64,000 nt of DNA from Nocardia mexicana NBRC 108244 (GTDB lineage: Bacteria > Actinomycetota > Actinomycetes > Mycobacteriales > Mycobacteriaceae): positions 62,001 through 126,000 of the forward strand of contig NZ_BDBV01000035.1 in the NCBI RefSeq assembly GCF_001613165.1, written 5' to 3'. Position numbers and translations under genes: made by a program. Of this stretch, positions 1-64,000 are shown one piece after another (position 1 is the stretch's first letter; the number at the start of each line of letters is the position of its first letter). The notes below the pieces were generated by a model. That model was not told the origin of the DNA. It saw only the letters and a list, made by a program, of their open reading frames with translations, and did no database searches.

Positions 1-564
1 GGGCGCGGTTCCGGCGACGACCGGACAGCGCAGCCGGATCCAGCACACGGCCGGGCCGGGGGTTTGGAAGGCGCCCGAAACGAAGCGGTAGTCGACGGCG
101 GTGTGGAACCCGACCGGTTGATTGCTGGGGAAGGCGTGTTCGGGGCCGGGCGTGACGGTCTCGGGCCCGGGGTGGGTGCCGGTCGGCAGTAGTTCGCCGG
201 GGACGTCCATTTCCGGATCGGCCCGGCCCAGCCGCCAGGCGCGCGCCGTCAGCACCGGGCCCCGGTCGGAACTCAGTGTGGCCTCGATCAATTCGGCACC
301 GCGCCCGGGCTGGGCGACTCGCGCCTCCGCCGGGACTATGCGCACCTCGGCCCGCAGCGGCGCGATAGGTACCGGCCCCAGAATCTCCACTGCCACCCGC
401 GCGACCCGATACCCCGGCCGCGGCCGGTACCGCTCGATCACGTGCCCCAGCAGGGCCGAGGGCGCCCCGGCATGCTGGGCGTCCGGCGACCACGGCCCCC
501 GGGTCAGCTCGGTGGAGTGGAACAGGTCCGGGTCCGAGGGGTCGGGCGTATACAAGGCATCCAT
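1..564 (-). CDS. Thioesterase family protein (3' end beyond window)
   Basis: The reading frame is open from the ATG at 564 to the window edge, giving 188 residues without the C-terminus. A G-P-W-x4-Q-H-x-G-x-P-x-A-L-L stretch near residues 22-37 is the hallmark of the first hotdog domain of actinobacterial TesB/4HBT_3-like acyl-CoA thioesterases, which hydrolyse acyl-CoA to fatty acid and CoA. The visible part covers the first hotdog fold and the linker into the second. No signal peptide is seen, so a cytosolic protein is expected. It lies downstream of poxB on the same strand, separated by about 80 bp holding a terminator-like palindrome, so it is probably transcribed separately. The exact substrate cannot be read from the sequence. 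Confidence 0.75.
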   Translation of the reverse strand, partial: MDALYTPDPSDPDLFHSTELTRGPWSPDAQHAGAPSALLGHVIERYRPRPGYRVARVAVEILGPVPIAPLRAEVRIVPAEARVAQPGRGAELIEATLSSDRGPVLTARAWRLGRADPEMDVPGELLPTGTHPGPETVTPGPEHAFPSNQPVGFHTAVDYRFVSGAFQTPGPAVCWIRLRCPVVAGTAP

Positions 565-621
565 GACGTCCGGAGCCTAATCCCCGGTCCGCCTCTGGGA
601 ATGCGACCGAACGCGCGGTAT

Positions 622-644
622 TTCCGGCGTGCTCTCGGCCGGAA
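622..644. terminator. Dispersed palindromic element, copy 1
   Basis: TTCCGGC, a 9-nt loop and GCCGGAA form a stem immediately 3' of the poxB stop codon. It is one of several related palindromes in the window (others at 19525, 19681, 23638 and 41525), nearly all at gene ends. I infer a bidirectional terminator or transcript-end hairpin. It lacks a clear T-tract. Confidence 0.55.
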
Positions 645-2378
645 TCAGAGGAGGCGGATGTTGTGGGTGGCGGTTTCGAGGACCTCGTCGAAATGGCCGT
701 TGAGGGTTTGTTTGGCGAGGCTGAGGGTGAAGCCCGCGGCGGTTTCGGCGGGGACGTGGCCCGGGATCGCGAGGGCGTATTTGTCGACGAGGACGTCGAG
801 CACGAACGGGCCGCCCTGGTGGGCCAGCGCGGTGCGCACCGCCGCCCGCAGGTCGCCCGGTTCCTCGACGCGAATTCCCGTCGCGCCCATGGCCTCCGCG
901 ACCTTGGCGAAGTCCGGGTTGTGGAAGTCGGTGCCGTAGGGGACCAGCCCCGCCTCCTGCTGTTCGATATTGACGAAGTCGAGCATGCTGTTGTTCAGCA
1001 CGATGTGCACGACGGGCGTCCGGCGCTGCACCTCGGTGAGCAGGTCGCCGAGGCCGAGCATGGTGAAACCGCCGTCGCCGCAGAGCGCTATGGTCTGGCG
1101 GCCGGGGAAGGCCAGCTGCGCGCCGAAGGCATTGGGGGAGGCGTTGGCCATCGACGCCCACGAGAACGACCCGAACATGCGGCGTTTCGGCCCGTAGGTG
1201 ATGTAGCGGGAGGCCCAGATCACCGCGGTGCCGGTGTCGGCGAAGAACAGCGCGTCGTCGGCGGCCTCCTCGTTCAGGATCGTCGCCAGATACTCCGGGC
1301 GGATCGGCTTCAGGTCCGGTCCCTTGGTGACGTAGTGCTGCATCTGCTTGTGGAAGTGCTCGGTGTGCTTGACGCACTTGTGCAGGAACCGGTCGTTGCT
1401 CTTCGGCTCGACCATAGGCAGCAGCTGGTCCACGGTGCCGCCGATGTCACCGACGATCCCGAGCTCGAGCGGCACCCGTCGGCCCAGATGCCTTGCCGCG
1501 CGGTCGACTTGGATCACCTTGACCTTCGAGTGCGGCAGGAAGTTCGAGAAGGGGAAGTCGGTGCCCAGCATGAGCAGCACATCGCACTTGTTGATCGCCT
1601 CCCAGCACCCGCCGTAGCCGACCAGCCCGGTCATGCCGACCGCGTTGGGATTGTCGTACTCCAGCCACTGCTTGCCCTTCATCGAATAGCCCACGGGGGC
1701 TTGTAGTTTCGCGGCCAGCTCGCGTACCTGGACACCGGCGTCGGCGCAGCCGTCGCCGCCGAAGATGGCGACCGTATCGGCCGCGTTGATCACGTCCGCC
1801 ATGGCACTGATCTCGGGGTACGAGGCCGGGCCGATCCGGGTGGGCGGAACCGCCACGCGCAGCGCGACTTTCGGCGCGTCCGCGGAGGCCACATCGCCGG
1901 GCAGCGCGATCACGGTCGGGCCGTGCTCGGCCATCGCCACCGTGACCGCGCTGCTGACGACGTGATGCAGCTGCGCCGGATTGCCGATCCGGCCGATGTA
2001 CAGCGCGGCGGTGTCGAAGAACTTGTAGGGATTGAGCTCCTCCACCGTATTGCTGTCCAGCACAACGGTTTCGCTGTCACCGGCGATGGCGATCACCGCC
2101 GCGCCCTCCTTGCGGGCATCGAGCAGTCCGTTGATCAGGTGGGCGACCCCGGGCCCGGCGGTGCCGCAGACCGCCACCGGCTGCCCCGTCAGGCAGGATT
2201 CGGCGACCGCGGCGAAGACGCCGTACTCCTCGTGCCGGACGTGCACGAAGTCGATGGACCCGTTGCGGTGCATCGCATCGATCACCGGGTTCAGCGCGTC
2301 GCCGACGATGCCGTAGCAGCGGCGCACCCCGGCCGACACGAGCATTTCCCACATACCGTCGGCGACACTCTTCCCCAT
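645..2378 (-). CDS. poxB: Pyruvate dehydrogenase (quinone) / pyruvate oxidase, ThDP-dependent
   Basis: This 577-residue protein has the three-domain layout of ThDP enzymes. The N-terminal PYR domain carries the cofactor-activating glutamate in H-E-E at 49-51. A central FAD/Rossmann domain spans about 190-320. The C-terminal PP domain carries the metal/ThDP motif G434-D-G ending in N462-N463. PoxB-type enzymes convert pyruvate to acetate and CO2 and pass electrons through FAD to the quinone pool at the inner membrane face. Length and sequence fit PoxB better than acetolactate synthase, which has a different large-subunit context. The ATG at 2378 is preceded by a GAGAGCAG-like purine run. It is monocistronic here, bounded by hairpins on both sides. 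Confidence 0.85.
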   Translation of the reverse strand: MGKSVADGMWEMLVSAGVRRCYGIVGDALNPVIDAMHRNGSIDFVHVRHEEYGVFAAVAESCLTGQPVAVCGTAGPGVAHLINGLLDARKEGAAVIAIAGDSETVVLDSNTVEELNPYKFFDTAALYIGRIGNPAQLHHVVSSAVTVAMAEHGPTVIALPGDVASADAPKVALRVAVPPTRIGPASYPEISAMADVINAADTVAIFGGDGCADAGVQVRELAAKLQAPVGYSMKGKQWLEYDNPNAVGMTGLVGYGGCWEAINKCDVLLMLGTDFPFSNFLPHSKVKVIQVDRAARHLGRRVPLELGIVGDIGGTVDQLLPMVEPKSNDRFLHKCVKHTEHFHKQMQHYVTKGPDLKPIRPEYLATILNEEAADDALFFADTGTAVIWASRYITYGPKRRMFGSFSWASMANASPNAFGAQLAFPGRQTIALCGDGGFTMLGLGDLLTEVQRRTPVVHIVLNNSMLDFVNIEQQEAGLVPYGTDFHNPDFAKVAEAMGATGIRVEEPGDLRAAVRTALAHQGGPFVLDVLVDKYALAIPGHVPAETAAGFTLSLAKQTLNGHFDEVLETATHNIRLL

Positions 2379-2506
2379 GGCTGCTCTCCTTCGCGGGACG
2401 TGCGTGAGGTGAAGCCAGTGCAGGTAAAAGACCGATCGGTCGGGATGCTACCGCCTGTGCGGGCGTGGCGCAGCCGGTGTTATCGGAACGGAAGGGGCGG
2501 GCAAGA

Positions 2507-2544
2507 TCCTGCCCCCGCGGCGCTGGGGCGCCGCGGGGGCAGGA
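2507..2544. terminator. Perfect 16-bp stem hairpin upstream of poxB
   Basis: Arms at 2507-2522 and 2529-2544 are perfectly complementary (TCCTGCCCCCGCGGCG and its reverse complement) around a 6-nt loop. A near-copy lies at 2733-2767, and the two flank a 25-bp tandem array. This copy sits 130 bp upstream of the poxB start, between genes on the same strand, so it may terminate transcripts coming from the transporter gene. Confidence 0.6.
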
Positions 2545-2548
2545 AATG

Positions 2549-2735
2549 GTGGGCTGAGTTGCGGGTTGAGGTGGTGGGCTGAGTTGCGGGTTGAGGTGGT
2601 GGGCTGAGTCGCGGGGTAGAGGTGGCGAGGCCAAGTCGCCGGGCTGAGCGACGGGGTCGAGGTGGTGGGGCCAAACTGCGGGGCTGGCGTGGTGGGGCTG
2701 AGCGGCGGGACAGAGGTGGTGGGGCGGAATGGTCC
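2549..2735. repeat. 25-bp minisatellite in betP-poxB spacer
   Basis: Units beginning GTGGGCTGAG start at 2549, 2574 and 2599 with an exact 25-bp period. The following 130 bp hold degenerate versions (GGGCTGAGCGACGGGGTCGA type). The array fills most of the 436-bp spacer. No open frame with coding character is seen in it. Confidence 0.7.
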
Positions 2736-2767
2736 TGCCCCGCGGCGCTGGGCGCCGCAGGGCAGGA
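2733..2767. terminator. 15-bp stem hairpin 3' of the BCCT transporter gene
   Basis: The left arm at 2733-2747 pairs with 2753-2767 with a single mismatch. It is a slightly decayed copy of the 2507-2544 hairpin. It lies about 50 bp beyond the transporter stop codon in the direction of transcription, the expected place for an intrinsic terminator. Confidence 0.6.
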
Positions 2768-2814
2768 ATGACGGGGCTGAGCCGTGTGCGGTTGTGACGG
2801 GGCTGAGCCGTGGG

Positions 2815-4572
2815 CTAGTCCGCCTTCGGTTTGCCGGGTTCGGCTGGGGCGTCGGTGGGGGTTTCCTCCACCTCGACTATCTCGACTGCCTCGGTGACCA
2901 GGCCGAATTCGCTGTCGTGCTGTTCGGTGCCCTGGAGGACCGCGTTTTCGATCAGCAGCGCGCCGTGCTGTTCGCGCAGGATGATCGGGTCGGAGCGCAC
3001 GTCCTTGTACAGCGCCACACACATCAGGCCCATGACGATCGCGAATGGTAGCGAGACCACCGTCGTCAGGGCCTGTAGCCCGTTCAAGGCGCCATCGAGG
3101 TCCTTCGGATCGGCGATGACGAGCATGATCGCGGCGACGGCGCCGGTGGCCGCACCCCAGAACGTCACGGTCACCTTGGACGGTTCCAGGCTGCCCTTCT
3201 CCGACAGCGTGCCCATCACGATCGATGCGGCATCGGCGCCGGAGACGAAGAAGATCGCGACCAGGATCATCACCAGCGCGGCGGTGAACGACGCGATCGG
3301 GTAGTGATCGAGCAGGCGGAACAGCGCGTTGTTGGAGTCGACCGAGCCGTTCGCCTCGGTCAGGTCGCCGGTCTCGCGCTGCTGGAAGATGCCGGCGCCG
3401 CCGAAGATCACGAACCACACCAGGCTCACCAGGCTGGGCACCAGCAGCACGCCGGTCACGAACTGCCGGATGGTGCGGCCGCGGCTGATGCGCGCGATGA
3501 ACATGCCGACGAACGGGGTCCACGAGATCCACCACGCCCAGTAGAAGATCGTCCAGCTCGACAGCCACGCCTTCTCGGCCTCGCCGCCGCTGACCGCGGT
3601 GCGCGAGGCCATCGAGGGCAGCTTGGCGATGTAGTCGCCGAGCGCGGTCGGCAGGAAGTTGAGCATGAACAGCGTCGGGCCGAGCACGAACACGAACAGC
3701 GCGATGATCAGCGCGAGCACCATGTTGATGTTCGACAGCCACTGGATGCCGCGGTCGATGCCGGAGATCGCGGAGAAGATGAACGCGATGGTCAGGGCCG
3801 TGATGATGAGAACCAGGCTGACCTTGCCGACCGAGTCGACCCAGCCGTTGAACTCCATGCCCGCGCCGATCTGCAGCGCGCCCAGGCCCAGCGAGGCGGC
3901 CGACCCGAACAGCGTCGCGAAGATCGCCATCATGTCGATCGCTTTGCCGCCCCAACCCTGGGAGTAGCGGCCGAGGATCGGGCGGAACACCGCCGAGATC
4001 AGCTGCGAGCGGCCCTTGCGGAAGGTGCCGTACGCGATGGCCAGGCCGGCCACGGCGTAGATGGCCCACGGGTGCAGCGTCCAGTGGAACAGCGTCTGCG
4101 CCATCGCCGTCTCCGCGGCCTGATCGGTCTGCGGGTCGGCGGTGCCCGGCGGCGGCTTCACGAAGTGCGTCAGCGGTTCGGCGACGCCCCAGAACATCAG
4201 GCCGATGCCCATGCCCGCGCTGAACATCATCGCGATCCAGGAGACGGTCTTGAATTCCGGTACTTCGTCGTCGTGGCCGAGCGGGATCTTGCCGTAGCGG
4301 CTGGCCGCCATCCAGAGAACGAAGACGACGAAGGCCGACGCGATCAGGACGAATAGCCAACCGGTATTGGTAATGACCCAGGATTGCGCATCCGACGAGG
4401 CGGACGCGAGGCCCGTCTGGTTGAGGATGCCCCAGGCGACGAACGCCAATGAGCCGATCGCGGTGATGCCGAAAACCCACCGGTCCAAACCGAGTTTGGT
4501 CGGCGGTTTTCCGAGCGAATCCTCGGTGCTGTCATCTGATCCGTCGGATTTGCGGCCGGTGTCTATCGACAT
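2815..4572 (-). CDS. BCCT-family glycine betaine/choline/carnitine transporter
   Basis: This 585-residue membrane protein has a hydrophilic N-tail (1-30), about 12 hydrophobic helices and a long acidic cytosolic C-tail (about 520-585). The BCCT signature S-W-T-I-F-Y-W-A-W-W lies at 339-348. The glycine-rich helix at about 118-130 (S-A-G-M-G-I-G-L) is the substrate/sodium segment of BetP-like carriers. The family imports compatible solutes with sodium for osmoprotection. The charged tail suggests osmosensing as in BetP, but which solute is carried cannot be told. The ATG at 4572 has AGGA about 10 bases upstream. It is divergent from the lipase at 5144, with a 571-bp spacer between them. Confidence 0.88.
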   Translation of the reverse strand: MSIDTGRKSDGSDDSTEDSLGKPPTKLGLDRWVFGITAIGSLAFVAWGILNQTGLASASSDAQSWVITNTGWLFVLIASAFVVFVLWMAASRYGKIPLGHDDEVPEFKTVSWIAMMFSAGMGIGLMFWGVAEPLTHFVKPPPGTADPQTDQAAETAMAQTLFHWTLHPWAIYAVAGLAIAYGTFRKGRSQLISAVFRPILGRYSQGWGGKAIDMMAIFATLFGSAASLGLGALQIGAGMEFNGWVDSVGKVSLVLIITALTIAFIFSAISGIDRGIQWLSNINMVLALIIALFVFVLGPTLFMLNFLPTALGDYIAKLPSMASRTAVSGGEAEKAWLSSWTIFYWAWWISWTPFVGMFIARISRGRTIRQFVTGVLLVPSLVSLVWFVIFGGAGIFQQRETGDLTEANGSVDSNNALFRLLDHYPIASFTAALVMILVAIFFVSGADAASIVMGTLSEKGSLEPSKVTVTFWGAATGAVAAIMLVIADPKDLDGALNGLQALTTVVSLPFAIVMGLMCVALYKDVRSDPIILREQHGALLIENAVLQGTEQHDSEFGLVTEAVEIVEVEETPTDAPAEPGKPKAD

Positions 4573-5143
4573 CAGATCCGAGTCCTTTCAGAGTATGGGC
4601 GCAGGCCTGCATGAAGCCCCCATTACTGGTTTGGGCAACCGTACAGCGTGCGGGGTGGTCATGCAGCCGGTACCACCGTTTCGGGTGGCCGCGCACCCCC
4701 ACTACGCTGGTGGGATTCGGCTGTAGCTACCGTGCGCGCCGCAGTGTCGGGTGTGCCGCAATGGCCTGATCTACCAGTGCGAACCGGTATTCCGAGGATC
4801 ATATTGCCGAGGTCTGCTGCGGCTTCCGCAACCCGCCGGTAGCGGACGGGGGAAGTTTCGACGCGTCGGAGTGTTTTCGGTGGCCGACGGGAGTGTTGGA
4901 TGCGGTCAATCCTGGAATTGCCATCCGTGGCAAGGGCTTTGTGCGGAGGAATGCCGGATGTCGTTTGCCGCGGTCCGCTCCGGGGAATTTATCAGTTGGC
5001 GAGAAGGTTGGTATCTCAGTGTCTCGTGTTCTGGTCGATGTTATGTCACCATGATCATGAGCGCGGCCGGAAGGCGTTGCGACAGTTGAAGAGTGGGTTC
5101 GGTCGGCACGGTCGGCTACCCCGAGGTGGAAGGCGGGTCAACG
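4573..5143. other. Divergent spacer between BCCT transporter and lipase genes
   Basis: 571 bp with no convincing gene. Short open frames exist (for example plus-strand 4751-5089), but they lack a good ribosome binding site and recognisable sequence. The stretch is somewhat less GC-rich towards 4990-5060. It must hold both promoters, but I could not pick out confident -35/-10 boxes. Confidence 0.5.
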
Positions 5144-6274
5144 GTGACCGCACATCTGAGCCAGGGGCCGATCGCGGCCATCGCCGACGCCCGGCCGGGC
5201 CGATTGCTGGAGGCCCGTCCCATGCGGGCGTATCTGCTTCCGGGACTGCGACTCCCGGCGCGCGCATGGTGGGTTCGCTACAGCACCACCACGGCCCACG
5301 GTGCACCGACGGAGGTGACCGGGACGGTCCTGGTGCCGTCGACGCCCTATTCCGACGGACCGCGTCCGCTGGTCGGCTATGCCGTCGGGACCCAGGGGCT
5401 CGCGAATATCTCGGCCGCCTCGTGGCAGTTCCGCCGCGGCCTCGAATACGAGTCGCTGTTCCTGACGCGGGCGCTGCGGCGAGGTTGGGCGGTCGCGGTC
5501 AGCGACTACCCCGGGCTGGGCACTCCCGGCTCGCATCCCTACGTGATGGGCCGCGCGCTGGGCCCCGCCGTGCTCGACAGCATGCGGGCCGCGCGGCAGC
5601 TGCCCGAGGCGGGCCTGGAACCCGATGGGCCACTGGGCATCTTCGGCTACTCCGAGGGCGGCTGCGCCGCGGGCTGGGCCCTGCAGCTGCAGCCCGGCTA
5701 TGCCCCCGATCTCCCACTGGACGGCGGTGCGGTCGGCTCCGCGCCCGCCGACCTGGAGGGGATGTTCGAGCATCACGACGGCGGCCGCTTCGCCTTCCTG
5801 CTGTTCTACGCGGTGCTCGGCATCGATGCCGCCTACCCGGAGCTCGACGTGCTGTCACTGCTGAATCCCGTGGGCCGCGCGCTGGCCGGGATCCTGCGCC
5901 GCACCCACGTCGTTCCGGGCGCGGCGCTGGGCATCGGCGGCGGCATGCTGCTGCCGACAAGATCGGCCCGCTACGTGCGCCGCTCGCCCCTGGAGGTGCC
6001 GGAGGTGCTGGCGCGCCTGCGCGAGAACCGTTTGGGCGCAATGGCTCCCGTCACGCCGGTACTGCTGGCGGGCGGCACGAAGGAGCAGATCGTCCCGTTC
6101 GAGCAGATGACCCGGCTCTACCGCGATTGGCGCGCCCTCGGCGTCGACGCCACCTTCCTCACCATGCCGAACCGCGAACACGTCGGCGGCGCCTTCTCCT
6201 TCGCCCCCAGGGCCTTCGAGTTCCTCGGCGAACGCTTCGCCGAGCACTCGACGGTCCGGGAGCGGAGCGCCTGA
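5144..6274 (+). CDS. LIP-family alpha/beta-hydrolase lipase
   Basis: 376 residues from the GTG at 5144, which has GGAAGG ten bases upstream; an in-frame GTG at 5093 would add 17 residues. The nucleophile elbow G-Y-S-E-G-G puts the serine at about residue 170, and H-V-G-G near the C-terminus is a candidate for the catalytic histidine. The protein resembles the secretory lipase family (PF03583), which hydrolyses acylglycerols. Unlike the four other members in this window, it shows no signal peptide from either start and has Glu after the serine, so it may act inside the cell. It is followed by the EF-hand gene after 130 bp. Confidence 0.75.
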   Translation: MTAHLSQGPIAAIADARPGRLLEARPMRAYLLPGLRLPARAWWVRYSTTTAHGAPTEVTGTVLVPSTPYSDGPRPLVGYAVGTQGLANISAASWQFRRGLEYESLFLTRALRRGWAVAVSDYPGLGTPGSHPYVMGRALGPAVLDSMRAARQLPEAGLEPDGPLGIFGYSEGGCAAGWALQLQPGYAPDLPLDGGAVGSAPADLEGMFEHHDGGRFAFLLFYAVLGIDAAYPELDVLSLLNPVGRALAGILRRTHVVPGAALGIGGGMLLPTRSARYVRRSPLEVPEVLARLRENRLGAMAPVTPVLLAGGTKEQIVPFEQMTRLYRDWRALGVDATFLTMPNREHVGGAFSFAPRAFEFLGERFAEHSTVRERSA

Positions 6275-6402
6275 GTCGGTGCCACGTCCGACGAGGCCGC
6301 GCATCCGGGACTGAATCACCTGCGCTGCTGGACGTTTCGCCGATAGGATGAGGTCGGCGCCGGGGGCTCGGCGTTCTCTGCTGGACTCGATATGAGACGA
6401 GG

Positions 6403-6969
6403 GTGGCAATGGAGATCGGCAATTTTCTGCGGCGCAAGCTCGAGCGACGTTTCCAGACTTTCGATTTCGACGGTGACGGCCGGATAGAGCGCGCGGATTT
6501 CGCGACATCGGCGACGGCGCTGGCCGACGAGTGCGGCTTGGGCGCCGACTCGCCCGACCGGAAGCGGCTGCTGGAGCTGAGCCTCGGCCTGTGGGAGCTG
6601 CTGGCGCAGGCGGCCGACACCACCGGCGACGGCACGATCGATCTGCACGAATACCAGCGGGCCTTCGCCGACGGCCTGCTGGTGACCGAGGAAACGTTCG
6701 AACAGGGATATCGCCCGTTCCTGGAGACGATCGTCGCGATCGCCGACACCGACGGCAGCGGCAGGCTCGACGCCGAAGAACACGTCCGCTGGACCGGCGC
6801 GCTGATGCATCTGCCCGAGGCCGACGCTCGCGAGATCCATCGCCGCCTCGACACCGACGGCGACGGCCAGATCGGCACCGACGACCTGCTGACCGCCATC
6901 CACGACTACTACTTCGACGACGATCCGGACGGCGTCGGCAGCTGGCTACTGGGCCGCCTGCCGAGCTGA
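6403..6969 (+). CDS. EF-hand calcium-binding protein (calerythrin-like)
   Basis: 188 residues from GTG 6403, or 186 from ATG 6409. Four EF-hand loops are visible in order: D-F-D-G-D-G-R-I-E near residue 23, D-T-T-G-D-G-T-I-D near 71, D-T-D-G-S-G-R-L-D near 107, and D-T-D-G-D-G-Q-I-G near 142. All retain acidic residues at positions 1, 3 and 5, so all could bind Ca2+. Spacing and length match actinobacterial calerythrin-type calcium sensors or buffers. There is no signal peptide, so it is cytosolic. It converges with the HD-domain gene, the two stops being only 9 bp apart. Confidence 0.88.
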   Translation: MAMEIGNFLRRKLERRFQTFDFDGDGRIERADFATSATALADECGLGADSPDRKRLLELSLGLWELLAQAADTTGDGTIDLHEYQRAFADGLLVTEETFEQGYRPFLETIVAIADTDGSGRLDAEEHVRWTGALMHLPEADAREIHRRLDTDGDGQIGTDDLLTAIHDYYFDDDPDGVGSWLLGRLPS

Positions 6970-6977
6970 GGCCCCGC

Positions 6978-7709
6978 TCAGTCGTTCCAGCCGCTGGTGG
7001 ACAGGATCTGTTCCCAGGACGGCACCAGGTGCGGATGTCGTTGGCGGACGATCTCGGCGGCCAGCGAGCCCGGTACGGCCTTCTGCGGTTTGGCGACGGC
7101 CTGTGCCTCGACGTCGTTCGACAGTGCGCGGGCGCCGCCCAGGCGCGGGTAGGCCGCGTGTACGCGGTCGGCGTAGCCCGGCGGGAGGTCGTCGGGGCTT
7201 GCTCCGATGTCGATTCCGATGCCCTCCACCGCAATCCAGATCTCGGCGGGACGGCGCCGGCGGTATACCGGTGAGCTGCTGAGACCGGTGGTGTGCGCGG
7301 CGATGGCATCCCAGATCACGTCGACCCGGTCGTCGCGCACGCCGTGGTCCTCCAGGAACCGCGCCGCGTAGTCGGCGCCGTCGACCTCGAATCTCTGGTC
7401 TCCGTTGGCGGTTTCGGTCAAACCCATGTCGTGCAGGGCGCAGATGAGGAACATGTTTTCGTCGTCGAAATCCGTGCCCGGGCGCAGGCCCTGAGCGCCC
7501 GCGACGGCCAGGCCGAACAGGTAGCCGCGGATGGAGTGGTTGCGCAGGTACGGTTGCTGTTCGGCGGTGATCAGCCGATGTGCCTCGGCGGCAAGGGGAG
7601 TCGCGGGCAGGGCGAGCGGATCGCCGTCCGCTGCGGCCGGGAATCCGGTCAGCGCCAGGGCGCCCCCGGCGAGTCCGGCACCGACGATTGTGCGGCGGGA
7701 TACAGACAT
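6978..7709 (-). CDS. Exported HD-domain protein (cyanamide hydratase-like)
   Basis: 243 residues. The ATG at 7709 was chosen because GAGGAG lies just upstream and it opens a twin-arginine signal (S-R-R-T-I-V followed by a hydrophobic run and A-A-A-D). The HD signature A-L-H-D-M-G-L lies about 45 residues beyond the conserved H-S-I-R, and a further histidine pair occurs in A-A-H-T. This layout matches the cyanamide-hydratase-like branch of HD metal hydrolases. The true substrate is unknown. It is the last gene of a MarR / membrane protein / HD operon, with a 20-bp gap after the membrane gene. Confidence 0.72.
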   Translation of the reverse strand: MSVSRRTIVGAGLAGGALALTGFPAAADGDPLALPATPLAAEAHRLITAEQQPYLRNHSIRGYLFGLAVAGAQGLRPGTDFDDENMFLICALHDMGLTETANGDQRFEVDGADYAARFLEDHGVRDDRVDVIWDAIAAHTTGLSSSPVYRRRRPAEIWIAVEGIGIDIGASPDDLPPGYADRVHAAYPRLGGARALSNDVEAQAVAKPQKAVPGSLAAEIVRQRHPHLVPSWEQILSTSGWND

Positions 7710-7729
7710 TCGAGTCTCCTCGGATTTGT

Positions 7730-8191
7730 TCAGTGGGCGCCCGGGCGGACGATCATGAGGACCACGACCACCGCCCACAGCAGGTTGTAGATTCCGGCGA
7801 GCATGGTCAGGGTGCGCAGGCGGCCGCCGTCGTCGGGATGGTCGAGCGCCTCCCGTTGCATCGGGGCGATCTGGACGAGCAGGGCGCCCGCGACGGCCGT
7901 GAGGATCATGGCCGCGGAGATCCAGATTTCGCCCATCCGCCCCTGGACGGCCGCCAGGACGATGCCGACGGCGGGCACGATGAGTGCCGGGATCGCGTAG
8001 CCGCGAGTGATTCGGTGCAGTGCCGCGGCCACCGCCGGGCTGCGTTCCGCGCGTATCGGCTCCGGAGACGGGGCCGCATCGGCCGCGACGGCCACCGGGG
8101 CATAGCGCGGAAACAGGCTCGCGGCGACGGCGGAACCGCCGACGAAGACGATGCCCGCCAGCACGTGGATCGACAACAGCACAAGCTCCAT
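7730..8191 (-). CDS. Four-helix integral membrane protein (DUF2269/CopD-like)
   Basis: 153 residues from the ATG at 8191, preceded by GGAGGAG; an in-frame GTG at 8203 overlaps that ribosome site and is rejected. Four hydrophobic helices are seen, with a conserved histidine and glycines in the first (H-V-L-A-G-I-V-F-V-G-G). This is the pattern of DUF2269/CopD-type small membrane proteins, whose function is not settled. It is followed after 20 bp by the HD gene and preceded by an operator-rich spacer after the marR gene. Confidence 0.65.
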   Translation of the reverse strand: MELVLLSIHVLAGIVFVGGSAVAASLFPRYAPVAVAADAAPSPEPIRAERSPAVAAALHRITRGYAIPALIVPAVGIVLAAVQGRMGEIWISAAMILTAVAGALLVQIAPMQREALDHPDDGGRLRTLTMLAGIYNLLWAVVVVLMIVRPGAH

Positions 8192-8217
8192 GAACTCCTC
8201 CACCTTTCAGGGTGGCT

Positions 8218-8250
8218 GAAGCTTAGCATTGAGCTTCAATGAAGTTGAAG
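8218..8250. promoter_or_regulatory. Nested inverted repeats, probable MarR operator
   Basis: GAAGCT (8218) pairs with AGCTTC (8232). CTTCAATGAAG (8234-8244) is a palindrome around one base, and CTTCAA (8234) pairs with TTGAAG (8245). They lie just upstream of the membrane-protein gene and downstream of marR. I infer binding of the adjacent MarR repressor. Confidence 0.5.
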
Positions 8251-8288
8251 GTTGTGCGTAAGGTCACCCCGTCATCGAAAAGGAAAGG

Positions 8289-8735
8289 TCAGGAAGGGGT
8301 TTCTCCGGTGAACGCGTCGACCAGGGCCTTGCCTGCCCGCTGCAGAATCGGGTCGGATTCGGGCCCGAACAGCTTCGCGTCCACCTCGGCGATCGCCTCC
8401 CTGGCCGACCGCAGCAGCCGCGCGCCCTTCGGCGTGAGTTCGATCGTCGACGCCGATCCGGCCCGGGCCGTACGGTCGCGCACCAGTCCCGCGTTCACCA
8501 GCGCCTTCACCGCGGTGTGCACGCTCTGCACGCTGATGCTCGACATGCGCGCCAGATCGCTGAACGAGGCCCCGGGAACACCCGAGATATGGCCGAGCAG
8601 CCCGAGTCGGCTGACGGTGAGGTCCAGCGGCGCGAGGGCGGCGGCGAGCTCGGCCTCGACCTTTCGCGCGATCGTGAGCGCGAGGATCGAGGCGCTGGTC
8701 ACGGGTGGATCTGAGCGGCCGTCGTCGGTGGACAT
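8289..8735 (-). CDS. MarR-family transcriptional regulator
   Basis: 148 residues from ATG 8735; an in-frame ATG at 8753 would add six. A winged-helix core lies at about 45-105: S-R-L-G-L-L-G-H-I, then the recognition helix S-I-S-V-Q-S-V-H-T-A-V-K-A-L, then the wing (D-R-T-A-R-A-G-S-A-S-T-I-E-L-T-P-K-G). The family binds palindromes as a dimer and usually responds to small aromatic or lipophilic ligands. It is first in the operon with the membrane and HD proteins, and nested inverted repeats lie in the following spacer, so it probably controls the two downstream genes. Confidence 0.82.
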   Translation of the reverse strand: MSTDDGRSDPPVTSASILALTIARKVEAELAAALAPLDLTVSRLGLLGHISGVPGASFSDLARMSSISVQSVHTAVKALVNAGLVRDRTARAGSASTIELTPKGARLLRSAREAIAEVDAKLFGPESDPILQRAGKALVDAFTGETPS

Positions 8736-8772
8736 CGTTCCAGTTTCCCGCATCGCGGGACCCCTCGGTTGC

Positions 8773-9417
8773 TCACGGGTAGGGCAGCGCGTCGGCGCCG
8801 CGGGCCGCGAGCAGGGCGGTCATGAGGCTGATCTCGCTGTTCTGCTGCCGGACGAATTCGATCGCGGCACGGCGGACGGCGCCGGTACGGCTGCGGTCGT
8901 AGGCCGCCTGCGCCATATCCACGCCGCCGCGGTGATGCCGAATCATCAACTGGAGAAACAGCCTCTCCGCATCGGTTCCGCGCAGCCCCGCCAGGCGGGC
9001 GAGCTCATCGGTGCTCGCCATGCCCGGCATCGGCGGCCCGCCGTGCGGATGCGCGCCGCCGTGCTGCCCGCCGTGCTGCATCCAGGCCATCGAGCCGTCG
9101 GAGGCCAGGGGCTCCTCGGCCAGCACCAGCCAGCCCCGCATCATGGCGATTTCGGCCGTCTGGGCGGCGGCGATCTGATCGGCCTGGGCGCGTATCTGCG
9201 GTATCACCTCGCGAGACAGCGTGTGCGACAGCAGGATTGCCTGATCGTGATGGGCGGACATGTCCTGGGCGAATCCGATGTCGACGGCCGACAGCCGGAC
9301 GCCGGGCCCCTCCGGTGCGGGGCCCGTCCAGCGCCCGGCGCCGAAAGCGATCAGTGCGATCGCGACAACTGCTGCGGACCAGGCCGTTCCGCGAATGATG
9401 CGTGCCCTACGAGCCAA
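8773..9417 (-). CDS. DUF305 domain-containing exported protein
   Basis: 214 residues. An N-terminal arginine-rich stretch and a hydrophobic helix (about 10-27) serve as signal or anchor. The DUF305 ferritin-like fold is marked by paired histidines in D-M-S-A-H-H-D-Q-A (about 52-60) and M-I-R-H-H-R-G-G (about 162-169). The interdomain loop is rich in His, Met and Gly (H-G-G-Q-H-G-G). DUF305 proteins often accompany copper or other metal genes; the biochemical role is unproven. The ATG at 9417 overlaps the end of the LVIVD gene by 11 bp, so the pair is translationally coupled. Confidence 0.82.
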   Translation of the reverse strand: MARRARIIRGTAWSAAVVAIALIAFGAGRWTGPAPEGPGVRLSAVDIGFAQDMSAHHDQAILLSHTLSREVIPQIRAQADQIAAAQTAEIAMMRGWLVLAEEPLASDGSMAWMQHGGQHGGAHPHGGPPMPGMASTDELARLAGLRGTDAERLFLQLMIRHHRGGVDMAQAAYDRSRTGAVRRAAIEFVRQQNSEISLMTALLAARGADALPYP

Positions 9418-10948
9418 CGGTCGAGTCCTGGTCCGCGGGTGGGGAATACACGTTGTCGCTCAGCTCCAGTGCCATGAACCCGTTGTCCGAGCACGAGGTC
9501 CAGATCTGGTTGCCGCGGAACTCCGGCGGCGACAGGCACCAGTCGGCCGACAGGTCGCCGAATGCCAGCTGCCCGAACCGCGGCCCGAACAGCGTGCCCG
9601 GGTCGACTCGGCCCGCGATGCTGTCGCGCAGCAGCGGGATCAGGCCGAAGACCGGCACGCCCAGGGTCGAGGCGACCGCATGCGGTGAATTCGGCAGTTG
9701 CAGAGCGTTTTTGCCGGTCTGTGCGGGCGGGTTGTAGTAGGCGATCTCGTGAATATCGTCGATATCGCGCACGTCGAACACCCTGATCCCGGCCTGCCCC
9801 CACGAGCAGGCCAGGGCGGTCGGATCGGTCTGCCGGTCGGCCGCGCAGTAGTGCGAATCGTAGGAGTACGCGGAACCGCCCATGGCCGAACGCCATTGGT
9901 CGTCGATATTGCCGGGCAGCTGCACCTCGAGCTTGAGCGTGCGCACGATCTCGGCCCGCCGCGGATCGGAGACGTCGATCAGTTTGACGCCGCCGGAGCT
10001 CGCCTCGTCGGGCGTGAAGATATAGGGCGTGCCGCCGTAACTCACCGGCACGCTGTGCTGATTGAACAGCCCGTCGGCCCACAGATAGGTGGCCAGCTGC
10101 GGCACCACCGGATACGGGTCGCGGCGTTGAATCGCGCCGATATCGAGGATATTGATGCCGGACTGGATCGACAGGTACATCCGATTGCCGTCCGGGCTGA
10201 TGCCGAAGCCGTGGTCGGTCAGGGCCTGCAGGCTCTGCCAGATGATGCGCGGGTTGGCGGGATCGCGGATATCGATCGCGCTGAGCACGCCCGGCCCGAC
10301 GCCGGAGGCCCAGTAGGTGTTGCCGTCCGGCGAGAAGCCGCCCTCGTGCGACAGGAACGGCAGCGGCATCGTCAGGTCGGTGCCCGGCCCGCGATTGAGC
10401 AGCCGCGGATGGGCGCAGTCGGAGATGTCGTACACCGAGAAGTAGGCGGTGCCCATGGCCACCGGAACCGCGGTGGCGGCCAGCAGCTTTCGCTCCTTGT
10501 TGACCTTCAGCGACTCCCACGTGCCGCCGAGCATCGCCGGCTCGTTCAGCGAGGCCGTGCGCACCGGGCGGGCGGGATCGGAGACGTCGAGCACGTGCAC
10601 GCCCGGCGCCGCCGCGTCGAGCAGGTTCCCCGGGAAGAACGTGCTGGTGTAGGAGCAGTGCTCGAAGGTGACCGAGAGGACGCCGCCGCCCTGCTCCTGC
10701 AGGCCGCCAACCTGAAACATGTTGCACCGGTAGCCCTGCCTGCTGCGGCCGCTGCTGCGATCCTCGGCGGGGACGTCGCCCTGCAGGCCCGCCTCCGGCA
10801 TCGAGCCTGGACCACATTCGGCGCGCGGCACCGAAACCGTGCCTATCTCGGTAAAAGTGGTCGTTCCGGCACTGGCTCCGGCGGGCGCCAGCACGGCGAT
10901 CAGTACGGCTGCGAGCGCCGATCCAGCGGCGCGTGTCCACAGTGACAC
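9407..10948 (-). CDS. Secreted LVIVD-repeat beta-propeller protein
   Basis: 513 residues from the GTG at 10948, chosen because GGGGGTGGAG precedes it and a clean Sec signal follows (ends A-G-A-S-A). The body has repeated D-I-x-D-P-x-x-P and D-V-S-D-P-R-R-A blocks typical of LVIVD-repeat propellers. Several cysteines suggest disulphides outside the cell. No catalytic motif is recognised. It overlaps the downstream DUF305 gene, a pairing common in actinobacteria, so the two likely act together at the envelope. Confidence 0.75.
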   Translation of the reverse strand: MSLWTRAAGSALAAVLIAVLAPAGASAGTTTFTEIGTVSVPRAECGPGSMPEAGLQGDVPAEDRSSGRSRQGYRCNMFQVGGLQEQGGGVLSVTFEHCSYTSTFFPGNLLDAAAPGVHVLDVSDPARPVRTASLNEPAMLGGTWESLKVNKERKLLAATAVPVAMGTAYFSVYDISDCAHPRLLNRGPGTDLTMPLPFLSHEGGFSPDGNTYWASGVGPGVLSAIDIRDPANPRIIWQSLQALTDHGFGISPDGNRMYLSIQSGINILDIGAIQRRDPYPVVPQLATYLWADGLFNQHSVPVSYGGTPYIFTPDEASSGGVKLIDVSDPRRAEIVRTLKLEVQLPGNIDDQWRSAMGGSAYSYDSHYCAADRQTDPTALACSWGQAGIRVFDVRDIDDIHEIAYYNPPAQTGKNALQLPNSPHAVASTLGVPVFGLIPLLRDSIAGRVDPGTLFGPRFGQLAFGDLSADWCLSPPEFRGNQIWTSCSDNGFMALELSDNVYSPPADQDSTVGS

Positions 10949-11104
10949 GTTCTCCACCCCCTTGCGGTTAGAACGTGTTGCAGCATATGTGCGCGCGGTG
11001 GTCGCTGTCCGGGAATCGGGGGATTCGATGCGGGCGGGGCGCTGTCTTGATTCATTGCCGTTGCTTGTGTCCCGAGCCACATTTCGCTAACCTCGCTCCA
11101 TTGC

Positions 11105-11120
11105 GAGACTGACCCGTCTC
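11105..11120. promoter_or_regulatory. GAGAC-N6-GTCTC operator-like site A
   Basis: A perfect 5-bp inverted repeat with 6-bp spacer lies between the divergent LVIVD and secreted hydrolase genes, 46 bp before the hydrolase start. The same architecture occurs at 14461-14482 and 32510-32527 next to TetR genes. It is probably a TetR-type operator. Confidence 0.5.
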
Positions 11121-11165
11121 ACTTTTTTCTCGTGACGGGTCGCGGTACCGAGGGGAGACTCATCG

Positions 11166-12182
11166 ATGAGGATGAGCACGACGCTGCGCGCGTTCGCGGT
11201 CGTAACGGCGACTGCGCTTGCGCTACTGGCGAATACGTCGACCGCGCCCACTGCGCGGGCCGACGACCTGATGCCCGGCGTCACCGCCCGGAGCGTCTTC
11301 GGCGAAACCGGACCGCATCCGGTGGCGACGGCGGTGCGCACCAACCCGTGCACGGAATCGGTGTTCGGCATGGTCATGCACATCGGCGCCCACATCCTGG
11401 GCAATCGCGACGATCCGACCTGCACCCAGGCGTTTCCGTACGGGTTGGAGTCGCCGATCGGGGTCAATACCTACTATCCGGCCGATATCGCCGATATGCC
11501 GGACGCGCCGTTGATCGTCATGATGCCCGGCGCCAATGCCAACGCGGGCATGTACGACGCGCTGGCCCGCCAGTGGGTCGGCCACGGGTTCGTGGTGGTG
11601 ATCCCGTACGACCACGAGAACTCGCTGCTGCATGTGCCCGCGATGGGGCTGGCGGTCGCCGTGCTGGCCGATCGTGACCCGAATTCGGTGCTGCACAACA
11701 AGATCGACCTGGGTCGAACCATTTTCGCGGGCCATTCGGGCGGTGGGCAGGCGGCGCTGCAGGCGGCCTCCGTCGTGCCGGGAGTCGCCCAGGCCATAGA
11801 CCCGGACCTTCGCGTGGCCGGGACCCTGGCCATCGAACCCGGCCCACTGGCGGCCGGGCCCGCGCTCACCGTTCCGACCCTGTTCCTCACCGGCTACAAC
11901 GATTTCATCGTGCCGGACTTCGCCTGGGTGCGGTGGTGGCAGTACAACCTGACCCACAACGCCCCGGCCTGGATTGCCAACGCCCGCGGCGTGAGTCACG
12001 CCAGCCCGATCGACGGGGTCGACGCGTACCTGTCGTCCGGCACCGCGCTCGCCTGGCTGAAGTACGTGGCATTCGGTGACGAGACCGCGGCGCGATTCTT
12101 CGTCGGACCCGACTGGTTGCTGCGCTCGGACAAGACCTACTTCAGCGTCGAACGCAACGCGCTTGCCGACGCCCTGCCATGA
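11166..12182 (+). CDS. Secreted alpha/beta-hydrolase (chlorophyllase/cutinase-like)
   Basis: 338 residues with a Sec signal ending about residue 32 (A-R-A-D-D). The nucleophile elbow G-H-S-G-G-G has its serine at 191. An oxyanion-type stretch M-M-P-G-A-N-A lies at about 119-125, and the late H in V-S-H-A-S is the likely catalytic histidine. The layout matches the chlorophyllase / poly(ester) hydrolase group. Substrate unknown; esters or lipids outside the cell are likely. The ATG has GGGGAG upstream. The serine beta-lactamase-like gene follows after 49 bp and is probably co-transcribed. Confidence 0.78.
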   Translation: MRMSTTLRAFAVVTATALALLANTSTAPTARADDLMPGVTARSVFGETGPHPVATAVRTNPCTESVFGMVMHIGAHILGNRDDPTCTQAFPYGLESPIGVNTYYPADIADMPDAPLIVMMPGANANAGMYDALARQWVGHGFVVVIPYDHENSLLHVPAMGLAVAVLADRDPNSVLHNKIDLGRTIFAGHSGGGQAALQAASVVPGVAQAIDPDLRVAGTLAIEPGPLAAGPALTVPTLFLTGYNDFIVPDFAWVRWWQYNLTHNAPAWIANARGVSHASPIDGVDAYLSSGTALAWLKYVAFGDETAARFFVGPDWLLRSDKTYFSVERNALADALP

Positions 12183-12231
12183 ATCCGACTGCAGCCCGGT
12201 GTTTTTCGATACCGAGACAGGAAGATCCCTG

Positions 12232-13617
12232 ATGCCGATCCGCAACACCCTCCTGGCCGCCGCGGCGCTGTCCGTGCTGCCCTTCGCCGCACCGCTCGCG
12301 GCGGCCGATCCCGGACCCGAGGCCGCGTGCGCGGAACCCGCGGCCGGTGCGGCGTTCCGGGGCGCCGATCCCGCCGAGGTCGGAATGGACCCTGCCGCGA
12401 CGCATGCCGCACTGGAATTCGGGACGCGCACAGGCGGTGTCGCGATCCAGGTCTATCGGCACGGCTGCCTCGTCGGCGATCGCACGCCGACCGGGAACGT
12501 GCCGCTGCCGCTGGCCAGTGCGACGAAGGGGGTGGCCTCCGCGGTGGTCGGCCGCGCGGTCACCCTGGGGTACTTCGGACTCGACGATCCGCTCGGAAAG
12601 TTCTTCCCCCAGGCGGATTCCGCCCATGCCGGGCTGACGGTCCGCCAGGTGCTGAACCAGACGACCGGCCTGCATTTCAGCTGGCCAGCCGACGTGTCGG
12701 GCCTCTACACCGATTCCGTGCTGCAGACCCTGGCCCAGCCCGCCGAGTACCCGCCGGGCACGACGTTCCAGTACGCCCAGAACGTCCTCGCCCTGCTGCC
12801 GAAGATCATCGAGCGCACCACCGGGACGGACTTCCCGGACTTCGCGCAGCGGGAACTGCTGCAGCCCTTGGGTATCGCGCGCGAGAACTGGATCTGGCTG
12901 CGGGATCGCAGCGGCAATACGGCCGTCAACGGCGGCCTCGCCATGCGGCCGGACGACCTGGGCCGACTGGGGCAGCTGATGTTGCACGAAGGTGCCTGGG
13001 GCGGAACGCAACTCATCGACCCCGACTACATCGGGCAGGCCCGCACGGGCAGCGATGCGAACCCCGGCTACGGATTCCTGACCTGGCTCAACTCGAGCGA
13101 CACCTATATGGGTGTCGAGGCTCCCAGATCGCTGCGGCACGACAATCCACAGTTCCCCGGATCGCCGCGGGACATGTATTCGTTCGAGGGCGCGCTCGGC
13201 CAATTCGTGACCGTGGTGCCCAGCCGGGACATGGTCATCGTCCGCCTCGGCGTCCCCACGCGCCTCGACACCAAGAACCCGATCTCGATGGTCACCGGTT
13301 CCGGTAATCCGGACACGAAGGAGCTGTATCACCGAATCACCGCCGCGGTCACCGATTTACCTGCCGAGCCGTACGTGAATCCGTACACGCTCCCGAGCCC
13401 GCCCCTGTCGATCCGCAACCTCGACGATCTGGCGAAACTGGCCGACCCGCTCAACGCCGCGGCGATCCTGCTCGGTGTCGGTCCGTACGCCTCGACCGGC
13501 TGTAATGTGCTGTGGTGCAACGGAAAACCGGTACCCGTGGATGTGTTCCGGGCGATCCTCGACACCGGCGGCCAGGTTGCGGCGGCGGTCCTCGGTCTGC
13601 AACACGGGCCGCGATAG
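12232..13617 (+). CDS. Secreted serine hydrolase, beta-lactamase (class C) fold
   Basis: 461 residues from the ATG at 12232 (AGGAAG upstream); the frame is open further upstream, but the signal peptide (hydrophobic 7-24, A-A-A-D) fixes this start. The catalytic S96-A-T-K99 tetrad and Y181-A-Q-N mark the penicillin-binding-protein/beta-lactamase superfamily (PF00144). These are commonly esterases or D-aminopeptidases rather than true beta-lactamases. The C-terminal 60 residues are an extra tail. It is in tandem with the preceding secreted hydrolase and converges with the TetR gene. Confidence 0.82.
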   Translation: MPIRNTLLAAAALSVLPFAAPLAAADPGPEAACAEPAAGAAFRGADPAEVGMDPAATHAALEFGTRTGGVAIQVYRHGCLVGDRTPTGNVPLPLASATKGVASAVVGRAVTLGYFGLDDPLGKFFPQADSAHAGLTVRQVLNQTTGLHFSWPADVSGLYTDSVLQTLAQPAEYPPGTTFQYAQNVLALLPKIIERTTGTDFPDFAQRELLQPLGIARENWIWLRDRSGNTAVNGGLAMRPDDLGRLGQLMLHEGAWGGTQLIDPDYIGQARTGSDANPGYGFLTWLNSSDTYMGVEAPRSLRHDNPQFPGSPRDMYSFEGALGQFVTVVPSRDMVIVRLGVPTRLDTKNPISMVTGSGNPDTKELYHRITAAVTDLPAEPYVNPYTLPSPPLSIRNLDDLAKLADPLNAAAILLGVGPYASTGCNVLWCNGKPVPVDVFRAILDTGGQVAAAVLGLQHGPR

Positions 13618-13664
13618 CCGGCGTTCGGCTCCGTGCCGGTGCGCGTCCGGTGTCGCGCGAGCGG

Positions 13665-14294
13665 CTACTCGGTGACGACCAGCGCGGCGGCGACGGGGCC
13701 GAGCGCCTGCATCAGATCGCTGATCGGCGGCCGGGGATCCGACAGCAGCCACTCGTGCGCCATGGCGTTGATGGCGCCGATGAGGGCGCTGGCTCCCCAG
13801 GTCGTACCGCCCGCGATGCGCGCCCCGGGCCCGGCGACCGAGGAGACGATGGTCTCCAGCGTGCGGGTCCACGTGCCCCGGCGCTCGCGGCGATGCTCCT
13901 CCATCCGGTCGCTGACGCCGACGACCTCGATGAACGCGACCTTGGCGCGATGGTGATCGGAGCCGACCGAGTCCAGGAACGCGGTCAGCACCACCTCGAT
14001 CACGTCCTCGATGGTCGTGCCCGGCGGCACCGTGGCCAGCGCCTGGGTGATGGCCTCGCCCGCCTCGTCGTGGATGTGGTCGTAGGCGGCGACCAGCACG
14101 TCCTCGCGGGTCTGGAAGATCTCGTAGAACTGGCGCTTCGACAGTCCGGCGGCCGTGCAGACGTCGGCCAGCGAGCAGTTCGCGTAACCGCGTTCGGCGA
14201 AGATCCGTATCGCCGCGTCGACGAAGCGTTGCCGCCGTTCGGCTTTCCGCTCCGTGACGGCGCGGCCGCCGTACTGTCTCTCCGCTGTGGTCAC
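13665..14294 (-). CDS. TetR-family transcriptional regulator
   Basis: About 209 residues from the GTG at 14294; an upstream in-frame start at 14345 would add 17 residues. The N-terminal HTH is clear: A-I-R-I-F-A-E-R-G-Y, then L-A-D-V-C-T-A-A-G-L-S-K-R-Q-F-Y-E-I-F. The ligand domain ends in a helix typical of the family. It is divergent from a secreted lipase, with a palindrome similar to two other sites in the window in the 205-bp spacer. I infer control of its own gene and the lipase. Confidence 0.85.
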   Translation of the reverse strand: MTTAERQYGGRAVTERKAERRQRFVDAAIRIFAERGYANCSLADVCTAAGLSKRQFYEIFQTREDVLVAAYDHIHDEAGEAITQALATVPPGTTIEDVIEVVLTAFLDSVGSDHHRAKVAFIEVVGVSDRMEEHRRERRGTWTRTLETIVSSVAGPGARIAGGTTWGASALIGAINAMAHEWLLSDPRPPISDLMQALGPVAAALVVTE

Positions 14295-14460
14295 CCGGCC
14301 ACGGTATCTCAGCGGTCGGCGGCATCCGGGGTTCCGGCCGGTCATGGCCGGGATCGGGACACGCTCCCCGTACCCTCCCGGTCGATGTCGCGATGTGAGC
14401 CGGGCATCCCGTGGGGGAGGGTTGCGATGCAGATCACGCCTGTGTCATAGTCTCTTCATC

Positions 14461-14482
14461 TGTGAGACTCGGGGGTTTCACA
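14461..14482. promoter_or_regulatory. TGTGAGAC-N6-GTTTCACA operator-like site B
   Basis: An inverted repeat with 8-bp arms and one mismatch lies 18 bp upstream of the lipase GTG and faces the divergent tetR gene. A second pairing, AGTCTC (14449) with GAGACT (14464), overlaps it. It shares the GAGAC-N6 half-site with sites A and C. Confidence 0.5.
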
Positions 14483-14499
14483 TTGTTGGAGAGGTGTCA

Positions 14500-15900
14500 G
14501 TGTTGACAGTGACGAGGAGGCGCACCGGCGCGGTGGCGGCCCTGCAGGTCGTGGTCGCGGCGACGGCCCTGTTGTTCGCATCGGGAACGGTGGCCGCCCA
14601 GCCGCCGGAGCCCGCGGCCGTTCCGGTGCAGCCCGCGGCCGCGCTGCCGATGCCGCCCGAGCTGGACCCCGCGTTCTATCACCCGCCCGCCGAGGTGGTG
14701 GCGGCGAAGGCGCCGGGGGAGATCATCGCGGCGCGGCAGGTGAATGTCGCCAATTTCGGGCTCATCCCGGTGAATGTCGACGCCTGGCAGCTGTCCTACC
14801 GCTCCAACAACAGCCGCGACGAGCCCATCGCCGCGGTGACGACCGTGCTGAAGCCGCGGGGCTCCGCGCCCGACAAGGTGCTGTCGATGCAGATCGCGGC
14901 GGACTCCCTGGCGCAGTACTGTTCTCCGTCGTACGCGGTGCAGCAGTGGTCGGTGGGTTCGTTCGTCGGGCAGGTCGTCGCACCGGCCGAATTCGTCATC
15001 GCCCAGGGCGCGGTGCAGCAGGGCTGGGGCGTGGTCATCCCCGACCACCAGGGCCCGAACCAGGCGTATGCCGCCGGGCCGCTGGCGGGCCGGATCACCC
15101 TCGACGGGGTCCGCGCCGCACGCAATTTCGACCCGATGCGGATCACGCAGGACGCGCGGATCGGCCTGTACGGGTACTCCGGCGGGGCGATCGCCACCGG
15201 ACATGCGGCGGAGCTGAAACAGAGCTACGCGCCGGAGCTCGATATCGTCGGTGCCGCCGAGGGCGGGGTACCGGCGGATCTGGGTGTGACGCTGAACGTG
15301 GCCAACGGCCAGGCCACCGCCGGGCTGATACTGGGTGCCGTGCAGGGGATCTCACGCGAGTACCCGGATTTCGCCAAGTTCCTCGACGAGAACATGGACC
15401 TGCTCGGCAAGGCGGTGACGACCGTGCAGAGCGGGCTGTGCGTGCAGTACCTGTCGAGCTTCCCGTTCCTGAACCTGAAGGGCATGCTGCGGACCGCCGG
15501 GGATCCGATGCAGCACCCGGCGGTAGTCGACGTGCTCGACAAGACCCGGATGGGCAAGTCGGTGCCGGACATGCCGATGTACATCTGGCAGGGCAACCCG
15601 GATGAGGTCATCCCGGTCGGGCAGGTGAACACGCTGGTGGATACCTACTGCCAAAGCCCCTCTGCCACTGTGCAATACACGCGTGAGCATTTCGCCGAGC
15701 ACGTGGCGACGGAGATCTCCGGTGTCGCCCCGGCGCTGCTGTGGATGCGCGATCGGCTCGACGGTGTTCCGGCCCAGCAGGGCTGCAGCACCGGTGACGC
15801 GGGCTGGCTTGCGTTGGACCCCAACGGCTTCCAACTGTTGGCCTCCACCTTCGGTGAGACCTTCGCGTCGTTCTTCGGCAAGCCGATCGGGGTGAAGTAG
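14500..15900 (+). CDS. Secreted LIP-family lipase
   Basis: 466 residues from GTG 14500 (GTG 14494 is also possible; GGAGAGG lies at 14488-14494). A Sec signal with hydrophobic core 12-29 ends in V-A-A-Q. The nucleophile elbow G-Y-S-G-G-A places the serine at 227. The late E-H-F-A-E-H segment supplies the catalytic histidine, with D in G-N-P-D-E-V as the likely acid. It belongs to the secretory lipase family (PF03583), which hydrolyses triacylglycerols or long-chain esters outside the cell. It is divergent from a TetR gene that probably represses it. Confidence 0.83.
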   Translation: MLTVTRRRTGAVAALQVVVAATALLFASGTVAAQPPEPAAVPVQPAAALPMPPELDPAFYHPPAEVVAAKAPGEIIAARQVNVANFGLIPVNVDAWQLSYRSNNSRDEPIAAVTTVLKPRGSAPDKVLSMQIAADSLAQYCSPSYAVQQWSVGSFVGQVVAPAEFVIAQGAVQQGWGVVIPDHQGPNQAYAAGPLAGRITLDGVRAARNFDPMRITQDARIGLYGYSGGAIATGHAAELKQSYAPELDIVGAAEGGVPADLGVTLNVANGQATAGLILGAVQGISREYPDFAKFLDENMDLLGKAVTTVQSGLCVQYLSSFPFLNLKGMLRTAGDPMQHPAVVDVLDKTRMGKSVPDMPMYIWQGNPDEVIPVGQVNTLVDTYCQSPSATVQYTREHFAEHVATEISGVAPALLWMRDRLDGVPAQQGCSTGDAGWLALDPNGFQLLASTFGETFASFFGKPIGVK

Positions 15901-15910
15901 GTGCCGCGCC

Positions 15911-17677
15911 TCAGTGGTCGCCCACCAGCCCGAATTCCGTGAGCAGCTCCCCGATTTCGGTGGCGTCCAGCTTCTCGAGCAGCTTGCGTCGCAGGATCTC
16001 CGGGCCGGGGAGCCGCACCTCCTTGCCGTCGCGCAGCCGGCTCGTCGCCGCGAGCAGCTTGCGGATGTCGTAGGTCGAGTTGAAGACCTCCGGCACGCCG
16101 CGCTCGATGCCGAGCAGCCGGTAGGCGGCCTCCATGCCGGTGCGGACGGAGTACTCGGTGGTGAAGATGCAGTCGCGGGTGGTCTCGGCGAACTGGCCGA
16201 TGAAGGCGAAGTTCACCCCGCCCCGGGGCACGATGTCGGGGCGGTCACCGGCCTGGCGCGGCATGAAGAATGCCGTGATGTAGGGCATCATGACCGGCAC
16301 GCACTTGGCGGCGCTCGCGGCGAGCTCGGGGATGTCGGCCTCCGGAACGCCCAGGTGGTACAGCCATTCCTGAGTGATCTCCTCGCCGGTGCACTCCTGC
16401 ATCGGCTTCCGGACGTAGTCCCCGGGCACGTCCACGAACAGCGAGTACACCCACACCACGATCTGATCCTTCGGCTGCTGCTTGAAATGCGGCTGCCGGT
16501 TCACCGTCCAGCTCATCAGCCATTTCGAATCGCGCACCGTCACGATGCCGCCGGTGACGACCTTGCCGCTGAACGGATCTCGCTTGCAGATCTTCTGAAT
16601 GTATTCGGGGATACGCTGATCCAGCGTCGTGACCGTCGCCGATTCCCACTTGGTCTCGGGGATGTGCCCGCCGAACACGTCGGGTCGGCCGAACGCCGGA
16701 TCCTTGGCCGCGATGCGCCGCCACAGATCCCATGCGGGCGCGGGGCCTTCGTTCAACTTCGCGGCGGTGTGGTGGTCACCCTCGTCGGAGTTCTCGGTGA
16801 GCGAGCCGATGGTGGTGAACACCAGATCGTCCGGGCCCAGGTCCACGCCGCCCTCCGCGCCGGTCGAGACCCAATGGATCCTGGTGGCCTGCTTGCGTTC
16901 CGGGGTGATCTCGAAATCGATATCGGTAACGGTGGTGTCGAACTTGAACTTCACGCCCTGGTCGAGCAGCCAGGTGTACAGCGGCAGCACCAGCGATTCG
17001 TACTGGTTGTACTTGGTGAACTTCAGCGCCGTGAAGTCGGGAAGTCCGCCGATGTGGTGGATGAAGCGGTGCAGGTACAGCTTCATCTCCAGCGCGCTGT
17101 GCCACTCCTCGAAGGCGAACATGGTCCGCCAGTACATCCAGAAGTTGCTGTCCAGGAAGTCTTTTCCGAAGACCTCGTTGATGCGCTTGTTCTCCATCTC
17201 CCCGCGGGTGGCGAGGAATACCTTGGTGATGTCCTTCTGCGCCCGGTCGGTCAGGGTGAACAGGCCGTCGGTGTGGGCGTCCTGCCCGCGCTTCACCGTG
17301 GCGCGCTGCAGCGACGAGTTCGGATCGTCCTTGTTGAGCCAATAGAATTCGTCCAGGACGCTGGCGTCGTCGATCTCCAGGGAGGGCACCGAGCGAAACA
17401 GGTCCCACAGGCATTCGAAATGGTTCTCCATCTCGCGGCCGCCGCGAATCACGAAGCCCTTCTTCGGTTCCCGGATCCCGTCCAGCGCACCGCCGGGGAT
17501 CCGCAGCTCCTCCAGGATCGTGATCTTGTTGCCCGGCATCCGCCCGTCGCGGATGAGGAACGCCGCCCCCGACAGCGAGGCGAGACCCGCGCCGACGAAC
17601 CAGGCCGTCTTGTCATCGACCCCCGCGGGCTTGCGGGGGCGGGCGAAGGCCTCGTAATTGCCACTGCTGTAGTACAT
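15911..17677 (-). CDS. ohyA: Oleate hydratase (FAD-dependent)
   Basis: 588 residues from the ATG at 17677, with GAGGGAG just upstream. The FAD-binding G-x-G-x2-S-L motif lies at 29-35, followed by the acidic strand end I-L-E-E at 54-57. R-G-G-R-E-M-E-N-H-F-E (78-88) holds the glutamate used in catalysis by characterised hydratases. Length and conserved blocks (M-Y-W-R-T-M-F-A-F, Q-Y-E-S-L-V-L-P-L) match the MCRA/oleate hydratase family. It adds water to the cis-9 double bond of oleate to give 10-hydroxystearate, usually peripherally at the membrane. The frame stays open upstream through a 32-bp minisatellite into a decayed TetR gene. Confidence 0.93.
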   Translation of the reverse strand: MYYSSGNYEAFARPRKPAGVDDKTAWFVGAGLASLSGAAFLIRDGRMPGNKITILEELRIPGGALDGIREPKKGFVIRGGREMENHFECLWDLFRSVPSLEIDDASVLDEFYWLNKDDPNSSLQRATVKRGQDAHTDGLFTLTDRAQKDITKVFLATRGEMENKRINEVFGKDFLDSNFWMYWRTMFAFEEWHSALEMKLYLHRFIHHIGGLPDFTALKFTKYNQYESLVLPLYTWLLDQGVKFKFDTTVTDIDFEITPERKQATRIHWVSTGAEGGVDLGPDDLVFTTIGSLTENSDEGDHHTAAKLNEGPAPAWDLWRRIAAKDPAFGRPDVFGGHIPETKWESATVTTLDQRIPEYIQKICKRDPFSGKVVTGGIVTVRDSKWLMSWTVNRQPHFKQQPKDQIVVWVYSLFVDVPGDYVRKPMQECTGEEITQEWLYHLGVPEADIPELAASAAKCVPVMMPYITAFFMPRQAGDRPDIVPRGGVNFAFIGQFAETTRDCIFTTEYSVRTGMEAAYRLLGIERGVPEVFNSTYDIRKLLAATSRLRDGKEVRLPGPEILRRKLLEKLDATEIGELLTEFGLVGDH

Positions 17678-17695
17678 GTGCTCCCTCTCTACGTT

Positions 17696-17985
17696 CGGGA
17701 ATACGGGGTGGCTGCGCCTGTGGGGATCGGGAATACGGGGTGCTGCGCCTGTGGTGATCGGGAATACGGGTGGCTGCGCTTGTGGTGATCGGGAATTCGG
17801 GGTGGCTGCGCTTGTGGGGATCGGGAATTCGGGGTGGCTGCGCTTGTGGGGATCGGGAATTCGGGGTGGCTGCGCTTGTGGGGATCGGGAATTCGGGGTG
17901 GCTGCGCTTGTGGGGATCGGGAATTCGGGGTGGCTGCGCCTGTGGGGAACGGGAGTACGGGTGGCTGCGCTTGTGGGGAACGGAT
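17696..17985. repeat. 32-bp minisatellite upstream of oleate hydratase
   Basis: About nine head-to-tail copies are present. The central ones are nearly identical and contain GAATTC at 17793, 17825, 17857, 17889 and 17921, an exact 32-bp period. The outer copies carry GAATAC or GAGTAC variants and small deletions. There is no spacer sequence between units, so it is not a CRISPR. No stop codon interrupts the minus-strand frame that joins it to the hydratase. Confidence 0.85.
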
Positions 17986-18196
17986 CGTCGATCAGCCGTG
18001 ATCTGTGCTCGCGCAGCTCCAGCGCCGCGCGGAAGTCCTCGTTGTAGACCATCGGCAGCAGCTCGACCTTGTAGGCGGCGTAGCGGAACAGCATCACGAC
18101 AGCAACATGTGCGGCCTGGGGATCTCGTGGGTCGAAACCTCGTTCGGCGAAGAGCGCAGCTGCGACGTCCAAGATGCAAGAATGCTTGTCCTGCAT
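17978..18196 (-). pseudogene. Remnant of a TetR-family regulator gene
   Basis: From ATG 18196 the frame starts like a TetR protein (I-L-D-V-A-A-A-L-F-A-E-R-G-F-D). It then jumps straight to a helix-rich segment (V-M-L-F-R-Y-A-A-Y-K-V-E-L-L-P) without the rest of the HTH, and after about 70 residues runs into the 32-bp repeats. A usual TetR protein is about 200 residues with an intact recognition helix. I read this as a gene that lost its DNA-binding core and C-terminal part, with the minisatellite occupying the damaged end. A perfect palindrome remains upstream. Confidence 0.6.
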
Positions 18197-18272
18197 GGTA
18201 TTTTCACGCCGAACGAGGTGGGATGCGCGAGGTGGCGCAGCCATCCGACACCTCCCGCTCTCGATTTGAGAA

Positions 18273-18302
18273 TGAGCGCGCTCACTCAGGAGCGTACTCC
18301 TG
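18273..18302. promoter_or_regulatory. Two adjacent palindromes, old TetR operator
   Basis: TGAGCGCGCTCA (18273-18284) is a perfect 12-bp palindrome. It is followed by CAGGAG-CGTA-CTCCTG (18287-18302). They sit between the TetR remnant and the LOG-family gene, where the operator of the former divergent regulator would be expected. Confidence 0.5.
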
Positions 18303-18331
18303 GTTAACGAATGCGCAACTACAGTGGCCGG

Positions 18332-18871
18332 ATGAATATCTGTGTCTTTCTGTCGGCCGCCGATCTCGACGAGCGCTACACCGGCCCCGCCCGCGAGTTC
18401 GCGGAACTGATCGGCAAGGGCGGGCACACGCTGATCTGGGGCGGCTCGGACGTCGGGCTGATGAAGGTGGTGGCCGACGCGGTGCAGGACAGTCGCGGCC
18501 GGTTGGTGGGGGTGTCCGTGGAATTCCTGGCCAACAAGGCTCGGGCGAACGCCGACGAGATGATCGTCGCGGCCGATCTGGCCGAGCGGAAGGCGCAGTT
18601 GCTGGCCCGGGCCGACGGGGTGGTCGTGATGGTCGGCGGCACGGGAACCCTGGACGAGGCCACCGACATTCTGGAGCTGAAAAAGCATGGGCTGCACCGC
18701 AAGCCGGTCGTTCTGCTGAACACCGCCGGGTTCTACGACGGGCTGCGGCAGCAATTCGAGCGGATGGACGCCGAGGGATTCCTGCCGATTCCCCTGGACG
18801 AGCTGGTGTACTTCGCCGACGACGGTGCCGCGGCAATGGCCTATCTGGAGAGTGTGGTCGGGGTGGAGTGA
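18332..18871 (+). CDS. LOG-family protein (nucleotide phosphoribohydrolase-like)
   Basis: 179 residues from ATG 18332; an in-frame ATG at 18311 adds seven. The Rossmann-like fold carries a glycine-rich V-G-G-T-G-T-L-D-E-A motif, the local form of P-G-G-x-G-T-x-x-E of the LOG/TIGR00730 family. Family members release the base from cytokinin or purine ribotides and were long misannotated as lysine decarboxylases. Replacement of the motif proline by valine, with E kept, leaves activity likely but untested. It is divergent from the TetR remnant. Confidence 0.75.
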   Translation: MNICVFLSAADLDERYTGPAREFAELIGKGGHTLIWGGSDVGLMKVVADAVQDSRGRLVGVSVEFLANKARANADEMIVAADLAERKAQLLARADGVVVMVGGTGTLDEATDILELKKHGLHRKPVVLLNTAGFYDGLRQQFERMDAEGFLPIPLDELVYFADDGAAAMAYLESVVGVE

Positions 18872-19064
18872 ACCGGCCTGCGCGGACATGAATCGACAGC
18901 GCGTGGCAATAGCTGCCGTGACGACTCGATTTGTGACCGCACAGACCGGTCCTGGGCGCTGACTCGGCAGCATCGTGCCCGCAAGCTCGAAAACGCTTGT
19001 GGCAGAACGTGTACGTTACGATGCGGATGTGACCTGACCGTCGCGAGAGCGCCCGGGGTGTCGT

Positions 19065-19523
19065 ATGCGAACTGTGATGGTGGCGGTGAGTGCCGATATC
19101 GCCGCTCCGCCGCCGAAGGTGTGGGAGCAGGTCGTGGACTGGGAACGACCGCGGGACTGGGTGCTGGAAGCGGCCGAGTTCCAGGTTGTCTCCACTCAGC
19201 ACACGGGGGTCGGCGTGATCGTCGAGGCCACGGTCGGCGTGGGATGCGTGCGCACGGGGGACCGGTTCCGCACGGATGTCTGGCAGCCGCCGGACGGTTC
19301 GGGCAGCGGCCACCTCGGCCTCGCCCACCTGGGGTGGGTCGAGGGCCGCGGCGACATCCACCTGACATCACTGCCCGACGGGCGGACCAGGCTCACCTGG
19401 CGCGAACGCCTGCAGCCGCCGCTGGGATGGGTGGGCGAATTCGGCCTGCGCCTCGTTTCCCCATTGCTGGCCTGGACCTGTCGGCGCGAGCTGGCCCATC
19501 TGCGGGCATCGGTGGAAGCGTAG
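19065..19523 (+). CDS. SRPBCC-family protein
   Basis: 152 residues with the START/Bet v1-type pattern: M-V-A-V-S-A-D-I-A-A-P-P-P-K-V-W-E at the N-terminus, a central sheet, and R-T-R-L-T-W-R-E before a long C-terminal helix. Such proteins bind hydrophobic ligands or act as polyketide cyclase-like domains; no specific role can be read. It has no signal peptide. The stop codon is followed at once by a terminator-like palindrome. Confidence 0.72.
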   Translation: MRTVMVAVSADIAAPPPKVWEQVVDWERPRDWVLEAAEFQVVSTQHTGVGVIVEATVGVGCVRTGDRFRTDVWQPPDGSGSGHLGLAHLGWVEGRGDIHLTSLPDGRTRLTWRERLQPPLGWVGEFGLRLVSPLLAWTCRRELAHLRASVEA

Positions 19524-19524
19524 A

Positions 19525-19547
19525 TTCCGGCCCAAAGCACGCCGGAA
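19525..19547. terminator. Dispersed palindromic element, copy 2
   Basis: TTCCGGC, CCAAAGCAC and GCCGGAA begin 1 bp after the SRPBCC stop codon, in the orientation opposite to copy 1. The position suits a transcription terminator for the upstream gene. Confidence 0.6.
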
Positions 19548-19590
19548 ATGAGGTGAGCGCCAAGACATATTGGTCTCACCGGTCTCCAGC

Positions 19591-19690
19591 GTGCCGACCC
19601 TTGCATTTCCCGGCGTGCCGACCCTTACATTCCCCGGCGTGCTGACCTGTTCATTTCCCGGCATGCCGACCCTGTTCATTTCCCGGCATG
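19591..19690. repeat. 24-bp minisatellite
   Basis: Units starting GTGCCGACCC (19591, 19615), GTGCTGACCT (19639) and ATGCCGACCC (19663) follow with an exact 24-bp period. Each contains CATTTCCCGGC-like sequence. The last unit merges into the palindromic element at 19681. There is no coding signal. Confidence 0.75.
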
Positions 19691-19703
19691 CTTTTGGCCG
19701 GGA
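19681..19703. terminator. Dispersed palindromic element, copy 3
   Basis: TCCCGGC, ATGCTTTTG and GCCGGGA directly abut the stop codon at 19704 of the membrane-anchored protein gene. It is probably the 3' terminator of the five-gene operon. Confidence 0.6.
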
Positions 19704-20255
19704 TCACGCCGTCGCGACCGGCTCCCGGTCACTTCGCCGCGTACGGCGCCATACATAGCCCAGGAAGCCGACGAGCCCGACCAGGGGGAGTGCGCTGAGC
19801 GCCCAGCTCAGCGACAGTGGCGGGCCGGGCTGCTCGAGTACTGCGAGGTCGCGCAACTCGCCGACGCCGTGCCCCTGGGGGCCGTCGATCTCGAAGCGGA
19901 AGGTCCAATTGCCTTCCTGGTCGAGGGATCTGACGTCGAGGCCCCAGACCTCGCGCTTGCGGGGATGCCGGGACAGCGGCTCGGGCCGGTAGGTGCGCCC
20001 GTTGGGCTGGGTCTCCACGAGATTGCCGGACTTGCCGTCGATACCACCGTCGGGCAGGAAGGTGAAGTCCAGCGATTGCAGCGCGTGCAGCGGCCATTCG
20101 CTGAAACCGACGGTGATGCCGTAGGGCCCGGCCTGCACGCGTTCGGTGTGTGCGATGTTGACCGGTTCGTACGCGGCGGCGGTACCCGCGGGGATGGTCG
20201 TGAGGCCGAGGACGATGAGCAGCGTGGCGGCCGCGGACAGCGCTCTGGTGATCAC
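19704..20255 (-). CDS. Exported membrane-anchored beta-domain protein, last gene of putative copper-type operon
   Basis: 183 residues from the GTG at 20255, whose GTGA overlaps the stop of the upstream gene by 4 bp. A Sec signal (about 1-28, ending T-A-A-A) is followed by an extracytoplasmic beta-rich domain and one C-terminal membrane helix (about 149-169) with an R-R-T-R-R cytosolic end. Histidines at 36, 57, 97 and 129 are the only obvious metal-ligand candidates. I do not recognise a named family. Context and topology suggest an external domain that works with the polytopic protein encoded just before it. Confidence 0.7.
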   Translation of the reverse strand: MITRALSAAATLLIVLGLTTIPAGTAAAYEPVNIAHTERVQAGPYGITVGFSEWPLHALQSLDFTFLPDGGIDGKSGNLVETQPNGRTYRPEPLSRHPRKREVWGLDVRSLDQEGNWTFRFEIDGPQGHGVGELRDLAVLEQPGPPLSLSWALSALPLVGLVGFLGYVWRRTRRSDREPVATA

Positions 20256-21373
20256 GCGCGTGCTCCTTCCGGTGCGGCGAGGCGCAGCATGGCGCCGAAC
20301 CGCCAACCCAGGAATCCACCGGCGGCGCCGAGCACGCCACCGGCGACGGCGGTGGCAACGATGACGGTCGCGGCGGGCAGGCCCCGGTCGTAGATGAGGA
20401 CGCTCTGCCATGGCGCGCAGACCGCGATGATCAGGCCGCCGAGCCCCCCGGCCAGCGCGGGGACGAGCCGCGAGTCGCTGCCGGTACGCCGCAGCAGCAG
20501 GTCGACCACGACACCGACGGGGAGCAGGCACAGCGGGATCAGGGCCGGGGTGGACGGAATGATCTCGTTGTTCTCACGCATCGGCAGGCCCACCGCATCC
20601 GCGTAGGCCTGCGCGGCCCACGGTGCGAACCACCAGAACACCCCCTGCATCGCCGCCGCGGTAGCGGCCACGATCGTTGCGCCCCAACGCCGGAACCCGG
20701 CCCCGGTCAGCACCAGCATCACGACGATGAAGGCGGTGACCGCGGTGGTCCACCGGACGGTTCCGGTGGACAGCTGCTGAACGGCCAGCGCCGTGATCAC
20801 GCTCGAGGTCACCAGGTGTCCGAGGCAGAGCAGGGCGCCGAGCCATCCCCACAGCTGGTCGCGCGCGGCGGCGAACACGATCACCGTGCCCACCGAGGTG
20901 ACGGTGCTGGACAGGAACAGCCCGATGTGCGGCGGCGAGTCGATCACCGCGTCGAAGCCGTAGAGGGTGTGCCACCACAGATCCCACAGCCCGTACAGCA
21001 GGAACGATGCCGCGCCCAGGCTGGTGACCAGGTAGCCGAGCGGCGCCGTGAAGGTGCGGCCGAAGACGCCGATGCCCGGGCCGCCGAGCGCCGGATCCAC
21101 GGCGTTGCCGCGCCGACCGGCGGAGGTGGTGGCGAGAATGACTGTGAGACCGGTGAATCCGGAGATGGCCGCGCTGGCGTAGATGAACAGGTGCGGCACG
21201 GTGAAGAAGGTGTCGGGGCCGACGTCGCTGTGCCACTGGATATCCCAGGTGGCGCCGACGGCCCAGGTCAAGGCGGCGAGCAACAGGATCGATGCGGGCA
21301 CCCAGGGCCGGACGGCGCCGGTGCGGTCGGCCGTGGTGGCGGCGACGGCCGGTGGTGAGGCGGTCAAATCCAT
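20252..21373 (-). CDS. Polytopic membrane protein with two PmoC-like D-x2-W-H...H motifs
   Basis: 373 residues with about ten hydrophobic helices. Two internally related segments stand out: W43-D44-x2-W47-H48 with P60-H61, and W130-D131-x2-W134-H135 with P148-H149. In the first, spacing is D-x3-H-x12-H. PmoC of particulate methane monooxygenase uses the same spacing (Asp156, His160, His173) for its copper site, and the intervening D-T-x-F-T also matches. The second copy has one extra residue before the last histidine. I infer a metal, probably copper, centre and a distant PmoC/AmoC relationship; catalysis is not shown. It overlaps the downstream gene by 4 bp and follows the FixH/YtkA-like gene after 43 bp. 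Confidence 0.65.
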   Translation of the reverse strand: MDLTASPPAVAATTADRTGAVRPWVPASILLLAALTWAVGATWDIQWHSDVGPDTFFTVPHLFIYASAAISGFTGLTVILATTSAGRRGNAVDPALGGPGIGVFGRTFTAPLGYLVTSLGAASFLLYGLWDLWWHTLYGFDAVIDSPPHIGLFLSSTVTSVGTVIVFAAARDQLWGWLGALLCLGHLVTSSVITALAVQQLSTGTVRWTTAVTAFIVVMLVLTGAGFRRWGATIVAATAAAMQGVFWWFAPWAAQAYADAVGLPMRENNEIIPSTPALIPLCLLPVGVVVDLLLRRTGSDSRLVPALAGGLGGLIIAVCAPWQSVLIYDRGLPAATVIVATAVAGGVLGAAGGFLGWRFGAMLRLAAPEGARA

Positions 21374-21416
21374 TGGGCTGCTCCTGATTTCTCTCGATGT
21401 TCAGGCCGTGCGGTGA

Positions 21417-21818
21417 TCACGTCGCACCGACGGAGAAGGTGGCGGTGCCGGTTCCCGGCGGGCCCGACACATCGACGGTGATCTCCCACTGCCCGGACAT
21501 GGGCAGGTCCACGGCGGCGCGATAGTGGCCCGGCGCGGTGGCCTCGGCCGGGGCCGGGGGTAGGGCATGACCCATCTGCGGCATGGCGGGCTCGACCAGC
21601 ACCCGGGTCGGCGCGGCGGGATTCTCCTGGCGGTCGGTGATGTCGAACTCGATCGTGTTGGCGCCCACGCGCAGGGGGCCGGTGAGCTGAACGAGGTAGG
21701 GGCCGGCCGGGATTCGCGATGGCTGCTCGTCGCTGTCGTCCGGCCACCACAGCCATGCCGCGAGCGCGGCGATGACGGCGGCGAACGCCACGAAGACGAG
21801 CACATCGCGCCGGTTCAT
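21417..21818 (-). CDS. FixH/YtkA-like membrane-anchored protein
   Basis: 133 residues. An N-terminal membrane helix (about 8-25, ending W-L-W-W-P) anchors an external immunoglobulin-like beta domain. The domain carries a M-P-Q-M-G-H-A-L motif, and its closing strands (G-Q-W-E-I-T-V-D-V-S-G-P-P-G) are typical of YtkA/FixH-like domains, several of which handle copper or assist oxidase assembly. The Met/His motif fits Cu(I) binding. The ATG at 21818 overlaps the stop of a 35-codon ORF as ATGA, so translation is coupled. Confidence 0.7.
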   Translation of the reverse strand: MNRRDVLVFVAFAAVIAALAAWLWWPDDSDEQPSRIPAGPYLVQLTGPLRVGANTIEFDITDRQENPAAPTRVLVEPAMPQMGHALPPAPAEATAPGHYRAAVDLPMSGQWEITVDVSGPPGTGTATFSVGAT

Positions 21819-21922
21819 CGCGCGCCTCCGGTCCGGCGGCGCAACTTTGTGGGATGCGTTTCGCCGCCGTCGGGCGGGTTCGTCTGCGCGGCGATATCGG
21901 CCGCACGCGGAGCGCTTGTCAT
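21815..21922 (-). CDS. 35-residue coupled mini-gene
   Basis: Its ATG at 21922 overlaps the stop of the upstream gene (ATGA) and its TGA overlaps the start of the FixH/YtkA-like gene (ATGA), so it is locked between two real genes. The product (M-T-S-A-P-R-A-A-D-I-A-A start, R-R-R-T-G-G-A-R end) is hydrophilic with a basic C-terminus and has no membrane helix. It could be a real small protein or only a translational relay for the next gene. Confidence 0.45.
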   Translation of the reverse strand: MTSAPRAADIAAQTNPPDGGETHPTKLRRRTGGAR

Positions 21923-23470
21923 TGCGGCACCTCGGCTTTCACGTCGACGACGGCGGGGACGGTCATCACCGAGTAACCGCGCTCGGCCTGTGCCCAGACG
22001 AGATACCGGCCGGGCAGCGGGAAGGTGTAGGTGAACGCGACGTCCGGGCCGTAGGCCGCGACGGTCTCGTCGGGCGCCTGCGCACCCGGGCCCAGCATCG
22101 GCGGCATGGCGTGCGCGTGTGCCCAGACGGGCGCGGTGACGGCGGAGGTTCCGGCGGGCGGCCCCTCCGGCAGCGGGCCGACGGCGATGAGGTGGCCCGC
22201 CATGCCCAGCCACGGCTGCAGATCCGCCGGTCCGCCGTAGTGCGCGGTGAGGGTGCTCGGAGCACCCGCGATCAGTTCGGTTGCGGTGAGGGAGGGTGCG
22301 ATGGGCACCGTGTAGCCAGGGGTCTGCGGCGCTGGGGAACTCGTGCCTTGCGCGGGAGGCGAGGTGGTCGTTATCGGCGACCCTCGAGGTTGTGTCGGCT
22401 GTCTGCGTGGGTAGCTGCGGGCCAGGAGCCTCTGTGCCAGAGGCGTTTTCGGCCGCAGAGGGTGCACCACCGACGCGAAGTGCCGAGCGCAGCAGTTGCA
22501 CTCCGCCGCCGCGCCTGCCGATTTCGGCGGCGACCGCGTAGTCGCCGGGTTGGGGGAGGTGCAGGCGGAGCTGATACGTGCCGGGCGCCGTGCGGATCGG
22601 ATGCCGGTGCCACAGTTGTCCGCCGGGCCCGACGATCATCAGGTGCATCAACGCGTCGTCGACCGCGAGCAGATCATCGACGGGCCGCCCGGTCGCACTG
22701 TCGATCAGCGACAGCGTCAGCTCGGTCGGACGGCTCGCATCCGCCGGCTCGGGCGTATGCAGCGCCAGGTTGGCCGGCGGGCGTGAGTAATTCGTGGTCG
22801 TGGGCAGATCGCGCTCCGGATACGGGTCGTCGATGCTGTCCGAGGTGGGATCGAGCAGGCTGCCCGCGGGCCGGGGCGCCGGGGCGCCGCCCGACAGCAC
22901 GGCGCCGGTGACGCCGACCGCCAGCGCCGCGACCATCGCGCCCGCGGGCAGCAGCGTCGGCCACCCGCGTCGCGAGATCAGCGCCGTACCCACCGAGACC
23001 AGCAGCAGCGCGCCCGCGGCGACGAATCCGCCGTAGGCGGCCCGCTCCCACGGCGTGATCACCGGCGCCGCGACGAGGAACGGAATCCGCGCGACCCGCT
23101 CGCCGTCGCCGACGGTCAGCTCCCACGGTCCGGCGTGATCCACCCGCAGATTCGCCGGATGGGGACCGGCACGATCGGTGAGATCCACCGTGGCCGACGA
23201 GCCCGAACCGGCCCGGTCGACGGGAAACGCGTTGAGCGCGAGCGTGCCCGGGGCGGTCCCGGCGTGGGTGACGATATCGACGCGCAGCGGGCCGGGCACG
23301 GGTTCGGCCCGGCGCACGATCACGGTGAGCTCCCGGTCGCCGAGGGATTGTGCGACCGCGAGATCCGCACCCGCCGGACCGCCGTCGGCGCTTGCCGCCG
23401 CACCGCCGAGCAGCTGCGTGCCCAGCAGGCAAACGCAGATCGCCACCGCCGCACCGCGAATGCCCCGCAT
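21919..23470 (-). pseudogene. Exported protein with duplicated H-x-H domains, frameshifted
   Basis: From ATG 23470 the frame gives a Sec signal (1-28), a beta domain and two membrane helices (about 140-185). After a Pro-rich linker comes a first domain with H-L-M-I-V and L-W-H-R-H-P motifs. Near 22380-22390 coding passes to the +1 frame, which carries a second domain (G-H-L-I-A-V, V-W-A-H-A-H-A-M and a closing Y-L-V-W-A-Q strand) and ends at 21919. The original frame becomes Arg-rich nonsense. Both domains resemble those of the His-rich protein at 43040. Either the gene is broken in a tolerant linker or one base is wrong in the assembly. It heads the operon. Confidence 0.65.
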
Positions 23471-23637
23471 GTCAGAGAGGTCTGAGCGTGGTCGCCGCCG
23501 TCACCTGCCGGGCCGGTCCCGCGGGCTCGGGAGCACGGGAAACACGGTGGACAGCGGCGAGGCGAACAGTCGACGGCGGCAACACCACACCGATTATGCC
23601 GTGCATCCCAATGTGTTTCACCGTCCGAATTCCGCGA

Positions 23638-23659
23638 CCCCGGCCAAAAGCATGCCGGG
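23638..23659. repeat. Dispersed palindromic element, copy 4
   Basis: CCCGGCC, AAAAGCAT and GCCGGG; this is the reverse orientation of copy 3. It lies in the spacer upstream of the frameshifted gene and continues directly into a 22-bp tandem array. Confidence 0.6.
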
Positions 23660-23806
23660 GATGACGGGGGCAGCGTGCCGGGATGCTTGGGGCAGCGTGC
23701 CGGGATGACGGGGGCAGCGTGCCGGGATGCTGGGGGTGGTGTGCCGGGATGCCGGGGGTGGTGTGCCGGGGATAGCGGGGTGGTGTGGGGATAACAGGGT
23801 GGCTCG
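23652..23806. repeat. 22-bp minisatellite
   Basis: Units beginning GTGCCGGGAT occur at 23675, 23697, 23719, 23741, 23763 and 23785 (the last decayed), exactly 22 bp apart, with a first 23-bp unit at 23652 that is also the right arm of palindrome copy 4. The rest of the 456-bp spacer (23471-23926) shows no gene. Confidence 0.8.
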
Positions 23807-23926
23807 GCCTTCTCGCACCCCCTGTCTATTCCCGCACTTCTTGCACGTGCTGCAGGGCGTGCGGGGGTCAGCCTGGGGTGCGAGAACCAGTTAGGAGGTG
23901 CGGGGGCGGGTTAGGGGTGCGGGGTG

Positions 23927-24538
23927 TCAGGGGTTTGGCGGGGTGGCCAGGCGGACCAGGGCGTCGGCGGTTCGTTGGCAGAATTGGTCTGCGTTCTCGT
24001 CGCCGCGGGTGAGGGCGCGGATCAGGGTTGCGCCGCGCAGGAATTCGAAGATCGTGTCGACGTCGCAGGCCGGGTCCGCCCGGCCGGCGCGGGCGGCCGC
24101 GGCGATGGTCTCGCGCAGTGCGCCGCGGGTGGGCTCCTCGCCGCGGTTGATCAGGCGGCGGTAGCTGTCGTGGTCGTCGTGGTACGCCGACAGCAGGCCG
24201 GGGATCGCCGAGCGCGCGGCGGGGTGGTTCGCGACGGAGACGAACAGCCGCGTCCAGGCCAGCAGGTCGGCGTGCAGGTCGCCCGTCGGGGGCGGGTTGG
24301 CGCCGGTCTCGAGGGCGAAGACCGCGTCCTCGACGAGCTCGCGCTTGCCGGGCCAGCGGCGATAGATCGACGTCGTGACCACGCCCGCGCGGCGGGCGAC
24401 GCCCTGGATCGTGGTGGCCTGATAGCCCTGCTCGACGAGCAGTTCCTGGGTCGCGCGCAGCACCTGCTCGTCCAGTTGCGGGTCGCGCGGGCGCCCGGGG
24501 CGGGCGGTCCGTTCGGACCCGAGGGCCGGTTCGGTCAC
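23927..24538 (-). CDS. TetR-family transcriptional regulator
   Basis: About 203 residues from GTG 24538; a TTG at 24595 would lie inside the operator and is disfavoured. The HTH is well formed: A-T-Q-E-L-L-V-E-Q-G-Y, then I-Q-G-V-A-R-R-A-G-V-V-T-T-S-I-Y-R-R-W. The TetR C-terminal domain shows the A-A-R-S-A-I-P-G-L-L-S pattern common among actinobacterial members. It is divergent from the CrtC-like / phosphotransferase operon, with a clear palindrome between them, so it likely represses both directions. Confidence 0.85.
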   Translation of the reverse strand: MTEPALGSERTARPGRPRDPQLDEQVLRATQELLVEQGYQATTIQGVARRAGVVTTSIYRRWPGKRELVEDAVFALETGANPPPTGDLHADLLAWTRLFVSVANHPAARSAIPGLLSAYHDDHDSYRRLINRGEEPTRGALRETIAAAARAGRADPACDVDTIFEFLRGATLIRALTRGDENADQFCQRTADALVRLATPPNP

Positions 24539-24594
24539 GAGTTCTCCGATGCTGTCGTGCGGGTGCGGGACCAGCTTAGCTGGCAGTTCTTTCA

Positions 24595-24614
24595 AATACG
24601 CAACACAGCGTATT
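24595..24614. promoter_or_regulatory. AATACGC-N6-GCGTATT operator
   Basis: A perfect 7-bp inverted repeat with 6-bp spacer, extended by partially matching TTTCAA/TTCAAA flanks, lies in the divergent spacer between tetR and the CrtC-like gene, about 50 bp before the latter's ATG. Size and position are typical of a TetR dimer site. Confidence 0.65.
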
Positions 24615-24665
24615 CAAATAACCTACCTTGAAACGCGTTCCACCCGTACTTCGAGAGGACCGTCC

Positions 24666-25781
24666 ATGTTGACGCCCCAGGACGAACTGCTCTGCCATCA
24701 GCTGCCCACCACGTTCGACCATGTGCTGCAGAGTGATCTGCGCTGGACCGAGCGAATAGTGCTGTACGGCTTCGACACCGCCGGATCGGTCAGCGTGATG
24801 ACCGGCATGGCCCGCTACCCCAACCGCAACGTGACCGACGCCTACGCGATGGTGACCGTCGAGGGCAAGGCGCATGTGGTGCGGCTGTCGAGCGAGATCG
24901 CCGGTGGCCCCGCCGATCTGGGCGCCTGGCAGGTGGGCCCGTACCGCTACGAGATCGTCGAACCGCTGCGTCACGTGCGGGCCACGCTGGGCGACAACGA
25001 CTTCGGGCCGCGGCTGGAACTGAACTTCCACGCCCGGTTCCCCGCCTACGAGCAGGAGCCCGCCTTCTTCCGCAGCCGCGGCAGGGTGCGCGAGGACGCG
25101 CGCCGCTACTACCAGAACGGGACCATCTCCGGATGGCTCGAGGTCGAGGGCGAGCGCATCGAGATCGACCCGGACACCTGGTGGTTCGGCCGTGACCACT
25201 CCTGGGGCACCCGCCACGGTGGTGGCGGCGGCAGCCTGCCGGAGGGGGAGGGGCTGCAGCCGCCGGACGTTCCGGACGGCGTCCTGTACTTCATGGGCAT
25301 CTTCGAATTCGACGACGAGCTGGTGCATTTCGCGCAGCGCGAGACCGCCGACGGACAGCGGTGGCATTTCGAGGGCACCGTCGCGCCGCCGATCGATTCG
25401 GGGACGCCGCCGGTGCCGATCCACACCGTCGAGCACGATCTGCGCTTCCGCGACGACCTTCGCGTCGTATCCGGCGGTTCGTTCCGCGCCCACGCGGCGG
25501 ACGGGACCACACGGCAGCTGACGATCACCCCGGTGTCGGACTTCTGGCCCGGCCTGGCGGGTTACGACCGCTACCGCGACTACGCGTCGGGGATGTGGAA
25601 GGGCCCGTCCTACGGCGACGGATTCACCGTCGATCTCGGCGATACCGAGGAACTGCGGCCGGTGAGCATGCTCAGCGAGACGTTCTGCCGGGTCGAGTGC
25701 GACGGCAAGGTCGGGCACGGATTGGTCGAGATGGTGTTCGTCGGGCGCAACGCCCGCTACGGGTACGCGGGGTATCGATGA
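24666..25781 (+). CDS. CrtC-like / DUF7064-DUF7065 beta-barrel protein
   Basis: 371 residues from ATG 24666, with GAGAGGA upstream. The sequence has two lipocalin-like halves. The junction holds the conserved W-W-F-G-R-D-H-S-W-G-T-R block, and R-Y-Y-Q-N-G-x-I-S-G lies just before it, as in hydroxyneurosporene synthase-like proteins (CrtC superfamily). These act on hydrophobic isoprenoid or steroid-like ligands; no carotenoid genes are nearby, so hydratase activity is not claimed. Its stop overlaps the phosphotransferase start (ATGA), showing a coupled two-gene operon. Confidence 0.7.
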   Translation: MLTPQDELLCHQLPTTFDHVLQSDLRWTERIVLYGFDTAGSVSVMTGMARYPNRNVTDAYAMVTVEGKAHVVRLSSEIAGGPADLGAWQVGPYRYEIVEPLRHVRATLGDNDFGPRLELNFHARFPAYEQEPAFFRSRGRVREDARRYYQNGTISGWLEVEGERIEIDPDTWWFGRDHSWGTRHGGGGGSLPEGEGLQPPDVPDGVLYFMGIFEFDDELVHFAQRETADGQRWHFEGTVAPPIDSGTPPVPIHTVEHDLRFRDDLRVVSGGSFRAHAADGTTRQLTITPVSDFWPGLAGYDRYRDYASGMWKGPSYGDGFTVDLGDTEELRPVSMLSETFCRVECDGKVGHGLVEMVFVGRNARYGYAGYR

Positions 25782-26812
25782 TCGCGCGACTGTCCGCGGA
25801 GCAGCTGCCGTCTGCCGTGGAACCCGTACTGCGGCAGCGGATTCCCGGTGCGGAACGGGCCACGATCCGGGACTGGTCGGCGAGCCCGCGCGGATTCGCC
25901 ACCGAGACCTACCTGTTCGATCTGGAGTCGCCGGAATCGACGGTGCCGCTGGTGCTCCGGCGTCCGCCGGAGGTGGCGCTGTTCCCCGATTACGACCTGC
26001 TGCGGCAGGTGCTGGTGATGCGGCGGCTGGCCGGCACCACGATCCCGGTCCCCGCCGTGCGCTGGCTCGACCGGGTGGGTGAGACGACGGGCGGGCCGTA
26101 CTACGTCATGGATCGCATGCCCGGCGAGGCGCCGAGCGACTACCCGTCGTATCACACCGCCGGGATCTATCACGCCGCCGAGCCCGAACAGCGTGCCCGC
26201 ATGTGGTGGGGCTGCGTGGATGTGATCGCCGAGGTGCACCGGCTCGACTGGCGGGCAATGGATCTGGAGTTCCTCACGCTGCCCGGCGACGGCGCGGGCC
26301 CGGTGCGGCGGATCGCCGACTATCTCGCGGCCGCATTGTCCTGGGCCGCGCCGGAGCCGCCACCCGCGCTGCGCCGCGGCGTGGACTGGTTGCGCGCCAA
26401 CGCCTACGAGCCCGACCACGTCACGCTGTGCTGGGGCGACGCGCGAATGTCGAACATCCTCTACGACAGCGACTTCCGCGTCACCGGCGTGCTGGACTGG
26501 GAGATCGCCTACCTCGGCGATCACGAGGCCGACCTGGCCTGGCTGCTGTTCCTGGACTGGGCGTGCAGCGAATTCGAAGGCCACGCACGGCTTCCCGGCA
26601 CTCCCACCCGCGAGGAGACCGTCTCGTACTACGAGCGGCGCACGGGCCTGCCGGTCCGCAACCTGCGGTACAACGAGGTCCTGGCGGCCGTCCTACTCAG
26701 CATCCCGCTGCTGCGCATGGCCCACCGCCTGCGGCTACCGCCCGAAATGGATCTCACGGCATTCTGCGCCCGCCGGATCGAGGACCTGGTTCCCCATCCC
26801 GCCGGTGAATAG
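25778..26812 (+). CDS. Phosphotransferase-family (APH-like) protein
   Basis: 344 residues starting in the ATGA overlap. It has the kinase-like APH fold: a substrate/ATP N-lobe (P-L-V-L-R-R-P-P), Y-Y-V-M-D-R-M-P-G, the catalytic loop C-W-G-D-A-R-M-S-N (the usual H-G-D has tryptophan in the histidine position), and the metal motif V-L-D-W-E-I-A. This branch resembles ACAD10/FadE36-like kinases that phosphorylate hydroxyacyl-CoA rather than antibiotics. The pairing with a CrtC-like protein suggests lipid or steroid metabolism. Not an obvious resistance gene. Confidence 0.78.
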   Translation: MIARLSAEQLPSAVEPVLRQRIPGAERATIRDWSASPRGFATETYLFDLESPESTVPLVLRRPPEVALFPDYDLLRQVLVMRRLAGTTIPVPAVRWLDRVGETTGGPYYVMDRMPGEAPSDYPSYHTAGIYHAAEPEQRARMWWGCVDVIAEVHRLDWRAMDLEFLTLPGDGAGPVRRIADYLAAALSWAAPEPPPALRRGVDWLRANAYEPDHVTLCWGDARMSNILYDSDFRVTGVLDWEIAYLGDHEADLAWLLFLDWACSEFEGHARLPGTPTREETVSYYERRTGLPVRNLRYNEVLAAVLLSIPLLRMAHRLRLPPEMDLTAFCARRIEDLVPHPAGE

Positions 26813-26819
26813 CCTCCCT

Positions 26820-26851
26820 CCGTCCCACGACAGCATCCCGTCGTGGGACGG
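26820..26851. terminator. 12-bp stem bidirectional terminator
   Basis: CCGTCCCACGAC (26820-26831) pairs perfectly with GTCGTGGGACGG (26840-26851) around an 8-nt loop. It starts 8 bp after the phosphotransferase stop and lies between convergent genes, followed by a short T-containing stretch. Confidence 0.7.
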
Positions 26852-26886
26852 GGTCTTCCGTTGTGGAGCTTGCCATCGGCGAGCGA

Positions 26887-27120
26887 CTACCGCGAAAGCC
26901 GCTGGCGGAGAAGGTCCTTGCCCTGTTCGGCGCCCTTGCGGCTCTCGGCCTGTGCGCGGCGGAAGAACTCCGACAGCTCGCGGTCGCCGGAGCGTTCGGC
27001 GTCGGCGGCGTAGTTCTCCATCCGCAGCGCATTGCTCAGGCAGGCCTCGGTGAACCAGATCAGGTTGTAGTCCTTGTCCGGAGTGCCGGTGACATGGCCT
27101 GATTCGGTGGACTGTGTCAT
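26887..27120 (-). CDS. Small conserved hypothetical protein
   Basis: 77 residues from ATG 27120 with a strong GAAGGAG site. It is hydrophilic and predicted helical (A-C-L-S-N-A-L-R-M-E-N-Y-A-A-D-A-E-R), with a K/R-rich C-terminus; no signal peptide or membrane helix. The helical A-E-R-S-G-D-R-E-L-S-E-F-F pattern recalls small ferritin-like or coiled-coil stress proteins, but I do not assign a function. It lies 70 bp downstream of the PhoX-like gene on the same strand. Confidence 0.6.
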   Translation of the reverse strand: MTQSTESGHVTGTPDKDYNLIWFTEACLSNALRMENYAADAERSGDRELSEFFRRAQAESRKGAEQGKDLLRQRLSR

Positions 27121-27190
27121 GACGCTGCTCCTTCGTGTCGCGTGCTGACTGTCGTGTCCTCGCGCTACCCGAGGCGCGGTGTCCGAAACG

Positions 27191-28321
27191 TCAGCGCCGG
27201 AAGGGGCCGGTGATCTCGTAGGTGATGCCGTCCGCGCTGTTTCCCGTGGTGCCGCGCTGTGAGGAGAAGTAGAGGCGGTTGCCCGCGGGATTGAAAGCGG
27301 GGCCGGTGATTTCGGAGGCGTCGGAGTCGGCCACCTGGAGGAACGGGGCGACGTTGCCGCCCGCGATGAGGCAGATCTGCATATCGCCGCCGTCCTCGGC
27401 GACGAAGAGGTCGCCGTTGGCGGCACCGGTCACGTTGTCCACGCCCGACAGTTCCGCATCGCCGTCGTAGGCGACCGAGAGCCGGTTGTTCGCGGCGTCG
27501 AGCGCCCAGACCCTGTTGTCGCCCTTGGTGGTGAACCAGCAGGTCCCGCCCGCGTAGTAGCAGCCCTCGCCGCCGTTGAAGGCCTTCGACTCCGGAACCT
27601 GGCGGCGGGTCGGCGCGGAAGCCCCTGCGCGGTCGGGGATCTCGCGCCAGCTGACGGCCCCGTCGTTCTCGACGAGCACCTCGAGCCGCCCGGCCACCAG
27701 CGCGGGCCACACGGCGGGGACGAATCGGTAGAAGCGGCCGTCGGGGCGGTCCTCCGTCATGTACACGACCCGGCGTTCCGGGTCCACGGCGCACGCCTCG
27801 TGGGTGAACAGGCCCATCTCGGGCATGCGGACCGCCGGGCGCAGGCCCCACGGGTCGGTCTCGAAGACCGCGCCGCCCTCCAGCTCCTCGCACGACAGCC
27901 AGGTGTTCCACGGTGTGGCGCCGCCCGCGCAGTTGAGATTGGTGTTCGACAGGGTGCGGTGGGCCCCGAGGATCGCGCCGTCCCCGCCGAATTTGATCGC
28001 GCCGACGCCGCCGGTGCCGCTGACCTCGCTGTTGGATACGTAGATCCAGCCCGGGCCGTCGGCGAAGCACGCGCCGCCGTCCGGTGCGGGGTGCCAGACG
28101 TAGTTCGTCCGCTCCACCGGCTGCCCCGACCGCGCGACGATCCGGCTGGTGAAGCCCGCGGGCAGCGACACCCCGTTGGCGTCGGGGCCCGACAGCGGGC
28201 CGTAGGGCGATTCGCCGGCCGCGGCTCCGGCCCGGAAGGCGTCCAGCCAGGACGCACCTCCGAACGCGGCGGCGGCCGCACCGCCGGCGACGCTGACTCG
28301 CAGGAAACTTCGACGATCCAC
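27191..28321 (-). CDS. PhoX/DUF839-family exported protein
   Basis: 376 residues from the GTG at 28321, with GGAGGTG upstream. A twin-arginine signal opens it (D-R-R-S-F-L-R). The body is a PhoX-type propeller with W-N-T-W-L-S-C-E-E near residue 140, a metal-ligand segment in Fe/Ca alkaline phosphatases, plus H-E-A-C-A-V-D-P and E-G-C-Y-Y-A-G-G-T-C-W-F. PhoX enzymes hydrolyse phosphomonoesters in the periplasm or wall. It is shorter than classical PhoX, so phosphatase activity is likely but not certain. Confidence 0.75.
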   Translation of the reverse strand: MDRRSFLRVSVAGGAAAAAFGGASWLDAFRAGAAAGESPYGPLSGPDANGVSLPAGFTSRIVARSGQPVERTNYVWHPAPDGGACFADGPGWIYVSNSEVSGTGGVGAIKFGGDGAILGAHRTLSNTNLNCAGGATPWNTWLSCEELEGGAVFETDPWGLRPAVRMPEMGLFTHEACAVDPERRVVYMTEDRPDGRFYRFVPAVWPALVAGRLEVLVENDGAVSWREIPDRAGASAPTRRQVPESKAFNGGEGCYYAGGTCWFTTKGDNRVWALDAANNRLSVAYDGDAELSGVDNVTGAANGDLFVAEDGGDMQICLIAGGNVAPFLQVADSDASEITGPAFNPAGNRLYFSSQRGTTGNSADGITYEITGPFRR

Positions 28322-28568
28322 CGGGCACCTCCGAAACGTGTCGACTTTGCCGCACCCGCCAGCAGACGCTGCGGACAGTAGTGCAGTCGCGCCGACGGCG
28401 CTACCCGGCGTGCGGGCGTTTTGTGCACTCGAACAAACCGGGTCCGGGGAAGTCGAATATCTGCCGATACTGCCCGGTGATCGGCGGCCGTACTGTGCAT
28501 TCAGCGGCTACGGGGGTCGCGGCTGGACAAACTGCCCGAATGCGGGTGGCGAATGGAGAGTGTCTTCG

Positions 28569-29915
28569 ATGATGACAACGTTGCGTCGTCGAGTGGTACC
28601 GCTGGCGGCGGCCGGGGCGGTCCTGATGAGCGTGGTCGGCGGTAGCGGGACCGCTTTCGCCGAGCCCGCATTCCCGCCGTCGTTTCCGCCGGATCAGAAT
28701 CAGCTGCCGCAGCTGCCGCGCGAGCCCGATATCTATGACGCGCTGCCGATTCCGGCGCCGGACAACGACCCCTGGTACGACGATCCGGCGAATCTGGCGG
28801 ATTTGCAGCCGGGCGACATCATCCGCAGTCGCGTGGTGCAGACGAGGCTGCTGGGCCTCCCGGTTCCGGTATTCAGCAAGCAGCTGCTGTTCCGGTCCAA
28901 CGACGTGCACGGCAATCCCATCGCGACGGCCACCACGGTCATCGTTCCGGGCATCCCGTGGGTGGGCAGCCCGCGGCCGGTGATCTCTTTCCAGGAGGCG
29001 ATCGACTCCACCGATTCCTCCTGCAATCCATCGCATACGCTGCAGGTCGGCACGTTCAAAGAGATTGCGCTGGCGCAGTATTGGATCGCGCAGGGTTTCG
29101 CATTCAACATTCCCGACTTCGACGGCAAGTACAACACCTTCGCCACCTATGACGAGGGCCAGATGGTGCTCGACAGCCTGCGCGCGATGAAGAACGACGC
29201 GTCGCTGGGCCTCACCGATTCCGGTATCGGCATGTACGGCTTCTCCGGCGGCGGTTCGGCCACGGCCCGCGCGGCCGAACTGCGCCAGAGTTACGCGCCC
29301 GACGTGAAGATTCTCGGCGCGGCATTCGGCGGCACGCCACCGGATCTCACCGCCATCGCCGATTACGCCACCGTGTCGCGGCCCGGCGTCACCGGAATGA
29401 GCAGCTTCACGATGTGGCTCGGCGCGGCCGCGCTGGCGCGCGAATTCCCGGAGGAGTTCGATCCGAAGCGGTTGCTGAATGCCGAGGGGCAGCAGATCAT
29501 CGCGGACCTGAACAGCCGCTGCGTCTATTCCGCGGCGCTCACCGGCATGTACCGGCCGATCAGCGACTACTACGCGCCGGGCTCGCAGGGCCTGAACGAT
29601 CCCGCGATTCAAGGCGTGTTGAAGAGCCAGAGCCTCGGCAAACACATTCCCGATATCCCGCTGCTGTGGTGGAACGGGGTGTGGGACCAGCTCATCCCGG
29701 CCTCGATCGTGACGCCGGGGGTGAACGACTACTGGCAGCGCGGCGCGGATCTGCGGTACTACACCATGCCGGTGCCCGAGCACATCACCAATGCGGTGGC
29801 GGGCTGGCCGCCGGCGGTTGCCTGGCTCAGCGCGATCCTGCGCGGCCTGCCGCCGGGGCCGAAGTTCAAGCTGGACTATCCGTCGCCGTTCCCGCCCGGA
29901 TTCCCCGGCGCCTGA
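28569..29915 (+). CDS. Secreted LIP-family lipase
   Basis: 448 residues from ATG 28569 (GGAGAG eight bases upstream; ATG 28572 is also possible). The Sec signal ends near A-F-A-E (31). A P/Q-rich linker at 34-70 contains P-D-N-D-P-W-Y. The nucleophile elbow G-F-S-G-G-G puts the serine at 226. Cys at 152 and 392-type positions may form disulphides, and P-E-H-I-T-N supplies the catalytic histidine. Secretory lipase family; acts on lipid esters outside the cell. A perfect terminator hairpin follows. Confidence 0.83.
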   Translation: MMTTLRRRVVPLAAAGAVLMSVVGGSGTAFAEPAFPPSFPPDQNQLPQLPREPDIYDALPIPAPDNDPWYDDPANLADLQPGDIIRSRVVQTRLLGLPVPVFSKQLLFRSNDVHGNPIATATTVIVPGIPWVGSPRPVISFQEAIDSTDSSCNPSHTLQVGTFKEIALAQYWIAQGFAFNIPDFDGKYNTFATYDEGQMVLDSLRAMKNDASLGLTDSGIGMYGFSGGGSATARAAELRQSYAPDVKILGAAFGGTPPDLTAIADYATVSRPGVTGMSSFTMWLGAAALAREFPEEFDPKRLLNAEGQQIIADLNSRCVYSAALTGMYRPISDYYAPGSQGLNDPAIQGVLKSQSLGKHIPDIPLLWWNGVWDQLIPASIVTPGVNDYWQRGADLRYYTMPVPEHITNAVAGWPPAVAWLSAILRGLPPGPKFKLDYPSPFPPGFPGA

Positions 29916-29923
29916 GGTCGTAG

Positions 29924-29950
29924 CCGCCCGCGGATCGTATCCGCGGGCGG
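29924..29950. terminator. 12-bp stem intrinsic terminator
   Basis: CCGCCCGCGGAT and ATCCGCGGGCGG pair perfectly around a 3-nt loop, starting 9 bp after the lipase stop. GC-rich without a long T-run, as is usual in actinobacteria. Confidence 0.75.
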
Positions 29951-30124
29951 TCGGCCGTTCCGCCCGAGTCGACGCAGTGGAAAGGCGAGGTTGACGTTGC
30001 GGAAACCGGGTCGTTGACGCTACGGCAACAATGCGGCCTTATCGTCAAAATGGTTTTGGCACAATGGCTTTCGAATGCATCCGATTGGTAGGGTCGGGTA
30101 TCAGCGAACGACCTTAGGAGTGCC

Positions 30125-30688
30125 GTGTCTTTCCTGTCTCCCGACTACCCGGAGATCCTCTACGACTGTGACGAGGGCGAGGTCTCCGCGAGCTTCCGCG
30201 CCGCCGACAGCCCGCCGGACTACACCTCCGGCGACAGCACCTTCCACTACCTGTCCACCAGGTTGTCCACGAACGGGCTGTTCGGGCTCTACAAGAACCA
30301 CATGGGACCGGCCGTGGGAGGCACCAGCACGCATTTCCACAAGACGATGTCCGAGTCGTTCTACGTGCTGTCGGGAGAGATCCACGTCTTCGACGGCGAA
30401 CGCTGGTTCGACGCCGCCCAGGGCGACTACCTCTACATTCCGCCCGGCGGCGTGCATTCGTTCGGCAATATCTCCGGGGAGCCCGCGGATTTTCTGATGC
30501 TGTTCGCGCCCGGTGCCGCGCGTGAGGGCTACTTCGAGGGCCTCGAGCACGTGGCGGGGATGACCGACGAGGAGCGGGCGGCCTTCTTCGTCCGGCACGA
30601 CAGCTTCTTCGCCGATATGGCCAAGGGCCCGGGCGCGGATTCCTGGGAAGACCGCGCCGCCCTCCGCAGGTCGTTCAAGACTCGCTGA
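30125..30688 (+). CDS. Cupin-domain protein
   Basis: 187 residues from GTG 30125 with AGGAG seven bases upstream. Cupin motif 1 is visible as T-H-F-H-K-T-M-S-E-S-F-Y-V-L-S-G, with two histidines and the glutamate for a metal. Motif 2 is P-P-G-G-V-H-S-F-G-N. A monocupin fold is expected. The C-terminal extension is helical and acidic. The family includes dioxygenases and isomerases; the substrate is unknown. The gene converges with the TIGR03086 gene, leaving only 3 bp between stops. Confidence 0.8.
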   Translation: MSFLSPDYPEILYDCDEGEVSASFRAADSPPDYTSGDSTFHYLSTRLSTNGLFGLYKNHMGPAVGGTSTHFHKTMSESFYVLSGEIHVFDGERWFDAAQGDYLYIPPGGVHSFGNISGEPADFLMLFAPGAAREGYFEGLEHVAGMTDEERAAFFVRHDSFFADMAKGPGADSWEDRAALRRSFKTR

Positions 30689-30691
30689 CCC

Positions 30692-31279
30692 TCACGGCCG
30701 ACGGCCCACATAGGCGGCCAATCGCGTGTAGATGTCGGCGTCGCCGGAGATCCGCACGGCCGGGCCGAACTTGCCCGCCTCCTCGTCGCGGGCCTCGGAC
30801 GGCACGTAGCGGCTGAACCAGGCGAGCGCCGCCGCGGCGAGATCCGGGTCCAGCCCGGCGAGCCGGGACGTCGCGTGGGCGAGATCCCAGGAGTGCACGG
30901 TGAATTCGTGGGTGTAGGCCGTGAGCGTGTCCCGGCCCGGCAGCGTCGCCCACGGCAGCGTGATCGTTCGGTCGAGTACCGCATCGTGCTGCCAGACGTG
31001 CTCGACCTCGGCACGGGCCCCTTCGAACGCTCCGGCGCAGTCGTCACCGATATCGGCGACATCGGGTAGCCCCGCGGCGCTCTGCCCGGCACCGAGGCGC
31101 GCGAGCTTGTGCAGGACGCCGGTCATATGACCGCACAACGCGCGAACGTCGTATTCGGTACAGGGGGTGGGCTCGGCGAGTTCCCCGGGCCGCACGGCGC
31201 GGACCAGCCGCCCGGCCTGGTCCAGGGCTCGCCCGAATTGCGGTCGCGGGTCGACGATTTCGGCATCCGTTCCATCCAT
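30692..31279 (-). CDS. TIGR03086-family metal-binding protein (DinB/mycothiol maleylpyruvate isomerase-like)
   Basis: 195 residues from ATG 31279; an upstream in-frame start at 31309 adds ten. The family pattern is clear: P-C-T-E-Y-D-V-R-A-L-C-G-H-M near residue 38-51, H-K-L near 56, and E-F-T-V-H-S-W-D-L-A near 124-133. The three histidines form the zinc site of DinB-like proteins. Relatives are mycothiol-dependent S-transferases, fitting a mycothiol-making actinobacterium. Confidence 0.82.
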   Translation of the reverse strand: MDGTDAEIVDPRPQFGRALDQAGRLVRAVRPGELAEPTPCTEYDVRALCGHMTGVLHKLARLGAGQSAAGLPDVADIGDDCAGAFEGARAEVEHVWQHDAVLDRTITLPWATLPGRDTLTAYTHEFTVHSWDLAHATSRLAGLDPDLAAAALAWFSRYVPSEARDEEAGKFGPAVRISGDADIYTRLAAYVGRRP

Positions 31280-31342
31280 ACCGGGCACGCTATCGAGCCG
31301 GACCGACAACTTCCGACAGGTGCGGACTGCTCCACTTGCCGG

Positions 31343-31858
31343 TTATCGGCCGACGACGGGCTCGAGCGCAGTAGCGATGCGCTCGGCGCGGTCACACACC
31401 GGCTCGAGGAAGCTCTCGACGCCGACCATGAAGATGCCGCCGGTCGTCTTCAGCGCCACCCTGCATCCGCCCTCCATCTCGATGACGAGGGCCGGGCGGG
31501 TGTTGACGGTGGCGTCCCGCGCGACGCCCTTGGGTTCGACACGCACGGCGTCGAGGGTCGCGGCGCCGGAGAACAGGCCGGTGCCCGAATTCGGAAATTG
31601 GCAGATCGAGTAGAACTGCCCGTTCATGGTGCTGTCCGCGTGTTTCCGGGTGGAGGGGTCGATACCGGCGGCGCTCAGCGTCGCGTCGGGGATATCGCAG
31701 GGATGCGCGAACGCAGGTTGCTGCGATGCCGGGGAGCTTTCCGTGCTCACCGCGGGCGCCGAAGTCGGTGCGGGGACCGGGGAATCGGTCGTCTCGCTCG
31801 AACAACCGCTCACGAGTGCGGCGCCGAGCAGTACGGCACAGGCCGTAGTGAACCTCAT
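31343..31858 (-). CDS. DUF3558-family lipoprotein
   Basis: 171 residues from ATG 31858, the start that opens a lipoprotein signal (hydrophobic run, then L-V-S-G-C). A Ser/Pro/Thr-rich linker follows to about residue 50. The domain P-C-D-I-P-D-A-T-L-S-A-A-G-I with S-I-C-Q-F-P later is the DUF3558 pattern found on many mycobacterial and nocardial surface lipoproteins. Function unknown. It lies 63 bp from the TIGR03086 gene and may share its transcript. Confidence 0.82.
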   Translation of the reverse strand: MRFTTACAVLLGAALVSGCSSETTDSPVPAPTSAPAVSTESSPASQQPAFAHPCDIPDATLSAAGIDPSTRKHADSTMNGQFYSICQFPNSGTGLFSGAATLDAVRVEPKGVARDATVNTRPALVIEMEGGCRVALKTTGGIFMVGVESFLEPVCDRAERIATALEPVVGR

Positions 31859-31931
31859 CCTGTGCAGCGTAATCCCGGAACCATCCGTCGTCACGAGGAT
31901 CGTGATCCATTCGGGCTCTTCGGGTTCCGGC

Positions 31932-32480
31932 TCAGCGGCGGCGGGCGCCGTCGAAGAACAGGGAGAGGGCGGCGCCCGCCGGGTCGCGATGCGCCGAGGG
32001 CGTACCGCTCATGCCGATGGCGTAGACGATCCACAGCAGCGTGTCGACGAGCCAGTCGGCGGGCTGGTCGGCACGCAGGTCGCCGCGGTCCTGCGCGGTG
32101 CGCACCAGGTCGATCAGCGGGCGTTTCCATCTCGTCCAGCGGCGGGCTATCCGGTGGTCGAAATAGTCCTGGTGGCTGGTCAGCAGTTGCAGCAGCCGCA
32201 CCCGGTCGAAGCTCTCGCGGACGACGGCGGACAGTGCCTGGTCGACCGGCTCCCTCCTCTCGACCACGTCGCGCATCAGTTGCTCCGTGTCGTCCAGCAC
32301 GCGGATGTGTGCCGCGCGCCGCAGGGCGTTGCGGTCGCTGAAGTGCCGGTAGAGCGTGCCGCGCGCCAAGCCCGCCGTCGTCGCGACATCGTCCATCCGC
32401 GGATCCGGATTCGCCGGGGCGACCAGCCGCAGGTAGGCCTCGATGATCCGTTCGCGGTTGTCCGCCGCATCCACGCGCAC
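31932..32480 (-). CDS. TetR-family transcriptional regulator
   Basis: 182 residues. The HTH reads I-I-E-A-Y-L-R-L-V, then M-D-D-V-A-T-T-A-G-L-A-R-G-T-L-Y-R-H-F, a textbook TetR recognition helix. The ligand domain is tryptophan-rich (R-R-W-T-R-W-K-R-P). It is divergent from a Rieske oxygenase gene, with a perfect palindrome in the 112-bp spacer, so it most likely represses the oxygenase-LLM operon. Confidence 0.87.
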   Translation of the reverse strand: MRVDAADNRERIIEAYLRLVAPANPDPRMDDVATTAGLARGTLYRHFSDRNALRRAAHIRVLDDTEQLMRDVVERREPVDQALSAVVRESFDRVRLLQLLTSHQDYFDHRIARRWTRWKRPLIDLVRTAQDRGDLRADQPADWLVDTLLWIVYAIGMSGTPSAHRDPAGAALSLFFDGARRR

Positions 32481-32509
32481 GCACCGAGGTTAGCGGTCAC
32501 CGCGGTAAG

Positions 32510-32527
32510 TGAGACATGTGTGTCTCA
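32510..32527. promoter_or_regulatory. TGAGACA-N4-TGTCTCA operator (site C)
   Basis: A perfect 18-bp inverted repeat between tetR and the Rieske gene. Written as GAGAC-N6-GTCTC, it matches sites A (11105) and B (14461). Confidence 0.7.
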
Positions 32528-32592
32528 TTTTCCTCCTACGGTGATGGCAGCCGGGCCCCCGTCCGGCACCAGCGCCAAGAGGAGGAGAAGCC

Positions 32593-33759
32593 ATGCCGCA
32601 CAAGGTGAATCAACTCGCCGGGGGAGTCGGCTCCATCGACCCGGAGGAGGTGGACCGGCTGCTCGGCCGCCGCCACGCCCTGCCGTCGGCGTTCTACCAC
32701 GACCCGGAACTGCATCGGCTGGAGAAGCGGCTGCTCCTGAACCGGGCCTGGCAGGCCGTCGGTATCGTGGGCGAACTGCGCGACCCGGGCGACTATCTGA
32801 CGACCGATGTCGCGGGCGTCCCGGTGGTGGTGCTGCGCGGGCGGGACGACACGCTGCGGGCATTCGTCAACGTGTGCAGGCACCGCGCCAACGTGATCGC
32901 CACCGGCAGCGGCAACTGCCGCAGCCTGCAGTGCGCCTACCACGGATGGACCTATTCGCTGGACGGGTCGCTGAAGGGGATTCCGCACCGCGACCAGGGC
33001 GACCTGCCCCCCGCGGACACGCTGGGCCTGCGGCCCGTCGCGGTGGACGTGTTCGGCGGCATCGTCTTCGTCTGCCTCGAACCGCAGGAGTCGCTGCTCG
33101 ACCAGCTCGGTGACATGCCGGACATGATGGCGCGCGCCGGATACGACTTTCCGTTCGCCGCTGCGGACGGCGGCCCGACGCCGCTGACGACCGGCACGGA
33201 GGACCGCGCCGACGTGCGTGCGAACTGGAAGCTCGTGGTGGACAACGCCAATGAGTGCTATCACTGCCCGACGATCCATCCGCAGACGATCTGCGCCGTC
33301 ACCGGTGCCGATTTCGACTACGAACTCAATACCCGGGGAAAGTTCGGGATGGTCGTCGGCCAGCATCTGACGGCGAAGTGGCAGGCGAAGTTCCCCGCGG
33401 GCAAGTCCGGCAGCCAGTACGGGTATGCCCAGTACACGTTGTGGCCCAACACGATTGTCGTCAGCGGATACGTCGGCGAGCACATCCTCCGGCTCGAGCC
33501 CACCGGTCCCGGCACCACGCGTACCGTCGCCCGCACGTACCTGCGGCCGGACCTTCCGGCCGGACCGGTCGGCGAGATGAACGCCGTCCTGTTCGGGCAG
33601 GGCGTGGACGAGGACATCGAGGTGATGGAACGGGTGCAGCGCGGCCTGGAGTCCGGCTACTACGAGCCCGGCCCGCTCATGAACGGCCCCGAGGGCGTCA
33701 TTCATGCCTTCCAGAAACAGGTTTGGGATGCTCTGCGCCCGGCATTCCGGGAGGACTAG
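32593..33759 (+). CDS. Rieske non-haem iron oxygenase, alpha subunit
   Basis: 388 residues from ATG 32593 with GAGGAGGAG upstream. The [2Fe-2S] Rieske ligands are C95-x-H97 and C114-x2-H117. The mononuclear iron site has H224 and H229 in N-E-C-Y-H-C-P-T-I-H-P. The N-E-C-Y-H-C block is typical of the branch that includes carnitine, betaine and ring-opening demethylase-type oxygenases, so N- or O-dealkylation is as likely as ring hydroxylation. No reductase gene is nearby; electrons must come from elsewhere. It is under an adjacent TetR operator and followed by an LLM gene. Confidence 0.9.
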   Translation: MPHKVNQLAGGVGSIDPEEVDRLLGRRHALPSAFYHDPELHRLEKRLLLNRAWQAVGIVGELRDPGDYLTTDVAGVPVVVLRGRDDTLRAFVNVCRHRANVIATGSGNCRSLQCAYHGWTYSLDGSLKGIPHRDQGDLPPADTLGLRPVAVDVFGGIVFVCLEPQESLLDQLGDMPDMMARAGYDFPFAAADGGPTPLTTGTEDRADVRANWKLVVDNANECYHCPTIHPQTICAVTGADFDYELNTRGKFGMVVGQHLTAKWQAKFPAGKSGSQYGYAQYTLWPNTIVVSGYVGEHILRLEPTGPGTTRTVARTYLRPDLPAGPVGEMNAVLFGQGVDEDIEVMERVQRGLESGYYEPGPLMNGPEGVIHAFQKQVWDALRPAFRED

Positions 33760-33816
33760 TGTGCCGGATTACCGGTTTGCGGAATACTCGCGGGCGCGCT
33801 CGGGGTTCGGCTTCAT

Positions 33817-34635
33817 ATGAAGATCGGGATCAATACCTTCATCACCGACGAGGGCATCAGCGGGCCGAAATTGGGGCGTGCGCTGGAGGAACGCGGGTTC
33901 GAATCGCTGTTTCTGGCCGAGCATTCGCACATTCCCGTCAGCCGGGAGTCGCCGTATCCGGGCGGCGGGGAGCTGCCGCGGGTCTACTACCGCACCCTGG
34001 ATCCGTTCGTCGTGCTCGGCGCCGTCGCGGCCGTCACCGAGCGATTGATCCTCGGCACGGGGGTCACGCTGCTGATCCAGCGCGACGTCATCCACACCGC
34101 GAAGGAGGTCGCGACCCTCGACCGGCTCTCGAACGGCCGCGCCGTCTTCGGCGTGGGCGTCGGCTGGAACCGCGAGGAGATGGCCGATCACGGGACCGAC
34201 CCCCGCACCCGCGGCGCCCTGCTCGACGAGCAGCTCGAGGCCATCCGGGAGATCTGGGCGAAGGACGAGGCCGAGTACCACGGCCGCTTCGTGAACTTCG
34301 ATCCGATGTACGCGTGGCCGAAACCCGTGCAGCAGCCGCACCCGCCGATCTACATCGGTGGCGGCGAGGCCGCGGCCGAGCGCGCGGTCCGCCACGGCGT
34401 CGGCTGGATCCCCAACGGGGTTCCCGATGCGGCGTCGGTGCCCGCGCAGCTCGCCCTGCTTCGCGCGGACCTGCCCGTCTCCGTGACACCCGTCGTCCCC
34501 GATCCGGCGGTCCTGGACGCCTACGCCGAGCGCGGCGTGGAGCGGGTGACCTTCGCGCTCCCGACCGTCCCGGAATCGGAATCGCTGCGCGCCCTGGACG
34601 ATTTCGCGAAGCTGGCCGACCGCTACCTCACCTAG
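33817..34635 (+). CDS. LLM-class F420-dependent oxidoreductase
   Basis: 272 residues with a luciferase-like TIM barrel: M-K-I-G-I-N-T-F-I at the start, L-A-E-H-S-H-I-P near 34-41, G-V-G-V-G-W-N-R-E-E-M near 108-118, and a Y-I-G-G-G strand near 178. This is the TIGR03619-like F420 group of actinobacteria. It probably reduces or oxidises a substrate using F420. It lies 57 bp behind the Rieske gene and likely serves the same pathway. Confidence 0.85.
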   Translation: MKIGINTFITDEGISGPKLGRALEERGFESLFLAEHSHIPVSRESPYPGGGELPRVYYRTLDPFVVLGAVAAVTERLILGTGVTLLIQRDVIHTAKEVATLDRLSNGRAVFGVGVGWNREEMADHGTDPRTRGALLDEQLEAIREIWAKDEAEYHGRFVNFDPMYAWPKPVQQPHPPIYIGGGEAAAERAVRHGVGWIPNGVPDAASVPAQLALLRADLPVSVTPVVPDPAVLDAYAERGVERVTFALPTVPESESLRALDDFAKLADRYLT

Positions 34636-34747
34636 CCGATCCGGGCGAACGCTGGATGATTGCTGTGTATCTCCGCCATCGCCCTCGACATCGTGGTGAT
34701 CCGGTCGATCGCCACCTGGAGCCCCGAGGAGTCCTGAACGCCACGGC

Positions 34748-35722
34748 CTACGCGGGCCATTCCGGCCAGCGTGGGTTCCGGTGTTCCAGTACGGGGTCGG
34801 TGATGCCGTTCCAGCAGGCGAGCTGGGCGGCATCCCAGCCGTCGAGTTCGGCGGCCGACGCGTAGACGGACTGGAAGAACGCCAGCGCCGCGCGGACCGG
34901 GTCCGGGGTCCGGCGGGCCTCGTCGTAGGCGTAGTAGGCCGAGTGCCCGGACCCCGCCGACACCCAGCGCGCGCCCTCGGGCAGCGGCCGGTCGGCGAGG
35001 CCGGGCGGCTCCGGTGCGGCGTAGGAGTAGAACGTCGGCTCGGGCACCTTGTCGTCGCCGAACCAGAATCCGGCGCTGATCTCCTCGCGCGAATACGACT
35101 CACGGGTGACCGAGTCGACGTCCGCCGACAGTTCGACGTGCCGCTCGGAGAATCGCTGCACCGCGAGATCGAAGGTGTGCCAGAACAATTGGACCGGGCT
35201 GATCTTGCCGGAATAGGTGGCGCTGAACTCCTCGAGGATGCGTCCCACCTGGCTGGTCACCCGGAACGCCGCGCGTGCCCGGGCCGGGTCGTAGTCCGCG
35301 TGCTCGGTATCGTCCTCGAACGGCCGGTGCGCATCCGGGAGATCGAACGGATGCGGGTGGGGGAGAACGACATTCACGCCCAGATCGGATAGGCTGCGCA
35401 TCACGTCCCGGTAGAACGTGGCCACCGACTGCCGGGGCAGGTCGATCTCCGCCTCGGTCCCCCGGTCGGTGGCGATTCGCAGCACATCGTCGAAAAAGTC
35501 GAAGGCACAGGTGAATACGGGCCCGTCGTGCGCGGTGCCCAGCGGCACGGTGGTCCAGCCGCGTGCGGTGAGCCGGTAGGTCATATGCCACCAGTGATTG
35601 CGGCGGATGCCCGCGGCGAGGGCGACCTTGCCGACGATCTGCGCGTACCGATGCAGCGTCTCCTTGGTGGGCCGCCAGGACTGCAGCGGCAGCGCGGGCA
35701 ACAACTCGGGAGAGTCGGTCAT
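34748..35722 (-). CDS. DUF5996-family protein
   Basis: 324 residues from ATG 35722. The N-terminus L-P-L-Q-S-W-R-P-T-K-E-T-L-H-R-Y-A-Q and the later N-H-W-W-H-M-T-Y and V-Q-L-F-W-H-T-F-D-L-A blocks match DUF5996, an actinobacterial family of unknown function with many conserved histidines and tryptophans. No signal peptide. The gene is divergent from merR, 135 bp apart, and ends 112 bp from the LLM gene, converging with it. Confidence 0.8.
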   Translation of the reverse strand: MTDSPELLPALPLQSWRPTKETLHRYAQIVGKVALAAGIRRNHWWHMTYRLTARGWTTVPLGTAHDGPVFTCAFDFFDDVLRIATDRGTEAEIDLPRQSVATFYRDVMRSLSDLGVNVVLPHPHPFDLPDAHRPFEDDTEHADYDPARARAAFRVTSQVGRILEEFSATYSGKISPVQLFWHTFDLAVQRFSERHVELSADVDSVTRESYSREEISAGFWFGDDKVPEPTFYSYAAPEPPGLADRPLPEGARWVSAGSGHSAYYAYDEARRTPDPVRAALAFFQSVYASAAELDGWDAAQLACWNGITDPVLEHRNPRWPEWPA

Positions 35723-35857
35723 ACCCAAACGGTACGGCCGGGCGCGTGTGATTGCTATGAAATTGCCCAGTGCATCGTCCGATGGGCGCAGATGGAGGAT
35801 TCGAGCATTTATTAGAAGAGTATTGACTCGACGATTGCATGCTGGAATGGTGAGGGC

Positions 35858-36688
35858 ATGCGCGAGGTCGAGTTCACCGTCGAGAGTCTGGCTGCCCGGG
35901 CCGGTGTTCCCACCAGCACCGTGCGGATGTATCAGACGAAGGGGCTGCTGCATGCCCCGCGCCGCGCAGGCCGCACGGCGCGCTACGACACCTCGCACCT
36001 GGAGCGCATGGAACTGGTGCAGCGCTTGCAGGACCGGGGGTTCTCGCTGGCCTCCATCGCCGCGCTGCTCGCCGCTCGCGCGCAGGGCGCGAGCGTGGCC
36101 GACCTGCTCGCGCTGCCCGGAGGGCCGGAGGACTGGGTGCCGCTGGGCTTGCGCGAGATCCGCACCGTCATCAAGGCCAAGGATCTGCGACCGGCGTTGC
36201 TGCGCAAGGCGACTCGGCTCGGGCTGATCCGCTGGCAGCGCGGCAGGCCGCAGGCCCGGCGGTGGGCGCTGGCCAGTGGGCTGCGGGTCGCGGAGCTCGA
36301 CATCCCGGTGACCGATGTCCTGGATCAGTTCGCCCGGCTGCGTGCCCGCACGGACGAGATCGCGGCGGATTTCGCCGAGGTCTTCGAGCGAACGCTGTGG
36401 CCGCGGATCCAGCAGGGCAGCACCGAGGCCGATCAGCTCGACCAGGTCCGCGCGCTGCTGGAGGAACTGACGGGCATCGCCGAAGGGGTGGCGGTCGGCG
36501 CGCTGCGCGAGTCGATGCGCGACCTCGCGGAACGGTTCGCCGCGCGCCACGAACTGCTGCCCGCCGAGGGGGAGGCCCCCGCCTGGGCCGATCGCCCCGT
36601 CCCCGTTCTCAGCGAACGCCTGCTGGAGCCCAGCTCGGCCGACGACGACGCCGTCGACCGATATCTGAATGCCGAGGACAGATCGTGA
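35858..36688 (+). CDS. MerR-family transcriptional regulator
   Basis: 276 residues. The N-terminal winged HTH reads T-V-E-S-L-A-A-R-A-G-V-P-T-S-T-V-R-M-Y, followed by G-L-L, R-R-A-G-R-T-A-R-Y and the helix L-E-R-M-E-L-V-Q-R-L-Q-D-R-G-F-S-L. The long C-terminal part (about 90-276) is a helical effector domain without the cysteines of metal-sensing MerR proteins. It is first in a four-gene chain: its stop overlaps the SRPBCC gene start as GTGA. Confidence 0.85.
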   Translation: MREVEFTVESLAARAGVPTSTVRMYQTKGLLHAPRRAGRTARYDTSHLERMELVQRLQDRGFSLASIAALLAARAQGASVADLLALPGGPEDWVPLGLREIRTVIKAKDLRPALLRKATRLGLIRWQRGRPQARRWALASGLRVAELDIPVTDVLDQFARLRARTDEIAADFAEVFERTLWPRIQQGSTEADQLDQVRALLEELTGIAEGVAVGALRESMRDLAERFAARHELLPAEGEAPAWADRPVPVLSERLLEPSSADDDAVDRYLNAEDRS

Positions 36689-37404
36689 ACAATCTCTACA
36701 TCGAGACCCGCGTCCACGCCGAGATGGACCTGCTGTGGGAACGCACCCAGAACCCGGAAGAACATCGCCGCTGGGATCTGCGCTTCACCGAGATCGACTA
36801 TCTCCCAAGAGAACCCGGGCAGCCACAGCACTTCCGTTACGCGACCCGCCTGCTGCCGTTCCGTCCGATCGCGGGCACCGGGACCAGCGCGGGCGACCGC
36901 GAGCGGCCGGACGGCAGCCGCACCTCCGCCCTGCGGTTCGCCTCCGCCGACCGGCTCTCGCTCATCGAGGAGGGCAGCGGCTACTGGCGATATATCCCCA
37001 CCCCCAACGGAATTCGCTTCTACACCGGGTACGGCTACCGCGTGCGCTGGGGTCGATTCGGTGCGGTCGCGGATCGGGTCTTCCGCCCGGTCATGGGCTG
37101 GGCCACCGCATGGTCCTTCGATCGGCTGCGGCTGTGGTGCGAACGCGGCGTCTCGCCGCGCCGCTCGCTGCTGTACGCCGTGTTCGAGTTGCTGATTCGC
37201 GGGGCGATTGTCGCGGCAGTCGTTGTGGCACTGTGTGTTTCCGATCCGTCCGTCCTGTGGTCGGCGGCGCTCGCGGGGTGTGCCGCCGCGGCTGTGCTGA
37301 CGCCGCCCGGCCCCGCGACCCCCGCGGCGCGGCGCTGCCTGCGCACGCCACCGGCCCGGGTGACCGCCCCGGCGCTGCTGCACGAGTTGGAGGGTACGTC
37401 GTGA
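36685..37404 (+). CDS. SRPBCC-like protein with C-terminal membrane helices
   Basis: 239 residues from the GTG in the GTGA overlap. The first 150 residues look like a START/SRPBCC ligand-binding domain (I-E-T-R-V-H-A-E-M-D-L-L-W-E-R-T-Q-N-P-E-E-H-R-R-W). Two hydrophobic helices follow at about 170-215 and then a basic tail, so it is probably membrane-attached. No enzyme motif is recognised. Coupled on both sides (MerR before, DUF4166 after). Confidence 0.7.
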   Translation: MNNLYIETRVHAEMDLLWERTQNPEEHRRWDLRFTEIDYLPREPGQPQHFRYATRLLPFRPIAGTGTSAGDRERPDGSRTSALRFASADRLSLIEEGSGYWRYIPTPNGIRFYTGYGYRVRWGRFGAVADRVFRPVMGWATAWSFDRLRLWCERGVSPRRSLLYAVFELLIRGAIVAAVVVALCVSDPSVLWSAALAGCAAAAVLTPPGPATPAARRCLRTPPARVTAPALLHELEGTS

Positions 37405-38108
37405 CCTCGATGTTCCGGACGGTCCTCGGGGCCGATTTCGATCGCCTGCATCCGCAGTTGCGCCGTCGCTTCTCGGTCGGCCTCGACGGCAACGAGGGCT
37501 GCCTGGGCACCGGTGTGATGGAACACGTCTGGCACGGGCGGCGCCTGGTCCAGCCGTTCCTCGCGCTCGGCGCCACCCGCAACATCCTGCTGCCGCGGAC
37601 CGGCACCGATATCCCCTTCACCATCGAAAACATCCCCTACCGGGACAGTTTCGGCCGGGAGACGGTGTCGTTCGTGCGCACCTTCGCGTTTCCCGGCGAC
37701 ATCCGGCGCTTCGACGCGCAGATGGTCCTGGACCCACGCCGCGACCGGATCGTCGACTACCTGGGCACCCATCAGCACCTCGCTTCCGAGTTGCACCTGT
37801 CGGCCGAGCCGGACGGTTCGCTGCTGATCCGCTCGGGCGATCTGCGATTGCGCAAGGGCCCGTGGGGATTACGGTTGCCCGCCGGTCTGCACGGCTGCGC
37901 CGAGGTCCGCGAATCCTTCGACGACACCCTGGGCCGGTTCCGCATCCGGGTGCGGGTGACCAACCCGATCATCGGCCCGATCTTCGGCTACCAGGGCACC
38001 TTCACCGCCGAATACGTCGACGCCCGCGCACACGGTGTGCGACCTGGTCTGCGACCCCGCCGGGAAGAGCCGAGGGAGCGGTCCCTCTTGCAGACCGGTC
38101 GGCAATGA
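37401..38108 (+). CDS. DUF4166 domain-containing protein
   Basis: 235 residues from the GTG at 37401, again in a GTGA overlap. The sequence H-P-Q-L-R-R-R-F-S-V near the start and the later R-T-F-A-F-P, Y-L-G-T-H-Q-H-L and P-I-I-G-P-I-F-G-Y-Q-G-T-F blocks are those of DUF4166. Function unknown; the domain also occurs fused to SDR proteins, and here it neighbours an SRPBCC protein instead. Its stop overlaps the hrpB start (ATGA). Confidence 0.8.
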   Translation: MTSMFRTVLGADFDRLHPQLRRRFSVGLDGNEGCLGTGVMEHVWHGRRLVQPFLALGATRNILLPRTGTDIPFTIENIPYRDSFGRETVSFVRTFAFPGDIRRFDAQMVLDPRRDRIVDYLGTHQHLASELHLSAEPDGSLLIRSGDLRLRKGPWGLRLPAGLHGCAEVRESFDDTLGRFRIRVRVTNPIIGPIFGYQGTFTAEYVDARAHGVRPGLRPRREEPRERSLLQTGRQ

Positions 38109-40552
38109 TGCTGCCCGAACTGCCTGATCTACCCGTCCGCGCGGTGCTCGACGAGGTCGTCGGCACGCTCGCCGAGCGGGGGACGGCCGTGCTGGTGGCG
38201 CCGCCGGGGACGGGCAAGACGACCCTGGTTCCGCTCGCGCTGGGTGCGGGTGGTCAGGGGCGGGTGCTGGTGGCGGAGCCGCGGCGGCTGGCCGCCCGTG
38301 CCGCCGCGGCCCGGATGGCCGCCCTGCTCGGGGAGCCCGTCGGGGCCACCGTCGGGTACTCGGTGCGCGGCGACCGGCGGGTGGGACGCGAAACCCGGAT
38401 CGAGGTCGTCACCTCCGGCCTGCTGGTGCGCCGATTGCAGAGCGATCCGGAACTGGCCGGTGTCGATGCGGTCGTGCTCGACGAATGCCACGAGCGGCAC
38501 CTCGATGCCGATCTGCTGCTCGCGCTGCTGCTCGATGCCCGCGCGGGCCTGCGTCCGGATCTGCGGGTGCTCGCGACATCGGCCACGGTCGCCGCGGACC
38601 GGCTCGCGGAACTACTCGGTCCCGAAGCGCCCGCACCCGTGTTGCGGGCGCGCGGTACGACCCATCCGGTGGAGATCGACTACGTCGCGCCGATCAAGGG
38701 GGAACGGCTCGAGGCCCACGTCACCCGTGCCGTCCGGGCCGCGCTCACCCGGACCGATGGTGACGTCCTGGTCTTTCTGCCGGGCGCGGCCGAAATCCGG
38801 CGTGTGGCACAACAACTCGGCGATCTCACCGCCGTGGACGTGCTCCCGCTGCACGGACGGCTGTCGGCCGCGGCGCAGGACGCGGCACTGCGTCCCGGCA
38901 CGCGGCGCCGGATCGTCTTGTCCACGGCCGTCGCCGAATCCAGCCTGACCGTGCCCGGAGTGCGCGCCGTCGTGGACTCCGGAGTCGCCCGGGTGCCGCG
39001 CATGGATCACCGCCGGGGGATGTCGGGCCTGGCCACGGTGCGCGTGTCGGCGGCGGTGGCGGAGCAGCGTGCCGGGCGCGCGGGCCGGGAGGCGCCCGGC
39101 CGGGTGTGGCGGTGCTGGCCCGAGCACGAGCACAGCACGCTGCCCGCCTATCCGGAGCCGGAGATTCGCACCGCCGACTTGACCAGGCTCGCACTGGAAT
39201 TGGCGTGCTGGGGCACGCCGGACGGAAGCGGGCTCGCGTGGTGGGACGCGCCCGCCCCGGGGGCGCTGGCGGCCGGACATGAGGTATTGACGGCGCTCGG
39301 AGCACTGGACGGCTCGGGCGGTATCACCGAGCGCGGGCGCAGGATGGCCGGGCTGGGGTTGCATCCGCGGCTGGCCCGCGCGCTGCTCGACGGTGCGGCC
39401 GAGGTGGGGGCGCGCGCGGCCGCCGAGGTGGTCGCGCTGCTCGACGACGAAGCGTCGGCACCGGCCACCGATCTGGTCGCCGCTCTGCGGGCACTGCGGT
39501 CGGAGCGGCCCCCGCGCTGGCGGCGGGAGGCCGACCGTCTCGCCCGGCTCGTCGGTGAAACAGCGGGCGCACCAGCAGATTCCGAGGATCCGGCGCTGAT
39601 TGCCGCGCTGGCCTATCCCGAGCGGCTGGCGCGGCGACGGGCGCCGGGTTCCGCCAGTTACCTCACGGCGGGCGGGACCGCGGTGACACTCCCGCCGGGC
39701 GCCGGGCTGACCGACTCGCAGTGGCTGGCCGTGGCCGTGGCGACCCGCGACCCGGGCCGTTCCGAGGGGCGAATCCGCTTGGCCGCCACCGCCGATGAAG
39801 CGCTCGCCCGCCGTGCCGCGCCGGCGCTGCTCGTGCGTGCCGACGAGGTGGACTGGGTCGACGGCGATGTGGTCGCGCGCCGGGTGGAGCGGCTCGGCGC
39901 GATCGTGTTGTCGGAGCGGCCGTTACGCGATCCCGATCCGGCCCTGGTCGGCCGGGCCCTGCGCCGGGGTCTCGGCGCGGCCGGGCTCGACCTGCTCCGT
40001 TGGGACGACGAGGCCCGCGGGCTGCGTCAGAGGCTGGAATTCCTGCATCGCACCCTCGGCGCACCGTGGCCACCGGTGGACGATACGGCGCTGCTGGCGG
40101 ATCTCGACGGCTGGCTGGCGCCCGAACTCGCCACCGCGCGCCGCCGCGCCGACCTGGAGCGCATCGACGCGGGGCTCGCCCTGCGGCGGCTGCTGCCGTG
40201 GCCCGCGGCCGCGCGGCTCGACGAGCTTGCGCCGGAACGCATTCCGGTGCCCTCCGGGAGCCGCGTCCGGGTCGACTACTCCGCGGACCAGCCCGTCCTC
40301 GCGGTGAAGGTGCAGGAGATCTTCGGCTGGACCGACCCGCCGCGCCTCGCCGACGGCCGCGTATCGCCCGTCCTGCACCTGCTGTCGCCCGCCCGGCGGC
40401 CCATCGCGGTGACCGCCGACCTGTCGTCGTTCTGGCGCACGGGCTGGCCGCAGGTTCGTGCGGAGCTGCGCGGCCGCTACCCGAAACACGCCTGGCCGGA
40501 GGACCCCACGACCGTTCCGGCGCATCGAGGAACCGCGCGCAATGCGACCTAG
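38105..40552 (+). CDS. hrpB: ATP-dependent helicase HrpB
   Basis: 815 residues. The DEAH/DECH helicase motifs are in order: P-loop A-P-P-G-T-G-K-T-T (32-40), D126-E-C-H, S159-A-T, and the C-domain motif Q-R-A-G-R-A-G-R. The ratchet and HrpB-specific C-terminal region follow (to the W-P-E-D-P near the end). HrpB is a DEAH RNA helicase of unclear substrate. ATG 38105 lies in an ATGA overlap (ATG 38108 is also in frame). The last codons already fall in a 25-bp repeat array. Confidence 0.92.
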   Translation: MMLPELPDLPVRAVLDEVVGTLAERGTAVLVAPPGTGKTTLVPLALGAGGQGRVLVAEPRRLAARAAAARMAALLGEPVGATVGYSVRGDRRVGRETRIEVVTSGLLVRRLQSDPELAGVDAVVLDECHERHLDADLLLALLLDARAGLRPDLRVLATSATVAADRLAELLGPEAPAPVLRARGTTHPVEIDYVAPIKGERLEAHVTRAVRAALTRTDGDVLVFLPGAAEIRRVAQQLGDLTAVDVLPLHGRLSAAAQDAALRPGTRRRIVLSTAVAESSLTVPGVRAVVDSGVARVPRMDHRRGMSGLATVRVSAAVAEQRAGRAGREAPGRVWRCWPEHEHSTLPAYPEPEIRTADLTRLALELACWGTPDGSGLAWWDAPAPGALAAGHEVLTALGALDGSGGITERGRRMAGLGLHPRLARALLDGAAEVGARAAAEVVALLDDEASAPATDLVAALRALRSERPPRWRREADRLARLVGETAGAPADSEDPALIAALAYPERLARRRAPGSASYLTAGGTAVTLPPGAGLTDSQWLAVAVATRDPGRSEGRIRLAATADEALARRAAPALLVRADEVDWVDGDVVARRVERLGAIVLSERPLRDPDPALVGRALRRGLGAAGLDLLRWDDEARGLRQRLEFLHRTLGAPWPPVDDTALLADLDGWLAPELATARRRADLERIDAGLALRRLLPWPAAARLDELAPERIPVPSGSRVRVDYSADQPVLAVKVQEIFGWTDPPRLADGRVSPVLHLLSPARRPIAVTADLSSFWRTGWPQVRAELRGRYPKHAWPEDPTTVPAHRGTARNAT

Positions 40553-40800
40553 GCCCGCCGCGCGCAACGCGATCTAGGTCGGCCGCGTGTGACGCCACCG
40601 AGGTCGGCCGCGCGTGACGCCGCGTAGGGCCTGCGGCGCGTAACGCGATCTAGGTCCGCGGCGCGTAACGCGATCTAGGTCCGCCGCGCGCAATGCGACC
40701 GAGGTCGGCCGCGTGACGCCACCGGGGTCGGCCGTGTGACGCCACCGAGGTGCGCCGCGCGTAACGCACCCGAGGTCCGCGGGCAACGGCCGCCGAGATC
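40540..40800. repeat. Degenerate 25-bp repeats after hrpB
   Basis: About ten imperfect units such as GCGCGTAACGCGATCTAGGT follow with spacings near 25 bp (alternating with GTGACGCCACCGAGGTCGG types). The first unit includes the hrpB stop. The spacer to the cyclophilin gene (40839) contains no other gene. Confidence 0.65.
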
Positions 40801-40838
40801 CGCCGACGAAGTCGGGCGGACTCGATTAGGTTGCGACT

Positions 40839-41501
40839 ATGAGATCGCGTTGGGCTGCCGCGCTGGCCATTGCCGTCCTGTCGTTATCGGGCTTGGTTGC
40901 GGGTGCCGCCACGGCCTCGGCCGGGCCGCCGGTGGTGTTGTGCTCCTATACGCCGACCCCTGGCAATCCGGCGGCCCGGCCGGTACTGCCACCGCCGCCG
41001 ATCGCCCCGGCCGTCGGCACCGTGGATGTCACGTTCCACTTCGGTTCCGGCCCGGTCACCGTGCGCCTGGACCGGGCCGGGGCCGCGCCGTGCGCCGTGC
41101 AGAACATGGCGAGCCTGGTGCTGCAGCGCTTCTACGACCAGAGCCGGTGCTGGCGGCTGACCGACAACGCCCGGCTGGGCGTGCTCCAGTGCGGAGACCT
41201 CTACGAGGTCGAAAAGGGCGGCCCCGGTTACGGTTTCCCGGACGAGGTCGACGGCACCGAAACCTACGGCCGCGGCACGGTGGCCATGGGCAATCAGGGC
41301 CCGGGCACCAACGGCAGCGAATTCTTCATCGTCCATTCCTTCGCCAACATCCCGCCGAACTACTCGGTCCTGGGCCGGGTCGTGAGCGGTATGGAGGTGC
41401 TGGACGGAATCGTCGCCGCCGGAATAACTCCCAGCGACCGCGCCCCGGGCGATGGAGAGCCCACCGCGCCCGTCACCATCACGAGCGCGAACCTGGCCTG
41501 A
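40839..41501 (+). CDS. Secreted cyclophilin-type peptidyl-prolyl isomerase
   Basis: 220 residues. The signal peptide (hydrophobic 8-24, ends T-A-S-A-G) is followed by a Pro-rich stretch and the cyclophilin domain. Motifs: V-T-V-R-L-D-R-A-G-A-A-P-C near the start, F-Y-D-Q-S-R-C-W-R-L, G-P-G-T-N-G-S-E-F-F-I-V and V-L-G-R-V-V-S-G-M-E-V-L-D near the end. It probably folds exported proteins at the cell surface. The catalytic arginine (in the F-H-R-V position of standard cyclophilins) appears as C-W-R-L, as in other actinobacterial homologues. Confidence 0.85.
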   Translation: MRSRWAAALAIAVLSLSGLVAGAATASAGPPVVLCSYTPTPGNPAARPVLPPPPIAPAVGTVDVTFHFGSGPVTVRLDRAGAAPCAVQNMASLVLQRFYDQSRCWRLTDNARLGVLQCGDLYEVEKGGPGYGFPDEVDGTETYGRGTVAMGNQGPGTNGSEFFIVHSFANIPPNYSVLGRVVSGMEVLDGIVAAGITPSDRAPGDGEPTAPVTITSANLA

Positions 41502-41524
41502 TCGGCCACGCACCCTCCCCGTAG

Positions 41525-41583
41525 TTCCGGCACGCTTTGGCCGGAATCCACACTGCGTGAATGGATCCCGGCCAAAAGCGTGC
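41525..41583. terminator. Dispersed palindromic element, copies 5 and 6
   Basis: Copy 5 (41525-41546) reads TTCCGGC, ACGCTTTG, GCCGGAA. A second, half-element (ATCCCGGCCAAAAGCGTGCT, 41565-41583) lies inverted beside it. Both are between the convergent cyclophilin and MFS genes. Confidence 0.6.
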
Positions 41584-41594
41584 TGTTTCGCGCC

Positions 41595-42932
41595 TCAGTG
41601 GTGGTGGGTGAGGTGGACCGGCCGGCTCTCGAACGGCTCGGGGGTGATTACCCGGTCCAGCCACAGGGAGACCAGGGTCAGGACCAGGCCGCTGGCGGCT
41701 ATGGTGCCGCCGACCCAGTTGACCGAGGTGACGCCCAGTCCGCCGTCGATGGCCGCGCCGCCGAGCCAGATGCCCAGGGCCGAGCCGAGGGTGAAGGCGG
41801 AGATATTGGACGCCGAGGCGATATCCGGTGCGTCCCCGGCCTTCTGCATGACCCGCAGCTGGAGCGGGGCGACCACCGAGAAGGCGGCCACGCCGTAGGC
41901 GAGGATCCCGATCACCGCGGTGAAGGGATTGCGGATCAGCAGGGTCATGGCGAACAGCACGGCCGCCAGGGATCCGATCGAAACAACCAGTGCCAGTGGA
42001 AGATTCCGGTCCGCCAGCTTGCCGCCCAGCTGGTTGCCCGCGAACAGGCCGATCCCGAAGAGCAGGAACATCGGGGTGACCCAGGCCGCGCTCACGCCGG
42101 TGGCCTCGGTGAGCTGCGGGGCGAGATACACGTAGCTGGTGAACACACCGCCGTAACCGAGCAGCGTGGTCAGCAGGCCGAGGAGGACGGCGGGACGGCG
42201 CAGCGCGCGCAACTGCTCGCGGAGCGGAGCGCTGCCGCCGGACGCCATATGCATTCGAGCATGGGCATCGAGATCGGCATCGTCGCGGGTGTGGCCGCTC
42301 GGGTCGTCGTGTAGAGCAGGGGAGTGCTCATGGTGGCCGCCGGTCTCCTGGACGACGGCGCGGGCCCTGCCGCGCCCGATTCCCTTGGGCAGCAGGAGCA
42401 GTAGGCCGATCGCGGCGATCACGCCGAACACCACCAGCGTGCCGAAGGTGGCCCTCCAGCCCAGTGCCCTGCCGACCACCGCGCCGATGGGTGCGCCGAG
42501 AATCGTGGCCGCCGTGGATCCGGCGAAGACCGTGGCGATGGCGCGGCCCTGTAGTCGCTGCGCGACGAGTTCGGCGGCGAACAGGGCGGCGATGCCGAAG
42601 AACGCGCCGTGTGCCAGCGCGGCGACGATGCGGCCGGCCAGGATCGTCTCGTAGTCGGGACCGAACAGCGACACGGCATTTCCGGCGAGGAAGACGCCGG
42701 TGGTCGCCAGCAGCATGAAGCGCCGGCTGACCCGGCTGCCGATGGCGGTGAACAGCGGGGCGCCGATGGCGACGCCCAGGGCGTAGGCGCTCTCGAATCT
42801 GCCTACGGCGCCGAGGGATACATCGAGGGAGCGGGCTATCTCCTCCACCACACCGGCGACGACGAACTCGTCGGCGCCCATGGCGAAGGCGGCTATGACC
42901 AGGGCCCAGATGGCCAGGGGGAGCTTGTGCAT
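41595..42932 (-). CDS. MFS transporter with histidine-rich central loop
   Basis: 445 residues from ATG 42932, chosen because AAGGA lies ten bases upstream (GTG 42941 also in frame). Twelve helices in the DHA1/Cmx-like arrangement, with a gating motif G-S-R-V-S-R-R near 65-71. The loop between helices 6 and 7 (about 195-232) has seven histidines (H200, H201, H203, H208, H214, H224, H228) and ends near M-H-M; the C-terminus is H-H-H. This is unusual for drug exporters and points to metal. It follows the His-rich protein gene and a Cys-rich upstream ORF, downstream of a copper-type operator. I infer metal export or handling. Confidence 0.8.
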   Translation of the reverse strand: MHKLPLAIWALVIAAFAMGADEFVVAGVVEEIARSLDVSLGAVGRFESAYALGVAIGAPLFTAIGSRVSRRFMLLATTGVFLAGNAVSLFGPDYETILAGRIVAALAHGAFFGIAALFAAELVAQRLQGRAIATVFAGSTAATILGAPIGAVVGRALGWRATFGTLVVFGVIAAIGLLLLLPKGIGRGRARAVVQETGGHHEHSPALHDDPSGHTRDDADLDAHARMHMASGGSAPLREQLRALRRPAVLLGLLTTLLGYGGVFTSYVYLAPQLTEATGVSAAWVTPMFLLFGIGLFAGNQLGGKLADRNLPLALVVSIGSLAAVLFAMTLLIRNPFTAVIGILAYGVAAFSVVAPLQLRVMQKAGDAPDIASASNISAFTLGSALGIWLGGAAIDGGLGVTSVNWVGGTIAASGLVLTLVSLWLDRVITPEPFESRPVHLTHHH

Positions 42933-42997
42933 CGGAAACACGTCCTTGAAGGAGAAGGGGGTGGGTCACGGGTGCTGGGACAGCGGCACTCGCACAT
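42893..42997 (-). CDS. Cysteine-rich upstream ORF (34 aa) overlapping the MFS start
   Basis: ATG 42997 is preceded by a strong AAAGGAG site (43003-43009). The peptide starts M-C-E-C-R-C and has cysteines at 2, 4, 6, 20 and 23, then a C-terminus rich in Ser, Pro and Trp. It ends at 42893, about 40 nt inside the MFS gene in another frame, so its translation runs over the MFS ribosome site. Its position and Cys content resemble regulatory leader ORFs, but no function is shown. Confidence 0.5.
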   Translation of the reverse strand: MCECRCPSTRDPPPSPSRTCFRCTSSPWPSGPWS

Positions 42998-43018
42998 GGG
43001 TGCTCCTTTCGGTGCCGG

Positions 43019-43035
43019 GCGGGCGGATTGCCCGC
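43019..43035. terminator. Hairpin between His-rich protein and MFS genes
   Basis: GCGGGC and GCCCGC (43019-43024 and 43030-43035) pair around a 5-nt loop, just after the His-rich gene stop and before the Cys-rich ORF ribosome site. It could be an attenuator or weak terminator inside the unit. Confidence 0.4.
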
Positions 43036-43039
43036 TCGC

Positions 43040-44095
43040 TCAGTGGTTTTCAGTGCCCGCGGTGGTGGGCAGGGTGAAGGCGGCGGTGCGGACGGTGTCG
43101 CCGTGCTTGAAATCCAGGAACAGCCGATACGTTCCGGGACCGGGCACGACCGTGTGGAAGGTGATCTCCGGCCCGGGAGCCGTGACGCCGTCGCCCGGTT
43201 CGCCGTTCGGGTGCACGTGGACGTAGGCGAGGTCGCCGCCGCGCAGCACCACCAGGTGGCCGTAGGCGGCGAGGTAGGGCTGCAGGTCGGTGACCGGCTC
43301 GCCGTCCTTGCGGACCGTCAGCGTGAGCAGTTGCCCCGCACCGGGAACCAGGTCGCCGTCGAGGGTGACCTCGTACTCGTCGACGACGGCGGTCCGCGTC
43401 GTCGCCGGGATGGGCCGCGGGTCGTAGGCGCCCGCCACCGCGAGATCCGCACCGAGGGTGAGGGTCCGGCCGAGGGCCGTGGGCTGGATATCGGTGAACA
43501 CCCGGTAGGCACCGGCCGCGGGCAGGTTCAGCCGCACCGCCCAGGTGCCGTCGGCGCCCAGTTCGGGGTGGACGTGCCAAAACCCGGTCAGCTCGCGCTG
43601 CACGACGATCAGGTGCAGGTCCCGGTCGTGCAGGCCGTCGTAGTCGGTGACGGGGCGGTTGTCCGGCCCCAGGATCCGGAACCGGAAGTCGATATCGCCA
43701 GGCTGCACGATCTGCTCAGCGAGCTGCAGCGTGTACCCGTCCTGAGTGATCTGCAGCCCGCCCGGCAGCCCGCCGCCGTGCCCGGCGTGAGCATCGTGCG
43801 CGCCGTGGGTTGGGTGCCCAGCGTGGGCCTCGTGCGCGCCATGGGCTGCGTGGTCACCCTGCGCTGCGTGGTCACCGTGGGCTGCGTGGTTGCCGTGGGT
43901 TGCGTGGTTGCCGTGGGTTGCGTGGTTGCCGTGGGTTGCGTGGTTGCCGTGGGTTGCGTGGTTGCCGTGGGTTGCGTGGTTGCCGTGGGCTGCGTGGTCG
44001 TCGCGGGTTGCGTGGTTGCCGTGGGCTCCTTGCTCGGTGTGGCCTGCGTGATCCGCGTGGGCGCCGTTGTGGGTGGTGTGGTTCTGGGTGGTCAT
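43040..44095 (-). CDS. Histidine-repeat protein with duplicated H-x-H-P domain
   Basis: 351 residues. The first 106 residues hold 31 histidines in a (G-N-H-A-T-H)n repeat, encoded by an 18-bp DNA repeat. Two similar beta domains follow: D-L-H-L-I-V with W173-H-V-H-P, and G-H-L-V-V-L with V292-H-V-H-P. The domains match those of the 21919 gene. There is no signal peptide, so it is apparently cytosolic, unlike that relative. I infer binding of copper or a similar metal by the repeat. A CsoR-type operator lies 44-62 bp upstream of the start, and the MFS gene lies about 110 bp downstream. Confidence 0.78.
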
Positions 44096-44138
44096 CGCTC
44101 CGGCCTTTCGATCTTCGTTCTTCCGACGAAGAGAAAGT

Positions 44139-44157
44139 TATACCCCTGGGGGGTATA
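44139..44157. promoter_or_regulatory. CsoR/RicR-type copper operator
   Basis: TATACCC and GGGTATA form a perfect 7-bp inverted repeat with a 5-bp spacer (CTGGG). This matches the ATACCC...GGGTAT core of operators bound by copper-sensing CsoR-family repressors. It sits just upstream of the His-repeat gene. No csoR gene is in the window, so the regulator is elsewhere. Confidence 0.65.
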
Positions 44158-44159
44158 TG

Positions 44160-44528
44160 ACAAGGCTGGCGAATCGTGACCTGCCTCACCGGTTGGGCGG
44201 TGAGCGGAGGTCGGCGCGATGCGGGGTCCTAGCTCGGCGACGAAGTGCCTATGGCAGCCAGGCGACAAACAGAGCTGCGGACCGCGACCCGCAGAAGAGG
44301 CTCGGTCAGTGAGGGAGCGGCGCCAGGTGATTGAAGGTCTGCGAATGCCACACCAGCGGCCTGCCGCCGCAAGTTTCGGTGGCGACGATGTGCCCGGCCG
44401 CCCGCACATGCGTCAGTGCCGGGATGTCAGCCGCAGCCGCGACCCGCCGGGCTCTAGCGGTGCCTGTCGCCGCGGTCAGGCGCTCGTGGTCGACTTCGTT
44501 CCGTTGCAGAGGGGCGAGAGCAACGACG
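44160..44528. other. Spacer without a confident gene
   Basis: Several open frames cover it (for example minus-strand 44306-44575), but the candidate starts lie inside a terminator hairpin or lack ribosome sites. The minus-strand frame has some protein-like character (T-G-T-A-R-A-R-R-V-A-A-A-A-D) and could be a decayed gene. I make no call. Confidence 0.4.
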
Positions 44529-44575
44529 ATGGGGGCCGCAGTCCGACATGGTGTATGTCGGACTGCGGCCCCCAT
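44529..44575. terminator. 21-bp perfect-stem terminator
   Basis: Two 21-bp arms (44529-44549 and 44555-44575; ATGGGGGCCGCAGTCCGACA plus one base) are exactly complementary around a 5-nt loop. They lie 58 bp after the dehydrogenase stop in the direction of its transcription. Confidence 0.75.
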
Positions 44576-44632
44576 GCCAGGGCTTCGGTCGAGGGGCCGC
44601 TGATCAGCGATGAATTGCTGCAGGGTGCAGGG

Positions 44633-45889
44633 TCAGGGAATGGCGACCGGACCGGCCACCGGCGCGGGGCCGTCGGCCCAGGTGTGGCCGGTCTCGCGCG
44701 GCGTGACGCCCTCTTCCGTCCAGACGGCCAGCAACTGCGCGACCTTGCTGTGCATGACGGTGCGGAGCCGGTCGAACGAGTTCTCCGGGTTGTCGTCGAC
44801 CTCGCCGAGCAGCAGCCACCACGCCCAGGCCACGGCCCCGGCATTGGCGACGAAGTCCGGCAGCACCGGGACGCCGCGGGCGGCGAGCATGGCCTCCGCC
44901 TCCGGTGTGGTCGCGGCGTTCGCGGCCTCGACGATGACGCGGGCGCGGACGTCGTAGGAGTTGTCCGGCGTGATCGCGTACGAGATCGCCGCCGGGACCA
45001 GGATGTCGACGTCGGCGGACAGGACCGCGTTGCGCGGCAGCTGTTCGATGCCCTCCGGCAGCCGGGTGCGGTCGATCTCGCCGTAGCCGTCGCGCAGGTC
45101 CAGCAGCGCCGGGATGTCCAGACCCGCGGCGCAGTGCAGGGTGCCCGCCGCATCGGCGACCGTCGTGACCTTCATCCCGGCCTCGTGCAGGTAGTAGGCG
45201 GCCGCCCCGCCCATGGTGCCGACACCCTGAATCGCGGCGGTCGTCTCGGCGGGCGGCCGGCCCCAGGAGACCGCGGCGGCGAGGCAGGCGTGCGCGACAC
45301 CGTAGCCGCCGATCACGTCGCCCAGCAGGAATCCGCCCTCGACCGCGGCGTTCAGCCCGTTTCGGACGCGTTCCAGCGTCGCGGCCGGGTCGTCGGCACG
45401 GCGGATCGCGGCGTGGTAGCTCTGGCCCAGGCCGAGCTTCTCGAAGACCTCGTCGATCAGGTGCTGCGGGACACCGAGGTCCTCCGCGGTCACCCAGTGC
45501 GCGTCGAGCCACGGGCGCATCGCCTCGCAGAAGCGCTGCAGCACGTCGACGGCGCGCGGGTCCTTGGGATCGAAGTCGATGCCGCCCTTCGCGCCGCCGA
45601 TCGGCAGGTCGAACGTGGCGGTCTTGTTGGCCATGCCGCGGGCGAGGTCCTCGACCTCGGTCAGGGTGCAGCCCGCGCGCATCCGGGTGCCGCCGGTGGC
45701 CAGTCCGGCGCGCAACGTGTGGACGACGAGATAGCCGACGGCGCCGGTCTGTGAGTCGTTCCACTGCAGCCGCATGTACGGCTCGGAACGGCGGATCGCG
45801 GGGGGAGCGGCAACGGCCGCGGGGATGGTCGGAACGGTCTGCGCGGTCACCTGCGGGGTGCCCCCAGCCGGGTTCTGCATCGTCGTCAC
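44633..45889 (-). CDS. Glu/Leu/Phe/Val dehydrogenase family protein
   Basis: 418 residues from GTG 45889, which has GAGGAGG nine bases upstream (ATG 45880 also in frame). The dimerisation/catalytic domain holds the catalytic lysine motif P-I-G-G-A-K-G-G-I near 97-105. The NAD domain carries G-V-G-T-M-G-G near 224. The enzyme oxidatively deaminates an amino acid to a 2-oxo acid, or the reverse. A length near 420 is typical of hexameric GDH. It is divergent from a LysR gene 257 bp away, which may control it, and ends in a strong terminator. Confidence 0.85.
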   Translation of the reverse strand: MTTMQNPAGGTPQVTAQTVPTIPAAVAAPPAIRRSEPYMRLQWNDSQTGAVGYLVVHTLRAGLATGGTRMRAGCTLTEVEDLARGMANKTATFDLPIGGAKGGIDFDPKDPRAVDVLQRFCEAMRPWLDAHWVTAEDLGVPQHLIDEVFEKLGLGQSYHAAIRRADDPAATLERVRNGLNAAVEGGFLLGDVIGGYGVAHACLAAAVSWGRPPAETTAAIQGVGTMGGAAAYYLHEAGMKVTTVADAAGTLHCAAGLDIPALLDLRDGYGEIDRTRLPEGIEQLPRNAVLSADVDILVPAAISYAITPDNSYDVRARVIVEAANAATTPEAEAMLAARGVPVLPDFVANAGAVAWAWWLLLGEVDDNPENSFDRLRTVMHSKVAQLLAVWTEEGVTPRETGHTWADGPAPVAGPVAIP

Positions 45890-46146
45890 GGCGATCTACC
45901 TCCTCTGCGTCGTCGTTCCGGCCACCACCGATCACAGGGAATCGCCTCCGGTCGCGCGATCCCGTCCGGTCCCTGTCGTTTCCGGTCGGTGGCTCGCGTC
46001 CGGTGCCACCAGCCTGCGGTTAAACCTGTCTTCCCGTCTATTTACGGTTCTTTCACGGACGTGTTCACCGATCCTGAACAACGCCGCGTCCGCCCCGCCC
46101 CGGCTCCGCAAGCTTCGCCTTGCATACCCCAATTAGGCTCGGTGCC

Positions 46147-47145
46147 ATGGATCTGTCGCTCCCCCGCCTTCGAATGCTGCGTGAGCTGCGTCGGCGCGGC
46201 ACGATCACGGCGGCCGCGAGCGCGCTGCACTACACCGCCTCGGCAGTCTCCCAGCAACTCGCGCAGCTGGAACGCGATGTCGGCACCCGGCTGTTCGAGC
46301 GACGGGGGCGCCGGGTCCAGCTCACCGACGTCGGGGTGCTGCTCGCCGAGCATGCGGAGGAGATTCTCGCCTCGGTCGAGCGCGCGACCCAGGCCCTCGA
46401 GGAGGCGGGCGAGTCGGTGACGGCGAAGCTCACCGCGGGGGTGTGGGCCTCGGTGGCATCCGGCCTGCTACCGGACGCGCTGACCGCCCTCGCGCGCACC
46501 CATCCGGGCATTCTGGTGCGGACGCGGGAACTCCCGCCGGAGGCGACGGCCGCGGCGGTCCGCGACGGTGCGCTGGACCTGTCGTTCGTGATCGACTACT
46601 CGAACTATCCGACGACCTGGGACCGCGGCCTGGAGCGCGCGGTCATCGCCGTCGAACGGATCTACGCGGCCGTCCCGGCCGGTGCGGTACCGGCGGCCAG
46701 CGTGACGCTGGCCGAACTGGCCGAGCACCCGTGGATCGTCGCGCCCGCCCATTCGCACTTCGGGCATTCGGCGCGACTGGCGTTCCAATCCGTCGGGCTC
46801 GCACCGCGGATCCACCACGAGGTGGAGGAACAGGCGACCGCGATGGCGATGGTCGCGGCCGGACTGGGCGTGACGCTGGTGTCCGACCTCGGGCTGGCGT
46901 TGCGCCCGGCGGGGGTGGACATCGTCGTACTCGGCGACGTGCTCACCCGGACCGTGTCGCTGGCCTACCGCACGAATACGGCGCGGCGCGCCGCGCTGCT
47001 GATCGTCGTGGACGCGATCCGCACCGCCGCTGCGGAGAAGGGGCTGGGCGCCGACACCGCCTTATCCGCCCCGGCCGATGTCGAGACCGTGCCGTCCCCG
47101 CCGGACCCGCTCGGGGTGGCCGACGGGGGGCTCGGTCTCGGCTGA
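46147..47145 (+). CDS. LysR-family transcriptional regulator
   Basis: 332 residues from ATG 46147. The N-terminal HTH (L-R-M-L-R-E-L-R-R-R-G-T-I-T-A-A-A-S-A-L-H-Y-T) is standard LysR. The substrate domain has two alpha/beta subdomains with the usual hinge. It is divergent from the amino-acid dehydrogenase and likely activates or represses it in response to an amino acid or 2-oxo acid (inference). It converges with the methyltransferase gene. Confidence 0.87.
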   Translation: MDLSLPRLRMLRELRRRGTITAAASALHYTASAVSQQLAQLERDVGTRLFERRGRRVQLTDVGVLLAEHAEEILASVERATQALEEAGESVTAKLTAGVWASVASGLLPDALTALARTHPGILVRTRELPPEATAAAVRDGALDLSFVIDYSNYPTTWDRGLERAVIAVERIYAAVPAGAVPAASVTLAELAEHPWIVAPAHSHFGHSARLAFQSVGLAPRIHHEVEEQATAMAMVAAGLGVTLVSDLGLALRPAGVDIVVLGDVLTRTVSLAYRTNTARRAALLIVVDAIRTAAAEKGLGADTALSAPADVETVPSPPDPLGVADGGLGLG

Positions 47146-47166
47146 CAGTTTCCCTTGGGGCGCAGC

Positions 47167-48045
47167 CTATTTCTGCGCGGTGAGGTACGCGGTCGCCGCG
47201 GACATGTGCTCGGCTTCCGCGGGCAGTTCGGGGACCGGCTGGTGGTAGTGCGTGGCCAGGTCCGCCACGCTGTCGGCCCGGACCGACCAGCCGTGCTCGG
47301 ACAGCCACTGCGCCGGATCCGCGCGATCGTCGTCGTAGAACAGCTCGGAGACGTCGAGGTCGCCGAACGGATTCCTGTCGAACTGGGCCTGTTCGATCGC
47401 CGAGAACCGCGCGAGGTCGGGCCGCCCGGTGAAGCACTCCACCGATACCCGGCTGCCCGGCGCCGACAGGGCATCGATGCGTTCGAACAGCGAATCCTGC
47501 GCCGCACCAGGCAGATACGGCAGCAGCCCTTCGGCCGACCACGCCGTAGGCAGGTCGGGATCGAAGCCCGCGGCGGCGAGCGCGCCAGGCCAGTCGTCGC
47601 GCAGATCGACCGGTACCGAACGCAATTCGACTCCGGGGGCGATGCCGTGGTCGGCCAGTACGCGCTGCTTGAACTCCAGCACCTTGGGCTGATCGATCTC
47701 GTACAGCGTGCCGCCCGCGGGCCACTGCAGGCGATACGCCCGCGCGTCCAGCCCGGAGGCCACGATCACCGCCTGCCGGATCCCGGCATCCGTTGCCGCG
47801 CCGAAGAATTCGTCGAAGAACGTGGTCCGGAGACCGATCATCCGGAGCACCGGCCCGTCGGTCGGCGGATCGTCGATCGTCTCGATGAAGTGCGGATCAC
47901 CGGCGGCCTCGACGAACAGCCGGGCGCAGTCGTCGCGGATCATGGCGTCGGTCCGGGCGGTTTCGATCGCCCGGAAGGTCGCCACCCCCAGTGCCGTCGC
48001 GCCCACGCTGCTGACGATGTCCCAGGTGTCTCCGTCGGTTCGCAC
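47167..48045 (-). CDS. Class I SAM-dependent methyltransferase (PPM1/LCMT-like)
   Basis: 292 residues from GTG 48045, supported by GAGGGAA upstream; the frame is open to 48189 without a better start. The SAM site is V-I-V-A-S-G-L-D-A-R-A-Y-R-L, the signature of the actinobacterial PF04072 methyltransferases. The segment E-I-D-Q-P-K-V-L-E-F-K follows as in that family, and A-E-G-L-L-P-Y-L later. Substrate unknown, possibly a small carboxylate or lipid-linked molecule. Stand-alone gene. Confidence 0.85.
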   Translation of the reverse strand: MRTDGDTWDIVSSVGATALGVATFRAIETARTDAMIRDDCARLFVEAAGDPHFIETIDDPPTDGPVLRMIGLRTTFFDEFFGAATDAGIRQAVIVASGLDARAYRLQWPAGGTLYEIDQPKVLEFKQRVLADHGIAPGVELRSVPVDLRDDWPGALAAAGFDPDLPTAWSAEGLLPYLPGAAQDSLFERIDALSAPGSRVSVECFTGRPDLARFSAIEQAQFDRNPFGDLDVSELFYDDDRADPAQWLSEHGWSVRADSVADLATHYHQPVPELPAEAEHMSAATAYLTAQK

Positions 48046-48395
48046 TTCGGTTCCCTCGATTCCGGTGTCGGGCTCGATAGTTCGGCGGCGACCGGTCGGT
48101 TCGCGCCACAATCCAGCGTAGGCGTCCCGATGATCTAGGTACAGGGTCTTCCGGTGGGCAAATCCGTTGCAGCTAAAAGGGATTCGCACAAATAGAACAA
48201 ATGGGACGACAGTGTTTCGGATGGCTGAAAGTCGCCAGTGCAGCCTCGGTCCGAGTGCGGCGACGGGTGCGGGCGTAGCGTTCGCGGGCGTACCGGCGAT
48301 GTACCGGGAAGATCATCGTGGCTTGCGGCAGTCCGCGCGGCCATCGTGACCTGCGTATCCGCGTGAGGTCGGGAACCGAGGCGAAGGGTTGCAGT
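48046..48395. other. Divergent spacer between methyltransferase and secreted-protein genes
   Basis: 350 bp. Open frames are short and lack ribosome sites; I see no repeat or obvious operator. It probably holds the promoters of both neighbours. Confidence 0.45.
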
Positions 48396-48869
48396 ATGTC
48401 GAAGAGGAAGCTCGGCACGGCGTCGGCCGTCGTCGCCGTCGCGATCGCGGCACTGGTCGGCGCGAGTGCGCCCGCCACGGCGTCGAACTACATTCCGGTC
48501 AGCCTGCCGATGACCTCCACCGGCGTGCACGGGCTCGGGTGCGCGGGCGAGGTGTGGGGTCAGGGCAATGTCTATCCGGACGGTGACGTTCCGGGAACGG
48601 TCGATCTGCAGCTGAAGGGCTGGCTGAAGGTGTTCGGCGTGCCTGCCCCGTGGTGTTCGGTCACCGCGGTGGTGAACTGGCACAACCTCGACACCGGGGC
48701 CTCCGGTTCGGGTTCGGTCTTCCTCGGCAGCGGCAACGGTTTCCCGTTCTGGTGGGGCGGACCGCAACTCGGCAACGTGCGGCTGGTCACCGGGCCCGGC
48801 CAGGTGACCTTCACCCTCGACACCGATCTTCCGCACAGCCAGAGTGTGACGACTTTCGCCGTATATTGA
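48396..48869 (+). CDS. Small secreted protein of unknown function
   Basis: 157 residues from ATG 48396 (GAAGGG upstream). The signal peptide runs to about residue 30 (A-P-A-T-A-S). The mature part has two cysteines (about 51 and 86) likely paired, many aromatic and glycine residues (G-F-P-F-W-W-G-G) and a beta-rich look. This resembles small secreted actinobacterial proteins of the mycobacterial/nocardial surface, but I do not recognise a named family. The 3' end, including the stop, lies in a 43-bp tandem repeat. Confidence 0.65.
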   Translation: MSKRKLGTASAVVAVAIAALVGASAPATASNYIPVSLPMTSTGVHGLGCAGEVWGQGNVYPDGDVPGTVDLQLKGWLKVFGVPAPWCSVTAVVNWHNLDTGASGSGSVFLGSGNGFPFWWGGPQLGNVRLVTGPGQVTFTLDTDLPHSQSVTTFAVY

Positions 48870-48966
48870 GCGGCGAGACAGCCAGAGTGTGACGACGTTC
48901 GCCGTATATTGAGCGGCGAGACAGCCCGAGCGTGACGACGTTCGCCGTGTACTGAGCGGCGAGTCC
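48838..48966. repeat. Three 43-bp tandem repeats at the 3' end of the secreted-protein gene
   Basis: Copies start at 48838, 48881 and 48924. Each reads G-C-C-C/A-G-A-G-type DNA that would encode Q-S-V-T-T-F-A-V-Y and a stop; only the first copy is read in frame as the real C-terminus. Confidence 0.8.
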
Positions 48967-49009
48967 CCCTTCGTCCGAGCACGGATCCCGGCCGGTATCT
49001 TTCTCCGGT

Positions 49010-49936
49010 ATGGCACCACCGTCGGAGTTCGTCGACCTCGCCGCGAGCGTGAACAACTGGGGGCGTTGGGGTTCCGAGGACGAGATCGGGACGCTCAATC
49101 TCGTCACCGACGACGTGGTGCGGGCCGCGGCGGCCTGCGTGCGGAGCGGGCGCCGGGTGCCACTGGCGGTCCCGCTGAGTCACAAGGGTATTCAGACCGG
49201 CATGATCAAGGGCCGGGTGAATCCGCTGCACAGCATGGTCGCGGTGAACCGGGAGCTGTTCGGGCCGGGAACCGTGGCCGTGAGCGACGACGTGGTGACC
49301 CTCGGCCTGCAGGCCGGAACCCACTGGGACGCGTGGACGCACGTCTCGTACGAGGGACGGATCTACAACGGGCGGCCCGCCGACAGCATCACCGCGCACG
49401 ACGGGGCCGCCTTCAGCGGGATGGAGAAGGCGCTGCACGTGGTGTCGCGCGGTGTGCTGCTCGATGTGGCGGCCGCGCGCGGCGTGGACCGGCTCGCGGG
49501 GGATCACGCGGTGACACCGGACGATCTGGCCGCGGCGGAGGAATTCGGACGGGTGCGGGTGCGGGCCGGTGACGTGGTGCTGGTCCGGACCGGGCAGATG
49601 CGGCTGTTCCTCGCGGGCGACCGCACCGGGTACGCGATGCCGTCGCCGGGCCTTTCGGTGCGCTGCCCGCGATGGTTCCACGCCCGCGATGTCGCGGCCG
49701 TCGCCAACGACACCTTGACGTTCGAGATCATGCCGCCGGAGATCGAGAACCTCTGGCTGGCCGTGCACGCGCTGCACCTGGTGGAGATGGGAATGCTGCA
49801 GGGGCAGAACTGGAATCTGGAGGAGCTGTCCGCGACATGCGCGGAGGAGGGACGATACGAATTCTTCCTGTCCGCGATGCCGGAACCGTTCGTGGGTGCC
49901 ACCGGGACACCCGTTGCGCCCGTGGCGATCCTGTAG
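49010..49936 (+). CDS. Cyclase-family protein (kynurenine formamidase-like)
   Basis: 308 residues. The metal motif G-T-H-W-D-A-W-T-H (near 103-111) is the H-x-x-x-D-x-x-x-H-like signature of PF04199, which includes kynurenine formamidase and polyketide cyclases. W-G-x-x-D-E-I-G-T-L-N near the N-terminus is the usual opening of the bacterial branch. The family hydrolyses amides or lactones. The gene converges with the PucR-type regulator, with 3 bp between stops. Confidence 0.82.
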   Translation: MAPPSEFVDLAASVNNWGRWGSEDEIGTLNLVTDDVVRAAAACVRSGRRVPLAVPLSHKGIQTGMIKGRVNPLHSMVAVNRELFGPGTVAVSDDVVTLGLQAGTHWDAWTHVSYEGRIYNGRPADSITAHDGAAFSGMEKALHVVSRGVLLDVAAARGVDRLAGDHAVTPDDLAAAEEFGRVRVRAGDVVLVRTGQMRLFLAGDRTGYAMPSPGLSVRCPRWFHARDVAAVANDTLTFEIMPPEIENLWLAVHALHLVEMGMLQGQNWNLEELSATCAEEGRYEFFLSAMPEPFVGATGTPVAPVAIL

Positions 49937-49939
49937 CGC

Positions 49940-51226
49940 CTAGGCTCCCCGGCGATCGGTATTGCGGTAGGTGCGCGCGACCAGCGCGGCGCGCAGGTAC
50001 CACAGCCCGTACACCTCCGCCGGATCGAGGCCGGTCAGCTGGCCGATCCGCCGGAGCCGATAGTCGACCGTATTCGTGTGCACATGCATGGCGCGCGCCG
50101 TGCGCCGCCGGTTGAAGTTGTTGCCGATGTGCCGCTGCAGCGTTTCGAGCATCTCGGGATGCCGGTCGAGCGGATCCAGCAGCCGCGCAAGGCTTTCGCG
50201 GCCGGGGCCGGGCCGGGTCAGCTGGAACTCGAGCGCCAGATCGTTGAACCGGTACAGCCCGGGGGCGCACTGCAGCCGCTGCACCATGTCCAGGAGTTCG
50301 TGAGCCTGATTGGCGGCGTGCGGAATTCGCTCGGGATCGGATTGCGCGACGGTCACGGTGACCGGGGCATCGGCCGCGCGGGACAGCTGACCCACCAACT
50401 CGTCGAGATCGCACCCGTGCGCGGTGACCGGCAGCAGCACCGTCCCACCGTCGATCGAGAGCAGCGACAGCGCCGTCTCGTCGCAGCGGGTCGCGAGCTC
50501 GGCCTGCAGCCGCCGGAGCTTGCGGCGGGCGACGACCCGGGCGTTCAACCGGAGATTCTGCTCGTCCGCGTGCTTGCCGATCGCCACCGCGAGCACGTGA
50601 TACGAATTCGCGATCTCGACGCCGCACTCGCGGGCCATGACCGTGGTGGAGCGGCCGCTCAGCAGCGCGGTGGTGAGCGTGTGCACGGCGGTGTGGTGTT
50701 CACCGGCCACGGCGCGCAGTTCGTGGAAGTAGGCCGTCGACACCGTCGAGGTCATGGTGTCCAGCATGTCGACGACGAGCCGGGCGCCGTTCATGAGGCT
50801 GTCGAAATCCGCTGTGGTGAGCGCGAGTGTCGATTCGTCCGCCGCGCTGCCGGGCGGGCGGAACTTCGACGCCGCCGCGGTGACGACCATATCGAAGCCG
50901 ATCTTGAATCCCTCGTGGATGGCGTGGTGAATGGTGTGGATCGGGATGCCCTCCCGCGCCCACTGCCTCGCCGCCTCCTGCAGATATTCGATCTTCTCGG
51001 GGATATTTCGCCCGTCGAGCATGCTGGTCGCCAGCTCCAGGCAGGTGCGGGTGATCGCGGTGACATCACCGCGCAGGGCGTCGCCGGGCAGCGTCCCGCA
51101 CGGCGCGACATTGTCGATGAAATGCCGGACCATCTGCCGCGACAGCTTGGGCACGTCCCGCAGTGCCGACGACATCGGACTGCCCGAGATCGTCAGGCTC
51201 GATCGAACCTGGGGATAGACTCTCAT
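49940..51226 (-). CDS. PucR/CdaR-type transcriptional regulator
   Basis: 428 residues from ATG 51226. The last 60 residues carry the PucR C-terminal HTH (N-R-R-R-T-A-R-A-M-H-V-H-T-N-T-V-D-Y-R-L-R-R-I). The middle has a degenerate GGDEF-like region and the N-terminal half a helical sensory domain with many histidines (H-T-I-H-H-A-I-H-E-G). The family activates catabolic or secondary genes. Its target is unknown; the neighbouring lipase operon is a candidate. Confidence 0.82.
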   Translation of the reverse strand: MRVYPQVRSSLTISGSPMSSALRDVPKLSRQMVRHFIDNVAPCGTLPGDALRGDVTAITRTCLELATSMLDGRNIPEKIEYLQEAARQWAREGIPIHTIHHAIHEGFKIGFDMVVTAAASKFRPPGSAADESTLALTTADFDSLMNGARLVVDMLDTMTSTVSTAYFHELRAVAGEHHTAVHTLTTALLSGRSTTVMARECGVEIANSYHVLAVAIGKHADEQNLRLNARVVARRKLRRLQAELATRCDETALSLLSIDGGTVLLPVTAHGCDLDELVGQLSRAADAPVTVTVAQSDPERIPHAANQAHELLDMVQRLQCAPGLYRFNDLALEFQLTRPGPGRESLARLLDPLDRHPEMLETLQRHIGNNFNRRRTARAMHVHTNTVDYRLRRIGQLTGLDPAEVYGLWYLRAALVARTYRNTDRRGA

Positions 51227-51357
51227 AGCGTTTCCTTCCACCCCCGCTTTCCTCCAGCTATCGAACGTTAACCGCGGCGATCGATGCCGCGAGGCGCTCT
51301 CGGGGCTTGCTGGAATCTCGGTCGGGTAGCGCGATGAGCATTGGTGTTCACCACAAT

Positions 51358-52545
51358 TCAGCAGCGGGTCGGCGGCGGCTCGTTCCGGAAGCGGGCCTCG
51401 ATGAAGTTCCACGCCTCGGGTAATCCGGCGACCGCGGTGGTCATATGTTCGGCGATGTCGTAGCGGGAGAACGACAACGGCACGCCCTCGCGGCAATATC
51501 GGGCCGCGACGTCGGCAACGGCGTCGAACGGAGTCAGTTCGTCGTAGACGCCCTGCCAGATGAAGGTGGGCGCCTGCGGCAGGCCCGGATATCTGCGCAG
51601 GCTGTTCTCGTGCAGGACGGCTCGCGCATCGGGGCTGTCCATGAGGCTCTTGGTCGCCGCGAGTTGCTCCGCATTGCGGAATGCGCCGTGGAACAGCAGG
51701 AAACGACGGCATTCGTCATGGGTGAAGTCGCGGAACCACAGGCCGGTGTCGTTGAGCTGGTCGGAGATCGGCAGGCGTTCGGGGTACTCGCGTTCGAGCC
51801 CCATCGCGGCGGCCCAGGCCAGGCCGAATCCGGGGTGCGGGCCGAATCCGATTCCCAGCGCCATCTGCTCGAGATCCGCCGGAATGCCGCCGGCCGCCAC
51901 CGCGGCCAGCTTCAGGTCCGGGGCATACGTGGGCTGCAGCGCCGCCGCCCACGCGCTGGCCATGCCGCCGCCGGAATATCCGGCGAGCGCGATCGGGGAT
52001 TGTCCGAGCCCGAGTTCCGGCGCGCGTTGCAGGGCCTTGACGCTGTCGAGTGTCACCATGCCGCTCAGCCGCGCCGCGCCGTAGGCGACATTGGGGCCGA
52101 GATAATCCGGGAGCGCGATCGCCCAGCCGCGGCCGAGCGGAAGGACGGCTCCCAGCGAATCCAGAGTTTCCTCGTTGAGCAGCGAATGCGACGGATTGCA
52201 CTTGGTGCCCAGCGAATTGATCAATGCCTGATACGACACCAGCGGCGGATTCGGCACTCCGGCGGGGATCAGGGCCGTGGTCACCGCCATGATGGGATCG
52301 CCCGCGGAATTGGTGGAACGGAATGCGACGTGCCAGATCGCGGTACCGGCATACGGGCCGGTGTCGAGCTTCCGCATTCGGACGACATCCCCGGGAGCGA
52401 GGTCGGCCAGATTACCCGGGGGAGCGAAGAACGGGTCCGGATCGGGGGTGGGATACAGCGGCTGGGTTGTCGCCGACGGTGCGAGCGCGCTGACCGACAG
52501 GGCGCACAGCAGCAACGCCAGGACGGTCGTCAACATCCGACGCAT
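51358..52545 (-). CDS. Secreted LIP-family lipase
   Basis: 395 residues with a Sec signal (hydrophobic 5-20). The mature start P-L-Y-P-T-P-D-P-D-P-F-F-A-P-P is nearly the same as in the next gene. The nucleophile elbow A-G-Y-S-G-G-G puts the serine at 191; the late A-E-H-M-T-T has the histidine. Secretory lipase family; extracellular acyl-ester hydrolysis. It lies 31 bp after its paralogue, last in the SDR-lipase-lipase operon. Confidence 0.85.
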   Translation of the reverse strand: MRRMLTTVLALLLCALSVSALAPSATTQPLYPTPDPDPFFAPPGNLADLAPGDVVRMRKLDTGPYAGTAIWHVAFRSTNSAGDPIMAVTTALIPAGVPNPPLVSYQALINSLGTKCNPSHSLLNEETLDSLGAVLPLGRGWAIALPDYLGPNVAYGAARLSGMVTLDSVKALQRAPELGLGQSPIALAGYSGGGMASAWAAALQPTYAPDLKLAAVAAGGIPADLEQMALGIGFGPHPGFGLAWAAAMGLEREYPERLPISDQLNDTGLWFRDFTHDECRRFLLFHGAFRNAEQLAATKSLMDSPDARAVLHENSLRRYPGLPQAPTFIWQGVYDELTPFDAVADVAARYCREGVPLSFSRYDIAEHMTTAVAGLPEAWNFIEARFRNEPPPTRC

Positions 52546-52576
52546 GGGTCATCCTTCGGTGGTGTGGGGGTGCGGA

Positions 52577-53788
52577 TCAGCAGGTGCTGGGCGCGGGCTC
52601 GCCGCGGAATCGGGCGTCGAGCCAGGCCACGGCGGCGGGGAAGCCCATCACCGCCGCGGCGAGATGGTCTGGGCTCGAATACAATTCGGACTGCACCGGC
52701 ACGCCGGCGCGGCAGTACCGCTCCGTCGTCCGATCGATCGCGTCGACGGGGATGAGCGGGTCGATCGGGGTGTGCCACTCGAAGATCGGCGCCGACGGTA
52801 TGCCGTCGAAGATCTCCAGGCTGTTCTCCTCGCCGACCTGCCACACCCGCGGGTCGTCGATCAAAGATGTGGTCGCGGCCAGCTCGGCGGCGCTGTGCAT
52901 GGCGCCGTGCGCGATGAGTTCGACCGTGCAGCCGTTGGCCATGGCGTCGCGCACCGCCAGTCCGGTGGCGTTCAGTTGGTCGCTGATCGGCAGCCGGTCG
53001 GGATATTCCCGCTCCAGTCCGAGCGCCGCGGCCATGGCCAGCCCGAACATGGGGTGCGGGGCGAGGCCCAGCCCGCGCGCCATCGTCGCGATATTCATCG
53101 GCACGCCGCCCGCCGCGGATCCGGCGATGCGGAGGTCCGGCGCGTAGCTCGGGGCGAGCGCGGCGGCCCACGCGGTGGCCATGCCGCCGCCGGAGTAGCC
53201 GAGCATCGCGGCCGGGCTGTCCGCGAGTCCCAGTGCGGAAACCCGTTGCGCGGCACGGATTCCGTCGAGGGTGATCTGACCGCCGAGCCGGGCCGCGCCG
53301 TAGGCGACCCGCGGGCCGAGATGGTCGGGGAGAGCGACGCTCCACCCCCGCAGCAGCATCGTATTGAGCAGGGGCACGGCCCGATAGAGCAGATTCGGGT
53401 CGTAGGCGTAGAGGGCCCGCGAGACCGCGCACTGGGTGCCCAGGCCGTTGATGATGTGCTGATACGACAGCAGCGGCGCCCCGGGCCGGTGGTTGGCCGG
53501 GGTGAGGACCGTGGTCGTCGCGGCGATCGGTCCACCGCGCGAGTCGGATGACCGGAACTTCACCAAAGTGACTGTGGCCGTGGGGAAGTAGGGCAGGTTC
53601 GGCTGCTCCCGGACATCCAGGACCTCGCCGGGGCCGCGGGACGCGATATCCGCGGGCGCGGCATAGAACGGATCCGGGTCGGGCGCCGGGTATATCGGCT
53701 GGGCGCCGGAGATCGCGGGGGTGCCGGACGCCGCGAGGAGGGCGGCGAGCACCGTGCAGGCGAGGAGCCGGAGACTACTGATCTTCAC
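52577..53788 (-). CDS. Secreted LIP-family lipase
   Basis: 403 residues from GTG 53788 with GGGAGG upstream. The signal peptide ends near I-S-G-A-Q. The elbow L-G-Y-S-G-G-G puts the serine at 199. It is a tandem paralogue of the downstream gene, sharing the P-x-Y-P-x-P-D-P-D-P-F opening and I-S-D-Q-L-N block. Its start overlaps the upstream SDR gene end by 14 bp, so it is translationally linked to it. Confidence 0.85.
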   Translation of the reverse strand: MKISSLRLLACTVLAALLAASGTPAISGAQPIYPAPDPDPFYAAPADIASRGPGEVLDVREQPNLPYFPTATVTLVKFRSSDSRGGPIAATTTVLTPANHRPGAPLLSYQHIINGLGTQCAVSRALYAYDPNLLYRAVPLLNTMLLRGWSVALPDHLGPRVAYGAARLGGQITLDGIRAAQRVSALGLADSPAAMLGYSGGGMATAWAAALAPSYAPDLRIAGSAAGGVPMNIATMARGLGLAPHPMFGLAMAAALGLEREYPDRLPISDQLNATGLAVRDAMANGCTVELIAHGAMHSAAELAATTSLIDDPRVWQVGEENSLEIFDGIPSAPIFEWHTPIDPLIPVDAIDRTTERYCRAGVPVQSELYSSPDHLAAAVMGFPAAVAWLDARFRGEPAPSTC

Positions 53789-54680
53789 GGACGGCCTCCC
53801 GAGTGCTCGTCCGGTATCGGACGCCGGTCGCCCGCTCGGACATGCCCCAGAGCCGGAGCCCGTGTGCCCGGTCGCGGGACAACCGGCTCGACGGTGACGG
53901 CCCGACCGGCCCGCGTGTGTTGAACATCCGGGTCGGACCCCAGTAGATCTCGGGATCCGCATCCGTCGCGGCGGCCGCGAACAGAATGGATTGCGCCGCG
54001 GCGGAACGTGATTGGCCGATCAGCCGGATGAACGGCTCGGCCACGAGGTCCAGCGGCGTCTCGGTCCTGGCGACCAGCTTCGTCGGTGCGATGCCGGGAT
54101 GCGCCGTGAAGGACTTCAGCGGCGCGGACGATTCGCGAAAACGATGCTGCAGTTCGCGGCCGAACATCAGTGTGGCGAGCTTGGATTCGGCGTAGGCCAG
54201 CGGCCGCACGAACCGGCGGTGTTCGAAGCCCGGATCGTCGGTGCGGAGCGAGCGCGTCCAGCCGTGGGCGATGCTGGAGACCGAGACGACGCGGTCGCGG
54301 AGGCGATCGAGCAGCAGCCCGGTCAATGCGAAGTGGCCGAGGTGGTTGACGGCGAGGTGCCGCTCGAACCCGTCGGCCGTCCGCGCGAACGGGACGTTCA
54401 TCAGCCCGGCATTGTTGATCAGCACGTCGATGTCTCCGCAGTGCCGCGCGAAGCGACGGACCGAGGACAGATCGGCCAGATCCAGTGGCGCCACCGAGAT
54501 GTCGCCGCCGAGACGGTCGGCGATCCGCTGTGCCGCCGTGGTGTCGCGGCACGCCATGACCACCGTGGCACCGCGGGCGGCCAGGGCACGCGTCAGTTCC
54601 GTACCCAGGCCGCCGTTCGCCCCGGTGATGACGAATGTCCGGCCGTGCTGGTCCGGTATGAGATCGGAGGTCCACGCCAT
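53775..54680 (-). CDS. Short-chain dehydrogenase/reductase (SDR)
   Basis: 301 residues from ATG 54680. The NAD(P) motif T-G-A-N-G-G-L-G-T is near 19-27, N-N-A-G near 87, and the catalytic Y-A-E-S-K near 167, the order of classical SDRs. Relatives are retinol-dehydrogenase-like reductases. It opens an operon with two secreted lipases, so it may handle an alcohol or aldehyde released from lipids (inference). Confidence 0.85.
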   Translation of the reverse strand: MAWTSDLIPDQHGRTFVITGANGGLGTELTRALAARGATVVMACRDTTAAQRIADRLGGDISVAPLDLADLSSVRRFARHCGDIDVLINNAGLMNVPFARTADGFERHLAVNHLGHFALTGLLLDRLRDRVVSVSSIAHGWTRSLRTDDPGFEHRRFVRPLAYAESKLATLMFGRELQHRFRESSAPLKSFTAHPGIAPTKLVARTETPLDLVAEPFIRLIGQSRSAAAQSILFAAAATDADPEIYWGPTRMFNTRGPVGPSPSSRLSRDRAHGLRLWGMSERATGVRYRTSTREAVREDQ

Positions 54681-54945
54681 GGCGACCGACCCTAACGAGC
54701 CCCGCAATCGCACGGCAATGTGTTTGGAGATTGTCAGACACCACTGCGGGATCGTTGGTCATTTCCCAAAGTCTCACTGTGACAGCAGACTTCGGTCACG
54801 CGGTGTCGTAGCGTGGCGCTGGTCAGTGTTCCGAGCAAGTCGCTGGCCGATCGCCCGCGGCCGTATGAGCGCGGGGTCTCGATGGGATGCCGGTCGCTGA
54901 GCTGCTCCCTCTCCGAAACCCACTGATGCAGGAGATGTTTGCGCA

Positions 54946-57900
54946 ATGGCGAGTGAGAACGAGCTTCGCTCGTACGTGAAGAAGGCCGTCCGGGAGCTGC
55001 AGACCACCCGGAAACGCCTGGAGGACGTGGAGTCGCGGGCGAGTGAACCCATCGCGATCGTCGGGATGGCCTGCCGCTACCCGGGCGGTGTGGCTACCCC
55101 CGAGCAGCTGTGGCAGGCGGTTGTCGAGGGCACCGACCTGGTATCGGAGTGGCCCGCGGATCGCGGGTGGGATATCGATGGCGTCTTCGATCCGGAGCCC
55201 GGGCGGCCGGGCCGGTCGTATGTGAAGACCGGCGGATTCGTCGGTGGCGCCACCGAATTCGATGCCGACTTCTTCGGGATCAGCCCGCGCGAGGCGCTGG
55301 CCATGGATCCGCAGCAGCGGCTGGTGCTGGAGACGGCATGGGAGGCCATCGAGCGGGCCGGGATCGACCCGGTGACCATGCGCGGCAGCGAGACCGGGGT
55401 GTTCATCGGCATGATGTCCGACTCCCAGGGCCCGACCGCCCGGGACATGGATGATCGTGCGCGCGAGGGGATTCAGCAGTTCCTGATGACCGGCCAGGCC
55501 GCCAGCATCGCCTCGGGCCGGGTGGCGTATGTGCTGGGGCTGGAGGGCCCGGCGGTCACCGTCGACACCGCGTGCTCGTCGTCGCTGGTCGCGATCCACC
55601 AGGCCATGCGCTCGCTGCGCTCCGGGGAGTCGTCGATGGCGCTGGCGGGCGGCGTGACGGTCATGACCACACCGGCCGCGTTCGTCGCGTTCTCCACCCA
55701 GCGCGCACTCGCGGCCGACGGCCGGTGCAAGTCGTTCGCGGCGGCCGCCGACGGCACGGCGTGGAGCGAGGGCGCCGGAATGCTGCTGCTGGAGCGTGTT
55801 TCCGAGGCCCGGCGGCTCGGCCACCCCATACTCGGGCTGGTGCGCGGCGCCGCGGTCAACTCCGACGGGGCGTCCAACGGGCTGACCGCCCCGAACGGCC
55901 TGTCCCAGCAGCGGGTCATCCGCTCGGCGCTGTCCGATGCCGGATTGACCGCCGACGACGTGGATGTCGTCGAGGCACACGGCACCGGAACGACACTCGG
56001 CGATCCCATCGAGGCGCGGGCACTGCTGTCGACCTACGGTGCGCGACGCGACCGGTCGAACCCGCTGCTGCTCGGCTCGATCAAATCGAATATGGGGCAC
56101 ACGCAGGCGGCCGCCGGTGTCGGCGGCCTCATCAAGATGGTGATGGCCATGCGGTACGGGCTGGTGCCGCCGACGCTGCACGTCGACGAGCCGACGCCGC
56201 ATGTGGATTGGTCCGCGGGCGGCGTGCGGCTGGTGACCGAGACGCGGGCCTGGCCGGAGTCCGATCGGCCGCGCCGGGCGGCGGTGTCCTCGTTCGGCAT
56301 CAGCGGTACCAATGCGCACATCGTCGTCGAGCAGGGTGACTTCCCGGTCGAGTCGAACCGGAGCGCGAATGCCTCCGTGCCACCGGTGATTCCGTGGATC
56401 GTCACCGGTCGTTCTGCGGAATCGGTTGCCGCACAGGCCGGATCGCTGCTGGCGTGGATCGAGGACGGTCGCGACGCCGATCCTGTCGATATCGGGTTCT
56501 CCCTGGTGAGTTCGCGCGCGCAGCTCGAGCATCGCGCGGTGGTGGTCGGGCGCGACACCGAGGAACTGATCTCGGGCCTGCGGTCGGTGGCCGACGGGCA
56601 GCGCCCGCCCGGTGTCACCGGCGGGGCCGTCACCGCGGTGATGTTTCCGGGTCAGGGGGCACAGCGGCCCGGTATGGGCCGCGAGCTGTACCACCGATAC
56701 CCGATCTTCCGCGACGCCTTCGACGAGATCTGTGCGGAATTCGGGACACGACTCGATATTCCGCTGCGCGACGTCGTCTTCGCCGAGCCCGGCACCGCGG
56801 CGGCGGCGGACCTGGATCGGACCGCAGTGACGCAGGCGGCGCTGTTCGCGACCGAGGTCGCGATCTACCGACTGGCCGAATCATGGGAGCTGCGACCGGA
56901 ATTCGTGATGGGCCACTCGATCGGTGAGGTGGTGGCCGCCTATATCGCGGGTGTCTGGACGCTGTCCGACGCGTGCACCCTGGTGGCCGCTCGCGGACGC
57001 CTGATGCAATCGGCGCCCGCGACCGGCGCCATGATCGCCGTCGGCGCCGATGCCGACAGCGTCGCCGACCTGGTGCGCGGCCACAGCGACGAGGTCGGCC
57101 TCGCCGCCGTGAACGGTCCTGCGGCCGTGGTGATCTCCGGATCGCGGACTCCGGTGGAGGATATCGCGAACCGCCTGGCCGCCGAGGGCGTGCAGGCGAC
57201 CCGGCTGCGGGTGAGCCACGCCTTCCATTCGCCGCTGATGGATCCGATCCTGGCCGAATTCGCCGATGTATGCCGGGGGTTGGCATACGCCCCACCGGCG
57301 ATTCCGGTGATCTCCGCGCTGACCGGGAAGGTCGCCGACGCGGAGGAGCTGTGCTCGCCGGACTACTGGGTGAGTCATCTGCGGGAACCCGTCCGGTATC
57401 TGGACGCGGTGCAGTGGGCGCGCGAGGAGGGGAGCGTGCGGTGCTTCGTCGAGGCGGGGCCGGGCGGCACGCTCACCTCCCTCGTCCACGACATCCTCGA
57501 CGATTCCGGCGACGAGGCCGAGACGGTCGCCGCCACCCTGCAGCGCCCGGGTGTCCCGGGCGACGTGGCGTTCGTCTCGGGACTGGCCGCCGCGTACTCC
57601 CGCGGTGTGCCGGTGCGGTGGCGGCACCTGTTCGAGGGTGCGGACGCCCGGCGAATCGACCTGCCGACCTACGCATTCCAGCGCAAACGCTATTGGCTGG
57701 AGGTGGCCACCGGCAGCAATGTGCGGGCCGCCGGGCTGGCGGCAACGGATCATCCACTACTGGGTGCGAAGGTCAGCGTGGCCGACGACGGCGGGCTGCT
57801 GCTGACGGGACGGCTCTCGCTGCGGTCGCATCCGTGGCTGTCCGGGCATCGGATCGGCGATACGACGCTGCTGCCGGGCACGGCATTCCTCGAACTCCTG

Positions 57901-60900
57901 TGGTACGCGGGCGATCTGGCGCATTGCCCGGTGGTCGGTGAACTCGTCCTGGAGGCGCCGCTGGTGTTGCTCGAGAGCGGCGCGGTGGAACTGCAGGTGG
58001 CAGTGGGAGGTTCCCAGGAATCCGGACAGCGGTCGGTCTCGGTCTTCTCGCGGCCGCAGGCGGCGGCCGATGCCGACGAGGAGCCGGCTTGGGTCCGCCA
58101 CGCGACCGGCACGCTGCAGGAATCGGACGACGTCCACGCCGCCGTGCTCGCCGCGGGCCCGTGGCCTCCCGCCGGTGCGGTGCCGGTGCCGCGTGCGGAC
58201 GACCCCTACGAGGCCATGGCCGCGGCCGGATACGACTACGGGCCGTGTTTCCGCGGGCTCGGACGGACCTGGCGCCTCGGTGATTCGATTCTCGCGGAGG
58301 TTCGGCTGCCCGAGGCGGGCCGGGCGGACGCCACGCGTTTCGGGCTGCACCCCGCGCTGCTGGACGCGGCGCTGCACGCCCTGATCGCGACCGGCACCGC
58401 CGGACTCACCGAATCCGGGCAGGTGCGCCTGCCGTTCGCGTGGGAGGGCGTGTCCCTGCATGCCGTCGGCGCATCCGAACTGCGGGTCCTGATGACGCCG
58501 AGCGGGCCGGACCGGGTCGGTGTGGAACTGACCGATGCGTCGGGCGGGCTGGTGGCACGGGCGGAATCCCTGGCGCTGCGGGCCGTTTCGCTGGACGCGC
58601 TCCGGGCCCGTCCCTCGGTCGCGGACCAGGGCCTGTTCGAGCTGACATGGGTTGCCGTCCCGCCGCCCACGGAACCGAATACGCAACGGGCGCAGTGGAG
58701 TTCCGTCATCGCCGGATCGGAGATCGAGGCGCCGGAGCGCTGCGTCGTTGCGGATCGCGAGTTCGTCGTGCTGCGCGTGTGTGCCACCGCTTCGCCGGAC
58801 GACTTCACGACAGCCGTGCGGGCGCGGGTGGCCGCCGTCCAGCAGCGGGTGCAGGAAATGCTCGCCGCCGACGATCCGGTCATCGTCGTCACCTCGGGTG
58901 GTGTCGCCGTGCACGGCGGCGAGAGCGTCGGGGACCTGGCGGCCGCTGCCGTGTGGGGCATGCTCCGCAGCGCGCAGAACGAACACCCGGGACGCATCGT
59001 CCTGCTCGATGTCGACGACCCCGAGAACTATCGCGGGGCGGTGGGCGTCGCCGCCGCGCTGCCCGAGTCGCAGGTGGCGCTCCGGCACGGCGAGACGTAC
59101 GTCCCGCGGCTGGTGCGCGCCGGAGCGGATACGGTCGGTTCGGCGGCCGCGGTCACCGGTGACAACTGGCGGCTGACCACCCGGGACCGCGGCACCCTGG
59201 ACGGCGACAACATGGTCCTCGCGCATCAGGGCGAGGAGGCGCTGCAACCCGGTCAGGTGCGCATCGCCCTGCGCGCGGCCGGAGTCAACTTCCGCGATGT
59301 GCTGATCGTGCTCGGCATGTACCCGACCCCGGACACGCCCGTCGGGGGCGAGGGGTCGGGTGTGGTGGTCGAGGTCGGTTCCGGCGTCGTGGATTTCGCG
59401 CCCGGCGACCGCGTCATGGGGATCTTCACCGGTATCGGCGCCACGGTCGTGGCCGACCATCGGACCGTGATCCGGATTCCGGACGGCTGGTCCCACGAGC
59501 AGGCTGCGGCGGCGCCGATCGTCTTCGCGACCGCCTACTACGCGCTGGTGGATCTGGCCGCCGCGCGGGCAGGGGAGTCGCTGCTGGTGCACGCGGCGAC
59601 CGGCGGCGTCGGGATGGCCGCCGTGCAGTTGGCGCGACATTTGGGCCTGGACCTCTACGTCACCGCCAGTCCCGGCAAGTGGCAGACGCTGCGCGCCAAC
59701 GGATTCCAGGACGGCCGCATCGGCAATACCCGGACCACCGCGTTCGCCGCCGAGTTCCTGGAGGCCACCGGCGGGCGCGGCGTCGATATCGTCCTCGACT
59801 CGCTGGCGGGCGACAAGGTGGACGCCTCGCTGGAACTGCTGCCGCGGGGCGGGCGGTTCATCGAGATGGGGCTCACCGATCTGCGCGATCCCGACGAGAT
59901 CGCCGCGCGATACCCGGGCGTCCGCTATCGCAACTTCCTGCTGATGGAGGCGGGCCCGGATCGATTGCGGGCCATCCTGTCCGAGCTCCGGAGCCTGTTC
60001 GAAAGTGGTGTGCTGCAACCGCTTCCGGTGACCTCCTGGGATGTTCGGCGGGCGCCCGAGGCGTTCCGGCACCTCAGTCAGGCGCGGCACATCGGCAAGT
60101 ACGTGCTCACCGTGCCCAGGCCGCTGGATCGCGACGGCACCGTCCTGATCAGCGGCGGCACGGGCGGACTCGGCGCCGTCGTCGCCCGTCACCTCGTCAC
60201 CGAACACGGTGTCCGGCACCTGATGCTGACCGGTCGCCGGGGACGCGATGCCGACGGTGCGCCCGAACTCGCCGCCGAACTGTCGGCGCTGGGCGCCGAG
60301 ATCACCGTTGCGGCTTGCGATGCCGGGGATCGGTCCGCCGTGAACGAGCTGCTGGCGGCGATTCCCGACGACCGACCGCTGACGGCCGTCGTGCACGCCG
60401 CCGGAGTCGTCGACGACGCCGTATTCTCCGCCCAGACACCCGAGCATATCGACCGGGTGTTCCGGGCCAAGGCGGATGCCGCGTGGAATCTGCACGAGGC
60501 GACGGCGGATCGCGAGCTGTCGGCGTTCGTCATGTATTCCTCGATCGCCGGTGTGCTCGGCGCCCCCGGACAGTCGAATTATGCTGCGGCGAACGGGTTC
60601 CTCGATGCCCTGGCGCAGCGGCGACAGCGCGCTGGGCTGCCCGCCACGTCGATGGCGTGGGGACTGTGGGACCGCGCCACGGGCATCACCGGACATCTGG
60701 GCGAGCGCGATCGGCAACGAATGCGTCGCGACGGCCTGATCCCCCTCGGCGACGACGAGGGCATGGCATTGTTCGATGCGGCCCTGTCGCTGGGCCCGCC
60801 GCTGACCGTTCCGGCGCGGCTGGACATTTCGGCCCTCCGGTCGCTCGGCGACCCCGACGACATGCCCGCCGTGCTGAGATCCCTGCTGCGCACGACCCGT

Positions 60901-61434
60901 CGTGCCGCCGACAGCGGCGCGGGCTCGTCGGCGCAGCTGCTGGCCGATCTGGCCGGATTGAGCGCCGGGGAGCAGGAGCGGGTCGTTCTCGGCGTCATCC
61001 GGTCGCATGCGGCCGCGGTACTGGGTCACGCCACGCCGGAGGCGGTGCCCTCCGAAACCGCGTTCACGGACCTGGGATTCGATTCGCTCGGCGCGGTGGA
61101 ATTCCGAAACCGGTTGAAGGCGGCCACCGGTGCGAAACTGCCGACGACGGTCGTATTCGACTACCCCAACGCGGCCGCCCTGGCCCGGTACATCCGCTCG
61201 GAGATCGCACCGGCCGACGACCCGGCGGGCCGAATCGCCGGTCAGCTGGATGCGCTCGTGACCGGTTGCGCCACGGTCGAATTGCCGCCACACCAGGTGA
61301 ACGAGCTGCTGGACCGGATCAACACCGTCGTGCGGCTGCTGCGGGGCGGTGCGACCGACGACCTTGTCGACAATATCGACGGCGCCGACGACGACGAACT
61401 GTTCGAGCTGATCGACCAGGTTCGGCCGGTCTGA
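54946..61434 (+). CDS. Type I modular polyketide synthase, fully reducing module (KS-AT-DH-ER-KR-ACP)
   Basis: 2162 residues. An N-terminal docking coiled coil (about 1-33) is followed by KS (C210, H345, H385 active site), AT (S658 in G-H-S-I-G-E; H758-A-F-H predicts malonyl-CoA), DH (H968, D1140; the usual Gly four residues after the histidine is Asp), ER (Rossmann G-G-V-G near 1553-1556), KR (G-G-T-G-G-L-G 1737-1743, Y1879, V-V-D-D 1821-1824, a B-type mark) and ACP (S2047 in D-S-L). A C-terminal docking tail D-D-E-L-F-E-L-I-D ends it. One elongation giving a saturated two-carbon unit is predicted. AGGAG lies upstream of the ATG. The 20-bp gap to the next PKS gene shows an operon. Confidence 0.95.
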
Positions 61435-61453
61435 GCCGGACGGGAGGCACACC

Positions 61454-64000
<2,547 letters not shown>

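Follow-up and report, generated by a model that had tools for sequence, protein, structure and literature searches.

The aerobic oxidation of methane and of ammonia begins with a step performed by copper membrane monooxygenases (CuMMOs). We know of no explanation for the origin of their membrane copper site. In the PmoC subunit, the CuC ligands are Asp156, His160 and His173 and the CuD ligands are Asn227, His231 and His245; the two sites of pMMO are described as neighbours that have not been seen occupied together (PMC12576850). Catalysis in PmoC is attributed to CuD (PMC11194816). In B. subtilis, YtkA/CtaK and YcnJ act in copper import and CuA assembly; YcnJ itself, a CopC-CopD-YtkA chain, serves import, while the assembly of CuA is aided by its YtkA domain (PMC13344008).

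Here, we describe P1, a 373-aa membrane protein encoded on the minus strand at 20252..21373 of the window (the whole stretch of 64,000 nucleotides that was analysed), as delineated from its open reading frame, an AlphaFold2 model and homologues. Its N-terminal half is PmoC-like and its C-terminal half is predicted to be PmoA-like. In our best reading, P1 represents a new superfamily on a CuMMO core that is somewhat more likely to serve copper capture or delivery than to act as an oxygenase. Neither this superfamily nor a PmoC relative outside the CuMMOs was described among the matches listed in a literature search that had most subscription papers and bioRxiv outside its scope.

P1, its two motif copies and its homologues

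Site 1 of P1 spans W43 to H61 (21191..21247, minus strand; W43, D44, W47, H48, P60 and H61) and site 2 spans W130 to H149 (20927..20986, minus strand; W130, D131, W134, H135, P148 and H149), as delineated by alignment, model and hhalign. A sequence-only reading of this DNA had placed both motif copies at these residues and had given the first one the spacing of the PmoC ligands Asp156, His160 and His173, and the 373-aa translation bore out both points: D44-x3-H48-x12-H61 (4+13) matches these CuC ligands in spacing (PMC12576850). The second copy had been described as one residue longer. This is true, but it is not a deviation, since D131-x3-H135-x13-H149 (4+14) equals the spacing of CuD; therefore, each copy has a known counterpart among the PmoC sites. 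The idea of a duplicated site likewise stands in that P1 contains two related units, but this adds nothing beyond PmoC, where CuC and CuD are both present.

We found 52 homologous P1 loci in the GTDB genome collection, in Nocardia, Lentzea, Kibdelosporangium, Amycolatopsis, Crossiella, Actinokineospora, Umezawaea and others. The set of 53 P1-type sequences consists of these loci minus L014, plus the window's own locus (L001) and L002; L014 was omitted from the P1-type counts because its gene is split. At that locus, in Nocardia crassostreae (L014:6001-7122), the P1 gene is broken into two open frames. D44, W47, H48, P60, H61, D131, W134, H135, P147 and H149 were invariant in 53/53 P1-type sequences; the tryptophans W43 and W130 were each present in 51 of the 53, and P148 in 52. 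When 52 P1-type and 29 fused-type sequences (described below) were aligned, the six D/H ligand positions were conserved in 81/81. The invariance of these residues across homologues, which the sequence-only reading had proposed as a check, was thus observed in both sets. The window's own genome (8.96 Mb, 180 contigs) contains a single P1 match, and the closest named relatives are from Nocardia wallacei (91%) and N. transvalensis (79%). Identity to the window's P1 is 91% in L005 and 79% in L008, both from genomes labelled Nocardia wallacei, and one of these labels may therefore be wrong.

Longer relatives extend the family into a wider actinobacterial superfamily. Among 251 same-family genomes, four gave a match, namely the window's own, that of the P1-type L002 and those of two longer, distant relatives (L003 and L004). 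A search of 396 Actinomycetota genomes with the L003 protein gave matches in 41, a count that takes in both L003's own genome and G000 as well as one genome matching in the beta region only; of the 45 matches, 34 sit in open frames 571-1063 residues long. With a profile of 15 sequences, 28/246 same-class genomes matched, including two others of the same genus (G022 and G048). The fused-type set comprises 29 of the 30 loci fetched, the remaining one being the query's own, and together with L003, L004 and L096 it forms a set of 32 relatives. The longer fused-type proteins have a beta domain behind the core, as read in L066 and L088; the majority consensus of the 32 extends through this domain. 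Thirteen columns were invariant in these 32 relatives (D83, H87, G91, R92, H101, D159, W162, H163, G167, D169, W173, P175 and H177), nine of which were aligned by hand to D156, H160, R165, H173, N227, H231, E237, P243 and H245 of PmoC. No further PmoC relatives were found in IMG/VR and phage records.

A match to the Pfam AmoC profile PF04896, another check proposed beforehand, was found neither for P1 (E ≤ 1) nor for any of the 32 wider relatives (E ≤ 0.1), and in a search of 296 genomes with this profile three matched and the window's own genome did not. PF02461 (AMO) gave no Pfam match to P1; it was silent in the window's own genome (0/1) and equally so in the controls. The Pfam and NCBIfam names obtained for P1, DUF3493 (E 0.019) and ColA_N (E 0.057), were rejected as noise. 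A PDB sequence search with the P1 profile returned a single match, to an antibody light chain (E 1.4).

Comparison with PmoC and PmoA

Profiles were compared by hhalign with 11 PmoC references, from three actinobacterial genomes, six plasmids and two PDB segments. With 81 sequences over residues 20-171, the match reached Prob 79 (pairwise E 1.6e-5, score 40.2) with both triads in register; the score was 13.3 with the reversed template and at best 25.5 among 100 block shuffles and 24.0 among 100 column shuffles. The 81 sequences over residues 20-368 gave Prob 67, fused-type relatives without P1 gave Prob 65.7 over a span that contains site 1 and, of site 2, the Asp and the first His, and 15 diverse sequences gave Prob 24, again with both triads in register. 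The P1 family alone matched weakly and out of register (Prob 6), and its N-half alone gave Prob 9.3 at site 1 only. The strength of the hhalign match to PmoC varies with alignment depth. At the level of profiles, these comparisons argue for a moderate relation of the superfamily to PmoC, which is weak for the P1 family alone. The claim that P1 is a distant PmoC/AmoC relative is supported by the in-register superfamily match, the invariant ligands and the conserved operon, with the qualification that PF04896 is not matched and that the structural match obtained is to PmoA/AmoA.

We also composed a two-site pattern, D-x3-H-x(12-14)-H ... [DN]-x3-H-x2-[WYF]-x2-[DE]-x5-P-x-H, which matched 131/5242 translated segments of at least 120 residues (104 distinct by their first 60 residues). 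These matches consisted of 122 segments with the family signature and nine PmoC/AmoC/HmoC loci. Dropping the [WYF], [DE] and P positions added eight segments, all of them His-rich frames unlike family members, and shuffled segments (three forward frames) gave no two-site matches. Since the pattern was composed from these same sequences, the counts show specificity and not independent discovery.

Like PmoC, AmoC and HmoC (PF04896), P1 has two tandem sites with spacings of 4+13 and 4+14, and it shares with them W-H, D-T and T around site 1 and P-x-H at site 2. It differs in that the second-site Asn is Asp in P1 and in that P1 has no Pfam AmoC match. The CuD ligand Asn227 was replaced by Asp in 81/81 and 32/32 sequences (the sets share 29), and identical chemistry is therefore not supported. 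We did not file P1 as a CuMMO because the PF04896 profile and the Asn ligand were both looked for and were both absent. Furthermore, Arg165 of PmoC is Pro in P1, whereas Arg is present in 32/32 of the wider set; site 1 lies closer to the N-terminus in P1 (D44 vs. D115 in L090); and the inter-site distance is 87 residues in P1 compared to 71-74 in PmoC/AmoC/HmoC.

The two units of P1 resemble each other. Unit 1 (residues 24-88) and unit 2 (residues 108-171) matched with Prob 97 (hhalign, E 9e-11, score 51.5); the reversed control scored 8.6, but a score of 47.2 occurred once among 100 block shuffles, perhaps since 8-column blocks can leave the motif intact. Unit 1 recognized the site-1 unit of PmoC (Prob 91.5, E 8.4e-7) and not its site-2 unit (Prob 0.4). 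Unit 2 gave Prob 1.5 (46 columns) with the PmoC site-2 unit and 2.0 with the site-1 unit, and therefore does not discriminate the PmoC sites. Between the site-1 and site-2 units of PmoC itself, Prob was 0.5, so the repeat is plain in P1 and hidden in PmoC. CuC and CuD may share the duplication origin seen in P1.

An AlphaFold2 model of P1 built from 52 sequences (pLDDT 86.5, pTM 0.87) places the two sites in like settings. At site 1, D-x3-H ends helix 24-50, a loop follows, and the last His is the third residue of helix 59-87; at site 2, D-x3-H ends helix 112-138, and after a loop the last His is the third residue of helix 147-168. In this model both triads would face outwards. Foldseek against the PDB, the structural check suggested by the sequence-only reading, had no hit at E ≤ 0.001, nor any CuMMO chain among its best 50 rows; a structural search of BFVD was likewise empty at this threshold. 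VIA-align, run on 1000 chains favoured by Foldseek and listed as its best 50 rows, had CuMMO A subunits (PmoA or AmoA) as its top four entries, at Z 11.7 to 13.0 with the next at 8.5, on a scale where helical models without relatives can reach Z 14. The four entries were 4phz_B (Z 13.0, 185 residues, 6.1 A), 9cl1_Ca (Z 12.0, 183 residues, 6.2 A), AmoA 9leg_A (Z 11.7, 164 residues, 3.2 A) and 9pxf_D (Z 11.7, 170 residues, 3.4 A). The alignment to AmoA 9leg_A covers model residues 173-365 and delimits the putatively PmoA/AmoA-like C-terminal half (20279..20857, minus strand).

P1 would share with PmoA/AmoA (PF02461) the fold predicted for residues 173-365, and differs in that this half is fused to a PmoC-like half and in that the sequence match is near noise. 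The hhalign match to PmoA with 81 sequences was slight (Prob 4.9; its score of 24.2 compares with a maximum of 18.8 among 200 shuffles), and none was obtained with P1 alone or fused-type relatives alone. This alignment runs through a G-E-F-D-F-like stretch of the fused relatives, which is placed on GDWDFW of PmoA; P1 itself has no counterpart of it. On the basis of the model, the C-terminal half of P1 appears PmoA-like, which suggests a fused C-A core.

The operon and the surroundings of the superfamily

P1 lies in an operon with the gene order P4, P3, P1, P2, in which the P2 start overlaps the P1 stop. P4 (21919..23470, minus strand) has a signal peptide, a beta domain, two TM helices and two further beta domains, as derived from the L006 model and alignment. 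P3 (21417..21818, minus strand) has a Pfam-defined YtkA/FixH-family domain behind an N-terminal hydrophobic stretch that was recognized by eye. P2 (19704..20255, minus strand) has, by alignment, a signal peptide (by eye), a domain and a C-terminal hydrophobic stretch. The sequence-only reading had placed P1 in an operon of exported beta-domain proteins, and this operon is conserved at P1-type loci: P2 was kept in 54/54 and P3 and P4 in 52/54, the two loci without P3 and P4 (L005 and L031) both beginning at a contig end.

P3 matched PF13115 (YtkA) with 44.1 bits (cut-off 25.9) and PF05751 (FixH) with 24.4 bits (cut-off 23), and 51/52 P3 sequences contain the Met-rich motif P-x-M-x2-M-G-H. P2 belongs to no Pfam family; its invariant residues are H36 and R96-H97-P98-R99. 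A PmoB assignment for P2 was rejected, as the match (Prob 15) rests on the signal peptide and the mature part gave Prob 0.2. In P4, residues H272, H284-x-H286-P, H391 and H416-x-H418 (L006 numbers) were invariant in 48 sequences. The P4 model from L006 (pLDDT 82.2) consists of a signal helix, a beta domain (36-132), two TM helices (139-165 and 169-193) and two beta domains (232-329 and 357-476). The first domain of L006 P4 reached 23.7 bits with FixH, just over the cut-off of 23, and the best structural match of P4 domain 1 was CrdA, a copper resistance determinant of Helicobacter pylori (Z 9.9, 96 residues, 2.6 A).

P4 resembles PmoB (PF04744) in its succession of signal peptide, beta domain, two TM helices and beta domain, and differs in having three beta domains, the first of them nearest CrdA, and no profile match. 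A PmoB assignment is not supported for P4 either: hhalign gave Prob 2.0 compared to 0.6 for the reversed template, and the best 50 structural rows, which contained many FN3/Ig-type domains in Foldseek, included no PmoB. PF04744 was silent in the window's own genome (0/1), and the controls were equally silent. An open P4 frame of at least 420 aa was found in 50/52 loci; the exceptions were the window's own locus and L002, where the retrieved sequence stops within P4; L115, from the same genome as L002, shows 517 aa. In the window, P4 shifts its reading frame between about 22293 and 22355 (minus strand), which is either a sequencing error or a real lesion. Upstream of P4 and in the opposite orientation, a histidine kinase gene was present in 21 loci, all outside Nocardia; a gene for a LuxR-type response regulator also lies there, its cluster comprising 30 loci, other copies included. 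Such kinase/LuxR-type pairs occur at L017:2333-4218 (minus strand) and similarly at many loci of Lentzea, Kibdelosporangium and related genera.

In profile comparisons made without L070 and L071, the beta domain of the fused-type relatives matched P3 with Prob 87.9 (E 3.3e-6) and P4 domain 1 with Prob 60.7; by Pfam, FixH matched in only 3/32 and YtkA in 1/32 wider relatives at E ≤ 0.1. Two relatives, L070/L104 and L071/L105, carry a short-chain dehydrogenase domain at the C-terminal end, behind the core (adh_short, E 6.5e-37 in L070:457-3195 and 5e-35 in L071:469-3003, both minus strand). The relative L096, on Streptomyces plasmid pFRL4 (L096:1486-16031), has neighbours annotated as multicopper oxidase, DUF6153, CcsB/ResB, cupredoxin, DUF2933 and DUF305.

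In 22 fused-type stretches, with genes called by a custom codon-position score, the neighbour clusters listed contained no widely shared gene; they comprised the core, its other-strand frames and, mixed into one of these clusters, a MerR-type regulator. MerR-type regulators lie beside or near the fused-type core at L108:4315-5058 (minus strand), L116:3873-4694 (minus strand) and L104:7953-8672 (plus strand). Downstream of the fused-type genes L111:6854-8571 and L117:7201-8891 (both plus strand) are a lipoprotein gene and a gene for a 419-431-aa membrane protein, for which neither Pfam nor NCBIfam gave a match at E ≤ 0.1; the lipoprotein at L117 has weak cupredoxin-like matches.

Candidate functions of P1

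The explanation that we favour, at close to an even chance, is that P1 is a membrane metalloprotein on a CuMMO C (and probably A) core and that its operon module captures, stores or delivers copper. P1 would present two related TM-loop-TM units, each bearing a D-x3-H...H triad, on the same membrane face, and these triads would bind copper. On the outer side of the membrane, P4, P3 and P2 would gather copper and pass it to and from P1, and by analogy with YcnJ the module may capture, store or deliver copper for cuproenzymes. Catalysis at the second site would also be possible, with the Asp ligand being unfavourable. The YtkA/FixH/CrdA-type partners, the Met-rich motif of P3, the fusions of the core to P3-like domains and the pFRL4 neighbours all point to copper, which we infer to be the metal of P1, with zinc as an alternative. 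YcnJ similarly has a membrane metal-site core that works with YtkA-type and other extracellular copper domains (PMC13344008), and differs in its CopC and CopD domains, for which no Pfam match was found in P1-P4 (E ≤ 1) or in P2-P4 of L006 (E ≤ 0.1). It is because of this analogy that copper capture or delivery is ranked ahead of an oxygenase.

That P1 is a working copper oxygenase is a more doubtful but serious alternative. In such an enzyme, the single chain would supply the C-A core, P4 would be a PmoB-like periplasmic partner, and a small or lipid substrate would be oxidised at site 2. Both core triads of pMMO are kept in every aligned sequence, the C-terminal half has a predicted PmoA-like fold, P4 has the beta-TM-TM-beta topology of PmoB, and the core-then-beta order of the fused relatives is the C, A, B order of the hmo operons inspected; in addition, the two dehydrogenase fusions (L070/L104 and L071/L105) suggest an enzyme rather than a carrier. 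However, Asn227, the CuD ligand (PMC11194816), is Asp in every aligned sequence, and P4 lacks both the PmoB profile match (Prob 2.0 vs. 0.6 reversed) and a PmoB among the structural matches listed. The neighbour clusters listed also contained no widespread dehydrogenase group, one being present in 7/52 loci by sequence reading.

It is improbable that the likeness to PmoC is convergent, i.e. that an unrelated membrane protein acquired two D-x3-H/H helix hairpins of its own as metal sites. The absence of a Pfam AmoC match, the weak match of the P1-family profile alone and the absence of PmoC among the structural matches listed would fit such an origin, but P1 and PmoC share positions beyond the ligands (W-H, R-D, P-x-H, an aromatic residue at +3 and D/E at +6), the hhalign score lies well over those of 200 shuffles, the two-site pattern is specific to the P1 superfamily and C subunits, and the other half of P1 independently matches PmoA in structure. 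Least probable of all, and very unlikely in our view, is that the invariant residues bind zinc or are structural in an operon unrelated to copper: the metal identity is itself a deduction and early crystal work on PmoC placed a zinc ion at its site, but the YtkA, FixH and CrdA-type partners, the Met-rich P-x-M-x2-M-G-H of P3 and the copper-type neighbours on pFRL4 argue against it.

If the module handles copper, as we favour, then Nocardia, Amycolatopsis, Lentzea and related genera would have a new system for taking up or delivering this metal. We know of no Actinomycetota carrying the P1 superfamily that live on methane or ammonia. A broader picture, which we put forward only tentatively, is that the superfamily is a single-chain CuMMO relative across Actinomycetota, in which a pmoC-like part is joined to a pmoA-like one and, in many members, to a beta domain behind them; that it is an outgroup to the CuMMOs, in which CuC and CuD would have arisen by duplication of one D-x3-H/H helix hairpin and the catalytic CuD from an Asp-ligated site; and that some members could be new copper oxygenases. 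A superfamily with both sites would supply an outgroup to root CuMMO trees and offer a reason for pMMO having two adjacent sites, CuC and CuD. It would also be a natural comparison of Asp and Asn as second-site ligands, so that the question of the active site could be addressed in non-methanotrophs. If this picture is true, members such as the two with a dehydrogenase domain could form a new class of copper oxygenase.

Elsewhere in the window, a short repeat at about 17680-18030, with a repeating peptide in several frames, lies at the start of the open reading frame 15911-18973 (minus strand).
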